64,000 bases of DNA from Halorubrum alkaliphilum (lineage in GTDB: Archaea > Halobacteriota > Halobacteria > Halobacteriales > Haloferacaceae), in NCBI RefSeq assembly GCF_017873815.1, contig NZ_JAGGKQ010000006.1, positions 1-64,000 of the forward strand, written 5' to 3'. The notes under the pieces were generated by a model. That model did no database searches, was not told where the DNA came from, and was given only the letters and a program-made list of their open reading frames with translations. Every line of letters begins with the position of its first letter. Positions within the stretch are counted from its first letter, which is position 1. Both the position numbers and the translations under genes were made by a program. Positions 1 through 64,000 of the stretch are shown here, piece by piece.

Positions 1-536
1 CCGAAGAACTCAGCGAGGACGCTGCTGGCGGTGTCGCCGTCTTCGAGACGGCGCACCGCCAGCGTGTAGCGTTTGTTCTTCACACGCGCGTAGAGTGTGG
101 CGTAGGCGTGGAACGCGGTGGTTCCACGCTTGGCTTCCGAGTGATAGAGGTTCTCCGTGTCGTCTTCATCACCGTAGTAGGGCCGCAGGTGGAGGTCTGC
201 ACAGACCTCCACCTGCTCAGGGAGCAGTTCGACGATATCTCGACGAAGGAGCGTGTTAGCGACTCGTTCGAGCCGTTCCGGCTCGAACTTCGTCCTGAGG
301 TGATAGAGGATCGTGTTCGCCGATGGCGAGTCTTGACTGGAGTTGCAGAGCGTCGAGATCGAGGTCCCGTCGGCGGTTGCGCCGACGAGGACCTCGTGGA
401 TGTCCTCTGTATCGATTTCAGCGTTGTTGGCGAGGTTCAGAGTAACTTCCTCGTCAAGCTGGTTGACGAGGAAATTAAGGAGTTGGTCTTCGTGGAGTTC
501 ACTGTCTGCTTGCTGCTGGTGTTTGGTCACATTCAC
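1..536 (-). CDS. ISH3-family transposase, N-terminal part (runs off window)
   Basis: The minus strand is open from a GTG at 536 (a second in-frame GTG lies at 530; an in-frame stop sits at 555-557) to the window edge, about 178 codons. The translation has stretches I know from haloarchaeal ISH3-type DDE transposases, such as EVCADLHLRPYYGD and RGTTAFHAYATLY, plus an acidic helical N-terminus. The C-terminal half is outside the window, so whether the element is intact cannot be judged. The start codon is a choice between the two GTGs. An inverted pair ACTGAAAC (574-581) / GTTTCAGT (609-616) lies just upstream; I could not identify the terminal inverted repeat. Confidence 0.8.
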   Translation of the reverse strand, partial: MNVTKHQQQADSELHEDQLLNFLVNQLDEEVTLNLANNAEIDTEDIHEVLVGATADGTSISTLCNSSQDSPSANTILYHLRTKFEPERLERVANTLLRRDIVELLPEQVEVCADLHLRPYYGDEDDTENLYHSEAKRGTTAFHAYATLYARVKNKRYTLAVRRLEDGDTASSVLAEFF

Positions 537-688
537 AGCAAGCAGACGTTCTAACTAACCGGCTTTGTGAGGTACTGAAACTCGGTTGGAGAACGTGTCT
601 ACGTGCCGGTTTCAGTTTCCGACCGCGACGACTATTCCGTATCAACAATCTCCTACAGAAGAGCGTAGCTAAAAAGGATGGGGTACAT

Positions 689-3082
689 TCACTTAACCGC
701 GCTGTAGCCACGCTTCGCCTGTTGGATACGGTGTTCGATGTCACGCGGTTCGGAGAACGTGACTGTCTCTTCACCAACCCACCTTGATAGAGCGAGAAGG
801 CACAACTCGGTGTCATCAGTGAGCGTACTGGTATTCTGGAAGGAATCGCTTTCCGCAAGATCACCAATAGTCTCGAAACCAGCTTCCGCGAGTGCTTCGG
901 CACTCTCCTCGTCCAAAATATCGAGATGCGATAGCGTGTTCGGTAGCGAGTCAGTGTTGATCTGGACTGTCACCTCCAACTCCGTCTCAAACGGGTCGTA
1001 CTTCCGTTCTTCCGGTTCATTCAACTTTGAAAGTGCGGATTTGAAACTCTCCTGAGCCTGCCGATAGCGAATCTGTGGGAGCGTCTGTTTGCCCTGTACC
1101 TGCCCGATGATCGCCTCTCCGAATGCGCGTTCTGCGGCCGTTAGATCCGTTTCAATATCTGAACGGGTTTCTTGAAGATCTTGAAGAGCGGCCCGCTCGG
1201 ATCGTACGTTGTCGATTTTGGTCTCAATCTCGCTATCATCCTCATCCTCCAGTTTTTGTTCTAGCACTTCACCATAGCGGTTAAGCGCAACCTCATACTG
1301 GTCAAACGCGGTCTCAAAAGCGCCGTCTTCTCGGGCGGCTTTAGCTTTATTAGCAGCCTCGTTTCCATCTTTGAGAAGCTGATTGTAAGATGGAACAGAT
1401 GGGTTCGACTCACCCGTATCTACTGTTGAGTTTTCTTTGTCTTTCGACCCCGATGCACGCAAAGCGACGTAACCGCTCCCAAATATTGTCCCGAGAGTAC
1501 CAATAATCCAAAGAGCGCCTGTATGATCCTCAACGAATGACGGTTCCGGTTGAGTTATTTCTGAAAAGTATACGGTTTCCTCGACACGATCATTATTGCT
1601 CGTAATCGTTATCGTTTCTTCACCTTCCTCATTGGATTCGGTAGTGAATGACATCGATTCAGTTGCGCTTTCACCTCCATCAAGGGAGACCTCAAACGAC
1701 AGTTCTCCTATTTCCTCAGTCGTAATCTCGATAGTATCGGTGACACTTGCGGTACCCGTATTCGCTACGCTGACAGTCACTTCAAGCGGCTCCCCGATTG
1801 GTGGGTGGTCGTTAACATCCACATTGGTCACTTCGAGACGGGAGTATTCCATCTCAATTCCGTCAATTGTCGTATCTGCGTGTCTCGAGTCATCATGATG
1901 TCCTTGAGATCCAAGCCATGCTCTGGAGCCCTCACTCGATCCAGTTACGCCCCCATCAACAGCATGGACTCGATCATCGAGAGTGCCAAAGAATACGGTC
2001 CCATCAGCGACAATTGGTGATGATCTGATTGATTCACCGACCTCGTAGCGCCACTGTGTTTCTCCTGTTTCTGCATCCAACGCGTACAGAAATCCATTCT
2101 CGCCACCCTGCATTCGCTCGCTTCCAACGAACACAACTCCATCGACTATGGTTGGTGAAGACCAACTAACTACATCCTCAACACCGGTGGTCCATATTAC
2201 GCTGCCATCTCGTGTGTCTAGGGCATGAACGTTCGAGCCCTGTTCAGTTTGATTCCCTATATAAACGACCCCCTCACTAACGGTCGGGGTCGAGCGGGGC
2301 CAGTGTGGAACCGAGGTTGACCACACCTCCTCACCAGAATCCGCCTCGATTGTGTATATATTACTGTCGAAATTCCCCACAAAGACGAGACCCTCATGTA
2401 CCGTTGGTGATGAGGAGAATCCGTCTCCCGAAGTGGGGGTAAAACGCCACATTTCCTCTCCAGTTTCAGTATCTAAAGCGTAAAGATGATGACTGGATTC
2501 TCCAGAGTTAGTTCCGAAAATGATCGTCCCATCGCTCACCGTCGGTGCTCGTTCGATGAACTTGTCATCCTCGATCTCGAAGTGCCACAAATCCTCGTTG
2601 GTTTCGATGTCGACCGCCTGAAGACGGTTGTCGAGCACGCTGAACAATGTTGAATCGTCCACGGTGGCTCTAAGCCCTCCATCTGTCTCGCCCAAAATGT
2701 CACCGGAGTCCGCGTCCAGCGCGTAAACGCTGTCACCTTGACTGGGAACGATGACAACCCCGTCAACCACTATCAATGAGGTTCTAATCGAACCCGCGGT
2801 TTCAAATTGCCATTGTTCATCGCCCGTTGCTGTATTCACTGCGTAGACTTCGCCATCCCGATTTCCAATAAACATAGAATCATCAACCACCACCGGTGAA
2901 CCTGACACTGAACTCCCTACCGGGAGATTCCAAATCTCCTGTCCGGATTCTGCTCGTACATTAGTACTGCTCTGGATGCCGGCAATGGAGACGATACTAG
3001 CTCCCACGGCACTCCGGATAACTCGCCGACGGGTTGGACTTGAGGGAGTGCTTCCGGCATCGTCTGAGCTAGGTGCTCTCAT
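689..3082 (-). CDS. Tat-exported PQQ-type beta-propeller / CARDB membrane protein with cytoplasmic helical tail
   Basis: 797 aa from the ATG at 3082, chosen because a TATA-like AT-rich stretch lies at about 3104-3115; the frame stays open 30 codons further upstream. Order of parts: twin arginines in RRRVIRS at residues 18-24 (Tat signal); a PQQ/YVTN-type propeller at about 45-390 with repeated 'YALD..TG...W' blades; a CARDB-like beta domain at about 412-510; one membrane helix at about 521-543; a charged, partly coiled helical region at about 565-690; and a short segment at about 716-770 resembling helix-hairpin-helix. This predicts an outside propeller joined to an inside helical domain. No catalytic residues are evident. 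Base composition is clearly more AT-rich than the core genes, suggesting transfer. Function unknown. Confidence 0.8.
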   Translation of the reverse strand: MRAPSSDDAGSTPSSPTRRRVIRSAVGASIVSIAGIQSSTNVRAESGQEIWNLPVGSSVSGSPVVVDDSMFIGNRDGEVYAVNTATGDEQWQFETAGSIRTSLIVVDGVVIVPSQGDSVYALDADSGDILGETDGGLRATVDDSTLFSVLDNRLQAVDIETNEDLWHFEIEDDKFIERAPTVSDGTIIFGTNSGESSHHLYALDTETGEEMWRFTPTSGDGFSSSPTVHEGLVFVGNFDSNIYTIEADSGEEVWSTSVPHWPRSTPTVSEGVVYIGNQTEQGSNVHALDTRDGSVIWTTGVEDVVSWSSPTIVDGVVFVGSERMQGGENGFLYALDAETGETQWRYEVGESIRSSPIVADGTVFFGTLDDRVHAVDGGVTGSSEGSRAWLGSQGHHDDSRHADTTIDGIEMEYSRLEVTNVDVNDHPPIGEPLEVTVSVANTGTASVTDTIEITTEEIGELSFEVSLDGGESATESMSFTTESNEEGEETITITSNNDRVEETVYFSEITQPEPSFVEDHTGALWIIGTLGTIFGSGYVALRASGSKDKENSTVDTGESNPSVPSYNQLLKDGNEAANKAKAAREDGAFETAFDQYEVALNRYGEVLEQKLEDEDDSEIETKIDNVRSERAALQDLQETRSDIETDLTAAERAFGEAIIGQVQGKQTLPQIRYRQAQESFKSALSKLNEPEERKYDPFETELEVTVQINTDSLPNTLSHLDILDEESAEALAEAGFETIGDLAESDSFQNTSTLTDDTELCLLALSRWVGEETVTFSEPRDIEHRIQQAKRGYSAVK

Positions 3083-3141
3083 TATATTACCGTATACTAT
3101 TTTCCTATTTAATATTAGCTTTTCTACAGGATTTGCCCCAG

Positions 3142-3166
3142 TGCTTCGGGGCTTGATCCCCAAGCA
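3142..3166. repeat. Hairpin with GGGGCTTGATCCCC-type core (IS200/IS605-end-like)
   Basis: TGCTT and GGGG pair with CCCC and AAGCA, with one bulged C at 3147 and the loop CTTGAT. The core nearly matches that of the hairpin at 3191-3211. It lies between the propeller gene and the tnpB remnant. Subterminal hairpins are typical of IS200/IS605 ends, so this is probably element debris. Confidence 0.55.
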
Positions 3167-3190
3167 GTTCACAGAAATACAAGGCGGATG

Positions 3191-3211
3191 CCACGGGGCT
3201 TGACCCCGTGG
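3191..3211. repeat. Perfect 8-bp-stem hairpin, probable IS200/IS605 end
   Basis: CCACGGGG - CTTGA - CCCCGTGG forms a perfect 8-bp stem with a 5-nt loop, 70 nt upstream of the tnpB remnant. Ends of this kind are recognised as hairpins by Y1 transposases. The same core occurs in the hairpin at 3142-3166. Confidence 0.6.
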
Positions 3212-3280
3212 AGGAAGCCGACATGAGCGCTACACGTTCAGGTATATTTATAAGACAAACCCGAGTAATGTGAAATACCG

Positions 3281-3448
3281 ATGGAGAACCCGCCACGCCG
3301 CACCGTCATCATCAAACTCGATGTGTCGAGTGATGACGCTGAGGCTCTCCATCAGACGAAAGATCAGTTCCTCGCCTGTGCAAACCGGACGAGTGACTGG
3401 GCGTGGCGACGTGATGAATACTGCATCACGAGCAAAAACAAAGCCTGA
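3281..3448 (+). pseudogene. Truncated TnpB (IS200/IS605 family), N-terminal 55 aa
   Basis: From ATG 3281 the frame gives 55 aa ending in a stop at 3446-3448. The first ~50 residues (including RRTVIIKLDVS, FLACANRTSDWAW and EYCITSK) look like the N-terminus of haloarchaeal TnpB; a full protein is around 400 aa, so nearly all of it, including the RuvC-like nuclease, is missing. The frame is cut exactly where DUF5615 coding sequence begins on the other strand, so the remnant and the broken toxin share a junction near 3441-3448. A TATA-like element (ATTTATAAG, about 3246-3254) precedes it. No function is expected. Confidence 0.7.
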
Positions 3449-3566
3449 TGGCTTCGTCCTCGAATCCCAGTTCGAGCTCGTCCTGTACGCGGACCGCGTC
3501 GTACCCCTCCTGTGCTAACAGATTCGTGATGGATCGTTTGATGTTCTCGTCACAACAGAGCCTCAT
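3426..3566 (-). pseudogene. DUF5615 PIN-like toxin, truncated by IS remnant
   Basis: The ATG at 3566 overlaps the DUF433 stop (ATGA). The first 40 residues (MRLCCDENIK..., GYDAVRVQDELELGFEDEAI) are the typical start of DUF5615, a PIN-like family usually paired with DUF433. After DEAI the sequence enters tnpB-derived DNA and stops after 46 codons, against about 110-120 aa for an intact family member. The later part of the fold is lost, so the toxin is almost certainly dead while its antitoxin partner stays intact. Confidence 0.7.
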
Positions 3567-3847
3567 GCGTGCTCGGAGACGGAGTCGGGATGGTGGTGCC
3601 CTTCCCGGCTCTCTCGGAGTCGCCGTTCACGGCGGTCACGCCAGACGTCCATCGATTCGATGTGCTCGTAGTAGTAGGCGAGCGCACGGTGGATGTCGGC
3701 CATATCGAGGTCGAACTCCGCGGCGACCGTCTCGGGATCCATCCCCTCCTCGTGGACCCATTCGGCGATCTGTAGGACGCTGATCCGGTGGCCTTCGATC
3801 CGGGGCTGTCCACCCATCACGCCGTCCGTCGATACGATCTCTCCCAT
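3563..3847 (-). CDS. DUF433 family antitoxin
   Basis: 94 aa. The order 'GVMGGQPRIEGHRISVLQIAEWV' (quoted in part: GGQPRIEGHRISV) followed by an HTH-like segment DPETVAAEFDLDMADIHRAL is the DUF433 signature; members are VapB-like antitoxins paired with DUF5615. It is translationally coupled (ATGA, 3563-3566) to the truncated toxin. The C-terminus is basic and His-rich. TATA-like TTGATAAACGG around 3871-3881 fits a leaderless transcript. It probably binds DNA and regulates itself, now with no intact toxin here. Confidence 0.8.
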   Translation of the reverse strand: MGEIVSTDGVMGGQPRIEGHRISVLQIAEWVHEEGMDPETVAAEFDLDMADIHRALAYYYEHIESMDVWRDRRERRLRESREGHHHPDSVSEHA

Positions 3848-4059
3848 AGATGAGCGTATGCGGCCAGTATTGATAAACGGTTGGCACAGCGCGGAAATCG
3901 GACCACGTAGGGCCTTGCTCGAACCGATATGACGCGGGCGTTTTTCAGGATCGTCGCGTCAAGGGCTTGAAAGGCTCGTGCAGCAGGCGGCCGGAACTCC
4001 TACGTCCAGTCATCAGTGGTCCAGATGATGTATCGATCGCCGCGTTCGTCGAAACCCTT

Positions 4060-4074
4060 GTATAGAACGTATAC
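4060..4074 (+). promoter_or_regulatory. Inverted repeat over the TATA box of the UPF0175/PIN pair
   Basis: GTATA-gaacg-TATAC is a perfect 5+5 inverted repeat that coincides with the only TATA-like element at the right distance (about 13-27 nt) from the ATG at 4087. An RHH antitoxin bound here would block its own promoter. Seen in sequence; the role is inferred. Confidence 0.45.
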
Positions 4075-4086
4075 ATAGCAAACACT

Positions 4087-4377
4087 ATGCCGACTATCTC
4101 CACGCGGGTTCCCGAGGACCTCGAAGCGGAACTCGAAGCCTACCTCGACGAGGAGCGCCTCGACCGGAGCACGGCGGTCAGAAAGCTCCTCTCGGAGGGA
4201 CTCGAGGCGTGGCAACGGGACCGCGCGCTCGAACGCTTCGTCGACGGCGAGGTCTCACTCATACGGGCCGCCGAGCTCGCAGACCTGTCGGTCTGGGAGT
4301 TCGCGCGGCTCGTCGACGACGCGGACACCGCGTGGGTCTCAGCCGACCACCTCGAAGCCGACCTCGAGGAGCTGTGA
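4087..4377 (+). CDS. RHH / UPF0175-type antitoxin
   Basis: 96 aa. Residues 1-45 form a ribbon-helix-helix start (MPTISTRVPEDLEAELEAYL, then RSTAVRKLLSEGL), the usual DNA-binding part of VapB/CopG-like antitoxins. Residues 50-96 (GEVSLIRAAELADLSVWEFA...) match UPF0175, whose members pair with DUF3368 PIN proteins. Its stop overlaps the next gene's GTG (GTGA), so antitoxin and toxin are translationally coupled. Confidence 0.8.
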   Translation: MPTISTRVPEDLEAELEAYLDEERLDRSTAVRKLLSEGLEAWQRDRALERFVDGEVSLIRAAELADLSVWEFARLVDDADTAWVSADHLEADLEEL

Positions 4378-4892
4378 GCTGGGTCCTCGACGCGACTCCG
4401 CTTATATACCTCGCGAAGGCGGAGCAACTCGACATCATCGAGACGCTGGACGAGCCGCGGGTCGTTCCGAAGGCGGTCCACCACGAGGTCGTGACGGCCG
4501 GCGTCGAACGCGGCTACGACGACGCCCGCCGGATCGAACGCGCCGTGGAAGCCGACCTTCTCGACATCGTTACTGTCGATCTCGACGAATCGGCGGTCGC
4601 GGATCGGCTCCAGCGCCACCCCGGGCTCAGCGACGCCGACGTGGCAGTCCTCGCCTGTGCGGACGCCCGCGACGCGGTCGCCGTGATGGACGAGTCCGCC
4701 GGGCGGTCTGCCGCCGAGGTCGAGGGCATCGAGACGCGGGGGACCGCGTACCTCGTTCTCTCGGCAGTCAAACGGGGAGCGATGACTCCCGAACGGGGAC
4801 GCGAGACGATCGACGCGATGATCGACGCCGGCTGGTACGTCGCACCCGACTTATATACGAAACTCGTTCGAAAACTGGAGTCGTTCGAGTAG
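4374..4892 (+). CDS. DUF3368-type PIN domain toxin
   Basis: 172 aa from the GTG at 4374 that overlaps the antitoxin stop; a longer frame exists upstream but would run through the antitoxin. The protein opens with WVLDATPLIYLAK, carrying the first PIN acidic residue, followed by VVPKAVHHEVVTAG and GLSDADVAVLACA with further acidic positions, and DAVAVMDES with the last. This is the DUF3368 layout, likely a Mg-dependent RNase toxin held by the UPF0175 partner. The coding sequence looks complete. Confidence 0.8.
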   Translation: MSWVLDATPLIYLAKAEQLDIIETLDEPRVVPKAVHHEVVTAGVERGYDDARRIERAVEADLLDIVTVDLDESAVADRLQRHPGLSDADVAVLACADARDAVAVMDESAGRSAAEVEGIETRGTAYLVLSAVKRGAMTPERGRETIDAMIDAGWYVAPDLYTKLVRKLESFE

Positions 4893-4916
4893 AACCCGCT
4901 TCATCCGGCTCCTCGC

Positions 4917-5219
4917 TCAGCTCCGTTCGACATCTCGGTTCGCTTCGCCGTCTTCCGCCTCCGCGTTCTCCTCGCCGTCTCGACGCAGCTCCGCGTCCGC
5001 AAACGCCTGGATCCGCGCTCGGTCCTCCGCGCTCATCTCGACCGCTCGCGCGCTCTCGATCTGCCCGTTCACGACCGCGTTCTGTTGTGGGCCCCACACC
5101 TCTGGCGGGTTGTCCTTTATATACTCAGCCCATCGGATCACCTGATCGTAGCGGGGCGGTCGCTCGGGATCGCCGTCGGCTTCGGCCGAGCCGTCCTCAG
5201 GCGTTCGTGAGTCGCTCAT
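4917..5219 (-). CDS. Small acidic partner of a nucleotidyltransferase (function unknown)
   Basis: 100 aa from the ATG at 5219, inside the 3' end of the upstream nucleotidyltransferase gene (23-nt overlap), so the two are coupled. A longer start at 5285 would extend the overlap and is unlikely. The middle (RYDQVIRWAEYIKDNPPEVW, then GQIESARAVEMSAEDRARI) is well ordered and helical; the two ends are low-complexity and acidic. The arrangement resembles MNT/HEPN- or AbiE-like toxin-antitoxin pairs, but I do not recognise the family. Confidence 0.65.
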   Translation of the reverse strand: MSDSRTPEDGSAEADGDPERPPRYDQVIRWAEYIKDNPPEVWGPQQNAVVNGQIESARAVEMSAEDRARIQAFADAELRRDGEENAEAEDGEANRDVERS

Positions 5220-5799
5220 AGCGATCCTCGACGTCGAGTCGTTCGACCCATACTTCGAGCCGGGGGCGGGAAAGCGTTTCTCCAAAGAGGGTATAGAGGT
5301 GCGCGGCGTCCTCGAGATCGGTCCGGCTGCCGAGCGAGAGTTTATAAGCGATCTGTAGCTCTAGGGGGCCGATAGGGATCGTGTGGCCACCGACGTGTGC
5401 GTCCACCGTGTTCGCGAGAGAGGCGTCATCGAACTCGTCGCTCGGGAACTTCACTTCGAGGTGTGGCGTCATCTCGCCGTCGGGCGCGACCCAGATGTTC
5501 GTCCCGGTAGAGAGGTTTCCGTACGTCTCGGAGAGCGGCATCTCGGGACCCCAGTATCCCTCTTTTTTCAGTTCGGCGACGAGCTCGTCGATGCGTTCGG
5601 CCGAACAGCGCTCGATGAACACGTCGATGTCCTCGGTCGATCGTGACCGCCCGGCGAGGATCGCGACGTAGCCGGCGACGAAGGCGTGGTCGATATCGAG
5701 CCCGGACAGCGTTTCGGAGAAGCCGATCGCGAGTTCGTCGAGCCGGTTCGGCTCACGGTCGACGACGAGCCCGCGATCGGTGAGTTCGACGCCGGACAT
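5197..5799 (-). CDS. Nucleotidyltransferase of the DUF6036/AbiEii-like class
   Basis: 200 aa from ATG 5799; GTTTATAAG at about 5820-5828 gives a leaderless start. The key motif is AGYVAILAGRSRSTEDIDVF (a G...R.T.DID pattern), the metal-binding signature of Pol-beta-type nucleotidyltransferases that act as toxins or antitoxins. Later segments, HLEVKFPSDEFDDASL and PLELQIAYKLSLGSRTDLED, fit the DUF6036/NTP_transf_5 fold, which uses K...D/E in the C-terminal half. It overlaps the small gene downstream. Third toxin-antitoxin-like pair in a row. Confidence 0.7.
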   Translation of the reverse strand: MSGVELTDRGLVVDREPNRLDELAIGFSETLSGLDIDHAFVAGYVAILAGRSRSTEDIDVFIERCSAERIDELVAELKKEGYWGPEMPLSETYGNLSTGTNIWVAPDGEMTPHLEVKFPSDEFDDASLANTVDAHVGGHTIPIGPLELQIAYKLSLGSRTDLEDAAHLYTLFGETLSRPRLEVWVERLDVEDRYERLTNA

Positions 5800-5936
5800 A
5801 CGTGTCCGTCCGTGCGATGACTTATAAACTCTCCCGGGGGGACGATCCGCCGGGATCGATCGGCGGCGGACCGCGCTCACCGCCCCGGTCGACCAGTTCA
5901 GGTGGCCTTATATACTCCCCGGACGGATCCGCGGGT

Positions 5937-6083
5937 ATGGCCGATCACTCCCACGAGCCCGACCCGGACGCACGCGTGACCGCCCCGATGCAGGAGTTCG
6001 GCACCCGTGAGGTCGCTATCGGTGCGGCCGTCACCCTGATCGGGGTCCTGTTGGCGTACGTCCTGCCGGCGCTCCTCGTCTGA
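5937..6083 (+). CDS. Small single-helix membrane protein (DUF7550-like)
   Basis: 48 aa. A His/Asp-rich N-terminus (MADHSHEPDPDARVT) is followed by one membrane helix, IGAAVTLIGVLLAYVLPAL, ending at LV. CTTATATAC at about 5908-5916 is 28 nt before the ATG, a textbook leaderless promoter, supporting this start over longer in-frame ones. Similar tiny membrane proteins are common in haloarchaea; the role is unknown. Confidence 0.65.
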   Translation: MADHSHEPDPDARVTAPMQEFGTREVAIGAAVTLIGVLLAYVLPALLV

Positions 6084-6187
6084 TTCCTTCACATCAAGCC
6101 AGAACGGTTCGTTTCAGTCCGACTGTTTCCCGCGAGCACCCGCGCTCACAACCCCGGCTCGCTATCGAGTCGCCGTCGAGGCGGCGG

Positions 6188-7441
6188 CTATCGGGACCGA
6201 CAGTCGTCGCCAACGTCGATCATGGTGAAGTCGGTCTCGTCCGCCCCGTCGGCCGACCCGCGGGGGTACCACGCCAACGGGTGGTCGGCAATGAGGTCGA
6301 TAGTGACGGGCTCGTCGAGTCCGAACTCCTCGACGTGGTTGTGGAGGCAGTGGACCGACTCGCCGGAGTCGAGTTCGACCCGGTAGATGAACGAGGGACC
6401 GACGTACTGTCTGGCGACGACGACGCCGTCGGCGACATCGGGGTTCGCGGGCGTCGCGCGCAGGTCGTCCGGACGGACGAGCACGTCCACGGGTGCGCCG
6501 TCGTACGTCGTGTCGTATCCCTCCAGCGCGGCGGCGTTGAACGTGCCGACGCCGGTCTCGACCTGTCCGTCACACAGACAGCCCTCGAGGAAGGAGGCCC
6601 GACCGAGGAAGGAGGCAACGAACTTCGACTCGGGGCGCTCGAAGACGCCCTCCGGACGACCGACTTGCTCTATCGATCCCTCGTTCATCACGGCGACGCG
6701 GTCGGAGATGGACAGCGCCTCCTCCTGGTCGTGGGTCACGGAGACTGCGGTGACGCCCGCGGCCTTCAGGATTCGACGGACCTCCTCTCGCATCTCGACG
6801 CGGAGCCGAACGTCAAGGTTCGAGAACGGCTCGTCGAGGAGGAGCACGTCGGGTTCGGGTGCGAGCGAGCGGGCAAGCGCGACCCGCTGTTTCTGTCCGC
6901 CGGAAAGCTGGTCGGGCGTCTTCTCGCCGTGGGTCGGCATATCGACCAGATCGAGCAGTTCGTCGACTCGAGCTTCGGTCGCGGTGGCGTCCTCGTCGTC
7001 GAGCCCGAACGCGATGTTCTCGCGGACAGTGAGATGTGGGAACAGCGCGAAGTTCTGGAAGACGATGCCGACGTCCCGGCGCTCGGGCGGCACGAACGAG
7101 TTCGCGTCGGCGACCCGCTCGTCCGCGAGCGTGATCGAGCCGGACGACGGTTCTTCCAGTCCCGCGATCATCCGGAGCATCGTCGTCTTCCCGCACCCGG
7201 ACGGCCCGAGGAACGTGAGCAGCTCACCCGGTTGTACTTCAAGTGAGAGGTCGTCGACGGCACACTCGGGGCCGAACTCTTTGGTGACGTCAGCCAGCGT
7301 GAGGACGGGATCCATCGTGCCGTCGGTTGCGGCCACCCCTTTCGAGAGACTTCGATTTGACCCGCCCTCGTCGGAACCGATCGATGACTCGGCCGCGCTC
7401 TCGGTCGATCGTCTCGAATCCGTTCGCTGAGTGTGAGCCAT
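6188..7441 (-). CDS. ABC transporter ATP-binding protein, iron(III)/PotA-FbpC type
   Basis: 417 aa. Walker A GPSGCGKTT (residues 79-87), Q-loop, signature LSGGQKQRVALAR, Walker B DVLLLDEPFSNLD and H-loop SVTHDQEEA are all present, followed by a TOBE-like C-terminal domain as in FbpC/PotA. The first ~42 residues are a Ser/Glu-rich extension; M43 (7315) is an alternative start. It lies alone, without a permease nearby. Its promoter carries TTTTAGG-N4-CCTAAAA at 7496-7513, the same operator as the binding-protein gene at 43.6 kb, so it likely powers that transporter under metal control. Confidence 0.85.
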   Translation of the reverse strand: MAHTQRTDSRRSTESAAESSIGSDEGGSNRSLSKGVAATDGTMDPVLTLADVTKEFGPECAVDDLSLEVQPGELLTFLGPSGCGKTTMLRMIAGLEEPSSGSITLADERVADANSFVPPERRDVGIVFQNFALFPHLTVRENIAFGLDDEDATATEARVDELLDLVDMPTHGEKTPDQLSGGQKQRVALARSLAPEPDVLLLDEPFSNLDVRLRVEMREEVRRILKAAGVTAVSVTHDQEEALSISDRVAVMNEGSIEQVGRPEGVFERPESKFVASFLGRASFLEGCLCDGQVETGVGTFNAAALEGYDTTYDGAPVDVLVRPDDLRATPANPDVADGVVVARQYVGPSFIYRVELDSGESVHCLHNHVEEFGLDEPVTIDLIADHPLAWYPRGSADGADETDFTMIDVGDDCRSR

Positions 7442-7495
7442 GATGTCGATAGTCGAGCGCCGGGCGATCCGGCGTCTCGTCGTTGCCCGACCTTA

Positions 7496-7513
7496 TTTTA
7501 GGAGGGCCTAAAA
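7496..7513 (-). promoter_or_regulatory. DtxR/IdeR-type operator of the ABC ATPase gene
   Basis: TTTTAGG-AGGG-CCTAAAA is a perfect 7+7 palindrome with a 4-nt spacer. It overlaps the probable TATA (CCTAAAATAAGG on the minus strand, about 7489-7500), so a bound repressor would block transcription. The half-site matches the TTAGG half of DtxR-family boxes. The same palindrome occurs at 43617-43634. Confidence 0.7.
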
Positions 7514-7562
7514 GCGTGTCGTTCGATCGCGCGGTCCGGGGAAGGCGATCCGGAGAGCGGGA

Positions 7563-9824
7563 TCAGGCGAGTTCGCGGTCGATCACACCGCGAAGCTCCC
7601 GGATCGCGTCGGCGTCGACGGCGAGCGACTCGTCGCCGACGGCAAGCGAGAGCGTCCCGTCGGTCGTCACGTCGCCGAGCCGGAAGACGGGGAGGTCGTC
7701 CGCGATCTCTGCGACTGCGTCGGGGTCAGTGGTCTGTACGACGAGTCGCCCGGGAGTCTCCTCGAACGCCGCGACGTGGTCCGGAAGGGCGACGTCAGCG
7801 CCCGCCTCCTCTGAGACCAGCTCCGCGAGCGCGACCGCGAGTCCCCCATCGCTCACGTCGTGGGTGGCGAGCGTGGCGTCGTGGCGCGCGACCGCCGCGA
7901 GCGACGAAACGGTCGCGCCGGGAGCGTCGGGAAGCGACGGGAACCGGTCGGAGCCGCCGGCGGCAGCGAGGTACGCGGATCCTCCGAGGCCGTCGCTCGG
8001 GTGACCGACGAGGAGGAGTTCGGAGTCGGCCGCCGCATCGGGGTCGAGTTCGGCGGGCGGGGCGTCGTAGCCGGCACGAGTGCCGAGCAGTGCGAGCGTC
8101 GGCGTGGGCGGTATCGGCCCCTCGACGCTGTCGTTGTACAGCGAGACGTTGCCGCCGACGACGGGGGTGTCGAGCGCGCGGCAGCCGTCCGCGAGCCCGT
8201 CGACGATGGCTTTGAACCCGCCGTACACGCCGGGCTTCTCCGGGTTGCCGCCGTTGAGGCAGTCGACCGCAGCGAGCGGGACCGCCCCCTTCGCCGCGAG
8301 GTTCGTCGCGTTCTCCAGCGCGACCGCGCGGGACCCGTCGTAGGGCGCGACGCTCGTCCAGCGCGGGTTCGCGCCCGAGGAGAGCGCGAGGCCGACGCCC
8401 TCGGGGTCAGCGGCCCCAAGGTCGGCGGCGGATCCGCCGGTCGTGCCGCCGTCTACGGATTCGCCGCTCTCGCTCGTCTCCCGCATCGCGATGATCGCGG
8501 CGTCGTCTCCGGGTTTCATCGCCGTTCGGGTACCGACTTCGTGGTCGTACTGCCGATACACCCACCGTTTGCTCGCCGTGTTCGGATCCGAGACGACCGC
8601 CTCGAAGGCGTCTTCGAGGGCCGGCTCTGGGTGGTCGCGGTCGGGATCGGTCGGCGCGTCGGCCGCAAGGTCGTTCATCGGCGCGCCGTCGGCGAGGAAC
8701 TCGGCATCGGCGTCGACGACGATTTCGCGGTCGGCCGACTCGTCCGCCGCGAACGTACAGACGTAGTTGCCGTCGGTCACCTCTCCGATGTCCGAGCAGC
8801 CGAGGTCGAACCGGTCCGCGAGCTCGCGAACGCGCTCGACGTTCTCGGGTGCGACCTCGTAACACATCCGTTCCTGACTCTCTGCGAGCAGGATCTCCAG
8901 CGCGTTCATGTTCGGCTCGCGCTGGTGGACGCGGTCGAGTTCGATGCGTGCGCCGAGCCCACCCTTCGCGACGAGCTCCGAGGAGGCCCCGCCCAGTCCG
9001 GCCGCACCGAGGTCGCGTGCCGACAGGACGAGGTCCTCGTCAACGAGCGCCTCGTTACACTCGATCAGCCGCTTCTCGGCGTAGGGGTCGCCCACCTGCA
9101 CCGCGGGGCGGTCCTCCGTCTCTGCGTCCTCGGCGAGGTCCTCGCTCGCGAACGACGCGCCGCCGAGTCCGTCGCGGCCGGTCGCGTTGCCGACGAGCAG
9201 CAGGCGGTTTCCGGGCTCCCGGGCGGTCGCGGTGACCAGCCGCTCTTCGTTCGTGACGCCCACGCAGGCGACGTTGACGAGAGGGTTCCCTTCGTAGCCA
9301 CCGTGGAAAGCGACGCTGCCGCCAACGGTGGGGACGCCGATACAGTTCCCGTAATGGGAGATCCCCTCGACGACGCCCTCGAAGAGGTATCGGGACCCCT
9401 CGCGGTCGAAGCCGCCGAAGTATAACGAGTCGAGGAGGGCGATGGGGTACGCGCCCATCGACATCGTGTCGCGGACGATGCCGCCGACGCCCGTCGCCGC
9501 GCCGTCGAACGGGTCGACGAAGGAGGGGTGGTTGTGGCTCTCGACCCCGAAGGTGACGTACTGATCGCCGTAGTCGTCCGCATCGCGCTCGGCGGGCGGG
9601 GTGTCGGCCGCGTCGGCGTCAGGGAGCGCGAGGACGGCCGCGTCGTCGCCGGGACCGACGATGACCTGCTCGCCCTCGCCGTCGAACGCCGACAGCAACG
9701 GCCGCGAGGAGCGGTATGCGCAGTGTTCGCTCCACAGGTTCTCGAACAGCGCGACCTCCGCCGGGGTCGGCTCGCGACCGAGCTCCGCGATCACGAGCTC
9801 GTGGTCCGTCTCGGACAGGCTCAT
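7563..9824 (-). CDS. purL: Phosphoribosylformylglycinamidine synthase II
   Basis: 753 aa, near the usual ~730-750 for stand-alone archaeal PurL. The N-terminus [16 protein letters not shown] is the PurL signature. Further on come [13 protein letters not shown], the substrate-binding [20 protein letters not shown] block and, in the second AIRS-like half, [10 protein letters not shown] and [15 protein letters not shown]. It makes FGAM from FGAR using ATP and glutamine-derived ammonia in purine synthesis, with PurS and PurQ (not in the window). Two internal linkers are enriched in Asp/Glu/Ser, a haloarchaeal trait. Confidence 0.95.
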
Positions 9825-9949
9825 TCACTTACGTGGTCATCGTTCCCGGTCTAATGCTTTTCTATACGCACGTTCGTGTACCAAACCGCGCTCGCCACCG
9901 ACGGGGTGCCGGTGGATCGGACCTGTTCGGCACATTCATGCCTCGGGCT

Positions 9950-9984
9950 GAACTGAGTGGCAAATAATGGTACCATCTCAGTTC
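9950..9984. promoter_or_regulatory. Inverted repeat GAACTGAG...CTCAGTTC upstream of the aldehyde dehydrogenase
   Basis: GAACTGAG (9950-9957) and CTCAGTTC (9977-9984) are perfect inverted arms. Between them lie the AT-rich CAAATAAT, which may be the TATA, and the 8-bp palindrome TGGTACCA (9968-9975). It sits 43-77 nt before the ATG at 10027, where an operator would be expected. Confidence 0.4.
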
Positions 9985-10026
9985 GAGAACGAACTCACGG
10001 TTCAGACACATACAGAGGCAGGAACG

Positions 10027-11565
10027 ATGAACGAGTTCCACGCGGCCTATGAGGCCGCCGTCGAGGACGTTCGCGCCGAGCTCGGCGACACCCATCCACT
10101 GTGGATCGACGGCGAAGCGGTCGAGACCGACGAGACGTTCACCGTCAGAAATCCCGGCGACGCCGACCAAGTCGTCGGGGAGTTCGCCGCCGGTGACGAA
10201 ACGAACGTGGACGCCGCCGTCGCGGCGGCAAGCACGGCGTTCGACGAGTGGAAAGCGACCTCGATCGAGGAACGAACCACTATCTTCCGCGATGCGGCCG
10301 ACCGTATCGCCGACCGGAAGTACGAGATCGCGGCGATGATGGCGTTCGAGAACGGCAAGAACCGCAACGAGGCGATGGCAGAGGTCGACGAGGCGATCGA
10401 CTTCCTCCGGTACTACAGTCACGAACTCGAGAAAAGCGACGGTTACGGCGGCGACGTGCGGGAGCCGACGCCCGGACAGCGCTGTGTGAGCGACCTCCAG
10501 CCATACGGCGTGTTCGGCATCGTTGCTCCCTTCAACTTCCCGTTCGCGATTCTCGTCGGGATGACCACCGGCGCGCTGATCACCGGCAACACGGCGGTGG
10601 TCAAACCGGCGAGCACCACTCCGCTGGTGGCGCACACGTTCTTCGACATCCTTCAGGAGGCCGGTCTTCCGGATGGCGTCGCGAACCTAGTCACTGGCGG
10701 CGGTCGCGATGTCGGCCAACCGATGATCGAACACGAGAACGTCGCCGGCTTCGCGTTCACCGGATCGCGCCGGGTCGGTCTCAAGATCCAGGAGACGTTC
10801 GACGAACTGGACAAACGAGGCCCCGTCATCGCCGAGCTCGGCGGAAAAAACCCCGTCATCGTCTCCGATGAGGCGGACATCTCGAAGGCCGTCTCCGGCG
10901 TGAAATACGGCGCGTTCTCGTTCAGCGGACAGAAGTGCTCCGCAACGTCCCGGGTGTACGTCCACGAGGACGTCGCCGAGGAGTTCACCGAGCAGCTGAT
11001 CGAGGAGACCAAGGGTCTCGCTGTCGGCCAGCCCGAAACGCAGGAGACCGTCGTCTCGCCGCTGATCGACGAGGGTGCCATCGAGCGGTACGACGACATC
11101 TGTGAGTCGGCGGCTGCCGACGGGACGGTCGAATGTGGCGGCAGCCACGTCGAGCGCTCGGACCTGCCCGAAGGCCGCTACGTGGAGCCCACCGTCGTCA
11201 CGGGCCTCTCACACGACCACGCGCTCGCGACCGACGAACACTTCCTCCCGTTCGTCACCGTCCACCCAGTCTCGGACCTTGACGAGGCGATCACCAAGTC
11301 CAACGACAGCGACTACGCACTGTGTGCCGGACTCTTCACCGAGGATGACGCGGAGGTCGACACCTGGTTCGACCGGATCGAGGCCGGAATGTGCTACGTA
11401 AACCGCGAGCAGAGCGCGACGACGGGCGCGCTCGTCGAGGCCCAACCGTTCGGCGGCTGGAAGTACTCGGGAACGACCGGCAAGTTCGCCGGCGGCCCCT
11501 GGTACCTCCAGCAGTTCATGCGCCAGCAGACCCGCACCGTCGTGGGCGACATCGGCGAACCCTAA
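10027..11565 (+). CDS. Aldehyde dehydrogenase, probably 1-pyrroline-5-carboxylate dehydrogenase
   Basis: 512 aa from ATG 10027; an ATG at 9967 would add 20 residues from the operator region and is less likely. Hallmarks are FNFPFAILVG, the NAD-binding GFAFTGSRRVG, ELGGKNPVIV with the catalytic Glu, and the catalytic Cys in SGQKCSATSRVYV. The C-terminal block QPFGGWKYSGT...GGPWYLQQFMRQ is typical of P5C dehydrogenases (RocA/PutA type), which oxidise glutamate semialdehyde to glutamate in proline catabolism. No proline dehydrogenase gene is nearby, so the exact substrate remains uncertain. Confidence 0.8.
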   Translation: MNEFHAAYEAAVEDVRAELGDTHPLWIDGEAVETDETFTVRNPGDADQVVGEFAAGDETNVDAAVAAASTAFDEWKATSIEERTTIFRDAADRIADRKYEIAAMMAFENGKNRNEAMAEVDEAIDFLRYYSHELEKSDGYGGDVREPTPGQRCVSDLQPYGVFGIVAPFNFPFAILVGMTTGALITGNTAVVKPASTTPLVAHTFFDILQEAGLPDGVANLVTGGGRDVGQPMIEHENVAGFAFTGSRRVGLKIQETFDELDKRGPVIAELGGKNPVIVSDEADISKAVSGVKYGAFSFSGQKCSATSRVYVHEDVAEEFTEQLIEETKGLAVGQPETQETVVSPLIDEGAIERYDDICESAAADGTVECGGSHVERSDLPEGRYVEPTVVTGLSHDHALATDEHFLPFVTVHPVSDLDEAITKSNDSDYALCAGLFTEDDAEVDTWFDRIEAGMCYVNREQSATTGALVEAQPFGGWKYSGTTGKFAGGPWYLQQFMRQQTRTVVGDIGEP

Positions 11566-11878
11566 TCCGAAGATCGGACGGATCGCCTCAAACGGCTGTG
11601 TTGAACGGCTGTAATGCGGAGCGATTCACTGTGTGACTAGGCGTGTGATGCGTATCAGTTGTCACGTTGAGAATCGTCGTGTGAAAGATAGAGAGGGGTC
11701 GGTGATCATGGGTACCAACCTGATCGATGCGAGCCCAACTCAAAGCTGCTGTTTGTAGACAGTGAACGACTCCACCCTACTCGCTCACCGCTGACGCGGT
11801 TCGCTCCGTGAGAGGAGACGTAGCGCCTGATTCCGTTTAAAGGTCGAAAGAGGCGATACACAATCTCGCCCAAGAGCT
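11566..11878. other. Intergenic 313 bp, no gene seen
   Basis: Between the dehydrogenase (+) and the convergent SDR (-). It contains GGCTGTGTTGAA at about 11599, one base different from the start of the MITE repeat at 35.7 kb but with no partner, and a CGCTCACCGCTGACGCGG...-type GC-rich stretch near 11785 of the kind seen around IS debris. No convincing coding frame or terminator. Confidence 0.4.
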
Positions 11879-12607
11879 TCAGTGAGTTGTCCAGCCACCG
11901 TCAATTGATAGATTGGTGCCGGTGATATAGGAAGCCTTCTCAGAGACGAGGAATGCTGCGGGCTCAGCGATCTCTTCTACTCGGGCAATGCGATTGATTG
12001 GCGTCTGACTGAGCACGAACTCATAGAACGAATCCGCTTCGAGTTCCGATTCCGTCATTTCGGTTTCAACAAAGCCGGGACAGATGCTGTTGACTCGCAC
12101 GCCTTCCTCGGCGTAGTCAACAGCCGTCGTCCGAGTGAAATTGACGACTGCACCTTTCGCAGTCGCATACGCTGCCGTCTGTGGCCCACCGACGAGTCCA
12201 AAGACAGACGCAACGTTGAGCACCGTTCCCGATGACTCCTGAAGATATGGCATCGCCGCACGAGTCCCATATACCACGCCGTTGAGGTTAATCTCCATGA
12301 GTTTATGCCAGTCCTCAAGCGGTGTGGTTTCAACGGTACCAGTCATTCCAATACCGGCATTGTTCACGAGAATATCTAGTTCGCCGTACTCTTCGACGGT
12401 TTGTTCAACCAGCGACTCAACGGATTCATACGACGACACGTCACACTGAATAAACGAACAACCGAGTTCCTCGGCAGTCTCCTTACCCGTTTCTTCACTT
12501 CTGTTTGCGATGACAACTGACGCGCCTTGTTCGAGAAACTCTGCGGCAATGGCTTTCCCGATTCCCGCTGAACCACCGGTAACGATTGCAGTCTTTCCTG
12601 AAAGCAT
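11879..12607 (-). CDS. SDR-family oxidoreductase (FabG-like)
   Basis: 242 aa, normal for a classical short-chain dehydrogenase. It has the NAD(P) motif VTGGSAGIGKAIA (TGxxxGIG), NNAGIG, an active-site Tyr in YATAKGAVVNFTR (YxxxK), and the C-terminal ASYITGTNLSIDGGWTTH. Substrate cannot be told; the family spans 3-oxoacyl reductases and sugar or alcohol dehydrogenases. The gene is distinctly AT-richer than the flanking core genes and lies beside decayed IS200/IS605 pieces, so it was probably acquired. AT-rich promoter sequence lies just upstream of 12607. Confidence 0.85.
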   Translation of the reverse strand: MLSGKTAIVTGGSAGIGKAIAAEFLEQGASVVIANRSEETGKETAEELGCSFIQCDVSSYESVESLVEQTVEEYGELDILVNNAGIGMTGTVETTPLEDWHKLMEINLNGVVYGTRAAMPYLQESSGTVLNVASVFGLVGGPQTAAYATAKGAVVNFTRTTAVDYAEEGVRVNSICPGFVETEMTESELEADSFYEFVLSQTPINRIARVEEIAEPAAFLVSEKASYITGTNLSIDGGWTTH

Positions 12608-12774
12608 ACCGAATTATTTCCGTATATGTCGTATGTTTCTTTCGGCTATTCGTATAAAATGAAAATTTGCCATTCAGTTGCGTGGAATCGAGTCATAAAG
12701 ACACGAGCGCATATCCCCGTTTTTGGGAGGTCAAGCGGACATGGCCTACATCACCACCGACGACGCCACGGCTG

Positions 12775-12867
12775 GGGTTTCCACCGTTCTATGCCGGGAC
12801 CGCTGGCCACGTTTCGAGCGAGACTGTCGAGAGCTACAGCCAACAGCACAAGAAGGATGGCTCGTGA
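12775..12867 (+). pseudogene. TnpA (Y1/IS200) C-terminal remnant
   Basis: In this frame GFPPFYAGTAGHVSSETVES followed by SQQHKKDGS and a stop matches the C-terminus of IS200-type TnpA, whose family end reads like 'YVGTAGNVSADTVKRYIE'. Sequence upstream (12667-12774) no longer resembles TnpA, and the HUH and Tyr residues are absent. The stop overlaps the GTG of the following tnpB remnant (GTGA), preserving the tnpA-tnpB coupling of the parent element. Confidence 0.6.
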
Positions 12868-12960
12868 CCGAGCCCACGAAGACAGTCGAGCTCAAACTGG
12901 AGGAGCTGAACGGATACGGACGGAGGAAGCTCCGTGAGTTCGTCACGGTTTGCGTTTTCC
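12864..12960 (+). pseudogene. TnpB N-terminal remnant
   Basis: From GTG 12864 the reading VTEPTKTVELKLEELNGYGR then RKLREF follows the N-terminus of haloarchaeal TnpB. After about 25-30 residues the similarity ends and the frame, though open to 13151, contains nothing TnpB-like. All nuclease motifs are missing. With the tnpA piece just upstream this marks a decayed IS605-type element. Confidence 0.55.
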
Positions 12961-13068
12961 AGCGGCACCCGGGCTGTACTCCCCTGACTCTGTATCTACA
13001 CGGACCAGTCAACGGAACGTGCGCTGTGGCACGAAATCTAGGTTGGTCTCTTGGGCCTCATATCTCGT

Positions 13069-13474
13069 TTAAGTACGGATCGGCGTCGAGTCCGCCTTCG
13101 GTAGTCGGATCTCGAACACCGATCCGGTGGGGTCGTTGCCCGAAACGCTGATCTCACCGCCGAAGTTGGTGACCAGCGTTCGCGTGAGATACAGCCCCAT
13201 TCCGGTTCCGGAGCTGGCGATGCCCTTGTGGTGATCCCCGAAGATCGACTCCTCGTGACTCTCCGGAATCTCCGGCCCGTTGTCCGCGATCGTGACGACG
13301 ACGTCCGGTTCGTCGACGACGACGGAGACGGTCACGCGCGGCTCCCGCTTGTCGTTGTGCTGTACCGCGTTGTTCAGGAGGTTCCGAAACACCGACGAGA
13401 GCATGTCGTTGGCAGTGACCTCGACGGCGGGCACGTCACCACGAACGACGAACACCGCGTCCGGGAACATCTCG
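13069..13474 (-). pseudogene. Histidine kinase C-terminal fragment (HATPase_c)
   Basis: The minus strand encodes an ATP-binding kinase domain: N-box SVFRNLLNNAVQHND, G1-like IADNGPEIPE and G2 SSGTGMGLYLTRTLV, ending in the normal tail FEIRLPKADS. The expected HisKA/phosphoacceptor region and any sensor domain are missing; recognisable sequence begins near EMFPDAVFVV (about 13474) and the few upstream codons look like intergenic DNA. An ATG at 13539 exists but overlaps the divergent gene's start. Most likely the tail of a kinase cut off by a rearrangement. Confidence 0.65.
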
Positions 13475-13539
13475 GCAGAGATGGGGACTGCCGACCTACT
13501 TATACCACAGCGCGTCGAACGTATCAAACGAGCAGCCAT

Positions 13540-14607
13540 ATGACCGAACGATCGCGCCGCGAGAGGGAGCTACGGCGGTACGAGACGATCCTTGACTCCC
13601 TCGAGGACGCCGTGTACGCCATCGATCCCGACGGCCGGATCGCCTACGTCAACGAGCGATACGCCGAAATGAAGGGTGTCGATCGCGAAACGCTGGTCGG
13701 CACGGACATCTACGACTGGGTTACCGACGAGACGGCGGCGAAAGCGACGCGGGCTCGCGAGGCGCTCGCGAACGACGACCGTGACGTGGGAACCGTCGAG
13801 TACGACTTCCTCACTGCGGACGGGGAGACGTTCCCGGTCGAAATGCGGTTCGCGCAGGTGTCGGCGAACGGCGACACGCTCGACCGCGTCGGCGTCATCC
13901 GAGACGTCACCGAGCGGCAGCAGCGTGAGGACGCCCTCCGCCGAAAGAACGAGCGCCTCGACGAGTTCGCGAGCATCGTGTCTCACGACCTCCGGAACCC
14001 GCTGAACGTCGCCGAGGGTCGACTCGATCTCCTCCAGGACGACCTCGCCGACGCGGACGTCCCTCCGGCGCTCTCGGAGCACGTCGCGGAGATCGAACAC
14101 GCCCACGAACGGATGCGGGTGCTCATCGAGGACCTTCTCACGCTGGCGCGGACGGGCGACGTGGTCGAGGAGACCGAGTCGGTCGACATCGGCGCGCTCG
14201 CCGAGGACGCGTGGCGAAACGTGGCGACGGCCGAGGCGTCGCTACGGGTCGCGACCGATCGGAGCGTTCGTGCGGACCGCGGTCGACTGGAGCGGCTTCT
14301 GGAGAACCTGTTCCGGAACGCGATCGAACACGCCGGCGAGGACGTTGCCGTCACCGTCGGATGGCTCCCGAACCGCGAGGGGTTTTTCGTCGGCGACGAC
14401 GGGCCGGGAATTCCCGCGGACGAACGCGAGGCGGTGTTCGAGAGCGGCTACTCCACGACGACCGACGGAACGGGGTTCGGATTGCGCATCGTCGAGCGGA
14501 TCGCCGACGGTCACGGCTGGGCAGTGAACGTGACCGACGGCGACCGCGACAGCAACGCCACCGGCGCACGCTTCGAGTTCACCGGCGTCGAGACGTGCGA
14601 CTCGTAG
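13540..14607 (+). CDS. PAS-domain sensor histidine kinase (soluble)
   Basis: 355 aa from ATG 13540, with CTTATACC at about 13498-13505 as TATA. A PAS domain covers about 10-125 (ILDSLEDAVYAIDPDGRIAY). HisKA follows with the phosphoacceptor His149 in VSHDLRNPLNVAEG. HATPase_c has N-box LLENLFRNAIEHAGE, GDDGPGIPADE and TDGTGFGLRIVERIADGHGW. There is no membrane helix, so it senses a cytoplasmic signal, and no response regulator is adjacent, as is common for haloarchaeal kinases. It is transcribed away from the kinase fragment at 13069-13474. Confidence 0.9.
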   Translation: MTERSRRERELRRYETILDSLEDAVYAIDPDGRIAYVNERYAEMKGVDRETLVGTDIYDWVTDETAAKATRAREALANDDRDVGTVEYDFLTADGETFPVEMRFAQVSANGDTLDRVGVIRDVTERQQREDALRRKNERLDEFASIVSHDLRNPLNVAEGRLDLLQDDLADADVPPALSEHVAEIEHAHERMRVLIEDLLTLARTGDVVEETESVDIGALAEDAWRNVATAEASLRVATDRSVRADRGRLERLLENLFRNAIEHAGEDVAVTVGWLPNREGFFVGDDGPGIPADEREAVFESGYSTTTDGTGFGLRIVERIADGHGWAVNVTDGDRDSNATGARFEFTGVETCDS

Positions 14608-14770
14608 CGAGGTACTGCGAGTCCATACCGCCGCAACCACCGTATCGACGACGGGAAACAGTAGCTCGTCGCTTACACACCGTCCACGAACCCGTTCGCA
14701 GTGAGCACAGCCGGGGCTCCGGACGTGTTCATCACCGATCCACACTCACCCGTCTATAGACGGACAGCGT

Positions 14771-14822
14771 GTTGTGTATACGTATATATCACAACGTGGT
14801 CGAGAAATGAAAGCTTAAATAT
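14771..14822 (+). promoter_or_regulatory. Palindromic element plus TATA of the 5'-nucleotidase gene
   Basis: GTTGTG (14771-14776) and CACAAC (14790-14795) bracket the 10-bp palindrome TATACGTATA (14777-14786). About 20 nt further on, GCTTAAATATC (about 14812-14822) is well placed as the TATA for the ATG at 14843. A regulator bound to the palindrome would sit next to the transcription machinery; the regulator is unknown. Confidence 0.45.
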
Positions 14823-14842
14823 CTCGTTTCGAACTCGTTCGT

Positions 14843-17140
14843 ATGCCAAACGATCAGCGGTCGGCGGAGACTATCAACGAACGGCGACGGCGTCTGCTCA
14901 CGGGGGCGGCGGGTGGGCTGACCGTCGGCGCGCTCGGGCTCGGCGGGGCCGGAAGCGCGGCCGCCACCGACGAGGACACGCTGACTATCGTCCACGACAC
15001 GCACTTCCACGGGCGGTTCGAGGACGCCGACGACCCCGAAAAGGAGGTCGCACGGTACCAGACGCTCGTCGACGAGATCCGTGAGGAGTACCCCAACGCG
15101 CTCTATCTCGGCAACGGTGACGACCTCGCGCCTTCGGTTCTCGGACTGGAGTTCGAGGGTGCACACATGATCGAGGCGATGAACGAGATGGACATCGACG
15201 TCGTCGGCGCCGGTAACCACGAGTTCGACTTCGGCGTCGAGACCGCCGAGGAGCGCTTCGAGGAGTCGGCGTTCCCGTGGGTGATTGCCAACCTGCTCAC
15301 GCCCGACGACGAACCGGTTCCGGGCGCGGAGCGCTGGACGACCGTCGAAACCGAGGACCACACCGTCGGCGTGTTCGGGATGGGAACGAGCGGGTTCCAC
15401 GACATCACCGACTATCCGGACGACTGGCAGGTCCTCGGCTACGAGGAGGCCGCACGGGACGCGGTGGAGGCGTTAGAGGAGGACACGGACTTCATCGTCT
15501 GTGCCTCACACGCCCCCTCCAGCGCGCATTCGACGATCGCCGCTGTCGACGGCGTCGACGCGGTCGTCGGCTCCCACTCCGGGATCGTCTTCGACGAGCC
15601 GGACGAGAGCGAGAACGGCGTCGTCTCGGAGTTCGGCGACGAGTTCGACCACCTCGGCCGGCTGACCTTCGAGGTCGACGACGCGGCGCTGACCGACTGG
15701 GAGCGACTGGACCTGTACGACTCGGAGGCCCTCGACGAGGACGAGTTCCCCGAAGAGACCGATCACCACACTCCGGTCGACGTACGGGATGTCGAGCGCG
15801 ACGACGAACTCGCGGCGATCGCCGACGAGTATCTCGACGAGCTGGAGGAGCGACTGGGGGAGTCGATAGTCGACAGCGAGATCGAACTGGACGCTACCTT
15901 CGCCAACTACGAGGCCGAGACGAGTTGGGGCAACCTGATGACCGATGTCATGCGCGAGGTCGACCGGATCGTCGACGTGGACCGTGAGATCGAGGTGGCG
16001 GTCCAGAACGCGGGCGGCATTCGGTCAGACGCCACCTACGGCCCCGGCGAGATCACCGGTAGCGACGTGATGGACATCCTCCCGTTCCCCAACGAGATCG
16101 AGGTGTGGGAGGTCGACGGGTCGACCATCCGGAACTACCTGCTGTGGGCGACCCGAGCGATGCCGGACGACTTCGGTGCCCAGCCCGCGATCCAAGTATC
16201 GGGACTCTCCTACGAGTGGAACGGCCACGACGACGGCTGGGAGGAAGGGGACGACGGCTACCCTGAGGGCGACGTGTACGAGGTCTTTGTCGGGGACGAA
16301 CCGCTTGACGAGGACGAGACGTATCTGCTCGCAACCAACGACTTCGAGGCGGATCGCAGTCCCATCGCGGAGGAGGGCGAACTCGTCGTCGAGTCCGGAC
16401 AGTTCCAGGGGCCCTTCACGATGGACTACCTCGAGGAGGAGGTGGACACGGTCGCGCCCGAGGTGGGCCACCGGATCGTCCGCGTGGACGAGGACGTAGG
16501 CGAGGCGGACCTCGCCGCCGACGGCAGCGTCACGGCGACGTTCCCGGTTCCGGAGGGTGCGGCGGAAGTCGTCGACGACGGCTTCCGTGCCGTCTCGCGG
16601 ACGCAGGCGGTCGCCGAGGCGACGAGCGTCGAGGTCGACGGTGACGAGGTCGCCGTCACGTTCGACGCCGACGAACTGCTCGCGCTCGCGGAGGTCGACG
16701 ACCCGCACGTCCGTCTGTACGGCCACTTCGATCCCGACGAGACCTATTACGGCTACGAGGACGGCGGCGAGCTGATCGACCTCCCGGCGAATCCGAGCTA
16801 CGAGTTCCACAAGCTGAAGACGTCCGTCTCGGACGAGGAACTTGACGCCGTCATCGCCGCGCTCGACGACGAGGACGACGGCGACGCTGATGATGACGGC
16901 GACGCTGACGATGACGGCGACGCTGATGACGACGGCGACGAGGACGACGGCGACGCTGACGACGGCGACGCTGACGACGACGGCGACGCTGACGACGGCG
17001 ACGCTGACGGCGAGACGGGAGACGTCGAGGACGACGTCCCCGGGTTCGGTCCCGCAGCCGGGGCTGCTGGCGTCACCGGCGCGGCGTATCTCTACAGCAA
17101 GTACGGCGCTGACGACGGTGATGAGCCGGTTGACGGCTAA
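14843..17140 (+). CDS. Secreted 5'-nucleotidase / metallophosphoesterase with PGF-type anchor
   Basis: 765 aa. A Tat signal (RRRRLLTGAAGG, residues ~14-25) is followed by a calcineurin-like domain (~40-270) with metal-binding DTHFHGRF, GNGDDLAPS, GAGNHEFDFG and SHAPSSAHS. The 5'-nucleotidase C-terminal domain (~330-530) contains VQNAGGIRSDATYGPGEITG. An unassigned beta region comes next, then an Asp/Gly-rich repeat (DDDGDAD units, DNA 16870-17018), and PGFGP plus a hydrophobic segment at the end, a PGF-CTERM-like surface anchor. It should release phosphate and nucleosides from nucleotides outside the cell. The Asp-rich stalk probably spans the cell wall. Confidence 0.9.
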   Translation: MPNDQRSAETINERRRRLLTGAAGGLTVGALGLGGAGSAAATDEDTLTIVHDTHFHGRFEDADDPEKEVARYQTLVDEIREEYPNALYLGNGDDLAPSVLGLEFEGAHMIEAMNEMDIDVVGAGNHEFDFGVETAEERFEESAFPWVIANLLTPDDEPVPGAERWTTVETEDHTVGVFGMGTSGFHDITDYPDDWQVLGYEEAARDAVEALEEDTDFIVCASHAPSSAHSTIAAVDGVDAVVGSHSGIVFDEPDESENGVVSEFGDEFDHLGRLTFEVDDAALTDWERLDLYDSEALDEDEFPEETDHHTPVDVRDVERDDELAAIADEYLDELEERLGESIVDSEIELDATFANYEAETSWGNLMTDVMREVDRIVDVDREIEVAVQNAGGIRSDATYGPGEITGSDVMDILPFPNEIEVWEVDGSTIRNYLLWATRAMPDDFGAQPAIQVSGLSYEWNGHDDGWEEGDDGYPEGDVYEVFVGDEPLDEDETYLLATNDFEADRSPIAEEGELVVESGQFQGPFTMDYLEEEVDTVAPEVGHRIVRVDEDVGEADLAADGSVTATFPVPEGAAEVVDDGFRAVSRTQAVAEATSVEVDGDEVAVTFDADELLALAEVDDPHVRLYGHFDPDETYYGYEDGGELIDLPANPSYEFHKLKTSVSDEELDAVIAALDDEDDGDADDDGDADDDGDADDDGDEDDGDADDGDADDDGDADDGDADGETGDVEDDVPGFGPAAGAAGVTGAAYLYSKYGADDGDEPVDG

Positions 17141-17275
17141 TACGGGCTCAAACGGCGAGCGATCCGGGATCGGCCAGCACGCAACCGGCCACGATCGAGC
17201 ACCGTCGACGGGCCCGCGCCATGTCCCGCCGACGCGCTCTTTAGTGTGAGACGCCAACTGACGACCACGACACGA

Positions 17276-18610
17276 ATGAACCTCCCGGATCCCGACTCCG
17301 TCCCGCGCCGCGAGTTCTGCAAGGCCGCCGTCGCGCTCGGCGGTACCGCCGGCCTGAGCGCCTGCCTCGGCGTCGGCGACGACCGCGACAATCCCGGCGA
17401 AACCGCAGCCCTGAGCGGCGTCCCCGCCGGCGATCCGGAGTCGGTTCCGGAGCGCCAGCACGCGTGGAACGACGTGCTCGAACGCGACGAGAGCGGGAAC
17501 GTCGTCGCACCGACACACCACGTCCTCCGGTACTGCTCGGTCTCGGACGACCTCGCGGCCGCCATCGACGACGGCGACGCGGGGGCGGTCGACGACGCCC
17601 GGGAGCGGTTCGCGGACGCGCTGAGCGATATCGAGCGTGGCTTCGAGTGGTCCAACGAGGGGCTGTTGTTCACGGTCGGCTACGCACCGGCGTACTTCGA
17701 GCGGTTCGACGGGAGAAGCGAGGGGCCGGCGGGGGTAGACCTCCCCGAGCCGACGGCGCTCACGTCGATGGAAGACCCGGGGTTCGACACCGCGGACGTG
17801 CTCGTCCATCTCGCGAGCGACACTCCCGAAGCGGTGCTCGCGGCCGAGGAGGCACTGTTCGGCGGGGCGGACGCCGCGAACGGCGAGCCGGTGACCGACG
17901 TGACGGACCTGTTCGACCCGGTCGACCGCCGGACCGGCTTTCTCGGGCCGGGGCTTCCACGGGAACACCGGGACGCACAGGGCGTTCCGGACGACGCGCC
18001 GATCCCGGAGGAGGCTCCGCTGTTCATGGGGTTCAAAAACGGCTTCGCCGGGTCGCAGGCGACGGAGGACCGGGTGACGATAACGGACGGACCGTTCGCC
18101 GGCGGGACGACCGAGCACGTCTCGAAGCTACAAACGCAGCTGAACGCGTGGTGGAACCAAGAGAACCACCACCAGCGCGTCGCGAAGCTGTTCAGCCCGA
18201 CCCATGCGGCGGAGGAGCGGGTCGGCGAGTGGGGTGAGAAACTCGGCTCGAACCCGGCCGTGGCCGACCTGCCGGAGGACGCGATCGAGTTCGCCCGCGA
18301 GGAGGGCGTCGTCGGCCACGCACAGAAGGCTGCGCGAGCGCGCGACGAGGACGGGACGCCGCCGCTCCTCCGTCGCGACTTCCCGACGACGGACGGCGAC
18401 CATACCGGACTCCATTTTCTCACCCTACAGGAATCGATAGCCGACTTCGTTCGCGTCCGCGAAGCGATGACCGGGAGCGATCTCGCCGACGAGAGCGGCG
18501 TCGGGTCCCGACTGAACAACGGGATCCTCCAGTACGTGTTCGTCCGACGGCGGGGGAACTACCTTGTCCCGCCGCGGACGCATCGATCGCTTCCCGAACC
18601 GGATCCCTGA
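17276..18610 (+). CDS. Tat-exported DyP-peroxidase-like protein (DUF7405 type)
   Basis: 444 aa from ATG 17276; CTCTTTAGTG about 30 nt upstream may be the TATA. The start (PRREFCKAAVALGGTAGL, then SAC) is a Tat signal with a lipobox-like Cys. The C-terminal half follows the DyP fold: GFKNGFAGSQ stands where DyP enzymes have GFxDGxxN (Asp replaced by Asn); a His near residue 348 (VVGHAQKAARAR) fits the proximal heme ligand; then come LLRRDFP and LHFLTLQESIADFVRVRE. Family knowledge: EfeB-type DyPs act in ferrous-iron or heme handling. Whether this one still has peroxidase activity is unclear. First of three tightly spaced genes. Confidence 0.7.
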   Translation: MNLPDPDSVPRREFCKAAVALGGTAGLSACLGVGDDRDNPGETAALSGVPAGDPESVPERQHAWNDVLERDESGNVVAPTHHVLRYCSVSDDLAAAIDDGDAGAVDDARERFADALSDIERGFEWSNEGLLFTVGYAPAYFERFDGRSEGPAGVDLPEPTALTSMEDPGFDTADVLVHLASDTPEAVLAAEEALFGGADAANGEPVTDVTDLFDPVDRRTGFLGPGLPREHRDAQGVPDDAPIPEEAPLFMGFKNGFAGSQATEDRVTITDGPFAGGTTEHVSKLQTQLNAWWNQENHHQRVAKLFSPTHAAEERVGEWGEKLGSNPAVADLPEDAIEFAREEGVVGHAQKAARARDEDGTPPLLRRDFPTTDGDHTGLHFLTLQESIADFVRVREAMTGSDLADESGVGSRLNNGILQYVFVRRRGNYLVPPRTHRSLPEPDP

Positions 18611-18627
18611 GAACGACGACACCACTC

Positions 18628-20127
18628 ATGACGAATCAACGCACCGACGACGACGGAACCGATACGTCCCCGAACGACCGAACCGATACGTCCCCAAACA
18701 ACCGAACCGATGCCGATCCACGCGGGATGGTCGAAGGCGGACCCATGAGCCGGCGGACGATCCTCGGCGGCGTCGCTCTCGGAACCGCTGCCCTCGCCGG
18801 CTGTGCGGACGAGGACGGTGATCCGGAGGACGACGGCGGCGACGCTGACGACGACGGCGATGACGACGCCACCGGAGAGGACGAGTCCGACGAGGGCGGG
18901 GCCCCTGCGCTTCCCTCGGTCGACGATCCGCCGGACGCGACGTATATTCCGACCCACTTCGAGGCGATGCGTCACCTCGACCCGATCGAGGCGGGCGAGT
19001 TCGAGGTGGAGCCGATGGTGACGTACCCCCATCGGTTCTGGAACGTGACGGGCCGCGAGGTCGAGGCGGCGGAACCGAGCGGGAGCGACGACGTCCACCT
19101 CATGGTGGCCGTCCGCGATCCGGAAACGGGAGCGGTCCTGCCGGCCGAAACGGGGCTGGAGCTGAACGTCGGACTGGAGGGCGAGTCGAAGACGCCACAC
19201 GCCCCGTGGCCGATGATCTCTCAGGAGATGGGGTTTCACGTCGGCGACAACGTCCCGCTCGGCGAGGACGGAACCTACGAGATCGAGGTCCGGGTCGGGA
19301 GCATCGACGCCCGCCTCACGGGAGAGTTCGCCGGTCGGTTCGACGAGGCCGGCCGCGGATCGTTCACGTTCGAGTTCGACGGGGAGTTCCGCGACGAGGT
19401 CGTCGGCGGGATCCACTACCTGGACGAGGAACACTGGGGGAGACACGGCGCGCTCGCGAACCACATGGCCGGAAGCCACGGCGACCACGGGGATGGCGAA
19501 CACGGCGAACACGGCGACGACGACCACGGAGGTCACGGCGACGACGACCACGGAGGTCACGGCGACGACGACCACGGAGGTCACGGCGACGACGACCACG
19601 GAGGTCACGGCGATGACGACCACGGCCACGGGGACGCCCACGATCACCGCGGGGAGGAGCGGTGGTCGGTCGGCGAGGGACACCACCGGTTCGGCACGTA
19701 CCGCCGGGGACCTGACGAGGGCGAGGTCCCGCTCCCGGACGACCTGCCGGGGAGCCTCCTCGGGGAGCCGGCCCTCGCGGATGCGGTGTATCCCGCAACG
19801 GTACTCGACCGCGGATCCCGGTTCGTCGACGACGACGCGTTCTATCTTGCGGTGTCGCCGCGGACGCCGTACAACCGCCTGATGCTCCCGATGATGGCGC
19901 TCGACTACGCCGTCGAACGCGACGGCGAGGTCGTCGCCGAGGGGTCGCTCCGGGACACCCTCGATCACGAGGTCGGCTATCACTACGGAACGGCTCTTGA
20001 CGAGCTCGAAACGGGCGACGAGCTGTCGGTGACCGTCGAGACGATCCCAAACGTCTCCAGACACGCCGGCTACGAGACGGCGTTCAACGAGCCAGGCACG
20101 GTCTCGTACACGATCGAACTCCCATGA
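18628..20127 (+). CDS. His-rich lipoprotein of the P19/iron-transport-like class (DUF7350 type)
   Basis: 499 aa from ATG 18628, 17 nt after the previous stop; M40 (MSRRTILGGVALGTAALAGC), an ideal Tat-lipoprotein start, may be the real one, as the first 39 residues are low-complexity. After the lipobox Cys comes an acidic linker, a beta-rich domain (~105-280: VHLMVAVRDPETGAVL, APWPMISQEMGFHVGDNVPL) like the periplasmic P19/Tp34 metal-binding proteins, a linker of HGDDDHGG repeats (~285-335), and a second beta domain (RTPYNRLMLPMMALDYAV). It likely binds a transition metal, probably iron or copper. Its stop overlaps the next gene (ATGA). Confidence 0.7.
   Translation: MTNQRTDDDGTDTSPNDRTDTSPNNRTDADPRGMVEGGPMSRRTILGGVALGTAALAGCADEDGDPEDDGGDADDDGDDDATGEDESDEGGAPALPSVDDPPDATYIPTHFEAMRHLDPIEAGEFEVEPMVTYPHRFWNVTGREVEAAEPSGSDDVHLMVAVRDPETGAVLPAETGLELNVGLEGESKTPHAPWPMISQEMGFHVGDNVPLGEDGTYEIEVRVGSIDARLTGEFAGRFDEAGRGSFTFEFDGEFRDEVVGGIHYLDEEHWGRHGALANHMAGSHGDHGDGEHGEHGDDDHGGHGDDDHGGHGDDDHGGHGDDDHGGHGDDDHGHGDAHDHRGEERWSVGEGHHRFGTYRRGPDEGEVPLPDDLPGSLLGEPALADAVYPATVLDRGSRFVDDDAFYLAVSPRTPYNRLMLPMMALDYAVERDGEVVAEGSLRDTLDHEVGYHYGTALDELETGDELSVTVETIPNVSRHAGYETAFNEPGTVSYTIELP
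19510..19629 (+). repeat. 24-bp tandem repeat encoding HGDDDHGG
   Basis: Four identical 24-bp units (cacggcgacgacgaccacgg + aggt) run from 19510 to 19605 with a fifth, diverged unit to 19629. The identity at DNA level suggests recent expansion and possible length variation between strains. The product is a His/Asp-rich metal-binding-type linker. Confidence 0.85.
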
Positions 20128-21032
20128 CCGACCGGGGCGGAGGCAGTCGTGAGAGCGGGTCCGCCGAGGAGGGGCGGCGAGTTCGGCTCGCGTCGGCTCT
20201 CGCCCTGTTCGCGCTGCTCGCCGCCGTCTTCGGGATCGCGCTGGGTGCGGGCGGCGCGTCGGCCGGCGACAACACCGCCGTGGTCGGGTTCGAGCCCGAC
20301 GAGGCGTCGGTCGAACCCGGCGACACCGTCGACGTGGACGTGACGCTCCGAAGCCACGGGGATCCCTTCGGTAGCGGGATCGCGGACGTCGAGCTCCACC
20401 TCGACTATCCGACCGAGTACCTCTCCGTGACTCGTATCGAGCCCGGTAGCTGGTTCGAGAACGCGCCGGACGGCGATCGGATCGGCGAGGGACAGTCGGA
20501 CACGGAGGTCCGCGAGCGGATCGTGTACGCCGACGAGAACGGTGCGGCGCTGTTCGAACAGTCACTCGCCACCCCCGAGTTCGGCGTCATCGGGGCGGCG
20601 ACCGTCGCTCGGGTGACCGTCGAGGTGAGCGAGGACGCCGACGCGGCGAGCGCGCAGCTCACGGCCGAACGAGCAGGCGTATACCCGACCCGCAGCCGGG
20701 AATCACAGGAGATCGCTGTGCTGCCCGCCGAGTTCCACGTCGACGGCGGCGGCGACGTCGTCGAACCGGCGTTCGTGGACGACCCCTTCGCCGACGTCGA
20801 CGAGGAGGAAGCGAACGAGGGGGTAGATGAGGGATCCGATAGCAACGAGGGGGCGAGCGCGACCGACGAGGCGGACGGCGGATCGGGCGACGCCAACGGA
20901 GCGACGGACGACCCGACCGCAGCGGAGGCGGCCGGAGACGAAGCCGATGACGACGTGCCCGCGCCGCTCGGCGCGGTCGTTCTCGGCGTTCTGTTGGCGG
21001 CGTTCGGGCTCCGCCGTCGAGCGGGAGAGTAA
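20124..21032 (+). CDS. Cohesin-like surface protein with C-terminal membrane anchor
   Basis: 302 aa, ATG overlapping the previous stop by 4 nt. A membrane/signal helix (about 22-45, ASALALFALLAAVFGIALG) is followed by a cohesin-type beta domain (~50-200: VVGFEPDEASVEPGDTVDVD, VELHLDYPTEYLSV, ...ATVARVTVEVS). Then come an Asp/Glu/Gly stalk and a final hydrophobic helix, PAPLGAVVLGVLLAAFGLRR. This is a wall-anchored extracellular domain. Cohesins bind dockerins elsewhere; no dockerin is evident here. Coupling to the DyP-like and P19-like genes suggests it is the surface scaffold of the same system (inference). Confidence 0.75.
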   Translation: MTDRGGGSRESGSAEEGRRVRLASALALFALLAAVFGIALGAGGASAGDNTAVVGFEPDEASVEPGDTVDVDVTLRSHGDPFGSGIADVELHLDYPTEYLSVTRIEPGSWFENAPDGDRIGEGQSDTEVRERIVYADENGAALFEQSLATPEFGVIGAATVARVTVEVSEDADAASAQLTAERAGVYPTRSRESQEIAVLPAEFHVDGGGDVVEPAFVDDPFADVDEEEANEGVDEGSDSNEGASATDEADGGSGDANGATDDPTAAEAAGDEADDDVPAPLGAVVLGVLLAAFGLRRRAGE

Positions 21033-21056
21033 GGATCGGCCGCCGATCGCGGGGGC

Positions 21057-21404
21057 TCAGAACCGATCGCTTCGCCCGGCAGCAGCCCACGGATCGGTCG
21101 GGGCTCCCTCCGGGACCCGCCCGCGACGCCCCCGAACCGACTCCAGCCGGCCGGCGAACGCCCACCGCGTGCCGGTCCATTCGGGCTCGTCCTCCGACGC
21201 CGCCGCGGCGGCCGCGGCCGCCTCCCGGTCACGGAGGTGGGCGGCGACGGCGACGACGATGGCGGCCGCCTCGTCGTCGGCCGCGTCGTCCGGGAGGTCG
21301 AGGTCGGTGGGATCGAGATCGGGAGGATCGATCCCGGATGCGGCCGGGGACGAGTCCACCGCTTCGGGCTCCGTCGCCTCCGGTTCCGGTGTATCCGCTC
21401 CCAT
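21057..21404 (-). CDS. pccX: PccX-like small subunit of acyl-CoA carboxylase
   Basis: 115 aa. Acidic, Pro-rich first half, then an Ala-rich helix ([20 protein letters not shown]) and the short motif [17 protein letters not shown] ending near DPWAAAGR. This layout is what haloarchaea carry next to the carboxyltransferase gene ('acc operon protein'); in Haloferax mediterranei the equivalent PccX is a third, required subunit of propionyl-CoA carboxylase. Its ATG lies directly after the pccB stop (1-nt gap), so it is co-translated with pccB. The assignment rests on motif memory and position. Confidence 0.75.
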
Positions 21405-21405
21405 C

Positions 21406-22950
21406 TCAGATCGGGATGTTACCGTGTTTCTTATCGGGTTTGTCCGAACGTTTCCCCTTCAGCATCGTCAGGTCGTCGATGAGGCGAGCCCGGGTCTCGG
21501 CCGGCTCGATGACGTCGTCGATGAACCCGCGGTCCGCGGCGGTGTAGGGGTTCGCGAACTCGTCGCGGTACTCGTCGATGAGCTCCTGTCGGCGGGCGTC
21601 GGGATCGGCGGCCTCGGCCAACTCCTCGCGGTAGAGGACGTTCACCGCCCCTTTCGGCCCCATCACAGCGATCTCGGCGGTCGGCCACGCGTAGTTCACG
21701 TCGCCGCCGATGTGTTTCGACGACATCACGCAGTAGGCACCGCCGTACGCCTTTCGGGTGATGACGGTGAGGAGCGGGACGGTCGCCTCCGAGAACGCGT
21801 ACAGCAGCTTCGCGCCGTGGCGGATGATCCCGCCGTGCTCTTGGTCCGTGCCGGGCATGAAGCCGGGCACGTCCTCGAAGGTGAGAATGGGGATATTAAA
21901 GGCGTCACAGAAGCGGACGAACCGCGCGCCCTTCTGGCTCGACTCGATGTCGAGCGTGCCCGCGTTCACCCGGGGGTTGTTGGCGACGACACCGATCGAG
22001 TGGCCGTCGAGCCGTCCGAAGCCGACGACGACGTTCTTCGCGAAGTTCTCTTGCACCTCGAAGAAGGACCCCTCGTCGACGACGCCCTCGATCACCGCGT
22101 GCATGTCGTACGGCTTGCGGGGCGCGTTCGGGACGATGTCGGCGAGATCGTCGTCCTCCCGGTCGGGGTCGTCCCACGGTTCGACGCGCGGGGGATCCTC
22201 CACGTTGTTCGCGGGGAGATACGAGAGTAAGCGGGCGATGTTATCCAGCGCCGCCTCCTCGCTCTCCTCGGCGAAGTGCGCGACGCCGGAGGTCGACGTG
22301 TGGGTAACCGCACCGCCGAGTTCCTCGAAGCTCACCTCCTCGCCGGTGACCGTCTCGATGACGTCCGGCCCGGTGATGAACATGTGCGAGGTGTCCTTGA
22401 CCATGAACGTGAAGTCCGTGATCGCCGGGGAGTACACCGCGCCGCCAGCACAGGGGCCCATGATCGCCGAGATCTGTGGGATCACGCCGGAGGCCTCCGT
22501 GTTGCGCCGGAAGATCTCCGCGAAGCCGCCGAGGGCCCCGACGCCCTCCTGAATGCGTGCGCCGGCGGAGTCGTTGAGGCCGACGACGGGCGCGCCCACG
22601 TCCATCGCCTTATCCATCACCTTACACACCTTCTCGGCGAACACCTCGCCCAGCGAGCCGCCGAAAACGGTGAAGTCGTGGGCGAAGACGAACGTCTTGC
22701 GGCCGTTCACCTCGCCGTAGCCGGTGACGACGCCGTCGCCCGGGATCTGCTGTTCCTCCATCCCGAACGTGTGGTTCCGATGGGTGCGGAACCGGTCGAA
22801 CTCGTGGAACGTCCCGTCGTCGAGGAAGTAATCGATGCGCTCGCGCGCGGTCATCTTCCCCTTCTCGTGTTGGGACTCGATCCGGTCCTCGCCACCGCCC
22901 TTCGCGGCCCGTTCGCGGCGTTCCCGAAGGTCCTCGATGCGGTCCTCCAT
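21406..22950 (-). CDS. pccB: Acyl-CoA (propionyl/acetyl) carboxylase, carboxyltransferase subunit
   Basis: 514 aa from ATG 22950 ([13 protein letters not shown]); the frame extends 18 codons upstream without good sequence. Features: [59 protein letters not shown] and the oxyanion-forming [13 protein letters not shown], then in the C-half [20 protein letters not shown] (in parts) and [16 protein letters not shown]. It transfers CO2 from carboxybiotin to acyl-CoA. The biotin carboxylase partner is probably the gene at 32313-34187, about 10 kb away on the other strand. Confidence 0.92.
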
Positions 22951-23150
22951 CGTCACGCCGGACCACCCTGAATCATTGTTCGGTGGATCGGAAAGCGCGG
23001 TCAAAAGGGTTCCCCTATACGACGTTACTGGATTCGACGATCGTCGAACTCCGCCGGTACCGCTGCGTGCCGCGCTCCGTCACACTCGATCCCCGTCCGT
23101 TACCCGTAGAGCCCCTGTCCCCGGTTGACACGGACAAGGTGGGTTCGACG

Positions 23151-23242
23151 CTTTTAAACGGCTGATGGACCACTCTCCGATGAGACAGGCTTCGCCTGTT
23201 TCACTGACCCGTAGGAGCGACCTGCGTACTACGGAGGTGAAA
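23151..23242 (+). promoter_or_regulatory. Promoter and structured leader of the rpl1 operon
   Basis: CTTTTAAA (23151-23158) is the TATA; transcription should start near 23180, leaving a leader of about 60-65 nt. The leader holds the hairpin GAGACAGGC-ttc-GCCTGTTTC (23182-23202) and a strong Shine-Dalgarno GGAGGTGA (23233-23240) 2 nt before ATG, unusual among the leaderless genes here. Archaeal L1 proteins are known to repress their own mRNA through a leader that mimics the 23S L1 site; GATGAG...CACTGACC around the hairpin is a candidate. Regulation is inferred. Confidence 0.55.
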
Positions 23243-23881
23243 ATGGCAGACACAATACAAGAGGCCGTAACCCTCGCACTCGATGACGCCCCCGAGCGGA
23301 ACTTCCGCGAGACGGTGGACATCGCGATCAACCTGCGAGACCTCGACCTCAACGATCCGTCGAATCGAGTCGACGAGTCTATCGTGCTGCCGGCTGGAAC
23401 CGGACAGGAGACACGCATCGTCGTCTTCGCGGAGGGCGAAACCGCCGTCCGCGCCGCCGAAGTGGCGGACGACGTTCTCGACAGCGACGACCTCGAGGAC
23501 CTCGGAGACGACGACGACCGCGCAAAGGATTTGGCCGACGACACCGACTTCTTCGTCGCCGAAGCCAATCTGATGCAGGACATCGGTCGGTACCTCGGTA
23601 CCGTCCTCGGTCCGCGCGGGAAGATGCCGACCCCACTACAGCCGGACGATGACATCGTCGAGACAGTTAATCGGATGAAGAACACGGTGCAGCTCCGATC
23701 TCGTGATCGGCGTACCTTCCACACGCGCGTCGGCGCGGAGGACATGGGTGCCGACGACATCTCGGACAACATCGACGTCATCATCCGCCGTCTCGAGGCC
23801 GACCTCGAGAAGGGCCCGCTCAACATCGACGGGATCTACGTGAAGACCACGATGGGTCCCGCGAAGGAGGTGCCCGTATGA
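23243..23881 (+). CDS. rpl1: Ribosomal protein L1 (uL1)
   Basis: 212 aa, the usual archaeal length. ATG follows a strong SD. Recognisable segments: [40 protein letters not shown] (the L1 signature) and a C-terminal [20 protein letters not shown]1 forms the mobile stalk at the ribosomal E-site and in archaea also represses its own operon. First gene of L1-L10-L12, overlapping rpl10 by ATGA. Confidence 0.97.
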
Positions 23882-24921
23882 GCTCCGTTCGAAAGACCGA
23901 GACGATCCCGCAGTGGAAGCAGGACGAAGTCGACGAACTCGTGGAGTTCGTCGAGTCGTTCAACTCCGTCGGGATCGTCGGCGTCGCGGGCATTCCGAGC
24001 CGACAGCTCCAGGCCATGCGCCGCGAGCTACACGGCTCCGCGGACGTCCGGATGAGCCGCAACACGCTCACCGTCCGCGCGCTCGAAGCGGTGAACGAGG
24101 GCGTCGAAGAGCTGACCCAGTACGTCGAGGGGCAGGTGGCGCTCATCGGCACCAACGACAACCCCTTCGGCCTCTTCAAGCAGCTGGAAGCCTCGAAAAC
24201 CCCCGCCCCGATCAACGCGGGCGAGGTGGCCCCGAACGACGTCGTCATCCCCGAGGGTGACACCGGCGTCGACCCGGGTCCGTTCGTCGGCGAGCTCCAG
24301 ACGGTCGGCGCGGCCGCGCGCATCATGGACGGCTCGATCAAAGTCACCGAGGACTCGGCCGTCCTCGACGAGGGCGAGGTCGTCGACGAGGACCTCGCGA
24401 ACGTCCTGGCCGAGCTCGGCATCGAGCCGAAGGAAGTCGGGCTCGACCTGAAGGGCGTCTACTCCGACGGCGTCCTGTTCGAGCCGGACGAGCTCGCGAT
24501 CGACGTCGACGAGTACCGCGCGGACGTCCAGTCCGCCGCGGCCGCCGCGCGCAACCTCTCGGTCAACGCCGCCTACCCGACGGCCGCCACCGCCGGCACC
24601 CTTCTCGCGAAGGCGTCCGGCGAGGCGAAGTCGGTCGGGCTGTTCGCCGAGATCGAGAGCCCGGACGTCGTGCCCGACCTCATCGGGAAGGCCGACGCCC
24701 AGCTCCGCTCGCTCGCGGCACAGATCGACGACGAGGAGGCGCTTCCCGAGGAGCTACAGGGCGTCGAAGCCGCTCCGGCTCCGGAGACGGACGACGCCGA
24801 CGAGGACGAACAGACCGACGAAGATACTGCGGACACGGACGACGCTGGGGCGGCCGACGACGACGCCGACGATGACGACGGCGACGACGGCGGCGACGGT
24901 CTCGGCGCGATGTTCGGATAA
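23878..24921 (+). CDS. rpl10: Ribosomal protein L10 / P0 (uL10)
   Basis: 347 aa. Opens [20 protein letters not shown], has the rRNA-binding domain ([35 protein letters not shown]), the P0 insertion typical of archaea, a helical region that binds L12 dimers, and an acidic Asp/Glu-rich hinge ending GDGLGAMFG, the same type of tail as L12. It anchors the L12 stalk that recruits translation factors. Overlaps rpl1 by 4 nt. Confidence 0.97.
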
Positions 24922-24939
24922 CACTACGAGGACACACCA

Positions 24940-25284
24940 ATGGAATACGTTTACGCTGCGCTCATCCTGAACGAGACTGGCGAAGAGATCAACGAAGAGA
25001 ACATCACCGGCGTGCTGGAAGCCGCCGGCGTCGACGTCGAGGAATCCCGCGTCAAGGCGCTCGTCGCCGCGCTGGAGGACGTCGACATCGAGGAAGCCAT
25101 CGATACGGCCGCTGCTGCGCCCGCTGCGGGCGCGGGCGCGGCCGCCGGTAGCGCCGACGACGGCGGCAGCGACGCTGACGCCGACGACGGCGACGACGAT
25201 GACGAGGCGGACGAGGCCGAGGCGGCCGAAGAGGAGGAAGACGACGACGACGGCGGCGAGGGTCTCGGCGAACTCTTCGGCTGA
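24940..25284 (+). CDS. rpl12: Ribosomal protein L12 (P1-like)
   Basis: 114 aa. N-terminal dimerisation domain [20 protein letters not shown]..., an Ala-rich hinge, and the conserved acidic tail [10 protein letters not shown], all as in archaeal L12, not bacterial L7/L12. It starts 18 nt after rpl10 and ends the operon. The tail matches that of L10, so both carry factor-binding ends. Confidence 0.97.
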
Positions 25285-25339
25285 GACGCCCGCTGGCTCC
25301 CGTCCGACTCACACGACGTCCCGGAACCGGGACGGCGAC

Positions 25340-25371
25340 GGGGCGAACCGCCCCACACGGTCCGTGTTTTT
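25340..25371 (+). terminator. Probable terminator of the rpl1-rpl10-rpl12 operon
   Basis: Two small stems, GGGGC-gaacc-GCCCC (25340-25354) and ACACG-gtc-CGTGT (25355-25367), run straight into TTTTT (25367-25371), 56 nt after the rpl12 stop. Archaeal termination relies mainly on the T-run; the stems may help. Confidence 0.55.
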
Positions 25372-25447
25372 ATGACCGCCGTTTCTCGGTCAGTGATAAC
25401 TCCGTCCGCGAGTTTTTATACGTCACCGCGGAAGCGTCGATCGATAG

Positions 25448-25639
25448 ATGAAGATCGTCGACGGCGACAAGGCTGAGTGTGCCCGGTGTGAATCGGTGTT
25501 CCCGCTGGAGTCGGTATCACTGCTCGAAAAGGAGACGAACCGGGATTACGAACGGGTGTTGTGTGAGGACTGTCTGGGCGCGGTCGGCGTCCCGAAGGGC
25601 TACTCGCTCAGACGGGACATCACCCATCTCGGCGGGTGA
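25448..25639 (+). CDS. Small zinc-finger-like protein
   Basis: 63 aa. Two Cys pairs, CARC and CEDC, about 35 residues apart could hold one zinc ion; between them is LEKETNRDYERVL, and the end is KGYSLRRDITHLGG. TATA-like TTTTTATACG (25413-25422) lies 26-35 nt before the ATG, so the transcript is leaderless. Such CPxCG-type mini zinc fingers are widespread and conserved in haloarchaea and some affect biofilm or stress responses, but I cannot name a function. Confidence 0.7.
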   Translation: MKIVDGDKAECARCESVFPLESVSLLEKETNRDYERVLCEDCLGAVGVPKGYSLRRDITHLGG

Positions 25640-25681
25640 GCAAGACGCGCGGGGCTTGCGACGAAGGCGGGGAACGCGTAC

Positions 25682-26488
25682 TCAGTAGAGCTCTTCCAGA
25701 TCGTCTTCGACGTGAGAATGCTCCTCGGCGGGGAACGTCCCGTCCTCGACGGCTTCTTTATACTCCCCAACCGCACGCTGCATCTCACCGCGGACGTCCC
25801 CGAATCGCTTCGAGAACGGTGGCGACCACTCTCCCAGTCCCACAACGTCGTTGATCACGAGCACCTGTCCGTCGGTGTCGGGGCCCGCACCGATCCCGAT
25901 GGTGGGGATCGAGAGGGCGTCGGTGACCGCCGCCGCGAGGTTCGCCGGGACGTGCTCTAACACGAGCGAGAACGCGCCCGCCTCCTCGTGGTCTCGGGCC
26001 AATTCGAGGATCTCCTCGGCGGCGTCCTGATCGGTCCCCTGACGGGAGTAGCCGCCGAGGCGGTTGACGTGTTGTGGCGTGAGTCCGAGGTGGGCCATCA
26101 CCGGGATGCCGACGTCCGTCATCCGGCGGGTGGTTTCTATTGTGTGCGGACCGCTCTCGATCTTGACGGCGTCGGCGTCGGCCTCTTTTAAGAACTCGCC
26201 GGCGTTCCGGACGGACTCCGCCTCCTCGACCCCGAACGAGAGGAACGGCATGTCGGCGACGACGAGGGCGTCGTCGACGCCGCGGGCGACGGCTGCGGTC
26301 CGGGAGCGGACATCCGCCATCGTCACCGGGAGCGTCGAGTCGTAGCCGAGCGCGGCGTTGCCCATGCTGTCGCCGACGAGGACGACGTCGATCCCGGCCT
26401 CGTCGACGACCTCGGCGGTGGGCGCGTCGTAAGCGGTGAGCATCGTGATCGGTTCCTCGCGGTCCCGGAGTCCCCGCGTCGTGGTCAT
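25682..26488 (-). CDS. panB: 3-methyl-2-oxobutanoate hydroxymethyltransferase
   Basis: 268 aa from ATG 26488 (MTTTRGLRDREEPITMLTAY). Hallmarks of ketopantoate hydroxymethyltransferase: MLTAYDAPTAEVVDEAGID, VLVGDSMGNAALGYDSTLPV (metal-binding Asp), VKIESG, IPVMAHLGLTPQHVNRLGGY and PTIGIGAGPDTDGQVLVIND. It makes ketopantoate from 2-oxoisovalerate and 5,10-methylene-tetrahydrofolate (or a pterin), the first step to pantothenate and CoA. Single gene, convergent with the zinc-finger gene. Confidence 0.93.
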   Translation of the reverse strand: MTTTRGLRDREEPITMLTAYDAPTAEVVDEAGIDVVLVGDSMGNAALGYDSTLPVTMADVRSRTAAVARGVDDALVVADMPFLSFGVEEAESVRNAGEFLKEADADAVKIESGPHTIETTRRMTDVGIPVMAHLGLTPQHVNRLGGYSRQGTDQDAAEEILELARDHEEAGAFSLVLEHVPANLAAAVTDALSIPTIGIGAGPDTDGQVLVINDVVGLGEWSPPFSKRFGDVRGEMQRAVGEYKEAVEDGTFPAEEHSHVEDDLEELY

Positions 26489-26642
26489 CGATCCGAACTG
26501 GTCGCCCGACCGGTTAAAATCGCCGGGACCCGGAAGCGGGATCCGACGCCGAACCGCTCCGGAGGCCGGTGGAATCGACTCCCGACACGGGGTTCGACCA
26601 CGGACCGCCACCGATTTGTTCGTTCGTCACGGAGAGTCGGGC

Positions 26643-26927
26643 GTGCAACCCGTCGAGTCGGCCGAGATCGAGGGTGTCGACTACGGCTGGGTAATGCAGA
26701 CGACGTTCGTCGTCACCATCCTCGTCGGAGCCCCCGTCGTTGCAGTGCTCTCGACGTTCGTCACGCTCGACACGTGGGGGGCGCGCGCGGCCTTCGCGAT
26801 CCGCGTCGGCGCACCCATCTGGTTTCTCACCGCGGTCGGGACCGCGCTCTACGCGAAACGTGCCGAGAGGAGCGGGAGGGCCGATGCGGAGGCGACCGAC
26901 GAGGGCGGGAACGATAGAACCGAGTGA
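26643..26927 (+). CDS. Small two-helix membrane protein (DUF5822-like)
   Basis: 94 aa from GTG 26643. EGVDYGWVMQTTFVVTILVG leads into the first membrane helix, which continues VVAVLSTFVTL; a second helix is APIWFLTAVGTALYA; the tail is charged. The conserved-looking 'GVDYGWVMQTT' start supports this start codon, though the frame is open further upstream. Function unknown. Confidence 0.6.
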   Translation: MQPVESAEIEGVDYGWVMQTTFVVTILVGAPVVAVLSTFVTLDTWGARAAFAIRVGAPIWFLTAVGTALYAKRAERSGRADAEATDEGGNDRTE

Positions 26928-26967
26928 CGGACGGACGAGGGCAACTTCGGTGACGCGTCCGAGGTGA

Positions 26968-27498
26968 TCACCGGAACGCCGACGCCAACACGACGGCTCC
27001 AAACAGGAGCAGCGCGACCGCGGTGACCGGCTGGCCGCCGGCCGCAGCGAGGTACGATCCGTACACGACGGCGGCAGAGAGCGTGCCGACGAGGAGGGAG
27101 GAGCCGGCGTGGACAGCGACGTTTTGCCGGGTCCGGGCCTCGCGTCCGACGTGCTCGCCGACGGAGAGACCGTGGTCTCCGACGTCCCACGCGACCGCCA
27201 GCGCGATGGCCGCGACGAGGAGTGGTTCCACGGCCCCACCAAGTCCCGCGGCGACCGCGATGCCGACGACGCCGATGCCCGCGCCCCACGAGAGGACGCG
27301 GGCGGAGCCGGTCAGCGACCCCGCAGCGAAGGCGACGAGCGAGAGCGCGACGACGCCCCCGCCGATCGGCGCGGCGAGGGTCCCCGCCAACGCTGCGAGG
27401 GCTGCGGCCCCGAGGCTCGTCACGACCGCGGACACCGGCGGTCGCGTGTCTCGTTCGGACCCGCCCGCGTCCGCCCCCTGATCGCCGACCGTGCTCAT
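26968..27498 (-). CDS. Multi-pass membrane protein (DUF7519 type)
   Basis: 176 aa, ATG overlapping the stop of the DUF58 gene (ATGA). Five or six hydrophobic Ala/Gly/Val-rich helices, with a polar loop GDHGLSVGEHVGREARTRQN that is the most distinctive part. Last gene of the DUF4129-DUF7269-DUF58-DUF7519 operon; this arrangement in haloarchaea normally goes with a MoxR-type AAA ATPase, which is not in the window. Probably part of a cell-envelope assembly or chaperone system. Confidence 0.75.
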   Translation of the reverse strand: MSTVGDQGADAGGSERDTRPPVSAVVTSLGAAALAALAGTLAAPIGGGVVALSLVAFAAGSLTGSARVLSWGAGIGVVGIAVAAGLGGAVEPLLVAAIALAVAWDVGDHGLSVGEHVGREARTRQNVAVHAGSSLLVGTLSAAVVYGSYLAAAGGQPVTAVALLLFGAVVLASAFR

Positions 27499-28964
27499 CG
27501 TGACCACCGTGTGTTCGCGTTCGCGACGGCGACCGGGAACGATCTGTCGTCCCACTCCATCACGCGTATCCCCGCCTTTCGGAGGTCACGCAGCCGCTCC
27601 CGCCGTTCGAGCGCGACGAGCAGTCGGCCCGGTTCGGTCGTCTCCGCGCTCGGCTCGGTCGTCTCCGATCCGGGTCCGCTCGTCCCCGATCCCGAACCGG
27701 CTCCGCGCCCCCCGGTCGCGACGGTGGCGTCCGGAGAGAGCACCGTGACGAGGTGGCCGTACGCGTCCAGTCGTCGCGCGAGCGCTGCGGGATACTCATC
27801 CGCCAGCGGGCTGAACAGCAACACCTGCGCGTTACCCGGTATCCGACGCTGGAACCGTCGAAACCACAGCGACCGGTAGAAGCTGTCCTCCGGTGGCGTC
27901 GGCGCGAGCGCGGGGTCCGTCGCCAGCGTCTCCCGTCCGCGAACCGTGTGTTCGGTCCCGGTTCCGGGCGGTAACCAGCAGTCACGCGGGCCGACGACCG
28001 CGATCCCCACGCGGTCGCCGGCGGCGAGCAGCGCGGTGAACGCCTGCCCGGCCGCCTCGACGCTCGCCTCGACCGCCGTGTCGGCGTCCCGCGTGGGCGC
28101 GACGTACGCCTCCGTTCGGGCGTCGATCAACAGGATCACCGTTGCCGCGCGCTCCTCGCGGAGGTCGAGCGTCGCCAACTCCCCCGTCCGAGCCCGCCGG
28201 TTCCAGTCCACTCGTTTGAGCGGATCGCCGCGTCGATACTCGCGGGTGGCGTAGAACTCGACGCCGGATCCCCCAACGTCCGTCGCCACGCGGCCGTTCG
28301 ACATCGTCGTCAAGTCCCGAAGCGGGAGGTCGCTGCCGGCAGAGAGCTCCGGCGTACACGCGATCCGCGTCGGCGTCGTTATATCGGTCGTCCGCTCCCG
28401 CGAGCCGGACGGGTTCCGGGTTATCGCGGTCATCGTCTCCCACTCGTGCTCGCCGCGACTCGCCCGAACCGTGTACTCCAGACGCACGTCCGTGCCCGGC
28501 CGGAGCGCGGTCGCGACGCGGGCGGGTCCGTCGATCACCTCGAGACCCGGCGGCACGCCGTCGACCAGCCGGAGGTCGAGACACGGCTCGTCCCCGGTGT
28601 TCCGTGCGCGCACCGTGACGGTCAGTTCGTCGCCCGGCTCCGGCGTCCGGTCGCTCACCGCCCGCGAGACGGCGAGCGTCGCCTCCTCGGCCTCGCCGAT
28701 GCGAGCGTACACGCTGTACCCGACGCCCGCCGCACCGACGAGCACCGTCCCGGGCTGTCTGAGGACGACGCCGATCCCGACGAGCGCGATTGCGAGCCCG
28801 GTGACGCCCACCCAGCGACCCGTGTCGAACGCACGCAGCGGATCCCGTTCGGTCCCCGCGTCGTCAGCGCCGCCCTCGGCCGTGTCGCCAGCGCCGCCCT
28901 CGGCCGTGTCGTCACCGTCGCCGTCGACCGTGTCCCCCCCTCCGGATCCGACGGCCGTGGTCAC
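27495..28964 (-). CDS. DUF58 domain membrane protein
   Basis: 489 aa from the GTG at 28964, which overlaps the upstream stop (GTGA); the frame continues upstream but would overlap DUF7269 fully. After an Asp/Gly-rich start come two membrane helices (~50-90), a beta domain (VTVRARNTGDEPCLDLRLVD), and the DUF58 signature FYATREYRRGDPLKRVDWNR, then a vWA-like part (ATVILLIDAR). DUF58 proteins act with MoxR AAA ATPases in maturing membrane or metal-containing proteins. Coupled to neighbours on both sides. Confidence 0.85.
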   Translation of the reverse strand: MTTAVGSGGGDTVDGDGDDTAEGGAGDTAEGGADDAGTERDPLRAFDTGRWVGVTGLAIALVGIGVVLRQPGTVLVGAAGVGYSVYARIGEAEEATLAVSRAVSDRTPEPGDELTVTVRARNTGDEPCLDLRLVDGVPPGLEVIDGPARVATALRPGTDVRLEYTVRASRGEHEWETMTAITRNPSGSRERTTDITTPTRIACTPELSAGSDLPLRDLTTMSNGRVATDVGGSGVEFYATREYRRGDPLKRVDWNRRARTGELATLDLREERAATVILLIDARTEAYVAPTRDADTAVEASVEAAGQAFTALLAAGDRVGIAVVGPRDCWLPPGTGTEHTVRGRETLATDPALAPTPPEDSFYRSLWFRRFQRRIPGNAQVLLFSPLADEYPAALARRLDAYGHLVTVLSPDATVATGGRGAGSGSGTSGPGSETTEPSAETTEPGRLLVALERRERLRDLRKAGIRVMEWDDRSFPVAVANANTRWSR

Positions 28965-29596
28965 CGGTCGATCCCCTCCGTGATCGGGGTTCCATCCGCG
29001 CCGTCGACGGTCGTCGTTCCCTCGGTAGCGGTGCCGTTCGACTCGTCGAGCGCAGTAGCCTCCTCGACGGCAGCTCTCACGCCCGTGAGGTAGGTGGGTC
29101 GTCCGAACGTTCCCCCACGAAGTCGATCGGCGAGCGGATAGGCGGTCGTCGGCGAGAGGAACGCCGCGGCGGCCGGATCGTCGGTCCACTCGCCACGCTC
29201 GACGAGTTCCGCCGCCCGGTCGACCGATCCGTTCCGCTCCCGAGCGACCGCGCGGACGACTACCTCCTGTACGCGTTCCCGGACCCGTTCCTGCGTGTTC
29301 CTCCCGGCCCGTCCGCGGCTGCGGTACTGGCGGTTCGCGGCACGCACGATGTCGTCGTCGAGTTCCACGCCGGGGACCGTCGCCGGTTCGCGCCGCTCAG
29401 GCTCGCCCGTGTTCATCGTCTTTCGGTCGCGGCCCCGTCTCTCGTTCGCGTATCGGAGGCCCTGCAGAACGCCCAACACCCCGACGAGCGTGATGACGAA
29501 CGCGGAGAGACTCAGCGTGCTCGCGAGGGTCGTCTCGACGGCGACGAGGAACCCCGCGACGACGGCGACGACGCCGATACCGGCGAGCGGCCGCAC
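28961..29596 (-). CDS. DUF7269-type membrane protein
   Basis: 211 aa with GTG start at 29596, sharing one base with the stop of the gene before. Two membrane helices in the first 50 residues (GIGVVAVVAGFLVAVETTLA; FVITLVGVLGVLQGLRYA), then a long soluble region with an Arg-rich stretch (RQYRSRGRAGRNTQERVRE). Always found between DUF4129 and DUF58 genes in this type of operon. No biochemical role known. Confidence 0.75.
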   Translation of the reverse strand: MRPLAGIGVVAVVAGFLVAVETTLASTLSLSAFVITLVGVLGVLQGLRYANERRGRDRKTMNTGEPERREPATVPGVELDDDIVRAANRQYRSRGRAGRNTQERVRERVQEVVVRAVARERNGSVDRAAELVERGEWTDDPAAAAFLSPTTAYPLADRLRGGTFGRPTYLTGVRAAVEEATALDESNGTATEGTTTVDGADGTPITEGIDR

Positions 29597-30546
29597 TACC
29601 GGTCACCCCCATGTGCCTCCTCGATCCGGCGGAGCGCCTCGACCGCGCGCCGCTCCCGGTCGTCGGTCGGGTCCTCGCCGCCGTACCGCACCCGTTCGAA
29701 GACGGCCGTGAGCTGCGTGACCGACTCCTCGTCGACGCCGGCGTCGACGGCGGCCGCCGCAAACTCCGCCGGCGTCGACGACGCCGGACGGTCGACGTCG
29801 AGTACCTCCGTCATCTCCCGCCACGCCCGATACACCTCGTTTTCGGCGCTCTCCGACTCGATCCGGTCGGCCGCCTCCCCAGCCGTCCGCGCGACCGCGG
29901 CGAGATCGGGCTCCGCGGACTCCGGCTCGTCGGGGGTGCTCTCATCGTCCCCCACCGTGGTCTCGTCGTCGCCGGACGCCGCAAGCAACACGAGGAGGCT
30001 GGCGAGTATCGCGACGACAACGATCGCGACGAACAGTGCCTCCGGCGTCGAGACGGTGCCGGAGCCGGAGCCGAGCCCGCCGTCTCCACCCCCGCTCCCG
30101 GGAAGGGTGCCGTTCCCCTCGCCGCCGAGCCCGACATCGGTCCGTTCACCGAGCTCTAGCGGCTCACACAGCGACAACAGATACATGAGGAGCCCGATCG
30201 GGAAGCCGACGAGGGCGGCGACGGCCGTCCCAGCGACGAGGGATCCGGTGTCACGATACGCCAGCGAGCCGACTCCGAGGAGAGCGAGTCCGAAGACCAA
30301 CAGGGCGGGCGGCTCCCACAAGAACTCGTAACACAGCTCCGGAATGTCGAGTTCGGTCTCACCGCCGGGACTCGCCGTGGGTGACGGGGTGTCGGCGGTC
30401 TCGCCCGGTCCCGCGCTCCCGGCCTCGCCGCCGCCGAACCCGCCGCCGTCGACGGTGACCGCGGTGTCGAGCGTCGCCGCCGCGACGCCGAGGGCGACGA
30501 CCGCGAGGAGGGCGAGGAGGACTGCGACGAGGGTCTCCCGTTTCAC
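29596..30546 (-). CDS. DUF4129 domain membrane protein
   Basis: 316 aa. Signal/TM helix at the N-terminus (LVAVLLALLAVVALGVAAAT), more helices near 75-125, a Gly/Ser-rich outer segment, another helix (LFVAIVVVAILASLLVLLAA), and a C-terminal DUF4129 domain with YRAWREMTEVLDVDRPASST and TPAEFAAAAVDAGVDEESVT. DUF4129 is usually fused or next to transglutaminase-like proteins; here the transglutaminase is absent. First gene of the four-gene operon. Confidence 0.8.
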   Translation of the reverse strand: MKRETLVAVLLALLAVVALGVAAATLDTAVTVDGGGFGGGEAGSAGPGETADTPSPTASPGGETELDIPELCYEFLWEPPALLVFGLALLGVGSLAYRDTGSLVAGTAVAALVGFPIGLLMYLLSLCEPLELGERTDVGLGGEGNGTLPGSGGGDGGLGSGSGTVSTPEALFVAIVVVAILASLLVLLAASGDDETTVGDDESTPDEPESAEPDLAAVARTAGEAADRIESESAENEVYRAWREMTEVLDVDRPASSTPAEFAAAAVDAGVDEESVTQLTAVFERVRYGGEDPTDDRERRAVEALRRIEEAHGGDR

Positions 30547-30630
30547 GCCGGTAGATACGGGCTCCGGTGGGTATACTTTTCGGCGAGCGGACCGGCACGC
30601 ACCCCGGTCCTCTGGCTCCCGGCCGGGTGG

Positions 30631-31731
30631 TCAGTCCTCCGCGGAAGCGGCGACCTCGTCGTCCAAGGGAGTCGTCGGGAACAGCGCGTCGACCCCGACC
30701 GCCGCGTCGTCGAGCGGTTCGACGAGTCGATAGGCGGTTCCGTCGCGTTCGACGACGCCGGCCGCCACCAGATGGTCGAGGTGTGCTGAAGCCTCGCCCG
30801 GCCCGTGGAGGACGTGGATCGCCTCCAGATCCCCGAACAGCGCCGCCGAGACCTCCCATGCGGTGGCCGGCCCGTCCGCGAGCACGTCGAGCACGCGACG
30901 GGTTCGGTGGCGGTGGTGGGCGAGGATCTCCGCCGCGCGCCGGCTCGGCTCGTCGATCCGCTCGCGGTGGCCCGGATGGGCCGCGCCCCAGTCGCGTTCG
31001 ACGATCCGCGCGAGGCTGTCGGCGTACTTCCCGAGCGGGTCCTCGACACGCACGTCCGCCCCGCCCACGTTCGGGGTGTAGCGCGGTAGCAGGGCGTCTC
31101 CGGTGAACGCCTCCGGGTTCGTCCCCCGGCCCGGACTCGCGGTCGGTTCCGCGCTTTCGCCCCGTTCCCTTCGGTCGACCGGGTCGTGGCCCGGAAGCGT
31201 CCCGGGGTCGAACGCGAACGCGGAGAGCCCGGCGGTGTGCCCGGGGAGGTGAACCGCCTCCAGCGACAGTCCGCCGGCCTCGAACGTCTCGCCGTCTCCG
31301 AACGTCGTGACCGTCGCGTCCCGCCCGCGGAGCCCGGTCCCGACCGTCCCGTAGAACTCCCGGAGGCGGTCGCGAGCCGGCTCGGGCATTCCCCATCGGT
31401 CGAAGACCCGCCGCTGTGCGTCCGGGTCCTCGGCGAAGTGCGGCTCGCTCCCGTCGACCAGCGACGCGTCAGCCTCGTGGACGAACACGTCCGCGTCGCC
31501 CGCGGCCTGTATCTCGCCGGCGAGTCCGGCGTGATCGGGGTGCCAGTGAGTGAGAAAGATCGCGTCGACGTCGGCAAACGCGACGCCGTGGGCCGCGAGT
31601 CCCTCCCGGAGTTCCTCGCGCGTCTCGGGAATGGCGACCCCAGTGTCGACGAGCACGGTGGCGTCGGTCTCGATCAGATAGACGTCGTTCTCGCCCTCGA
31701 AGACGGTGTTTCCGAGCTGTATCCGTTTCAC
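30631..31731 (-). CDS. MBL-fold hydrolase with winged-helix tail
   Basis: 366 aa. Zinc motif FLTHWHPDHAGLAGE (HxHxDH form: HWHPDH), LPGHTAGLSAFAFDPG and GDALLPRYTPNVGG; the C-terminal ~80 residues (HHRHRTRRVLDVLADGPATA, then HLDHLVAAGVVERDGTAYRL) look like a winged helix. This two-part form matches the beta-lactamase-like LACTB2 group. Substrate unknown; thioester or RNA hydrolysis are both possible in the family. Confidence 0.82.
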   Translation of the reverse strand: MKRIQLGNTVFEGENDVYLIETDATVLVDTGVAIPETREELREGLAAHGVAFADVDAIFLTHWHPDHAGLAGEIQAAGDADVFVHEADASLVDGSEPHFAEDPDAQRRVFDRWGMPEPARDRLREFYGTVGTGLRGRDATVTTFGDGETFEAGGLSLEAVHLPGHTAGLSAFAFDPGTLPGHDPVDRRERGESAEPTASPGRGTNPEAFTGDALLPRYTPNVGGADVRVEDPLGKYADSLARIVERDWGAAHPGHRERIDEPSRRAAEILAHHRHRTRRVLDVLADGPATAWEVSAALFGDLEAIHVLHGPGEASAHLDHLVAAGVVERDGTAYRLVEPLDDAAVGVDALFPTTPLDDEVAASAED

Positions 31732-31800
31732 GGCCGTGGATAGTCGGGAGGCCTTTTGAGGGTTGCTACCCGTTGTGGCGGTTCGGACTCGCAGTACCCA

Positions 31801-32205
31801 CTACGAGCCCGAACGGTCCGGTTTCGCGTCCACGTCCTCCATTGTCTCCGTCTCACCCGTTTCCGACCTCTCCATTGTCTCTGTCTCACCCGTTTCCGAC
31901 CTCTCCATTGTCTCCGTCTCACCCGTTTCCGCCCTCTCCATTGTCTCCGTCTCACCCGTTTCCGCCCTCTCCATTGCCTCCGCATCCGTTTCCGCCTCCT
32001 CCACCGCCTCCGCGCCGTCGGACGCGGTCGACTCGACGAGGACGCCACGAACCCGGTTCAACACGATCGGGACGACACCGACGATACCGACGAGGACGCC
32101 GAGGCGGACGAGCAGCGAGGCCTCCGTCAGTATCGTTGCGCCGAGGTAGGCGATCGCCCCGGCGATCGTCGACGGCAACACGTACGGGTTCCCTGCGTAG
32201 AGCAT
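31801..32205 (-). CDS. Small membrane protein with acidic 11-residue repeats
   Basis: 134 aa. Two hydrophobic helices near residues 12-50 (STIAGAIAYLGATILTEASL; LGVLVGIVGVVPIVL), then a cytoplasmic or surface tail made of four near-identical MERAETGETET units before EDVDAKPDRSGS. The front half resembles small haloarchaeal membrane proteins of the DUF7533 kind. The repeat is acidic and unlikely to fold on its own. Confidence 0.65.
   Translation of the reverse strand: MLYAGNPYVLPSTIAGAIAYLGATILTEASLLVRLGVLVGIVGVVPIVLNRVRGVLVESTASDGAEAVEEAETDAEAMERAETGETETMERAETGETETMERSETGETETMERSETGETETMEDVDAKPDRSGS
31837..31968. repeat. 33-bp tandem repeat, four copies
   Basis: Four 33-bp units, differing at only a few positions (C/T and A/C changes), encode the 11-residue MER(A/S)ETGETET repeats on the minus strand. 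Low divergence points to recent expansion; copy number may vary between strains. Confidence 0.85.
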
Positions 32206-32312
32206 ACGCGTTCGTGGTGCTCGGAATCGACTTAATCGTCCCGGGACGTACCGGTCGACGCCGTCCCGGACCGACAGAATCAGGTAGCCTTTGTTAGAAG
32301 GAACGTACAGGA

Positions 32313-34187
32313 ATGTTCGACAAGGTCCTAGTCGCCAACCGGGGCGAGATCGCGGTGCGGGTGATGCGCGCCTGCGAGGAACTGGGGATCGACACGGTCG
32401 CCGTCTACAGCGATGCGGACAAACACGGCGGTCACGTTCGATACGCAGACGAGGCGTACAACGTCGGCCCGGCCCGCGCGGCCGACTCGTACCTCGACGG
32501 CGAGGCGGTCGTCGACGCCGCGCGCGCGGCCGACGCCGACGCGATCCATCCGGGATACGGCTTCCTCGCGGAGAACGCGGCGTTCGCCGCCCGGGTCGAG
32601 TCCGCCGACGGGATCACGTGGATCGGCCCGACGAGCGACGCGATGGAACGACTCGGTGAGAAGACCCACGCTCGCCGCGCGATGGACGCCGCCGACGTCC
32701 CCATCGTTCCGGGAACGACGGAGCCGGTTGCCGACGTCGAGGCCGTCCACGAGTTCGGCGAGGAGCACGGCTACCCCGTCGCGATCAAAGCCGAGGGCGG
32801 CGGCGGCGGCCGCGGGATGAAGATCGTCGAGTCGGCCGAGGAGGCGGCGGCCCAACTCGAATCCGCTAAACGCGAGGGAGAGGCGTACTTCTCGAACGAC
32901 TCGGTCTATCTCGAACGGTACCTCGAAACCCCGCGTCACGTCGAGATCCAGATCGTCGCCGACGAGGGCGAGGAGGGCGTTGGCCCGGACGGCGAGAGCG
33001 ACGTGATCCACCTCGGCGAGCGCGACTGCTCGCTCCAGCGCCGCCACCAGAAAGTGATCGAGGAGGGGCCGTCGCCGGCGCTCTCCGACGAGCTACGGGA
33101 GCGGATCGGTGAGGCGGCCCGCCGGGGCGTCGCCGCCGCCGACTACACCAACGCGGGGACCGTCGAGTTCCTCGTCGAGGAGGACCCCGACCGCGATCCG
33201 TCGGAGCCGCTCGGCCCCGACACGCCCTTCTACTTCCTCGAAGTCAACACGCGGATCCAAGTCGAACACACCGTCACGGAGGAGCTGACCGGCATCGACA
33301 TCGTCAAGGAACAGCTCCGGGTCGCGAGCGGCGAGGGACTCTCGATCGACCAGTCGGACATCAAGCTGGAGGGTCACGCGATCGAGTTCCGGATCAACGC
33401 CGAGAACGCCGCCGAGGAGTTCCAGCCCGCCAACGAGGGGAGTCTGGAGACGTACGACCCGCCGGGCGGGATCGGCGTCCGCGTCGACGACGCGCTCCGA
33501 CAGGGCGACACGCTCGTCACCGACTACGACTCGATGATCGCGAAGCTGATCGTGTGGGGGTCGGATCGCGAGGAGTGTCTCGCGCGCTCGAAACGCGCGC
33601 TCGCGGAGTACGACCTGGAGGGCGTCGTCACCATCGTTCCCTTCCACCGGCTCATGCTCGACGACGAGCGGTTCGTCGACGGGACGCATACGACCAAATA
33701 CCTCGACGAAGAGGTCGACCCCGACCGGATCGCCGACGCGCAGGAGCGCTGGGGAACCGAGTCGTCCACGGCGGCGGACGCCGACGAGGAAGTCACCGAA
33801 CGCGAGTTCACCGTCGAGGTGAACGGCAAGCGGTTCGAGGTCGACTTGGAGGAGCGCGGCGCACCCGCGGTTCCGACCCCCGAGGGCGGTTCCGGCGGCC
33901 GCCAGCAGCGACCGCCGCAGGCCACGGAAAGTGGAGACGACGGCGGGTCCGCGGGCGTCGACGTCGCCGAGGGCGGGGAAGCCATCGAAGCGGAGATGCA
34001 GGGGACGATCCTCTCGGTCGACGTGAGCGAGGGCGACGAGGTCGCTGCCGGCGACGTGGTCTGTGTCCTCGAAGCGATGAAGATGGAGAACGACGTGGTC
34101 GCCGAGCGCGGCGGCACCGTGGCGAGCGTCCACGTCGCCGAGGGCGACAGCGTCGACATGGGCGACGCGCTCGTCGTCCTCGAGTGA
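32313..34187 (+). CDS. pccA: Biotin carboxylase / biotin carrier subunit of acyl-CoA carboxylase
   Basis: 624 aa. Biotin carboxylase domains: [34 protein letters not shown], the ATP-grasp Gly loop [28 protein letters not shown], and [21 protein letters not shown] linker rich in Gly/Gln follows, then a biotinyl domain with EAMKMEN (biotin Lys590). Carries out ATP-dependent carboxylation of biotin, partnering the PccB/PccX genes at 21.1-23.0 kb. Gene alone and facing the BKACE gene; its last 58 nt reappear, 6 mismatches apart, at 35532-35589. Confidence 0.93.
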
Positions 34188-34230
34188 GCCGTGATCGATA
34201 GCGGGAGTAGGTCTCGCAACACGGTGGAGT

Positions 34231-34384
34231 GATTTTATAAGTGGACGAGCGAGGTTACTGGCGGCGGTTTATAAGTAATCGATCGGGTACGGAATGCGTC
34301 CAGATCCCGGTTGATTCGTTTATACGTGGTTGGCGACGGATCGTCAGTGACGACCTCCAAAAACCCAGCCGCTCGTTTATAAAC
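34231..34384. repeat. Cluster of TTTATAA-type motifs between convergent genes
   Basis: Four copies, at about 34233 (TTTTATAAGTGG), 34267 (GTTTATAAGTAA), 34318 (GTTTATACGTGG) and 34375 (GTTTATAAACAG), lie between the stops of pccA and the BKACE gene, where no promoter is needed. Similar motifs recur at 35648, 35681, 35838, 36121, 36157 and 60487-60570. Not an ordered array; spacing is 34-57 nt. Confidence 0.6.
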
Positions 34385-34423
34385 AGTCGGTATCAGGCCG
34401 ACGGTGAACTCCGCCAAGGCCCG

Positions 34424-35266
34424 TTATCGGCCACGCAACCCCAACGTCTCCCGCGTCTCCGCGGGCGTCGCGACCGGCCGACCCAACTCCTTCGAGAGTC
34501 GCGCCGCTCGCGCCACTAACTGCTCGTTCGTCGCCAGTTCGCCCCGCTCGTAATACCGGTTGTCCTCCAGGCCGACGCGAACGTGCCCGCCCAACAGCAG
34601 CGACTGCGTCGTCATCGGCAGTTGGTGCGGGCCGAACCCGATCACGTTGAACTCGACGCCGTCGGGGAGCCCCTCGACTCGATTGATCAGGTTTCGCGGA
34701 TGCGGAGGCGACGTCGTCCCGCCGCCGAACAGGAGGTTCACGTACGGCGGCTCGTCGAACTCGTCGATCACGGCGAGCGCCTCGTTGAGGTGCCCGTCGT
34801 TAAACAGTTCCAGTTCGGGTTTGATCGACCGCTCCCGCATCTCCGCGTGGAGGGAGGAAACCAGATCGCGGGTGTTCTCGGACGTGAGCCTATCGTAGCG
34901 GTTCACCGGTCCCATGTCGAGCGACGCCATCTCCGGAGCCGGATCGGTCCGCAGCGGTTCGTGACGCAGGTCGTCAGGGGCAGCGGTTCCACCGGTCGAA
35001 TGCTGGATGATGACGCCGTCGGTGGCCGCGCGGACGGCGTCGGTCACCGCCTGAAACCGCTCGGTCGAGAACGCTCGTTCGCCGTTCTCGCGGCGCGCGT
35101 GGAGGTGGACCACGCTCGCGCCCGCCGCCTCGCAGGCGGCCGCAGCGTCCGCGATCTCCGACGGCGTCTCCGGCAAGTCGGGATGGGCCTCCTTCCCGTG
35201 GACGCCGCCCGTGAGCGCGGCGGTGATGATCGTCGGCTTTCCATCGAGATACTCGTCGTACGTCAT
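34424..35266 (-). CDS. BKACE-family beta-keto acid cleavage enzyme
   Basis: 280 aa. The start IITAALTGGVHGKEAHPDLP, then ASVVHLHAR (zinc HxH) and IIQHSTGGT, are the BKACE/3-keto-5-aminohexanoate cleavage enzyme signature (formerly DUF849); later FGFGPHQLPMT (read GFGPHQLPM) and RVGLEDNRYYERGELATNEQ complete it. These enzymes condense acetyl-CoA with a beta-keto acid and split it. Substrate not predictable. Overlaps the small Cys protein upstream (ATGA). Confidence 0.88.
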   Translation of the reverse strand: MTYDEYLDGKPTIITAALTGGVHGKEAHPDLPETPSEIADAAAACEAAGASVVHLHARRENGERAFSTERFQAVTDAVRAATDGVIIQHSTGGTAAPDDLRHEPLRTDPAPEMASLDMGPVNRYDRLTSENTRDLVSSLHAEMRERSIKPELELFNDGHLNEALAVIDEFDEPPYVNLLFGGGTTSPPHPRNLINRVEGLPDGVEFNVIGFGPHQLPMTTQSLLLGGHVRVGLEDNRYYERGELATNEQLVARAARLSKELGRPVATPAETRETLGLRGR

Positions 35267-35454
35267 TCGTTCGCCCCGGGATCGACGTAGAACTCGCAGT
35301 CCGTCTCCGGGTCGAGATCGTACCGGGCGTTACAGACATCGGCACGCATCGGTTGGACGAACGACCCGGTCACGGTACAGAACGCGCGGGCAACGTCGAA
35401 CGTGTGGCCGTCGCCGGTCTCGCGATACTCGAGATGTGGACACTGGTCGGTCAT
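35263..35454 (-). CDS. Small four-cysteine protein upstream of BKACE
   Basis: 63 aa from ATG 35454 (an ATG at 35466 would add four residues). Cys residues at CPHLEY, FCTVTG, VCNARYDL and DCEFYVDP could bind a metal. Its stop overlaps the BKACE start, so the two are made together and may work together. Family not recognised. Confidence 0.65.
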   Translation of the reverse strand: MTDQCPHLEYRETGDGHTFDVARAFCTVTGSFVQPMRADVCNARYDLDPETDCEFYVDPGANE

Positions 35455-35492
35455 GCCCTGATTCACGCGAGCGAGACGCTTGAAACCACGCG

Positions 35493-35588
35493 ATGGAACT
35501 GTTAGACCGGATCAGTCCGGTCGTCGTCGGCCACGTCGGCGAGAGCGACAGTGTCGACATGGGTGACGTGCTCGTCGTCCTGGAGTGA
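35493..35588 (+). pseudogene. Remnant of a biotinyl-domain 3' end (duplicate of pccA tail)
   Basis: The frame encodes 31 aa ending GESDSVDMGDVLVVLE and a stop; the true pccA ends [14 protein letters not shown]. Over the 58 nt 35532-35589 it differs from pccA 34131-34188 at 6 positions. No biotinylation motif remains and sequence upstream is unrelated, with a perfect hairpin GACCGGA-tcag-TCCGGTC at 35505-35522. It is a partial copy, in the same direction as pccA, that together with pccA brackets the BKACE pair. Confidence 0.75.
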
Positions 35589-35689
35589 GCGCGGTCGATC
35601 ACGACTAGACGTTTTTTACAAATTGAAACGCGGCGGTTGCCGCGCCGTTTATATACAGAGCCACGACGGTTGCCGCAATATTTATAACT

Positions 35690-36277
35690 GGCTCTGTTGA
35701 AATCCTCAAAAAGTGATATGTATCCTCCCGGTGCGGTCAGTACAGATTGCCCAGTGATCGATATCGGGAGTGAGTATAGCAGATCGCTGGCGACGAGATC
35801 GTATTTAAAAGCGGGGTGAGCGGCGGCGACGATCGTTTATAAAGGACTCATGCGGTGGCGTGCCTCCGAGCGGCCGAGCGCAGCGAGGCCGTGAGGAGTC
35901 CGCGAGGGACGCGGTGAGCGCTGGAAGCGCGAACCGCGAGGTTGGGGAGGCGTGAGGTGCGGTTGCTGTGCGGGTGGGATTCAAAGGGGCAGCCGGGAGG
36001 GCGGCGCAGGCGACGTAAGCACCGCAACGAGGGAGCAGTCGCGACCGAGTGAGGAGCGCAGCGAGCGTGCGCCGCCCTCCCGGCTGGGGCTTTGGAAGTC
36101 CTCACCGCAGGGTCATCTGCGATTTATAAACAGCCGCCAGCAACACTCCAATCCAACTTATAAACAACCGATCATCCGTACTGCCATACCCATTCCCGCT
36201 ATCACTCAACAGGCAGCTTTCAGTGACCAGTTGTTTCAGACGTGAATATGTCTGACAGATAGGATTTCAACAGAGCC
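35690..36277. mobile_element. 588-bp MITE-like element with IS6-type ends
   Basis: Ends are GGCTCTGTTGAAATCCT (35690-35706) and its perfect complement AGGATTTCAACAGAGCC (36261-36277). The flanks TTATAACT (35682-35689) and TTATAATT (36278-36285) form an 8-bp duplication with one mismatch. The end sequence and 8-bp target duplication recall IS6/IS26-type elements (GG...CTGTTGCAAA). No transposase is inside; the middle is dominated by a GC-rich inverted repeat (35982-36094). Likely a non-autonomous element moved by an IS6-type transposase elsewhere. Confidence 0.7.
35982..36094. repeat. Long imperfect palindrome inside the MITE, candidate structured RNA
   Basis: CAGCCGGGAGGGCGGCGCA (35990-36008) is perfectly complementary to 36068-36086, 19 bp, with a 59-nt loop; outer CAAAG (35982-35986) pairs with CTTTG (36090-36094) across a small internal loop. 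The stem would be very stable as DNA cruciform or RNA. Open frames over it are GC-skew artefacts with no coding character. Confidence 0.7.
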
Positions 36278-36399
36278 TTATAATTGTGTCCGGCGGTGTC
36301 TACAGCCGATTGTGTTCTCGATAGACGCTATCAGGTCTGTATGTGTATTCATTACACACCGACTGAATCTATTTATATACTGCCACCCGATCACGGCCA

Positions 36400-36939
36400 A
36401 TGCCCGGACCAGTGTTCCTCGACGGCGACGAGATCGCGCTCACAACGATCGAGGAGGAGGACCTCGAGTTCCTCCAGGAGCAGATCAACGACCCTTCCGT
36501 CTGGCGGGCCATCGGGTCGTCGGACCCGGTCAACAAGCAACAAGAGCAGGAGTTCTTCGAGGATGTCGTCTGTGACGGCGACGGCGTCCATCTCCTTGTC
36601 ACCGTCGATGGTGCCCCGGCAGGGACGGTCGGGCTCTCACCGAACCCGGACGAGGCGGACGCTATGGAGCTCGGCTACTGGATAGCCGAAGAATTTCGGC
36701 AGCAGGGCCACGGCCGGGAGGCCGCTGGACTCCTGACGACCTACGGCTTTCGGCAGCGTGGTCTCCACCGGATTGCCGCCCGCGTGTTCGCGTTCAATGA
36801 CGCCTCGCGGACGCTGCTCGAGTCGCTCGGCTACGTTCACGAGGGGACGAACCGCGAGGCGGCGTTCGTCGACGGGCAGTACTGGGACGTCCACTGGTAC
36901 GGCGTGCTCGAATCCGAGTGGGACAACGGGGGACGCTGA
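36400..36939 (+). CDS. GNAT-family N-acetyltransferase
   Basis: 179 aa. TTTATATAC (about 36370-36378) lies 25-30 nt before the ATG. Acetyltransf_3/RimJ type: the core GYWIAEEFRQQGHGREAAGL contains the acetyl-CoA loop (Q-x-x-G-x-G/A), then RIAARVFAFNDASRTLLESL, LGYVHEGTNREAAFVDGQYW and DVHWYGVLESEW. Acts on N-terminal or side-chain amines; target unknown. Confidence 0.88.
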   Translation: MPGPVFLDGDEIALTTIEEEDLEFLQEQINDPSVWRAIGSSDPVNKQQEQEFFEDVVCDGDGVHLLVTVDGAPAGTVGLSPNPDEADAMELGYWIAEEFRQQGHGREAAGLLTTYGFRQRGLHRIAARVFAFNDASRTLLESLGYVHEGTNREAAFVDGQYWDVHWYGVLESEWDNGGR

Positions 36940-37005
36940 CCCGGCTGTGCCAGGCCGACCCTGCCGACCGACGGTGTTTAACCGGCTGCCCGAGAACGGA
37001 GCGCT

Positions 37006-37353
37006 ATGGAGTCGGTCGACGACTGGCGTAGGGCACTCTCCGAGACGGGGGAGCTGACCGGGCCGATCGCCGCCGGGATCGTCGACGAGCACGGCGACCG
37101 CGGGAAGCGTGCGATCGAGGCCGTGGGCGAGGGTCGGGTCAAGCGCTACCGCGATTTCACCGTCGTCGTCGGCCACGCCGAGGAGTACGTCGTCGAGGAC
37201 GGCGGCTGTGACTGCGCGGACGCGACGTACAACCTCGACGACGACGACCCGAGCGACCGGTGCTGGCACGCCATCGCGGTCGACGTCGCCGACGCGGTCG
37301 GCGCGATCGATCACCACGACATGTGGTACTCGGAGGTCCGCGAGTTCCTCTAG
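37006..37353 (+). CDS. SWIM zinc-finger protein
   Basis: 115 aa. Core CDCADATYNLDDDDPSDRCW then H fits the SWIM motif CxCx(n)CxH. The upstream GRVKRYRDFTVVVGHAEEYV is the typical lead-in of SWIM proteins. SWIM fingers bind DNA or proteins; no partner is evident nearby. Downstream is a TRAM protein gene on the same strand. Confidence 0.75.
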   Translation: MESVDDWRRALSETGELTGPIAAGIVDEHGDRGKRAIEAVGEGRVKRYRDFTVVVGHAEEYVVEDGGCDCADATYNLDDDDPSDRCWHAIAVDVADAVGAIDHHDMWYSEVREFL

Positions 37354-37496
37354 GCGGGGGCGAGGCCGCCGGACGCCCGCGTCGAGACCGATGCGGTTCC
37401 GATACTACGGTCGTTCACCCGTCTGAAACGGGCGTTTCGTCCGGTTCGCCGTGGTGAGTCGGAAACGTTTACAACGCCGGCCGGTTTCCCTACGGT

Positions 37497-37991
37497 ATGG
37501 CGGACTGTCCACTCGCCGACGATTGCCCCAGTTTCGACGAACGGATCGAGGGGATGGGGTGTCAACACTACGGCAACAAGGGGGGTGCCGAGTGGTGTAA
37601 CCACTACGACATGCCGATATACGAACTCAAACAGCAGCCGGTCCAGCCCGGCGAGGAGGTGGTCGTTGAAGTCGACGACATCCACGAGAGCGGGGCCGGC
37701 GTGGGCCGCACCGACGACGGGTTCATCGTGCTCGTCGACGGGTTGCTCCCGCCCGCCCGCGCCGAGGTCCGAATCCACCGCGTGAAATCCAGCCATGCCA
37801 CCGCCCAAGACGTCGTCGAACGACTCCCGGAGGACTCCGAGGAGGACGGCGACGGCGAGGGATCCGCCGACGCTGACGCCGACGGCGAGGCCGATGGCGA
37901 CTCCGACGACGACCGCGAGGCGGAGTCGGACGGGCCGAGCCGGACGGACCGCGAGCGGTTGGGCAGTCGAGAGAACTTCTGGGGCAAGTAG
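37497..37991 (+). CDS. TRAM-domain protein with Cys-rich start
   Basis: 164 aa. N-terminal cluster of Cys (CPLADDCPSFDERIEGMGCQ, then C in AEWCNHYD) could hold a metal; the TRAM domain at ~50-108 has PVQPGEEVVVEVDDIHESGA, GVGRTDDGFIVLVDGLLPPA and ARAEVRIHRVKSSHATAQ. The tail is low-complexity Asp/Glu. TRAM binds RNA, and archaeal single-TRAM proteins act as RNA chaperones; the Cys part is an addition. Confidence 0.82.
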   Translation: MADCPLADDCPSFDERIEGMGCQHYGNKGGAEWCNHYDMPIYELKQQPVQPGEEVVVEVDDIHESGAGVGRTDDGFIVLVDGLLPPARAEVRIHRVKSSHATAQDVVERLPEDSEEDGDGEGSADADADGEADGDSDDDREAESDGPSRTDRERLGSRENFWGK

Positions 37992-38099
37992 GGGCCGATC
38001 GGCGATCCGATAGTCGACGCGCGTGGACGGTCGTCCCGACGCCCTCCCAGACTATTCGTATGACAACAGTCATATACTCGAAGCCGTTCGGGTACTGGT

Positions 38100-38912
38100 G
38101 TGCCATCGAATCCCGAGCGGTTGGGCAAGTCACACGAGAAACTCACTCGTGACCTCCTGAACGGACGCGACGCGCAGCCGGACACGCGAGAACAGCTGGA
38201 GTATCTCGATGCCGACTCGCGGGAGCGGGTTCGGATCGGCAGCGAGAAGGCCGTCTCGTTCATCCGGGAGCACACCCCGTTCGAGATCGTCGCCGCGTTT
38301 GAGGAAGGAGACGCGAAGAAGCCGGACCCCGACGACGACGTCGACGTCGTGGTCGAAGGCGCAAACGGCGAGTCGAAGGGGTACTCGCTGAAACTCACCT
38401 CCGACACGGCGATCAACGTTCGAAACACGCTCGCCTCGAAGATGGCCGAGGACATCTTCGAACGCCCCCTCGACGAGCTCTTCGACGAGGAAGAGTACGC
38501 CACGTATGGGTCCGTTACCGCCCAGTTCGTCGACGAAGCGATATCGAGTTCTGAGATGGCGAGTCAGATCATTCCCATCTTCGCGAAAAAGTTCACCGAG
38601 TTCCGCGACCGCGACGAGGCGACGCTCCGAGCGAACCTGCTGCGTGACGTTCGACTCGAGTCGAACACTGTCGCGTGTAAAGTCACCGCGGCCGGGAACT
38701 TCTACGGGTTCGCGTCCATGGACCGGGCCCCGCTTCGAAAGTTCAAGGACGGGGAGGGGAGCTTGGAAATATACACCAAGGAGTCGAACAACACCTCGAT
38801 ATTTTTCGACGTGGACGGTGAGAGCGCCTTCCGTATCGACATGTACGGGCAGTACGCCGGGAGCACGCGAAAACCGCGTATTAAAACCGTCTATCGAGTC
38901 ACCTTCGGGTGA
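38100..38912 (+). CDS. Putative restriction endonuclease of an R-M pair
   Basis: 270 aa from GTG 38100; CATATACTC at about 38070-38078 is a suitable TATA. I do not recognise the family. A nuclease-like segment is KPDPDDDVDVVVEGANG then GYSLKLTSDTAINVRNT, where D-V-D-V and S-L-K resemble a PD-(D/E)XK site. It ends 14 bp from the stop of a convergent C5-methyltransferase gene, the usual setting of a type II enzyme. The assignment is by position; target sequence unknown. Confidence 0.6.
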   Translation: MPSNPERLGKSHEKLTRDLLNGRDAQPDTREQLEYLDADSRERVRIGSEKAVSFIREHTPFEIVAAFEEGDAKKPDPDDDVDVVVEGANGESKGYSLKLTSDTAINVRNTLASKMAEDIFERPLDELFDEEEYATYGSVTAQFVDEAISSSEMASQIIPIFAKKFTEFRDRDEATLRANLLRDVRLESNTVACKVTAAGNFYGFASMDRAPLRKFKDGEGSLEIYTKESNNTSIFFDVDGESAFRIDMYGQYAGSTRKPRIKTVYRVTFG

Positions 38913-38926
38913 TCGGTTCGGTTCGA

Positions 38927-40063
38927 TCAGCTCAGTTCAGTGATCGTGGACTGCGTCCACGTCTCGACCTCCCGCTCGTCGGCGTCCGATATGTCCGGGT
39001 AGTACTCCAGCAGTCGTTCGGCGATCGTTCGGGCTAACTCCACCGGGACCGCGTTTCCGATCTGCTGTTCGACGTCCGTTTTGGTGCCCATGAACTCGAA
39101 CTCGTCCGGGAACGTCTGGAGACGGGCCTTCTCTCTCGGCGTGATGTACCGGTCCTCCTCGGGGTGGATGAACGGGTTGTTGCTGACGGTCAGCGACGGC
39201 TCATCGGGGTCGAGTCGCCGAAGATACGTCCCGTAGCGTTTGACGATCTCCGGTTCGTGTGGACACTCGTCGGTGTCCTCACACTCGCACGTGTACTTCT
39301 TCGTCTTCAGCCGGTCCGGCAGATCCCGGTAGTAGCCGCCCGGCGGGACGTGGCGTATCTTTTCGAGCGTCTTCTCTCTCGTGTTCGGATACCGCATGTT
39401 AGGAAGGTCGTCGGTCACGCCGTCCAGCGCCTCCCCGGCCGTGGCCCAGTTCGGCTCGTCGTGGCTCTGGGTCGGAAACCGGATCGGCACGTTCCTGTTC
39501 GTCCCCAAAAAGAAGATGCGCTTTCGCTTCTGTGGCACGCCGTAGTTCTGTGCCTCCAACACCGCGTACTCGCAGGCGTAGCCGTGCTCGTTGAACTCCT
39601 CGACGATCAGGTCCTTGACCAGCCGGCCGTCGCTGGTCTCCCGGTTGATCAGGTCACGCACGTTCTCCATGAGCACGAGGTCGGGCTGGAGGTAGTCCAC
39701 GACGCGCAGGAACTCCTCGAACAGCGTGTTCCGCCCGTCCTTCTCCATCTCGTCGAGCTCGATCTGCTCGTTGTTGAGCCGACTGAACCCTTGACACGGA
39801 GGGCCGCCGATGACCACGTCGATGTCGTCAGGGGTGTGGCCCGTCTCCGCGAGCTCGTCGATCACGTCCGCCTCCGACAGCTCCCGAACGTCCCGGTTCA
39901 TGAACCTCGTCTCCGGGAAGTTCGCTCGGTAGGTCTCGGCGGCGGGGTCCCAGTGGTCACACGCGAGCACGACGTCGAATCCGGCGGCCGCGAACCCGGC
40001 GTCGAGCCCGCCACAGCCGACGAACAGGCCGACCGCTTTGGGCGTGACCCCGTCTTCGGTCAT
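38927..40063 (-). CDS. DNA (cytosine-5)-methyltransferase
   Basis: 378 aa from ATG 40063. All main C5-MTase motifs: I LFVGCGGLDAGFAAAGFDVV, IV GGPPCQGFSRLNNEQ with the catalytic Cys, VI MENVRDLI, VIII QKRKRIFFLG, a Cys-rich insert (YTCECEDTDECPHEPE) in the target region, IX-like LTVSNNPFIHPEEDRYITPR and X QIGNAVPVELARTIAERL. Methylates C5 of a cytosine to protect host DNA; the partner nuclease is probably the convergent gene. The specificity cannot be read from sequence. Confidence 0.92.
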   Translation of the reverse strand: MTEDGVTPKAVGLFVGCGGLDAGFAAAGFDVVLACDHWDPAAETYRANFPETRFMNRDVRELSEADVIDELAETGHTPDDIDVVIGGPPCQGFSRLNNEQIELDEMEKDGRNTLFEEFLRVVDYLQPDLVLMENVRDLINRETSDGRLVKDLIVEEFNEHGYACEYAVLEAQNYGVPQKRKRIFFLGTNRNVPIRFPTQSHDEPNWATAGEALDGVTDDLPNMRYPNTREKTLEKIRHVPPGGYYRDLPDRLKTKKYTCECEDTDECPHEPEIVKRYGTYLRRLDPDEPSLTVSNNPFIHPEEDRYITPREKARLQTFPDEFEFMGTKTDVEQQIGNAVPVELARTIAERLLEYYPDISDADEREVETWTQSTITELS

Positions 40064-40220
40064 ACAGGATATGACTGGAGAGAAAGTAATCAATCTGTCC
40101 ATCAATCGCCGGATCGGGTTCGATCGGTCGTCGTTTCGAAATCGACCGACTCCGGACTTCGTCCCCACACACGACCCCACGAAACCGCCGTTTTTTCACC
40201 GGCCGTCCCGTCGGTGTCGT

Positions 40221-40730
40221 ATGGTCGTGAACGACGACGGGTCGGAGGGAGTCACCGCGGACGGCGCCGCCGGGGACGACGTCGACGCCGCGGAGCTACT
40301 GGAGCGTGCCGGGTTCGACGCCGACGCGAGCGTGCTCACCGACAGACAGGCGGAGGTCCTCGCCCTGCGCGAGCGGGGGCTCCGACAGGCCGACATCGCG
40401 GACCGACTCGGCACCTCCCGCGCGAACGTCTCCAGCGTCGAGGCGAGCGCGCGCGACAACGTTGAGCGCGCGAAGGAGACCGTCGCGTTCGCCGAGGCGC
40501 TCTCCTCGCCAGTTCGTGTGGAGATCCCCGAGGGAACTGACCTGTACGACGCCCCGAAACGGGTGTACGACGCCTGCGACGAGGCGGGCGTGAAGGTGAA
40601 CCAGACGGCTCCGGACCTGATGAAGACGATTGGCGACCGCGCGGCCGACGCGGTCCACGGTCGGGAGGTACGGAAACGGCTGTTCGTCACGGTTGCGGCG
40701 GACGGGACGATTCGGGTTCGACAACCCTGA
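40221..40730 (+). CDS. Tfx family DNA-binding protein
   Basis: 169 aa from ATG 40221. LTDRQAEVLALRERGLRQAD, then IADRLGTSRANVSSVEASAR, is the HTH of the Tfx family (LuxR-like helix-turn-helix first described for a methanogen fmd-operon activator). A C-terminal alpha/beta domain (VRVEIPEGTDLYDAPKRVYD...) is typical. An acidic N-terminal 40 residues is extra. Target unknown. Confidence 0.85.
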   Translation: MVVNDDGSEGVTADGAAGDDVDAAELLERAGFDADASVLTDRQAEVLALRERGLRQADIADRLGTSRANVSSVEASARDNVERAKETVAFAEALSSPVRVEIPEGTDLYDAPKRVYDACDEAGVKVNQTAPDLMKTIGDRAADAVHGREVRKRLFVTVAADGTIRVRQP

Positions 40731-40768
40731 CCGGGGTCCCTCGACGCGTTCTCACCGGTTCGAGCATC

Positions 40769-42358
40769 TCATCCCAGCCCGGACTCCTGTCTGAGAAGTA
40801 CGACCATCGAGAGCGCGGAAACCACCACGAGGATGAGCGCCGGCACCGCCGCGTACTGGTAGTACAGCGTCTCGTGAGCGGCCCAGACGATCGTCACGAG
40901 CGTGTCGATCCCGCTGGGCTGTAGCATGAGCGTCGCCGGCAGTTCCTTCATCGTCGTCAGAAAGACGAGGACCCCGCCGGCGACGACGCCAGGGAGGATC
41001 AGCGGGAGCGTCACCTTCCGGAACGTCTCGAACCGGCCCGCGTTCAGCGTGCGCGCCGCCTCGACGAGACGGTCGTCGACCTGTAACACCGCCGAACGGG
41101 TGGTTCCGACGACCTGCGGGAGGAATCGGACGACGTACGCGAACACGAGGAGGGGGATCGTCCGGTAGGCCCACGGCGCGTAGTTCGAGCCGAAGAAGAC
41201 CAACGCGAGCCCGATGACGACGCCGGGGACGGCGAACCCGACGTACGTCGCGCGCTCGAACAGTCGGGAGAGCCGGGAGTCGGACCGGGCGGAGTGGTAC
41301 GCGACGGGGATCGCGAGCAGGCAGGCGGCCGCTGCTGCCATCGTCGCAAGGAAGACGGAGTTGAGCGCGAACCCGAACTCGAAGGAGAGGGAGGGGACAC
41401 CGCCCGCCGGACCGCGAAGCGCCCAGACGCCGAAGATCGCGACGGGAACGACCAGCGTAACGACCCCGATCGTCCCGATCACCCCCATCGCGGGCCACTT
41501 CCAGCGGCCGAGTCGGATCCGGGCGGTCCGTCCGCCACCCGAGGACCCCTCGTCGCGACCCACGCGGGCCTCGATCAGGAGGATGACCGCGGTGACGGCC
41601 AACAGCTGTAAGGAGAGCAGCGCGGCGTACTCGACGTTGAACGCGCCGGATTCGACGTAGATCTCGTAGGTGAACACGCTCACGCGCATGAACGCCGGGG
41701 TGCCGAAATCGGAGATCGCGTACAGCGCGACGAGCAGCGCCCCGGCGGCGATCGCGGGACGGATCTGTGGGAAGACGACGCGCCGATACGCCGCGATGGG
41801 GGAGACGTTGAGGCTGCGTGCCGCCTCAACGAGTGCCATGTCCAGCGAGAGCAGGGCGGCACGCGTCGAGAGGAACACGTACGGATAGGTGTATAACGTG
41901 ATGACGAGCACCGCCCCCCAGAACCCGTCGATGGTGGGGAGCGGGACCCCGAGCGCGCTGCTCACTTCCCCGCCCCGACCGAACGTTCGGACGAACGCGA
42001 ACGCGCCGATGTAGCTCGGTATCACGAGGGGGAGCGCGGCGACGATCGTCCAGAACCGGCCGTACGGGAGGTCGGTCCCCGTTGTGACGACCGCTAGCGG
42101 GACACCGATGACGACCGAGAGGGCGGTGACGGCCGTCATTAGCCCGACGCTGTTGAACAGGATTTCCGCGGTTCGCGCCGAGAGCACGAGTGAGATGGCG
42201 CGCTCCGGTGATGCGACCTCCGACGCGCGGAGAAGCAACCACAACAACGGCGAGGTCACGAGCGCGGCGATCGCGCCGCTCAAAAGGAGGAGGCCGAGCG
42301 AGGAGTAGTCATCCTCGTCACCCCCGTTCGTGGATCCGTTGTGAAGTGTCTCGAACAC
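40769..42358 (-). CDS. Iron-type ABC transporter permease (FbpB/ThiP-like, two fused domains)
   Basis: 529 aa with about 12 membrane helices in two BPD_transp_1 halves, each with the ATPase-coupling loop: EAARSLNVSPIAAYRRVVFP and EAARTLNAGRFETFRKVTLP. A short hydrophilic N-terminus precedes. It follows the binding-protein gene by 110 bp with no promoter of its own visible, so both should share the metal-responsive promoter at 43.6 kb. No ATPase gene is adjacent; the one at 6.2-7.4 kb is the likely partner. Confidence 0.88.
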   Translation of the reverse strand: MFETLHNGSTNGGDEDDYSSLGLLLLSGAIAALVTSPLLWLLLRASEVASPERAISLVLSARTAEILFNSVGLMTAVTALSVVIGVPLAVVTTGTDLPYGRFWTIVAALPLVIPSYIGAFAFVRTFGRGGEVSSALGVPLPTIDGFWGAVLVITLYTYPYVFLSTRAALLSLDMALVEAARSLNVSPIAAYRRVVFPQIRPAIAAGALLVALYAISDFGTPAFMRVSVFTYEIYVESGAFNVEYAALLSLQLLAVTAVILLIEARVGRDEGSSGGGRTARIRLGRWKWPAMGVIGTIGVVTLVVPVAIFGVWALRGPAGGVPSLSFEFGFALNSVFLATMAAAAACLLAIPVAYHSARSDSRLSRLFERATYVGFAVPGVVIGLALVFFGSNYAPWAYRTIPLLVFAYVVRFLPQVVGTTRSAVLQVDDRLVEAARTLNAGRFETFRKVTLPLILPGVVAGGVLVFLTTMKELPATLMLQPSGIDTLVTIVWAAHETLYYQYAAVPALILVVVSALSMVVLLRQESGLG

Positions 42359-42468
42359 GACTTCTCGTATCGGGGTTCGTCTCCGGCGATATACGGCTTC
42401 TGAAAGCGGGTGCGTTACGGAGACGAGTGAAACCGGGGCAGTCCTCGACTATATCGGAGGACCCTCTT

Positions 42469-43611
42469 TTAAACGGTCATCCCCTCCTCGCGGAGCAGGT
42501 CGACGGCCTGCTCGACGTTCGCGAGGGCGTTCAGATCGAACTCGGGCGGGTTGATCTCGGAGAGCGTCGGGAGGTCGCCGACGTAGTCGACACCGTCGAG
42601 AACGGGGTACTCGCCGTTCGTCTCGACGAAGAACTCCTGTCCTTCGGCGGCGAGAACGTGGCGGGTGAACTCCGCGGCGAGGTTCGGCTTGTCGGCGTCG
42701 GCGAGGATCCCGACACCGGAGACGTTGAACAGACAGCCCGGATCGTTCTCCGTGAACGCCACGTCGATGGGTGCGTCGGGATCGTTCTCCAGTATCCGGC
42801 CGGCGTAGTACTGGTTTCCGAGCCCGACGGTCTGGTTGCCGGCGTTCACCTCCTCGGCCTGCTGGGAGCCGCTCGAATACAGTTCCGCGTTCTGATCGTC
42901 GACCATTCCACGGACCCACTCACGAGTGGCCTGTTCGCCCTCCATTTCGATCATCGCGACGATGAACGACCGGAATGTGCCGGAGTTCGGGCGCGTAGAG
43001 ATGATTCCTTGGAACCGCTCGTCCTCGGCGTACTCGAAGATATTGTTCGGGAGCGCGTCGGCACCCCCCTCCCACAGATTCGTGTTGTACTGGATCGCTC
43101 GCACGCGCCCCGAGGCCCCGGTCCACTCTCCGTCGGGGTCACTGTAGTTGTCGTCGACCGCGTCGATCACGTCCTCCGGGAGCGTCCGGACGAGGTCGTC
43201 CTGCTTGAGGGAGGCGAGCGCACCTGACGACTGGGTATAAAACAAGTCGGGGCGGGTGTCGGCCGTCTCCTCATTGATCTTGTTGAGCTGTGTGGAGTTG
43301 TCGTCGAAGTCGCTGTCGATAGTAAAGTCGTCGTATCGCTGCTCGATAGTGTCAAAAAGCGGGTCGATCTGGTCGCGGGTGCGTCCGGAGTACACCGTAA
43401 GCTCACCTTCGAGGTCACCGAGGTCGTCCCACGAGACGGCGGAGGGTTCAAGCGCCGCGCCCTGCGGCCCGTAGTCGTCGAACGGGTCTTCATCCCCACC
43501 ACCGAACCCGGCACAGCCGGCGAGTGCGAACGTTCCGGCAGCTCCGACCGTTCCAAGGAACGATCGACGGTCAGCGAGCGAGGCGAGCGGACGGCGGTTG
43601 TCGTCTGCCAT
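42469..43611 (-). CDS. Iron-type ABC transporter substrate-binding lipoprotein
   Basis: 380 aa from ATG 43611. Tat-lipoprotein signal with DRRSFLGTVGAAGTFALAGC; the next stretch (AGFGGGDEDPFDDYG) is a flexible linker. Body like FutA/FbpA (SBP_bac_6/8): LTVYSGRTRDQIDPLFDTIE, DLFYTQSSGALASLKQDDLV, NVSGVGILADADKPNLAAEF and FFVETNGEYPVLDG. The Tyr-rich positions (GNQYYAGRIL) fit iron(III) binding. Promoter with TATA and two DtxR-like operators immediately upstream; leaderless. Confidence 0.88.
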   Translation of the reverse strand: MADDNRRPLASLADRRSFLGTVGAAGTFALAGCAGFGGGDEDPFDDYGPQGAALEPSAVSWDDLGDLEGELTVYSGRTRDQIDPLFDTIEQRYDDFTIDSDFDDNSTQLNKINEETADTRPDLFYTQSSGALASLKQDDLVRTLPEDVIDAVDDNYSDPDGEWTGASGRVRAIQYNTNLWEGGADALPNNIFEYAEDERFQGIISTRPNSGTFRSFIVAMIEMEGEQATREWVRGMVDDQNAELYSSGSQQAEEVNAGNQTVGLGNQYYAGRILENDPDAPIDVAFTENDPGCLFNVSGVGILADADKPNLAAEFTRHVLAAEGQEFFVETNGEYPVLDGVDYVGDLPTLSEINPPEFDLNALANVEQAVDLLREEGMTV

Positions 43612-43616
43612 ATTTG

Positions 43617-43634
43617 TTTTAGGCCGACCTAAAA
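43617..43634 (-). promoter_or_regulatory. DtxR/IdeR-type operator 1 of the binding-protein gene
   Basis: TTTTAGGCCGACCTAAAA, arms 7+7 around CCGA. Lies between the start codon (43611) and the probable TATA (TTATTAC on the minus strand, about 43636-43642), so binding would block initiation. Identical half-sites to 7496-7513. Confidence 0.72.
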
Positions 43635-43650
43635 GTAATAAGGATTCCGA

Positions 43651-43666
43651 TTTAGGCCGGCCAAAA
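43651..43666 (-). promoter_or_regulatory. DtxR/IdeR-type operator 2 (imperfect)
   Basis: TTTAGGCCGGCCAAAA: one arm is TTTAGG, the other CCAAAA, a one-base departure from the consensus. It lies just upstream of the TATA, so sites 1 and 2 flank the core promoter. Confidence 0.6.
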
Positions 43667-43736
43667 CACGCACCCACAGCTCGTCGGACTCGAAACAAAT
43701 ACGTTTCGTGTCGTCTCGACGGTATCGGTCGCCGCC

Positions 43737-44765
43737 TCAGTCGTCGATGCGTTCGGCGACGCCGACGAGCGTCGACCCCGCCGTCACCGTCGACTCGCGC
43801 GCGACGGAGTAGACGATCCCGTCGCGGTCCGCCTTGGCGGTCTGAAGCGTCTCGAACGTCGTCGGGTCGTACAGCTCGCCGAGGCGGTCGCCGTCGCGTA
43901 CGTCGTCGCCGATCTCGAGGTCCGGGTCGGGCCGGAACAGTCCCGACTCCACCGCCGTCACTCGCCCGAGGTGGTTGCGCGCAACGGTTCCGTCCCACGA
44001 CGGCGGATCGCCCGGTAGGAGCCCCACCGAACGTAGAACCCCGACCATCCCATCAACACCGGTCTCGACCGCCGTCTCGACGATCTCTCGACTGTGTGCG
44101 AGCTCCGGCGTGATCGTCGCGATTCCCTCTCGGGTGGCAGCGACCCGGAGTTTCCCGGCGAACCCGCGTTCGGACCACTCCGTGTCGGCGTCATCGCCCG
44201 CGGACTCGGCGAGCAGCAGGTCCGTCCCGAACGCCTCCGCAAGCGTCCGACACTCCGTGTCCCCGCGCATGTAGACCGTGTGCGTGAGCATCGACGGCGA
44301 CCCGGTATGTAAGTCGACGACGGCGTCGGCTGCGCTCGCGAACGACCAGAGCTTCGCGGCCATCCGCTCGTGGAGCGTCCCCTCGGGATCGCCGGGCCAA
44401 CACCGATTCATGTTCGAGTGAACCGAGTCGAGCGCCTCCGGCGTCGTGTACGAGACGTGATCGAAGGTGAGCGGATCGGCGACCGGAACCGCCACCAGCG
44501 TGCCGGCGAGCTCGCCAGCACTGTCTCCTGACTCACCGTCACCGACGAGTCGATCGTGGAGCCGGCGGAGGACCGCCGCACCGTTCACCTCTCGGCCGTG
44601 TTGGGCGGCCTGCGCGTACACCACGGGGCCGCCGTCGTCCGGGGTCTCCAGCCGAGGGCCGGATCCGTCCTCGACGAGCCTTCCTTCGCCATAGACGTGG
44701 ACGGTCGTTCGGATCGGGACTCCCGAGGGAAGCCGCGCGAGGACGAGTTCGTGGCTGTCGTACAT
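43737..44765 (-). CDS. AstE/AspA-like (succinylglutamate desuccinylase/aspartoacylase) hydrolase
   Basis: 342 aa from ATG 44765; TTATAAAT at 44791-44798 is a clear TATA. Zinc carboxypeptidase-type fold of the AstE/AspA family: AQAAQHGREVNGAAVLRRLH (H..E pair), NMNRCWPGDPEGTLHERMA, VVDLHTGSPSML (His), GIATITPELAHSR (Glu) and a C-terminal barrel-like LGRVTAVESGLFRPDPDLEI. Deacylates an N-acylated amino acid; the exact substrate is not fixed. Confidence 0.85.
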   Translation of the reverse strand: MYDSHELVLARLPSGVPIRTTVHVYGEGRLVEDGSGPRLETPDDGGPVVYAQAAQHGREVNGAAVLRRLHDRLVGDGESGDSAGELAGTLVAVPVADPLTFDHVSYTTPEALDSVHSNMNRCWPGDPEGTLHERMAAKLWSFASAADAVVDLHTGSPSMLTHTVYMRGDTECRTLAEAFGTDLLLAESAGDDADTEWSERGFAGKLRVAATREGIATITPELAHSREIVETAVETGVDGMVGVLRSVGLLPGDPPSWDGTVARNHLGRVTAVESGLFRPDPDLEIGDDVRDGDRLGELYDPTTFETLQTAKADRDGIVYSVARESTVTAGSTLVGVAERIDD

Positions 44766-44790
44766 ATCGCCGTGTCGGTTCCGATGGGGG

Positions 44791-44798
44791 TTATAAAT
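44791..44798 (-). promoter_or_regulatory. TATA box of the AstE/AspA-like gene
   Basis: TTATAAAT in a G-rich stretch, 26-33 nt before the ATG at 44765, read on the minus strand as ATTTATAA. Predicts a leaderless mRNA. Confidence 0.6.
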
Positions 44799-44866
44799 AG
44801 GGGTCAGGCCCCCGGACGCCTCCGCGACCACAACCTACAACCCGTGTCCCCGTCGATTCCCGACAG

Positions 44867-45856
44867 ATGTCGACGTCGACGCGTCTCGTCGTGTACGTCT
44901 CGCTCGTTGCCAGCGCGGCCATCGCGGTCGCGAAGTTCCTCGCGTACCTCGCGACCGGCAACGCGAGCATGCTGAGCCAGACGTACTACTCGCTGTCCGA
45001 CGTGGGCAATCAGCTCCTCCTGCTTGTTGGGTTCCGGTTGAGCGAAGCCGGCCCTAGCCGCCGATACCCCTTCGGCCGCGGCAAGGAGCAGTACGTCTTC
45101 GCGTTCGTCGTTACCGTTCTCCTCTTCGGTGTCGCGGGGTACGCCTCCGTCCGCGAGGGGTATGCCGCGCTCGGGACGCCCTTCCGCGCGGTCGACGTTC
45201 GTATCAACTACGTCGTGCTCGGCGTTGCGCTCGTCTTCGAGCTGTACGCCTTCTATAAATCCTATCAGGCGGTTCAGGAAGAAGCCGATGAAGAGGGGTT
45301 CGAGGATCTCTACGGCACGTTTCGCCGAACGAAGGACGGGCCGCTGATCACGGCAGCGACGGAGAACCTCGTCGCAATTGTCGGCGTCGTCGCGGCGATC
45401 CTCGGCGTGTTTCTCACCGACGTGACGGGGAACACCGTCTACGACGCGGCCGCGAGCGCTGTTATCGGGCTTCTGCTCATGGGGTTCGCGCTGGCGCTCG
45501 CCTGGGAGAATCGGGGGCTCATGGTTGGTGAAGGCGTTACTCGAACCGAGCGGCAGGCGCTGTTGGAGGCGATCGGTGACGTTGCGGGCGTAGAGCGGGT
45601 ACTCGATCTCCGGACGATGCATCTCGGCCCGGACTCGGTGCTCGTTGCGTCCGAGATCGCCTTCGATCCGGGCCTCGATACGGCCGGCGTGGAGGACGCT
45701 ATCGACGCCGTCGAGAGCGCCGTCCGCGAGACCGTTTCCGAGGCGGACCGGATATACGTCGAGGCCGAGTCCGAACGGGTTGAACGCGAGTATCCGTTCG
45801 GAGACGACGGCGGCACGGTAGCGGACGAATTCGACCGGGGCGACCACGGACGCTAA
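44867..45856 (+). CDS. Cation diffusion facilitator family transporter
   Basis: 329 aa with six membrane helices and a cytoplasmic C-terminal ferredoxin-like domain (VAGVERVLDLRTMHLGPDSV, LVASEIAFDPGLDTA). The first metal site of CDFs (usually HSLxD) reads YYSLSDVGNQ: His is replaced by Tyr but Asp stays. The second, DAAASAVIGLLLMG, keeps Asp. The long loop and the GNQ after the Asp suggest the ZnT9-like branch. With the altered site its ion and activity are uncertain. Confidence 0.88.
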   Translation: MSTSTRLVVYVSLVASAAIAVAKFLAYLATGNASMLSQTYYSLSDVGNQLLLLVGFRLSEAGPSRRYPFGRGKEQYVFAFVVTVLLFGVAGYASVREGYAALGTPFRAVDVRINYVVLGVALVFELYAFYKSYQAVQEEADEEGFEDLYGTFRRTKDGPLITAATENLVAIVGVVAAILGVFLTDVTGNTVYDAAASAVIGLLLMGFALALAWENRGLMVGEGVTRTERQALLEAIGDVAGVERVLDLRTMHLGPDSVLVASEIAFDPGLDTAGVEDAIDAVESAVRETVSEADRIYVEAESERVEREYPFGDDGGTVADEFDRGDHGR

Positions 45857-45885
45857 GTCGGTGCGCGATCGACGACCACACGAGA

Positions 45886-46713
45886 ATGCGGGTCACTCTG
45901 CTGGGAACCGGCGACACGACGGGGACGCCAACCGTCGGGTGCGGCTGTGACACCTGCGAGGCGGCCCGCGATCGCGGCGTGTCGCGCTCGCGGTTCTCCG
46001 TCCACGTCACCAACGATCGGACGGGCGACTCCCTGCTCGTCGATTTCAGTCCCGACTTTCGGAGCCAGTTCCTCGCGAACGACGTCCCGCTTCCGGACGC
46101 CGGCGTGGTGACACACATCCACTTCGACCATCTCGACGGCCTTGGCAACGTCTACCGGCTGGTCGACGGGCTCCCCGTCCACGCGCCAAATCAGACCGAC
46201 CCGGCCACCGACGAGAGCGTCGCGGAGACGATCCGCGACAAGTACGATTACCTCGAAGACCGGATCGGCGTCCACGCCCGCGAGCCGTTCGAACCCTTCG
46301 AGACGTGCGGGTTCGAGGTCCGGTTCGTCCCCGTCGATCACCCGCCGCTCCTCTGTTTCGGGCTCGTCGTCGAGGACCCCGAAACGGGCGCGAAGCTTTC
46401 GCTAACGGGCGACACGAGCTACGACGTTCCGGAGCGCTCCCGCGAGGCGCTCGCTGATCCGGACCTCCTGTTAGCGGACGCCATCGTTCCCGCGTCGCTG
46501 TGTGAGCATCACCCGATCGGCGGACGACACGAGGACTCGAATGGGGTCCCCCGCACGTTCGGGTCGAAACACATGACTCGGGAGGGCGCGCTGGCGCTCG
46601 CCGACGAGCTCGACGCCGACCGGACGCGACTCGTCCACCTCGCACACTTTTACCCGCCGGAGGAGGCGTTCGCGGAGCCGCTGGCGGTCGATGGAGAAGT
46701 GTACGAACTGTAA
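45886..46713 (+). CDS. PhnP-like MBL-fold hydrolase
   Basis: 275 aa, 29 nt after the transporter. The first part VTLLGTGDTTGTPTVGCGCD, then TCEAAR, carries the CxC..C metal motif of PhnP-type enzymes; the main site is THIHFDHLDGLG (HxHxDH); later VPVDHPPLLC, SLTGDTSYD (GDTSY), and AHFYPPEEAF. PhnP is a cyclic phosphodiesterase in phosphonate use; without phosphonate genes here the substrate is open. Confidence 0.85.
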   Translation: MRVTLLGTGDTTGTPTVGCGCDTCEAARDRGVSRSRFSVHVTNDRTGDSLLVDFSPDFRSQFLANDVPLPDAGVVTHIHFDHLDGLGNVYRLVDGLPVHAPNQTDPATDESVAETIRDKYDYLEDRIGVHAREPFEPFETCGFEVRFVPVDHPPLLCFGLVVEDPETGAKLSLTGDTSYDVPERSREALADPDLLLADAIVPASLCEHHPIGGRHEDSNGVPRTFGSKHMTREGALALADELDADRTRLVHLAHFYPPEEAFAEPLAVDGEVYEL

Positions 46714-46726
46714 TTGGGTGATGCCA

Positions 46727-49195
46727 TCACTCGTACTCGCTGCCGACGACCTCGCGGATCCGCTCGGCGGTCACCGGCCCGACCCCGTCGACCTCCAGGA
46801 GGTCCTCCTCTCGGGCGGTCATCACCGCCTCCACGGTCCCGAAGTGTTCCAACAGCCCGCGAGCCGTTATCGGACCGATGTCCGCGATGGAGGAGACGAC
46901 GTATTCCTGCTGTTCCGCGCGGGTCTTCGTCGTCTTCTCGCCGTGGACGCTCACCTCGCGGTCGCGGGTCTCCTGTTCGCGGCGGGCGATCGTCGCCAGC
47001 AACTCGGTCGTGTCCGTCTCGCTCTCCGTGCGGAGGACGCTGATGCCGAAATCGACCGCGAGCGACGCGAGCGCGCCCCGGATCGCGTTCGGGTCGATGT
47101 CGCGCTGGCCGTACAGGTTCGTCCCCTCGACGATCAGCACGGGGCGGGCGTACGCCCGCGAGAGCTCGCCGACCTGCTCGAACATCGACCGGTCCGCGTC
47201 GAGCATGGAGTCGACGAAGTCGGCCGCCGACTTCCGCTCGACGGCGACCCGGTCGGAGAGCACGTAGTCGCCGACCGCCAGCGTTTCGAGCCGAGTGACT
47301 AGTTCGTCATGAGTCGAGAGCGACTTGGCGATGGAGGAGTCGAGCTCGCGCTGGTCGATCACGACCTCGACCCCGTCCTCGACGCCGGCAGTGGCGACGA
47401 CGGCGTCGTCGCTCCCGTCGGCGTCGTCGTCGATGTCGTCTCCGTCTCGGGCCTCCTCGGCGAAGTCGGTGAGGCCGGCGTCGCCCGTGGTGTCAGCGTT
47501 GCTGTCGGTGTCTCCGACCTCGGCGCTGTTGGCGTCTCCGACCTCGGCGCTGTTCCCGTTCTCGGTGACTGCTGATCCGGCGTCTGCGTCTTCCTCTCCG
47601 GACCCCCCGCTAAACGCGTCGAGACCCGCCTGTCCGTCGTCGCCGACGGTCTCCTCGATGTCGTCGGTGGCCGCCTTCAGCTCTGCGAGCTGGTTGGCCA
47701 TCTTCTTTTCGCGCCGCCGCGAGATCCAGAAGAACGCCTCGTCGCGGGTGTCCTCGGCCATGAGCACGACCACCTGTCCCTTCGCCTGCCGGCCGGTCCG
47801 GCCCTTGCGCTGGATCGAGCGGATCGCGGTGGGGACGGGTTCATAAAAACAGACGAGGTCGACCTCGGGCACGTCGAGTCCCTCCTCCGCGACGCTCGTC
47901 GAGACGAGCACCTCGAACTCGCCGTCCTTGAACTGCTGGAGCGTCTCCTGTTGCTGTTTCTGGGTCATCCCGTCGGAGCCCTCCTTGTCGCCCTGCCCGA
48001 CGAACTTCCGGACGTCGAAGCTGGCTTCGAGGAATTCGACGAGCGCCTCGGCGGTGTCTCTCGACTCCGTGAAGAGGATCGCGCGTTCGCCCTCGTTGAT
48101 ACCGAGCGTCTCCGCGAGCAGGATCCGGGCCTGCGAGAACTTCGGGTGAAGCCCGTCGAACGCCTCCGCCTTCCGCATCGCTTCCCGTACCTTCGGATCC
48201 GCGATCATCCGTTGGCTCGCTTTCGACGCTCCCGACGACCGAGCCGCCTCGCGCTGGCGCTCGAAGTACCGACGGACCGACTCGACCGACTGCGTCTCGA
48301 CCAGTTCGGTCGCGCGGCGGAGCTTCATCACCTCCGCGTGGGTGCTCATCCCTTTGTATCCGTCCGACTGGTCGTTGTCCATCATCTTCTTCAGCTTCCC
48401 GCGCATCTCGTTGAGGTCGCGCTGGGAGAGGTCGGGGCTCGTCTTGTTCGTGACTCCCAACTGCTTCAGCTTCTCCAGCCGGTCGGTGATCACCTCGTTG
48501 AGGGCGTCGCGGATCGCGATCACCTCGTCGGGGAGGGTGACCTGCTCCCAGCGGACGTCCGTGTCGTGGGTGTACTCGTCGACGTCGGCGTCATCCTCGG
48601 TCATCACTTCCACGTTACGGATCCCGAGGTTCTCACACACGGTCTCGATCTCCTCGGTGTCGCCGCCGGGCGAGGCCGACATCCCGGTGACGAGCGGGTC
48701 GGCGGCGTCGGCGTGGTAGCGCTCCGCGATGTAGACGTACGCGTAGTCGCCCGTCGCGCGGTGACACTCGTCGAAGGTGAGGTGTGTCACGTCGCGCAGG
48801 GAGATCCGATTGCCGACCAGATCGTTCTCGACGACCTGCGGCGTCGCGATCACGATCCGAGCGTCCTCGAAGACCGCGGCGCGGTCGTCGGGTTTCACGT
48901 CGCCGGTGAACACGACGATCTCGTCGTCGGGGATCGTCAGCGCCTCCCGGTAGAAGTCGGCGTGCTGTTGGACGAGCGGCTTGGTCGGGGCTAAAAACAG
49001 CGCCGTGCCGCCCGCCTCGTGGAGCCGTCTCGCGGTGACGAGCAGGCTCACCGTCGTCTTGCCGAGGCCGGTCGGGAGACAGACGAGCGTGTGGTCGTCG
49101 ACCGCAGCGTCCGCGAGCCGTAGCTGGTAGCGACGGGACTCGAGGAAGTCGTCGACGAGCAACGGGTGGTCGATCCCGGTGGCCTCTGTCGCCAT
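46727..49195 (-). CDS. hef: Hef helicase/nuclease (FANCM/XPF-like)
   Basis: 822 aa. DEAD-type helicase: Walker A LPTGLGKTTVSLL, motif II DECHRATGDYAY, motif III-like TGMSASPGG; C-terminal helicase part with FTESRDTAEALVEFLE and motif VI GRTGRQAKGQVVVLMAEDTR. An acidic linker (~545-610) leads to an ERCC4 nuclease: VVIDQRELDSSIAKS and GDYVLSDRVAVERKSAADFV (GDx..ERKxxxD), then tandem HhH (ADIGPITARGLLEHFG, EEDLLEVDGVGPVTAERI). It processes stalled forks and branched DNA. Complete and intact. Confidence 0.95.
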   Translation of the reverse strand: MATEATGIDHPLLVDDFLESRRYQLRLADAAVDDHTLVCLPTGLGKTTVSLLVTARRLHEAGGTALFLAPTKPLVQQHADFYREALTIPDDEIVVFTGDVKPDDRAAVFEDARIVIATPQVVENDLVGNRISLRDVTHLTFDECHRATGDYAYVYIAERYHADAADPLVTGMSASPGGDTEEIETVCENLGIRNVEVMTEDDADVDEYTHDTDVRWEQVTLPDEVIAIRDALNEVITDRLEKLKQLGVTNKTSPDLSQRDLNEMRGKLKKMMDNDQSDGYKGMSTHAEVMKLRRATELVETQSVESVRRYFERQREAARSSGASKASQRMIADPKVREAMRKAEAFDGLHPKFSQARILLAETLGINEGERAILFTESRDTAEALVEFLEASFDVRKFVGQGDKEGSDGMTQKQQQETLQQFKDGEFEVLVSTSVAEEGLDVPEVDLVCFYEPVPTAIRSIQRKGRTGRQAKGQVVVLMAEDTRDEAFFWISRRREKKMANQLAELKAATDDIEETVGDDGQAGLDAFSGGSGEEDADAGSAVTENGNSAEVGDANSAEVGDTDSNADTTGDAGLTDFAEEARDGDDIDDDADGSDDAVVATAGVEDGVEVVIDQRELDSSIAKSLSTHDELVTRLETLAVGDYVLSDRVAVERKSAADFVDSMLDADRSMFEQVGELSRAYARPVLIVEGTNLYGQRDIDPNAIRGALASLAVDFGISVLRTESETDTTELLATIARREQETRDREVSVHGEKTTKTRAEQQEYVVSSIADIGPITARGLLEHFGTVEAVMTAREEDLLEVDGVGPVTAERIREVVGSEYE

Positions 49196-49343
49196 CGACG
49201 GGGATTCGCCGCCATCGGCCTAAAGGCTTCGCGATGCGGGGTGAAAGTGATACTCGGCGTCGACGACCGCGGGCGGCATCCCTACCGCAACCGTCGACCG
49301 CGGGCGGGCCCTACCGATCACGAACCGTGATAACGCCGCGGGG

Positions 49344-49448
49344 TTACCGTCGGCGGCGGCCGTCCTCGTCGAGATCGTCCGGCACGTCCTCGTCAACCAA
49401 CTCGGCCCACTCCACGAGTCGGTCCCCGGACGGTGTATGTGCGTTCAT
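49344..49448 (-). CDS. Possible small protein, 34 aa
   Basis: ATG 49448 to TAA 49344 reads MNAHTPSGDRLVEWAELVDE then DVPDDLDEDGRRRR. Balanced acidic composition and strong third-position GC resemble genuine haloarchaeal coding sequence, and AAGACTATTAGG (about 49469-49480, minus strand) could be the TATA about 28 nt ahead. The rest of the 432-bp gap (49196-49627) holds no other coding frame I would support. Confidence 0.4.
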   Translation of the reverse strand: MNAHTPSGDRLVEWAELVDEDVPDDLDEDGRRRR

Positions 49449-49500
49449 CACACGGTCGATCTCCGGGATCCCTAATAGTCTTTACTCCGATTCCCGTCGG

Positions 49501-49538
49501 GCGTCAGTCGGCGGTCCGTGCGTCAGTCGGCGGTCCGT
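49501..49538. repeat. 19-bp perfect tandem repeat, two copies
   Basis: GCGTCAGTCGGCGGTCCGT occurs at 49501-49519 and 49520-49538, and a partial, diverged third copy follows. It lies 90 bp before the DUF5807 gene; no function is apparent. Confidence 0.8.
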
Positions 49539-49627
49539 GCGTCGGTCGGTCGCGGAGATCCCGGGTTCATGCGTCGGCCGCGGCTCCGACACGCGTCCCT
49601 TTTAGGGTTCACGCGCGTGTCGCCGGC

Positions 49628-50068
49628 ATGAGCAAGCTCGACGAGTTCCTCGCCGGCGACCGGCTCGACGACGCCGTGTTCTACGTGAGCGACGACTACC
49701 TCGACGACGACTCCCGACTCCGAGAGGTCGGAACGGAAACCGACAACGGGGTCCGACTCGTCCTCGACGGTGAGACCGGCCGCTCGGCGTTTCAGGCCGG
49801 CACGGGCATGGGTGCGATGGAGTTCGCGAAGGAGGCGATGGGAGCCGAGGGAGAGATAACCCGGTCGCTCGACGACGGGGTGTGCCCGTTCGCGGACGGG
49901 GACGACGCCGACGCGGAGCATCGCGTCCGGTTCGTCTTCGCGTTCGCGGAGGGGCAAAACGAGGAGGTCGGCGGCCTCTATGCCGAGGGCGACGTGGTCC
50001 ACGCGTACGCCCACTGTACCTGCGGCGAGAGCTATTCGCACAAGTGGATCGTCGGCGAGCGCGCCTAA
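49628..50068 (+). CDS. DUF5807 family protein
   Basis: 146 aa from ATG 49628. Regions: [57 protein letters not shown], and the end AHCTCGESYSHKWIVGERA, with Cys at CPF and CTC that may bind zinc. This layout is conserved in haloarchaea under DUF5807; function unknown. The frame runs further upstream but without good coding sequence. Confidence 0.8.
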   Translation: MSKLDEFLAGDRLDDAVFYVSDDYLDDDSRLREVGTETDNGVRLVLDGETGRSAFQAGTGMGAMEFAKEAMGAEGEITRSLDDGVCPFADGDDADAEHRVRFVFAFAEGQNEEVGGLYAEGDVVHAYAHCTCGESYSHKWIVGERA

Positions 50069-50140
50069 GACGGATATAAACGGCCGCCGGTGAACCGATC
50101 GTCCCTTTTATACTCGGTCACGTCGCCCCGCCCGTCCCGC

Positions 50141-51448
50141 TCACCCTCTAAAAAGGCTTGAGTGGACGGGCGCGTGGTCGGGCTCGTGGTCGGTGTCCTC
50201 GCGCGGGGACTCGGGGGCGTCGTCGTCGACCGCGCGTCCGGCGACGCCGTCGGCGAGGAAGTCCCGCAGGGGCGGCCCGACGTGTTCGGGCCCGACGAGG
50301 AACGCGTCGTGGCCGTGGTCGGAGTCGATCACGTGGTGCGCGACGGGGACGTCGCGGTCGCGGAAGGCGGTCGCCAGCGACGCCGACTGCTCGACCGTGA
50401 AGTGCCAGTCGGCAGTGAAACTCATCAGTAGCGTCTCCCCCTCGAAGGCCGCGATCGCGTCGGCGTCGGTGCCGTGGCCCGCGGCGAGGTCGTACTCGTC
50501 CATCGCGCGCGTAAGGTAGAGATAGCTGTTCGCGTCGAACCGCTCGCTGAACCCCTCCGCCTGGTAGTCGAGATACGACTCCACCTCGCGATACGGGAAG
50601 AAGGCCGCCGTCGGCTCCGGCGGCAGGCCGAGATCGCCGTCCTCGCGAGTCAGCGAGTCACGACCCGCGGATCGCCGGCCGAACTTCCGCTCCATCGACG
50701 CCTTCGAGAGGTACATGACGTGGCCGATCTGTCTGGCCAGCGCGAGCCCCTCGTCCGGAGAGGGCCGATCCTCACCGTAGTAGTGACCGCCGTTCCAGTC
50801 CGGGTCGGCGCGGATCGCCCGCCGGGCGACCGCGTCGAGCGCGAGACACTGGGCGTCCAGCCGCCCCGCGGTCGCGATGGCGGCGATCCGGTCGACGTCG
50901 TCCGGGTATCGCTTCGCCCATTCGAGGACGTTCATGCCGCCGACGCTCCCGCCGACGACCGCCCGCAGCCGACCGACGCCGAGGCGGTCGAGCAGGAGCC
51001 GCTGTGCGCGCGTCCAGTCCTCGACCTGAACCGGCGGGAACGCGGTTCCCCACCGGTCGTGGTCCGGGGGAGCCCCGTCGGGGAGGTCGACGCCCGCCGG
51101 GCGCTCGCTCGCCGGTCCCGTGGTGCCGTAACAGGAGCCGGGGACGTTCGCGCAGACGACGTAGTACTCCGTCGTGTCGATCGCCTTTCCGGGGCCGACG
51201 ATGTCGTCCCACCACGCGCGAGCCTGCCCGGACTGTCCGGCACCGCCGCTTCCTCCCTCCCGACCCGGCGACGGCGAGCGCGCGACGTTCTGGCTGCCGG
51301 TGAGCGCGTGACAGATCAACACGACGTTGTCGCCGTCGAACTCGCCGTGCGTCTCGTAGGCGACCTCCAAGTTCGGAACCGACTGTCCACACTCGAACTC
51401 GAACTCGCCGAGCCCGGCGACGCCGCGGTCGGAGGGAACGGAACTCAT
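50141..51448 (-). CDS. metX: Homoserine O-acetyltransferase
   Basis: 435 aa. Alpha/beta hydrolase of MetX type: [33 protein letters not shown], nucleophile Ser in [38 protein letters not shown], catalytic Asp in [13 protein letters not shown] and His in [15 protein letters not shown]. The Arg/Asp-rich tail is extra. Acetylates homoserine for methionine synthesis. ATG overlaps the metY stop by 4 nt, so metY-metX is one operon. Confidence 0.93.
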
Positions 51449-52746
51449 TCCCCCTCCGCCTCCGAGACCGCGCGTTCGCCCGCAGCCAGCCCCTCGTCGA
51501 GGTCGCCGATCACGTCCGAGACGTCCTCGATGCCCACCGAGAGCCGGAGCATGTCCGGGAAGACGCCGGCGAGCCGCTGCTGTTCGGGATCCATCTGTGC
51601 GTGCGTCGTGGAGGCGGGGTGGATGACGAGGGTCTTCGCGTCGCCGATATTCGCGAGGAAACTCGTCAGATCGACGGACTCACACAGCGTCTTCGCGGCC
51701 TCGAACCCGCCGTCGACGCCGAAGGTGACCATGCCGCCGTAGCCGTCGAGGTACTCGGCGGCGTTCTCGTGGCTCGGGTGGTCCTCGAAGCCGGGGTAGG
51801 TCACCCAGTCGACGCGGTCGTCGTCGCGGAGGAACTCGGCGACCGCACGGGCGTTCTCGCAGTGGCGGTCCATTCGCAGCGGGAGCGTGTTGACCCCTTG
51901 GATCGTCTGCCACGCGTCGAAGGGCGACTGCTGGCCCCCGGTCGGGCGGACGCCGCGCTGGCGGGCGACGTTGGCGAAGGCGGCGTCGCCGAACCGCTCG
52001 ACGAAGTCGATCGGGTAGGCGGGCGACTGGCCGTCGAGCTCGTCGTAGTCGGCGTCCGGGTGGTCCCACGGGAACTGGCCGCCGTCGACGACCACGCCGC
52101 CGACGGTCGTCCCGTTGCCCGTGATCCACTTCGTCGTCGACTCCCACGTGATGTCCGCGCCGTGTTCGAACGGTCGGCAGAGATACGGGGTCGCAAAGGT
52201 GTTGTCAACGACGAGCGGGACCGCGTTGTCGTGGGCGATCTCGGCGAGACGCTCGAAGTCGGGCGTGACGAGCGAGGGGTTGGCGATCGTTTCGACGTGG
52301 ACGAACGCGGTGTCCTCGTCGATGGCGTCCGCGTACGCGTCGTAATCGAGGGTGTCGACGAGCCGCGACTCGATCCCGCGACGGTTCGCGATGCTCGTGA
52401 GGTACGCGGCCGTCCCGCCGTACATCTCCGAGCTGGCGACGACGTTGTCGCCCGCACTCGCGAGCACGGTCGTGATCGCGTCGAACGCGGCCATCCCGGA
52501 GCCGGTCGCGACCGCGTCGGAGCCGCCGGAGAGGTCGGCGATCCGGTCCTCCAGAACGGTCACGGTCGGGTTCGAGAGCCGGGAGTAGATGTGACCCTCA
52601 GCCCGGAGCGCGTACAGCTCCGCCGCCGTGTCCGCGTCGTCGAAGACGAACGAGGTCGTCTGATGGATCGGGGTCGCGCGCGATCCGGTCTCCGGATCGG
52701 GCTCCGCGCCGGCGTGGAGACTCCGGGTGTTGAACCCACGTGTCAT
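51445..52746 (-). CDS. metY: O-acetylhomoserine sulfhydrylase (aminocarboxypropyltransferase)
   Basis: 433 aa from ATG 52746. PLP enzyme of the Cys/Met metabolism family: [35 protein letters not shown] Lys in [39 protein letters not shown] and [20 protein letters not shown]. Forms homocysteine from O-acetylhomoserine and sulfide. The Ser-x-x-Lys segment has Gly-Asn-Gly where many relatives have Gly-His-x. An AT-rich TATA candidate lies at about 52771-52780. Confidence 0.92.
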
Positions 52747-52899
52747 GTATAACACGCATATCTCCCCAGACTTCTATAACTGCCAGTTACGGCAAGCGCT
52801 GCCGCTCCGTGCGACACGCCGGCTCACGAGTGGATCGACGCCGATCCGTCCGCGGACCGGAGCGTGAGTTTATCCCCGATGCCGACCGAACGGGGAACA

Positions 52900-54324
52900 A
52901 TGGCAGCAGCCGACCACCCCGTTCCCGACCTCGGGGGACGCGCTCGCGACTGCGCCGATCGCCTCCGCGCGGCCGACCGGGTCCTGCTCGCGTCACACAT
53001 CGACGCCGACGGACTCACCAGCGCGGCCATCGCCTCCACGGCGCTCGAACGGGCCGACATCGACCACGAGGTCGTCTTCGAGAAACAGCTCGACGCTGAG
53101 TCGGTCGCGGGGATCGCCGCCCGCGAGTTCGACGTGGTACTCTTTACGGACTTCGGCTCGGGCCAGCTCGACATCATCGCCGACCACGAGGCCCGCGGCG
53201 ACTTCGTCCCCGTGATCGCGGACCACCACCAGCCCGCCGAGTCGGACACTGAGTTCCACCTCAATCCCTTGCTAGAGGGGATCGACGGCGCGAGCGAGCT
53301 CTCCGGCGCGGGCGCGAGCTACGTCCTCGCCCGCGCGCTGGAGGGCCCCGACGGCGACAACCGCGACCTCGCCGCCCTCGCCGTCGTCGGCGCGGTCGGC
53401 GACATGCAGAACGGAAGCGGCGAGCTCGTCGGCGCGAACGAGGGGATCGTCGCGGACGGCGTCGACGCCGGGGTCCTCGAAACGCGAACCGACCTCGACC
53501 TGTACGGCCGACAGACGCGACCGCTCCCGAAGCTACTGGAGTACGCCTCGGACGTCCGGATCCCGGGCATCTCGAACGACGAGGCGGGAGCGATATCGTT
53601 CCTCCGGGAGCTCGACATCGACGTGAAATCCGACGGGGAGTGGCGGCGCTGGGTCGACCTCGACGGCGACGAGCGCCGGACGCTCGCGTCGGGGCTGATG
53701 CGGCGCGCGGTCGCCTCCGGCGTCCCGTCCGACCGGATCGAGACGCTCGTCGGCACCTCCTACACGCTCGTCGAGGAGGAGCCCGGCACCGAGCTCCGCG
53801 ACGTCAGCGAGTTCTCGACGCTGCTCAACGCGACCGCCCGCTACGAGCGTGCGGACGTCGGGCTGGCGGTGTGTCTCGGCGACCGCGACGCGGCGCTCGC
53901 GGAGGCGCGCTCCCTGCTCCGGACCCACCGACGCAACCTCTCCAAGGGGCTTCAGTGGGTAAAAAACGAGGGCGTGACCGACGAGGAGCACCTCCAGTGG
54001 TTCGACGCGGGCTCGCGGATTCGGGAGACGATCGTCGGTATCGTCGCCGGCATGGCGGCCGGGTCGCCGGCGGTCGACCGCTCGAAACCCGTGATCGCCT
54101 TCGCGGAGAAGAACGCGACGGAGCTGAAGGTGTCCTCGCGGGGGACCGGACGGTTGGTCCGCCAGGGGCTCGACCTCTCGGTCGTGATGCGGGAGGCGAG
54201 CCGGTCGGTCGACGGCGACGGCGGCGGCCACGACGTCGCCGCCGGGGCAACGATCCCGGCGGACGGACGGGACGCGTTCCTCGACGCGGCGGACGCGCTG
54301 GTGGGCGAACAGCTGTCCTCATAA
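52900..54324 (+). CDS. DHH-family single-strand-specific phosphoesterase (RecJ/GAN-like)
   Basis: 474 aa from ATG 52900. DHH motifs: LLASHIDADGLTSAAIAS (HIDADG), VLFTDFGSGQLDI and VIADHHQPAES; DHHA1 C-terminal motif GRLVRQGLDLSVVMREASR and GDGGGHDVAAGATIP. The layout is that of archaeal RecJ-like proteins, some of which act with GINS and Cdc45-type complexes. Nuclease or nanoRNase activity cannot be chosen. Confidence 0.9.
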   Translation: MAAADHPVPDLGGRARDCADRLRAADRVLLASHIDADGLTSAAIASTALERADIDHEVVFEKQLDAESVAGIAAREFDVVLFTDFGSGQLDIIADHEARGDFVPVIADHHQPAESDTEFHLNPLLEGIDGASELSGAGASYVLARALEGPDGDNRDLAALAVVGAVGDMQNGSGELVGANEGIVADGVDAGVLETRTDLDLYGRQTRPLPKLLEYASDVRIPGISNDEAGAISFLRELDIDVKSDGEWRRWVDLDGDERRTLASGLMRRAVASGVPSDRIETLVGTSYTLVEEEPGTELRDVSEFSTLLNATARYERADVGLAVCLGDRDAALAEARSLLRTHRRNLSKGLQWVKNEGVTDEEHLQWFDAGSRIRETIVGIVAGMAAGSPAVDRSKPVIAFAEKNATELKVSSRGTGRLVRQGLDLSVVMREASRSVDGDGGGHDVAAGATIPADGRDAFLDAADALVGEQLSS

Positions 54325-54341
54325 CGGCGCTCAACGCCGAG

Positions 54342-54905
54342 TCAGGCTTCGCCGATGTCGCGGAACATCGCCCGGTAGTCGTCGGTCGACAGGGACTCGC
54401 CGATGTCGTCGATGTCCGCGTCGATCTCCTCCAGCCGCTCGACGAGTTCCCCGTACGGCTCGTTCCTGTCGAGCTGGGCGATCGGTTTTTGCGCCTCCAG
54501 AACGGCCCGTTTACTCGCCAACGACGCGGCCTCCTGGAGGAGGTCGTCGTACTCGGTCCGAGTCAACAGCGTCTCGAGGGCGGTGAGGAGGTTCGACCGG
54601 CTGACCGGCTTCGTGAGATACAGATCGAACCCCATGTCGATGATGTCGAAGTCGGGTTCGACCGCGGTCACCATCGCGACGCGACAGTCGAGCCCGCCGG
54701 AACGGATGTGTTCGAGCACCTCGTCGCCGCTGCCGTCCGGGAGCCGTCGATCGAGGAGAACGGCGTCGACGCTCTCGTCGACGAGGTCGATGGCCTCGGC
54801 GGCTGTCTCGGCGACGGTGACGTCGTATCGCTCCTCGAGGAAGCCAGCGTACAACGCCGCGATGTCCGGCTCGTCCTCGACGATGAGCACTGACGCGTCG
54901 CTCAC
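54342..54905 (-). CDS. HalX-type response regulator
   Basis: 187 aa from GTG 54905 (VSDASVLIVEDEPDIAALYA); an ATG at 55037 would add unlike sequence over the divergent promoter. Receiver: EDEPD acidic pocket, phospho-Asp in DAVLLDRRLPDGSG, Thr in MVTAV and Lys in LTKPVSR. The C-terminal helices (TRTEYDDLLQEAASLASKRA, VLEAQKPIAQLDRNEPYGEL) are the HalX domain. Divergent from a KaiC-like ATPase gene. Confidence 0.9.
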   Translation of the reverse strand: MSDASVLIVEDEPDIAALYAGFLEERYDVTVAETAAEAIDLVDESVDAVLLDRRLPDGSGDEVLEHIRSGGLDCRVAMVTAVEPDFDIIDMGFDLYLTKPVSRSNLLTALETLLTRTEYDDLLQEAASLASKRAVLEAQKPIAQLDRNEPYGELVERLEEIDADIDDIGESLSTDDYRAMFRDIGEA

Positions 54906-55048
54906 TGGCGACCACCGCCGCGGATCTCGGGAGACGATTCGCCGCGCATACACGAACGGGCGGCGTGTCGAGAGATAAACCTGTCGGCGTCCCGCCGTCA
55001 ACCGAACGGATCGTCTTTTATATATGTTCGTCGCCAAGCACGGGACGA

Positions 55049-55777
55049 ATGTCAGAACTCGTCTCTACCGGGGTCGAGGGACTCGACTCGATCCTCACCG
55101 GCGGCATCACGGAGCGATCGACGGTCCTCGTCTCCGGAAACCCCGGAACGGGAAAGAGCATCTTCGGGATCCAGTACCTCCATCACGGCGCGACCGAGCA
55201 CGGCGAACGGGGAATCTACGTCTCCTTCGAGGAGGACGAGGCGGACATCCGTGCGGCAGCGGAGTCGGTCGGCCTCAACCAGTTCGGCGAACTCGTCGAC
55301 GACGGCGAGGTCGTGATCCTCGACAAACGGGAGATGCTCCGGGAGACCGACTTCTCCACCGCGGTCGACAAGCTCCTCGACACGCTCGAAGGCGAGTCGT
55401 TCGACCGACTCGTGCTCGACTCGCTGTCGATGTTCCAGCTGTTCTTCAGCGACGAACAGGAGGAGCGGACCTACCTGCTGAAGTTCTCTGACATCCTCAA
55501 ATCGAACGGGCTCACCTCGCTGCTCATCAACGAGCAGGGTGCGGTGTTCCCGGACACGGAGGTCGGCTTGGAGAACTTCCTCACCGACGGGAACATCTAC
55601 TTCATCCAGACGCCGACCGATTCGGGGGTCAACCGCTACGTATGGGTGGCGAAGATGCGGAAACAGGACATCGACACCGACATCTTCCCGATGGACATCG
55701 GCGAGGGAGGGATCACGGTCCACGAGCGCGCGGGCGGGTTCTCGATGATGAGTCAGTCCGACGAGCCGTCGTTTTAA
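55049..55777 (+). CDS. RAD55/KaiC-like ATPase
   Basis: 242 aa from ATG 55049; TTTTATATATG (about 55015-55025) is a strong TATA for a leaderless mRNA. Domain: STGVEGLDSILTGGI, Walker A SGNPGTGKSIFGIQYL, FEEDEADIRAAAESVG, Walker B FDRLVLDSLSMF, and TSLLINEQGAVFPDTEVGLE. These single-domain proteins are signalling ATPases in archaea (motility, regulation). A shared promoter region with HalX suggests a joint pathway. Confidence 0.9.
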   Translation: MSELVSTGVEGLDSILTGGITERSTVLVSGNPGTGKSIFGIQYLHHGATEHGERGIYVSFEEDEADIRAAAESVGLNQFGELVDDGEVVILDKREMLRETDFSTAVDKLLDTLEGESFDRLVLDSLSMFQLFFSDEQEERTYLLKFSDILKSNGLTSLLINEQGAVFPDTEVGLENFLTDGNIYFIQTPTDSGVNRYVWVAKMRKQDIDTDIFPMDIGEGGITVHERAGGFSMMSQSDEPSF

Positions 55778-55854
55778 CCCGTCCGACGGCCGGGAGACCG
55801 ATCGGATGGCGTCGACCGTCGACCTCCGACCGTCGACCTCCGACCGCCGAGTCG

Positions 55855-56190
55855 CTATCGTTCCGAGAGGTCGCGCCACACGTCGTCGAGGCGGTTCTTC
55901 ACCGCCGAGCGTTCCTCGACTTCGATCGTTAGCCCGTCGCGGAAGTCGACCTCGACCCCGTCGACCTTCCGGCGGTACACCTTCACCCGTCGGTGTTCAT
56001 CCGAGAGGGGCCGGTCGTGGAGTTCGAGCAGATCCGCCTCCTCCAACTCGTTGATCCGGCGGTAGCACGTCGCGATGGGTACGTCCAGCTCGTCGCTCAG
56101 GTCCTGTGCGGACATCGCGTCGCCCGTCGCCGTCAGGATGTCCGTGTTGTACTTATTACCGAGGACGGTGATCAGATCGTCTCCCACCAT
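55855..56190 (-). CDS. ArsR-like winged-helix regulator
   Basis: 111 aa. HTH: ITVLGNKYNTDILTATGDAM, SAQDLSDELDVPIATCYRRI, NELEEADLLELHDRPLSD, then an HHH-like wing HRRVKVYRRKVDGVEVDFRD. It is placed head-to-head with the DUF7521 membrane protein gene, a pair seen in other haloarchaea, so it likely controls that gene. Confidence 0.85.
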   Translation of the reverse strand: MVGDDLITVLGNKYNTDILTATGDAMSAQDLSDELDVPIATCYRRINELEEADLLELHDRPLSDEHRRVKVYRRKVDGVEVDFRDGLTIEVEERSAVKNRLDDVWRDLSER

Positions 56191-56371
56191 TCACGTTATC
56201 GGCATTGATTCTTTGGCTTAAAAGGATACCGGTGACGCGTCTCCTCACGAAACGCCATCCCTCGGGAGTGTGAGCGGCTCGTATCGGTCATTTCGTTGAC
56301 GTTGAAGCGCGTGTTATCGGAGGTGATAGCCGCCGCCGTGGGTTTATACGTCGACTCCGAGCAGGGTGTGT

Positions 56372-56710
56372 ATGGAACTGATCGAGGGACTGTATCTCGT
56401 GACGACCACCGTGCTCGCCGGCGCGAGCGCGACGCTGTTGGCGTTCGCGCTGTCCGCGTATCGGTCGTCGGGTCGGACGGCGATGGCGTATCTCGCGGTC
56501 GGGTTCGGACTGGTCGTCGTCGCCGCGGTTGTGACGCCGGTCGCCGCGTTTCGGACGGCGTTCGCGGACGCGCAGGCGCTGCTGCTTATTAATACCGGGC
56601 TGATCGCGGGGTCGATGGCGCTCGTCGCCGGGAGCCTCGCCGTCTACGAGCCGGGCACGCAGGAGCTCGTGATCCCCGAGACGGAGCTGTCGCGACTGCG
56701 CGAGGAGTGA
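56372..56710 (+). CDS. DUF7521-type membrane protein
   Basis: 112 aa from ATG 56372; GGTTTATACG (56341-56350) is 22-31 nt ahead. Three membrane helices (LYLVTTTVLAGASATLLAFA; AYLAVGFGLVVVAAVVTPVA; LLLINTGLIAGSMALVAGSL) and a short polar tail. Divergent from the winged-helix regulator. Role unknown; possibly the sensor or target of the regulator. Confidence 0.75.
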   Translation: MELIEGLYLVTTTVLAGASATLLAFALSAYRSSGRTAMAYLAVGFGLVVVAAVVTPVAAFRTAFADAQALLLINTGLIAGSMALVAGSLAVYEPGTQELVIPETELSRLREE

Positions 56711-56762
56711 CCGCGCCGAGCGTCCTCGATGGGTGGACCGCGCCGAGCGTCCTCGATGGGTG
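56709..56762. repeat. 27-bp perfect tandem duplication
   Basis: GACCGCGCCGAGCGTCCTCG plus ATGGGTG is repeated exactly at 56709-56735 and 56736-56762, starting at the stop codon of the DUF7521 gene. Perfect identity implies a recent event. Confidence 0.85.
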
Positions 56763-56822
56763 CTCGGGTCGGGACTGACGGGCCGGCGAGGGTGTTTTCC
56801 CGCCGTCTCCCGTATCCGTGAT

Positions 56823-57521
56823 ATGGAGAAACGCGCGCGGAGCGCGCGGCTCGACCGATGGGTTTCCGGCCTTCTGGGTCGCGCCGGGGTCGGTGCCGGC
56901 GTCACGGTGCTCGTGGGGGTCCTACCCGTGGTCGGGCTGGTCGCTCCGGCGATCGGCGGTGGCGTGGCGAGTTGGACGGACAACGCCGACGGGGTCGATC
57001 GTGGGGGTCGCGTCGGGGCCGCGGCGGGCGCGCTGGTGGCGCTGTTGTCGCTGCCGTTGACGTTCGTCGCAGTCGGGGTCGCGGCGACCGTCTCGCCGGC
57101 CGCGACCGTCGGGGTGCTCGCGCTGACGCTTCTCGGCGCGATGTACGTGATCGGTAGCGCCGCGCTCGGCGGGCACCTCGTCGACGAGGCGATGAAGAAG
57201 CGGGAGGCGTCGGAAGCGACCGTGGAAACGCCGATCGAGCGACTGAAGCGACGGTACGTCGACGGCGAGATCGACGACGCGGAGTTCGAGCGCCGGCTGG
57301 AGCGGTTGGTCGACGCCGAGCGCACGCGTGCGGAGTCGACGCAGGAACGCGAGTCACGTCAGGAACGCGAGTCACGTCAGGAACGCGAGTCACGTCAGGA
57401 ACGCGAGTCACGTCAGGAACGCGAATCACGTCGCGAGCCCGCGCCCCGCCGTGAGCGTGATCGGCGAGCCGAGCAGGACCCGGTGCGTCGGGAGCGCGAG
57501 TCCTCTCGCCGCGGTCGCTGA
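56823..57521 (+). CDS. Membrane protein with SHOCT domain and RQERES repeats
   Basis: 232 aa from ATG 56823. Two hydrophobic regions, VTVLVGVLPVVGLVAPAIGG and two more helices at ~70-115, then a SHOCT domain (IERLKRRYVDGEIDDAEFER), ending in an Arg/Glu-rich tail of RQERES repeats and a basic end. The SHOCT part often binds oligomeric membrane proteins. Tail likely disordered. Next to the archaellin promoter but no functional link shown. Confidence 0.72.
   Translation: MEKRARSARLDRWVSGLLGRAGVGAGVTVLVGVLPVVGLVAPAIGGGVASWTDNADGVDRGGRVGAAAGALVALLSLPLTFVAVGVAATVSPAATVGVLALTLLGAMYVIGSAALGGHLVDEAMKKREASEATVETPIERLKRRYVDGEIDDAEFERRLERLVDAERTRAESTQERESRQERESRQERESRQERESRQERESRREPAPRRERDRRAEQDPVRRERESSRRGR
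57342..57431 (+). repeat. 18-bp tandem repeat, five copies
   Basis: CAGGAACGCGAGTCACGT repeats five times, the last with one A for G change, encoding (QERESR)5. Near-identity implies recent slippage; number may vary between strains. Confidence 0.85.
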
Positions 57522-57716
57522 GGCTGGCGAACGCCGGAGCGGTCCCGCAGCGTTGTCCAGCGGCTGAAGCGCCACGGTTTCCGGTCGAAGCTCCCAGATC
57601 CATATCTAATAACCACGCTGCGAAGTCGTTGTTGTATTCTGTAACTAAACAGTCACAAATAACCCAAAAACCGCATGACCACAGCGTGTTATCAGGTCGG
57701 ATAATTCGGTGGAAGC

Positions 57717-57785
57717 GATTAAGTATGAATTCACCTACCTCTCGATAACGCCCGCCGGGGAGGCCGGGGGCCCACACAACAAACA
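57717..57785 (+). promoter_or_regulatory. Promoter and leader of the archaellin operon
   Basis: GATTAAGTA (57717-57725) is the likely TATA; transcription should start near 57748, giving a leader of about 38 nt, unusual here. The AT-rich stretch 57600-57720 upstream may hold activator sites. GGGAGG at about 57757 could act as a Shine-Dalgarno but is distant from ATG 57786. Confidence 0.5.
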
Positions 57786-58394
57786 ATGTTCGAATCCATA
57801 CTGGATGAGGAAGAGCGCGGTCAGGTTGGAATCGGGACACTCATCGTGTTCATCGCGATGGTGCTGGTGGCGGCGATCGCCGCCGGCGTCCTGATTAACA
57901 CCGCCGGGTTCCTCCAGACGCAGGCGGAGGCAACGGGCGAAGAGAGTACAGCACAGGTGTCAGAGCGGCTGGACGTGGTGAGCCAGTCGGGCGTCATCTC
58001 GGATGACGCTGCCGGCTCCGGCGAGAAGGGCATCGGCACGCTCGAGTTCGTCGTGGCGTCCGCGGCCGGCGCGAACAACGTCGACCTCGACGAGGTAACC
58101 GTCGAGTTGATCGGCGCTGACGGCCAAGAGACGTTCGAGCTCGGCGACGACGACCCGGCCGACGTGAACATCTTCACGAACGGGAACGACAACGTCCTCA
58201 CCGACAACAGCGACCGCGCGGAAGTGACGGTCGATCTCGAGGACGCCGGTGTGTTCGACGACGCCGGCTACGAGCTCAACGAGGGCGAGGACCTCACCGT
58301 GACGTTCACGACCGCGGCCAGCGCATCGACGACGACCGAGATCCGCGTCCCGACGACGCTCGTCGGTGACGACGGCGACTCAGTGAGGCTATAA
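57786..58394 (+). CDS. arlA1: Archaellin, major filament protein
   Basis: 202 aa. The leader [12 protein letters not shown] is cut by the prepilin peptidase ArlK/PibD after the Gly, releasing the core helix [20 protein letters not shown], then [19 protein letters not shown]. The C-terminal beta domain has normal archaellin features and ends [13 protein letters not shown]. Length is normal (~195-220 aa). Followed 2 nt later by a second archaellin. The name is only positional in this window. Confidence 0.95.
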
Positions 58395-58396
58395 CA

Positions 58397-59665
58397 ATGT
58401 TCGAGTTCATAACTAACGACGACCGCGGTCAGGTGGGTATCGGTACCCTCATCGTGTTCATCGCGATGGTGCTGGTCGCCGCCATCGCCGCGGGCGTCCT
58501 GATCAACACGGCAGGATTCCTGCAGTCGCAGGCGGAGGCAACGGGCGAAGAGAGTACGGATCTGGTGTCCGAGCGGATCGAAGTGATGAGTTCGGTCGGG
58601 ATCGTCAGCGGTGATACGGAAACGCTCGATGAGATGCGCATTACCGTGACTGGCGCGCCCGGCGCGGACGACATCGACCTGACCGACACGACGATCCAGG
58701 CGGTCGGTCCCGGTGGACAGGAGAACCTCGTGTTCACTGATAGGGCGTTCGTGGTTGATGTTCCCAATAATGACGACGAACTGGATCTTCAGGAGCAAGT
58801 CCCAGATGATGCCGAGAGCGTGCAAGTCGGCGTCAGTACGATCACCAACGACGATATAGAAGAGATTGAAGTCAGCAACGATGGAAATGGGGATGGTCAA
58901 GCCGGATCGATAACGGTTGATATCTCCAACGTCAATGAGAACGATATCAACGATATCGACATTTCCGAGCTCGTGATCGGTGATGGTGACACGATCACGG
59001 CCAAATTCATTGATGATCAAGGGGACCAATTGGAAGATACCGACAGTAGCGACGTGGTCGCAGTCGAACTGGAAGGGCTTGAGGATCCGGACGACGTTCC
59101 TGATACTGATGATACGGCAGCAATCCAGAACGAGATCCGTGAGGACACGACTGAGTTCGATGTGGCATTCAACACCGAGGGGAATGATGACCGGGTTCTC
59201 CTGTTCGAGGACGGAGAGACGGATCCCCTGACGGTGCTTGATGTTGATGATAACGGAGATGGTGTAGAAGTGGTTAACGTGGTCGAAGAGGACTTAGATC
59301 TTGAGGAGGGTCTTCAGTTGTCCGTTGAAACTTCAGACGACGACACCGCCAGTGGGTCCGGTGATGACACTACGACGATCTCCGAAGCACTCGGTCTCAA
59401 CCAGATCGAGAAGCTCAACCCCGGTGAGTTCGCGGTCGGCTCCGACGGCGCGTTCCGTTCGGGTTCGGAGGCCGTCCTCGACGGGCAGAACCAGTACACC
59501 GTGCTGCTGAACCCCGGATCGGGCGCGTTCGTCGACGACGGTGCCGCGTTCGGCGAGAGCAACGAGGCGACGCTCGACATCGTTTCGCCCGCGGGCGCGA
59601 CGACCCAGGTCGAGCTGAACGCCCCCGACCTGTTCAGTGAGGACGGCGAAGCGGTCCGGCTCTAA
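58397..59665 (+). CDS. arlA2: Archaellin, long form with variable insert
   Basis: 422 aa, twice the usual length. The leader MFEFITNDDRG and helix [20 protein letters not shown], to [11 protein letters not shown], are nearly the same as arlA1, and the DNA there is almost identical. The C-terminal ~75 residues (FAVGSDGAFRSGSEAVLDGQ ... GEAVRL) are archaellin-like. Between residues about 108 and 333 (58720-59395) lies a region rich in Asp/Glu/Asn and visibly lower in GC than both ends. This looks like a mosaic with an acquired or expanded outer domain. Confidence 0.92.
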   Translation: MFEFITNDDRGQVGIGTLIVFIAMVLVAAIAAGVLINTAGFLQSQAEATGEESTDLVSERIEVMSSVGIVSGDTETLDEMRITVTGAPGADDIDLTDTTIQAVGPGGQENLVFTDRAFVVDVPNNDDELDLQEQVPDDAESVQVGVSTITNDDIEEIEVSNDGNGDGQAGSITVDISNVNENDINDIDISELVIGDGDTITAKFIDDQGDQLEDTDSSDVVAVELEGLEDPDDVPDTDDTAAIQNEIREDTTEFDVAFNTEGNDDRVLLFEDGETDPLTVLDVDDNGDGVEVVNVVEEDLDLEEGLQLSVETSDDDTASGSGDDTTTISEALGLNQIEKLNPGEFAVGSDGAFRSGSEAVLDGQNQYTVLLNPGSGAFVDDGAAFGESNEATLDIVSPAGATTQVELNAPDLFSEDGEAVRL

Positions 59666-59750
59666 CGAGCCTCGAATAGCCCCCGAACCACCTTCGTGGC
59701 GGATCCCTCCGCCCGGAACACCTATTTTCTCGCGCGATAACGACTACGCC

Positions 59751-60482
59751 ATGAGCGACCGCGATACACCGGCCGCGGACCCGGACTCGACGCCGGCCGA
59801 CCCAGAGGACCTCGATTTCACCGACGACGAGAGCGTCGTCGAGATCGGGGAGGGTCGGTACGTCGTCGGGACGAACGGCCGGCCGAACGTCCGACCCGGC
59901 CGCGCCCCGCAGGACGCCGGACGGAACGACCCCGACGCGGGGTTCCAGTCGCCCGACGACCCCCGGCCGGCCGCCGAGCGCGCGCCGGTCGACGACGACC
60001 CGCGGGGCGGTGCTGCCGCGGGCGGTGGCGCTGGCGGTGCTGCCGCGGGCGGTGCGGGTGGTGGGGCTGCCGCGGGCGGAGCCGGCGGTGGCGGCGGCGG
60101 TGCCGCCCCGGGCGGTGGTGGCGGCGGCGTGGACCGGCAGGCCGTGAGTCGGTGGCTGGCGACCTCCTTCGAGAACGACGGCTTCGACTACGGCTTCGAC
60201 GTCACGCTCCACGCGAACGGCACCACCGCCAGAAACCGAATGGTGTCCAACGACGTGGTCGCCACCTTCGACACGCTGGTCTCCTGGTTCGTCTCGAACG
60301 CCGGCCCCGAGTCACCCCCCTCGGAGGCACTCGGATTACTCCTCGTCGCCGCCGACACCCCGGTCGACGTGCCACCCGTCGCGATCAAACGCTTCGCGGC
60401 GAGTCAAGGACTCTCGGCGAACGACTCCATCGGCGACCTGATCCGAGCGGCCGAGGAGGAAGGCGGGTTCCGGATCGACTGA
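59751..60482 (+). CDS. DUF7500-type protein with Gly/Ala-rich linker
   Basis: 243 aa from ATG 59751. Acidic start, RYVVGTNGRPNVRP motif, then a linker of about 45 residues almost all Gly and Ala, then a globular C-terminal domain (~125-243: SRWLATSFENDGFDYGFDVT, IKRFAASQGLSANDS) similar to haloarchaeal DUF7500. Linker repeats are GC-rich DNA. Downstream of the archaellins; may act in motility, but this is only positional. Confidence 0.7.
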   Translation: MSDRDTPAADPDSTPADPEDLDFTDDESVVEIGEGRYVVGTNGRPNVRPGRAPQDAGRNDPDAGFQSPDDPRPAAERAPVDDDPRGGAAAGGGAGGAAAGGAGGGAAAGGAGGGGGGAAPGGGGGGVDRQAVSRWLATSFENDGFDYGFDVTLHANGTTARNRMVSNDVVATFDTLVSWFVSNAGPESPPSEALGLLLVAADTPVDVPPVAIKRFAASQGLSANDSIGDLIRAAEEEGGFRID

Positions 60483-60567
60483 CTGCGTCTTTATAAGTGG
60501 TACGTGGGCGAGTGTGCCGGCGGTTTATGAGGGCCGTCGGGTGGGGCCGCTTCGCCGTACCGGTGGT

Positions 60568-61038
60568 TTATAGGAGTACGAACAGCATCACTCCGATCAC
60601 CGCGAACATCGCGTACAGCCCGACCATCACCTCACGTTTCAGCGGGCTGCCGAGCGGCTCCGCGGTCAGCCGTCGGATCGGCGGGAGGATCGCGATCCCG
60701 CCCAGTATCAGGAAGAAGGACCCGATCGCCGGGACGAGCGTGAGCGCGATCACGATCGTCCCGTAGCCGAGGACGTAACAGCCGCGTCGCCAGAGCCGCT
60801 CGCGGTCGGTGAGCTCCGCCATGTCTGCGAACCCGTCCGACCCGCTGCTGCCGCCCGAGCCACCTCCGCCGCCGCCGCTGCCGCCGCCACCGCCCCCGCT
60901 GCCCGCGACCTGTTTGGCCTGCCGCTTCACGTACTCGTCGAGCTCCTCGGCCGCGTCCTCCGTCTGCGGGGCACCGCACTCCCGACAGTACCGGTCGCCC
61001 TCGTCGATCGACGCCTCACAGCGCGGACACGATGCCAT
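60568..61038 (-). CDS. Zinc-ribbon membrane protein
   Basis: 156 aa from ATG 61038. N-terminal zinc ribbon CPRCEASIDEGDRYCRECGA, a helical segment, a Gly/Ser linker, and two or three helices at the C-terminal half (GYGTIVIALTLVPAIGSFFL; VMVGLYAMFAVIGVMLFVLL). A common haloarchaeal type; function unknown. Confidence 0.8.
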   Translation of the reverse strand: MASCPRCEASIDEGDRYCRECGAPQTEDAAEELDEYVKRQAKQVAGSGGGGGGSGGGGGGSGGSSGSDGFADMAELTDRERLWRRGCYVLGYGTIVIALTLVPAIGSFFLILGGIAILPPIRRLTAEPLGSPLKREVMVGLYAMFAVIGVMLFVLL

Positions 61039-61250
61039 GCTGGTTCGAACCGCGCTCCCATCGGAGTTAATTCTTCGGGAACGGTCTACCGTTCGATCCC
61101 GTTGCTGTCGGCCGATCTCCTGTTTATCCCCTCCGAACCGCAGATTCAATTTTCCAGCGTGATAATCGGGAGGGTACGCTTTAGTCGGTGAGTGGTGGAC
61201 TCTCGTCCAACTCGCGGTTGCCGGCCCCGCGGCCCGCCGCCGATCACTCG

Positions 61251-63617
61251 ATGGACACCAGGATGACATCCAACCGCTCCCCGGACGACACGGCTCCCCC
61301 CGCCACGAATCGCCTTCGGTCAGCCCTCTGCTCGCCGCGTTTGACGCTCCGCGTCGGACTGTTCGCTCTCGTGGGCCTCCTCGCGATCGTCGGGATCGCA
61401 CTTACTGGCTCCGGCGTAGTAGCACTCCCGGCGGACGCCTCGACGGGCGACACAGGCGCTAGCAATGCCACCACTATGGACGAGACGGAGGAGACGACCA
61501 CGATGGAGGAGACGATCGCGGCAGGGCAAGCGACGGAGACGGCGCGACTGGAACTAAGCGGTGGGATCGCTCAACCGGAATACACCGGAATCGCGGGTGA
61601 CCCGGTCGACATCAGCTTCAGCGCTTCCGGCGAGGACACGTACCTATTGATCGGCGGGAACCGCCTTACTGACTCCGGGAAGTCGGTCGGGTTCGTCGAC
61701 GTACTCAAGAGTGACTCCGGCGAGCCGATCAACACCCGGACGCTCGGCACCGAGGAGAGCAACGTCGAGAGCTGCGGTGATCCGGACGTCTCCTGTGACA
61801 TCGAACTGCTCGACGAGGACGGTGAGATCATCGCAGAGAGTCTGGGCAATTTCCCAGGCGCGACTGGCGCTGGCGGGCTTGCTCGCCCGATAGTGCCGCA
61901 GCGGTACCGGCTCGCGATCTCCAACGGCACGTTCATCGAACAGGACTCCGGACACATCACCCCGGCCGAGACGGTCGAGCGGTCGGAACTCCTGTTGGAG
62001 AAGCCGACATTCCACGACGAGATCGAGGTGTTCACCACGGCTGACCCCGACGATTACGATGACATCGACGGTGACGGTGCGGAGTCGCTCGGCGCGCTCG
62101 AATCGAACGGACTCGATCGAAGCGTCGTGACGGAGGGCGACCGCGTCGTGCTGGGCTTCGAAGCGAGCGGCATCTGGGGCGCGCTCTCCCACTTCGCCGA
62201 GGAGCGCGATGCGGGGCCCGTACAGTCCGGCGAGGAGATCGACCACGCCGTTCTGAGCGACCTCCTCGACGTCGATGAGGGCGTCTCCTTACGGGTTCGA
62301 CAGACTAATCCAGGCCAGAATGAACGACGCTCCGAGGTCGACCTGACGGACGCCAACGCGGACGGTATCAGCCTGGTTTTGGCCGACGCGACCGAGGTGG
62401 AAACGGGAGACAGCGGTTCGACCGCCGGCCGCTTCTATCTAGTGTTGGAGACGGGACCGGACGGTCCGTTCACCGAGACGCCCGAACCCGGCGACGAGTT
62501 CGCCGTCGAGTTCGCGCTGGAGGGCGCGGAGGGCGAGCGGTACCGGTTCGACACCGACGGCAACGGCACGCCCCCGGCGTTTGATCCGGTGTCAGCGGAC
62601 GACAACGGTGTTCCCGAGCAGTTCCCGTACTGGGAGTCGTCGGACAGTCGTGTGAGCGCAGACACGTCGTTCACCATTCAGGAGCGGTTCCTCCGGTACG
62701 ACCACGTCACCAACGACGGGGATGTCCTCGTCGAAGCGGGCGAGGGAACTCTCACGGGGACGACGTCGATTCTCCCGGTGACGGAACTGTCCGCGGACTT
62801 CGTGGACGACACCGGCGAGCCGATCCGGACGCTGTCGCCGCTAGAAATCGACGACGGCGAGTTCTCCATCGCTGGCGGTTTTGACGGAGCGTCGCCCGGA
62901 ACGCAGCTGAACTATGAACTCTACGACGGTTCCTCGCTAAAGGACGCGCGCAACGTCGTCGTCGTAGACGACACGGACGATCCGGACCGGCTGACGATCG
63001 TGGACGCTCCCGCGAACGTCACCGTCGCCGAGGACGGGAACCTGTCCGCACTCGAGGTCGACGTTCGTAACGCCGGCGGGCTCGAGGGAGATGGTACCCT
63101 CACACTTGACGTCGATGACGGGAACGTCACGGGAACCCACGATCTGACCGTGGCTCCGAACGAGTCGATCCGCGTCGGGTTCTCGTCCGTAAGTACCCAC
63201 CTCGGACCTGGGGAGTATCCGTTCACACTTGCACTCCACGACGACGAACGGAACGGTACGCTGATCGTGGAGGAAGATCCCGCCAAAACTACCATCTCCG
63301 CGGACTCTGAGGAAGGGGATGGTGACTCGGATAGCTCCGAGGAAGGGGATGGTGACTCGGATGACTCCGAGAACGACGAGTCCGCCGAAGACGCGGAGGG
63401 AGATGGTGATTCGGATAGCTCCGAGGGCGACGAGTCCACAGAGGACGCAGAGGAGGACGACGGGGCCGGCGACACCGACGACGCGTCCGCGGACGAGGAG
63501 GACGCCCCTCCCGACGACACGCCGGCGACGCTCCTCCCGTTCGGGATCGGCACGCGGGAGGCGTTCGGCGGGACCGTCCTCGTCGGAGCCACGTATCTGC
63601 TCGGTCACTGGGTGTGA
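61251..63617 (+). CDS. Large surface glycoprotein-like protein
   Basis: 788 aa from ATG 61251 (M26 of the frame, 61263, and 61188 are alternatives). Signal helix at ~32-55 (LFALVGLLAIVGIALTGSGV), a long beta-rich extracellular part (DUF7827/BGTF-like layout: VDISFSASGEDTYLLIGGNR, ...RFLRYDHVTNDGDVLV), CARDB-like ~650-700, an Asp/Glu/Ser-rich stalk, and an anchor LLPFGIGTREAFGGTVLVGA then TYLLGHWV. Several N-x-S/T sites (NGTF, NVTV, NESI). Likely an envelope or S-layer-associated protein. Confidence 0.8.
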   Translation: MDTRMTSNRSPDDTAPPATNRLRSALCSPRLTLRVGLFALVGLLAIVGIALTGSGVVALPADASTGDTGASNATTMDETEETTTMEETIAAGQATETARLELSGGIAQPEYTGIAGDPVDISFSASGEDTYLLIGGNRLTDSGKSVGFVDVLKSDSGEPINTRTLGTEESNVESCGDPDVSCDIELLDEDGEIIAESLGNFPGATGAGGLARPIVPQRYRLAISNGTFIEQDSGHITPAETVERSELLLEKPTFHDEIEVFTTADPDDYDDIDGDGAESLGALESNGLDRSVVTEGDRVVLGFEASGIWGALSHFAEERDAGPVQSGEEIDHAVLSDLLDVDEGVSLRVRQTNPGQNERRSEVDLTDANADGISLVLADATEVETGDSGSTAGRFYLVLETGPDGPFTETPEPGDEFAVEFALEGAEGERYRFDTDGNGTPPAFDPVSADDNGVPEQFPYWESSDSRVSADTSFTIQERFLRYDHVTNDGDVLVEAGEGTLTGTTSILPVTELSADFVDDTGEPIRTLSPLEIDDGEFSIAGGFDGASPGTQLNYELYDGSSLKDARNVVVVDDTDDPDRLTIVDAPANVTVAEDGNLSALEVDVRNAGGLEGDGTLTLDVDDGNVTGTHDLTVAPNESIRVGFSSVSTHLGPGEYPFTLALHDDERNGTLIVEEDPAKTTISADSEEGDGDSDSSEEGDGDSDDSENDESAEDAEGDGDSDSSEGDESTEDAEEDDGAGDTDDASADEEDAPPDDTPATLLPFGIGTREAFGGTVLVGATYLLGHWV

Positions 63618-63734
63618 TCGGAGCCGACGCGCGACGCGGCGTTCGGTTCCCGACGGCCGGTTCGCCGACAGTTCTCAACCCTGAGAACCGCGGGCGAGCG
63701 GTTAAGTGATCGCTGGACCCGACATCGAGTATAT

Positions 63735-64000
63735 ATGGTGACGCGAGTGCTCATCGCGGACGACTCGGAGTTCATGCGGAACCTCCTCCGGGAGATCCTC
63801 GAGGGTGAGTTCCAGATCGTCGGCGAGGCGGAAAACGGGGTCGAGGCCGTGAACATGTACGAGGAACACGGCCCAGACCTGGTGATGATGGACATCGTGA
63901 TGCCGATCCGGGACGGGATCGAGGCCACCACGGAGATCATGGAGGAGGATCCGGGTGCGACGGTGATCATGTGTACCAGCGTCGGCCAGGAGGAGAAGAT
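63735..64000 (+). CDS. cheY: CheY-type response regulator, N-terminal part
   Basis: The first 88 residues are in the window: VLIADDSEFMRNLLREILEG, EAENGVEAVNMYEEHGPDLV with phospho-Asp in MMDIVMPIRDG, and IMCTSVGQEEK with the Thr/Ser switch. This matches CheY, about 120 aa in total. It is probably the first gene of a chemotaxis operon next to the archaellins. GGTTAAGT about 30 nt upstream may be its TATA. Confidence 0.9.
   Translation, partial: MVTRVLIADDSEFMRNLLREILEGEFQIVGEAENGVEAVNMYEEHGPDLVMMDIVMPIRDGIEATTEIMEEDPGATVIMCTSVGQEEK

Follow-up and report, generated by a model that had tools for sequence, protein, structure and literature searches.

Results

Three coupled genes of the locus

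The window analysed here is a 64,000-nucleotide stretch of Halorubrum alkaliphilum DNA in which three open reading frames on the plus strand follow each other closely, with a gap of 17 nt after gene 1 and an overlap of 4 nt (ATGA) between genes 2 and 3 (Table 1). These positions confirm the three coupled genes of the initial annotation, which had read their products as a Tat-exported DyP-fold protein with an Asp-to-Asn change in GxxDG and a retained proximal His, a P19-like Tat lipoprotein with an HGDDDHGG repeat, and a membrane-anchored cohesin-like protein. All three descriptions held: the first in the alignment with EfeB and the conservation of H348, the second in the signal, the structural match and the profile alignment, and the third in a weak cohesin similarity and a TM anchor. 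The folds, conserved residues, gene order and neighbours described below were established by computation.

Table 1. Genes and features of the locus (positions in the window).
Feature	Position	Strand	Length	Remarks
TTTAGT, possible haloarchaeal TATA box	17240..17245	+		31-36 nt 5' of first ATG; proposed from sequence only
DUF7405 protein (gene 1)	17276..18610	+	444 aa	Pfam PF24152, E 3.7e-147
Twin-Arg R11-R12 to lipobox Cys30 (LSAC30), Tat lipoprotein signal, DUF7405	17306..17365	+		RR/KR-x17-C
N255, aligned with the catalytic Asp of DyP (GxxDG)	18038..18040	+		hhalign with EfeB; residue count in 100 sequences
H348, heme proximal-His equivalent (EfeB H329)	18317..18319	+		invariant, 40/40
R366-R367, distal Arg equivalent (R366 = EfeB R347)	18371..18376	+		invariant; R366 40/40
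DUF7350 protein (gene 2)	18628..20127	+	499 aa	Pfam PF24041, E 1e-51
P19/FetP/FtrA-like domain 1	18955..19398	+		H157, M159, M196, M201, H204 invariant
His-rich linker with HGDDDHGG repeat	19429..19725	+		repeat ~19471-19655
DUF7350 domain (second, degenerate P19-like domain)	19738..20109	+		metal ligands mostly lost
Cohesin-like protein (gene 3)	20124..21032	+	302 aa	Sec-type signal, C-terminal TM anchor

DUF7405 is a DyP-fold protein that lacks the catalytic Asp

The predicted model of DUF7405 (pLDDT 86.8) has the DyP fold (Foldseek E 3.2e-15), its best match in the PDB is E. coli EfeB (VIA Z 26.5, rmsd 3.3, 307 residues aligned), and Dyp_perox_C of Pfam matches 18 of 40 relatives. DUF7405 is a true DyP-fold protein, nearest to the EfeB/DtpA type. 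Besides the fold it shares Tat export, the proximal His and the distal Arg with EfeB and the A-type (class I) DyP peroxidases, but it is only ~16-20% identical to them and forms a haloarchaeal clade of its own. Residues 252-256, GFKNG, align with GFKDG of EfeB (hhalign), and the Asp-to-Asn change is therefore real. Among 100 relatives this position is mostly Ser (79), Ala (13) or Asn (5) and is Asp in none, which rules out a canonical DyP identity; in a fungal DyP the D171N mutation abolished compound I (PMC8197335). DUF7405 would nevertheless be a hemoprotein. Its spacing between twin Arg and lipobox falls within the 12-21 rule (PMC2945643) and, since the RR/KR-x17-C pattern is kept in 40/40 relatives, DUF7405 is also predicted to be a Tat lipoprotein. 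A literature search on haloarchaeal DyP found nothing relevant.

DUF7350 carries two P19-like domains

In DUF7350, a predicted Tat lipoprotein by its twin Arg and lipobox, a His-rich linker connects two P19-like domains. The fold of domain 1 matches FetP and HftA (VIA Z 12.9), and its sequence aligns with Azospirillum FtrA (hhalign 96%, E 3.3e-9). All 40 relatives match the Pfam family Iron_transport (E up to 0.1), while the score of the window protein itself lies below the cut-off. The counts for gene 2 use a score cut, as the acidic and His repeats otherwise draw false 5'-nucleotidase matches.

As in the P19/FetP/FtrA proteins, the copper ligands are present: H42, M88 and H95 of P19 are retained as H157, M196 and H204, each in 40/40 relatives, and H132 of P19 has no clear counterpart in the alignment. 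The iron/Mn patch of P19, formed by E44, D46 and D92 (PMC9174327), is where DUF7350 departs from these proteins, the equivalents of E44 and D92 being Met in all 40 relatives and that of D46 mostly Thr or Ser. Further differences are the Met/His linker to a degenerate second domain and the missing FTR1 partner (see below). The linker contains 7.1% Met and 10.1% His, versus 3.1% and 2.5% elsewhere, and in most relatives it is Met-rich (EPMxMxM). His-rich repeats are also compatible with Zn or Ni, which counts against copper as the ligand. Domain 2 is related to domain 1 on the basis of sequence profiles (hhalign 95.7%, E 9.7e-9); the structure search with domain 2 gave weak fold matches (Z <8).

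The cohesin-like protein is accessory

Gene 3 scores 21.6 bits against the cohesin Pfam, below the cut-off of 24.1, and its family profile matches PDB cohesins at E 3.5e-6. Its C-terminal anchor has a PGF motif in most relatives and PAP in this protein. While similar in sequence to cellulosomal cohesins, the protein differs from them in having a single domain, no dockerin in the genome and no sugar-degrading genes nearby. The dockerin had been reported missing from the window, and indeed none was found in its genome (97.7% complete); dockerins are present in 45 of 116 relatives. At 28 of the 80 loci gene 3 is third in the row, mostly via a 4-nt overlap, and it is accessory to DUF7405 and DUF7350. 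For both reasons, the accessory distribution and the lack of a dockerin in its own genome, the cohesin scaffold suggested earlier is unlikely to be of the cellulosomal kind, and we rejected this candidate on the missing dockerin.

Distribution and gene order in haloarchaea

DUF7405 and DUF7350 are found in nearly 90% of the sampled Halobacteria, and Haloferax volcanii has both families. At 64 of the 80 named loci DUF7405 is followed on its own strand by DUF7350, at a distance of <=200 nt in 52 of these 64, a pairing well above chance. Of the three-gene order, the part formed by the first two genes is kept at most of these loci, and the third gene joins them at 28. A search for DUF7405 and DUF7350 found no papers in the library covered.

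The FTR1 permease (PF03239) was detected in 0 of 116 Halobacteria and not in the genome of the window, while four control genomes were positive. The EfeU-type permease is therefore missing not only from the window, as had been remarked, but from its genome and all sampled members of the class.

Neighbouring genes in relatives

In several relatives the neighbours belong to copper and cytochrome oxidase assembly. A cassette of SCO1/SenC, redoxin and a CcdA-like gene adjoins DUF7350 in divergent orientation in 6 loci, and an SCO gene with CxxxCP adjoins DUF7405 in divergent orientation in 14. One relative (G021) has SCO-redoxin-DUF7405-DUF7350 in tandem, two (G245, G158) have the arrangement redoxin-CcdA / DUF7405 / SCO, and another (G224) has DUF7350-membrane protein / SCO-redoxin-CcdA. 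A CtaA/CtaB-type gene lies beside DUF7350 in two loci. These SCO adjacencies come from few genera and are not independent events, and a search for a simple CxxxC motif in the SCO-like proteins encoded at the DUF7350 loci was negative; both observations weigh against a role in copper handling. So does the absence of an adjacent copper gene in the window, where the linkage of Tat DyP and SCO is missing and the sole SCO found in the genome is on another contig. The heavy-metal ATPases found close to some copies resemble the Zn/Cd type, which again speaks against copper; we dropped copper-ATPase neighbours as support, since those at L098, L101 and L174 are of this appearance and the motif check was uninformative.

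A 10-TM protein pairs with DUF7350 in relatives; four of its His are conserved and lie within or close to the TM segments. It adjoins COX1-3 in 7 of the 20 loci centred on it, and in L153, compared with 2 of 100 DUF7405 loci. The protein has no Pfam match and no PDB match, and it is absent from the genome of the window. In ~20 of the 80 loci, nearly all from Natrialbaceae, menB is immediately upstream and menA/C/E downstream, mostly on the same strand; that these loci have menaquinone and not copper neighbours is a further point against copper.

Discussion

The data presented here allow us to propose, with somewhat more confidence than doubt, that the three genes form an extracytoplasmic copper-handling unit for cuproenzyme assembly and not an iron uptake system of the EfeUOB type. 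This reading draws on the DyP fold with its invariant His and Arg, on the P19 fold in which the copper ligands are kept and the iron/Mn patch is replaced, on the Met/His-rich linker, on the absence of FTR1, and on the SCO1/SenC, redoxin, CcdA-like, COX1-3 and CtaA/B neighbours of relatives. The DUF7350 lipoprotein would be a P19-derived copper binder with a His/Met site in domain 1, its degenerate domain 2 may replace the dimer partner of P19, and the linker may gather copper. We infer that the metal is then handed on, probably via SCO1/SenC, to CuA of cytochrome oxidase or halocyanins, for example. DUF7405, a DyP-fold hemoprotein minus the peroxidase Asp, could act as a redox partner, e.g. 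by controlling whether copper is present as Cu(I) or Cu(II), or by electron transfer, as proposed for Streptomyces DtpA. In Halorubrum and Natrialbaceae the membrane-anchored cohesin-like protein may keep the parts together at the surface.

A known parallel also supports the copper reading. The Streptomyces sco-ecuc-SLI_4212-dtpA operon encodes a Tat DyP, a copper-chaperone lipoprotein, SCO and a putative copper transporter and is adjacent to a gene for a copper-responsive cohesin protein; when copper is low, GlxA requires dtpA to mature (PMC4736821). The likeness extends to the SCO genes beside DUF7405/DUF7350 in several haloarchaea. However, the putative copper lipoprotein of haloarchaea is derived from P19 and not ECuC, the haloarchaeal DyP lacks the catalytic Asp, and the window has no adjacent SCO.

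The initial annotation had suggested an undescribed metal or heme system related to iron uptake. The genes are indeed coupled, undescribed and apparently metal-related, but iron or heme uptake is not supported. In an EfeOB/P19-type system the DyP would oxidise Fe(II) or extract heme iron, and the P19-like protein would pass iron to a permease, possibly the 10-TM protein. EfeB is the closest structural match of DUF7405, bacterial P19 proteins serve iron transport, the Iron_transport match is general among DUF7350 relatives, and the 10-TM protein pairs with DUF7350. Moreover, according to Chan (2020), bacterial P19 reportedly requires its copper site even though it serves iron transport, which counts against the copper reading. 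Nevertheless, we consider iron uptake unlikely, because the iron-site acids of P19 have become Met, no sampled member of the class has FTR1/EfeU, the DyP Asp, whose change to Asn abolished compound I in the fungal enzyme, is lost family-wide, and SCO/COX genes are the neighbours in several relatives. The 10-TM protein, furthermore, is missing from the genome of the window, and uptake through FTR1 itself was rejected on the absence of this permease from the sampled genomes. Like the present genes, EfeUOB and FtrABCD combine a metal function with an exported protein, the DyP EfeB in the former and the P19 protein FtrA in the latter, but the EfeU/FtrC permease is absent from the sampled Halobacteria and the pairing of DyP with P19 matches the gene content of neither.

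The Asp-less DyP might instead be a heme carrier and not an enzyme, delivering heme or controlling its quality during oxidase assembly. This would agree with the retained heme-ligand His, the CtaA/CtaB and COX neighbours and the conserved His of the 10-TM protein. Alone it leaves the invariant Arg and the P19-like copper partner unexplained, and we regard it as improbable. Equally improbable is a menaquinone-linked surface redox chain in which the DyP-fold hemoprotein draws electrons from the quinone pool: the men genes of Natrialbaceae suggest it, but other families bearing DUF7405 show no such link, and we know of no precedent for outer-face quinol oxidation by a lipoprotein DyP.

If the copper reading is correct, the genes would represent a route by which haloarchaea deliver copper to their cytochrome oxidases and halocyanins, one in which P19, an iron-uptake family, has been turned to copper and the DyP fold has been retained without the peroxidase Asp. 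Only tentatively do we extend this to a haloarchaea-wide route to respiratory cuproenzymes, made up of an Asp-less DyP, a tandem P19 whose iron site became a Met/His copper site, SCO and the undescribed 10-TM protein. If such a route exists, DyP, SCO and cohesin would be associated in both actinobacteria and haloarchaea, and DUF7405 and DUF7350, two widespread families previously without an assigned function, would have a place in it.

The three-gene set and its products

Three adjoining genes had been proposed in the initial annotation, and their coordinates and spacing match exactly: 17 nt separate genes 1 and 2, and genes 2 and 3 overlap by 4 nt. Because a lipobox cysteine follows the twin-Arg signal at conserved spacing in both, the products of genes 1 and 2 are predicted to be Tat lipoproteins. 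Homologues of the 5'-nucleotidase/UshA-like protein encoded just upstream are found upstream of DUF7405 in loci L061-L065 and near DUF7350 in L093, L103 and L108.

Features of the three-gene set and the gene preceding it
Feature	Position	Strand	Source
5'-nucleotidase/UshA-like, Tat-exported, DDGDADDDGDADD repeats	14843-17140	+	
Gene 1, DUF7405	17276-18610	+	Pfam
Gene 2, DUF7350	18628-20127	+	Pfam
Gene 3, cohesin (sub-threshold)	20124-21032	+	Pfam

The predicted model of gene 1 (pLDDT 86.8) matches DyP peroxidases (Foldseek E 3.2e-15), E. coli EfeB (VIA Z 26.5) sharing the top score with further EfeB and DtpA-type entries. The Pfam family Dyp_perox_C matches 18/40 relatives of gene 1, and DUF7405 genes of other genomes score over its cut-off. 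In the alignment, N255, H348 and R366 occupy the positions of the Asp of EfeB GFKDG, the His of SHIR and the first Arg of LRRG, which are D235, H329 and R347 in EfeB numbering. Among the DUF7405 relatives checked, the equivalents of H348 and R366 are invariant and Asp is never seen at the N255 position. The roles of these DyP residues follow published work, in which D171N abolishes compound I in a fungal DyP (PMC8197335); since the Asp is never seen here, ordinary peroxidase chemistry by the gene 1 product is unlikely. We infer that the product binds heme.

Residues 112-257 of gene 2 match P19/FetP/FtrA structures (Z 12.9) and the FtrA profile (96%, E 3e-9). A divergent duplicate of this first domain makes up the C-terminal DUF7350 domain (95.7%, E 1e-8). 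The copper ligands of P19, H42, M88 and H95, have counterparts in H157, M196 and H204, invariant in 40/40 relatives; H132 of P19 is without a clear counterpart. From the acidic iron/Mn patch of P19 (E3, E44, D46 and D92; PMC9174327), E44 and D92 are replaced by Met159 and Met201 in all 40 relatives, and D46 by Thr/Ser in most. The linker is His-rich in the window and EPMxMxM-like in most relatives. Judged by its residues, the site looks like one for copper rather than iron.

The gene 3 product consists of a signal peptide, one cohesin-like domain (E 3.5e-6 against PDB cohesins) and a C-terminal anchor, which is PGF-type in most relatives. The initial annotation saw no dockerin, and indeed the window's own genome has none; 45 of 116 relatives have some. 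In one genome of the same order, G002, dockerin domains number at least 50 (75 candidates), many more than in its relatives.

Conservation and gene neighbourhood

Of the 292 Halobacteria sampled, 261 have DUF7405 and 254 have DUF7350, and none of the matches listed from the phylum sample places DUF7405 beyond the order. The initial annotation had suggested checking whether the three-gene order is conserved. It is for the pair, with DUF7350 downstream of DUF7405 on the same strand in 64 of 80 named loci (within 200 nt in 52), but the cohesin gene comes third in just 28, nearly all with the 4-nt overlap. Within the window's genus both families are patchy and tend to co-occur (Fisher p 3e-4; among the matches listed, 9 genomes with both, 5 and 1 with a single family, at least 19 with neither). 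The lipoprotein pair is real and conserved in haloarchaea, and the cohesin-like third gene is optional. In about 20 Natrialbaceae loci (L078, L083, L091, L099 and about 16 more) the cassette, with or without the cohesin gene, lies in menaquinone clusters, between menB and menA/menC/menE.

Four His are conserved in a 10-TM protein (e.g. L098:5972-7480) that is present in 207 of the 292 genomes, is absent from the window's genome and from the listed members of its genus, and has no match in Pfam or PDB; it is undescribed. Of 20 loci with the 10-TM gene at their centre, 11 have it next to DUF7350, a proportion biased upward by the choice of these loci from high-scoring matches. Cytochrome oxidase genes adjoin it in 7 of the same 20 loci and in L153, compared with 2 of 100 loci for DUF7405, and it is also found next to SCO. 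In six loci (three genera, one family) DUF7350 has SCO1/SenC, redoxin and CcdA-like genes as divergent neighbours; DUF7405 adjoins a divergent SCO gene in 14 loci (two genera), and one genome of another family than the six has an SCO-redoxin-DUF7405-DUF7350 tandem. These neighbours are links to copper-site and oxidase assembly, drawn from a restricted set of genera, so the counts are not independent.

Relation to known systems

The metal/heme system proposed initially stands as a coupled set, but its iron-uptake reading is not supported, the gene 2 site looking more like one for copper. The set is not EfeUOB or FtrABCD: their permease is absent from the 116 Halobacteria searched, and the initial annotation had already remarked that no EfeU-type permease is present. 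In Streptomyces lividans, a single operon encodes the Tat-exported DyP DtpA, SCO, a putative copper transporter and ECuC, a copper lipoprotein, and a cohesin-domain protein that responds to copper is encoded next to it; when copper is low, mutants in dtpA or sco fail to mature GlxA, a copper enzyme (PMC4736821). On present evidence the haloarchaeal set would work like this operon, with a P19-derived protein standing where ECuC does. DUF7405 and DUF7350 most likely handle copper for the assembly of respiratory enzymes. The analysis shows the folds, the residues and the order of the genes, and from these we infer which metal is bound and what each part does.

An HVO_0163-type two-domain HTH regulator is encoded directly upstream of DUF7405 in 22 loci (e.g. 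L079:9353-9877), from Haloarcula, Halosimplex and others. Its ligand could reveal the metal or signal that controls the DUF7405 genes.
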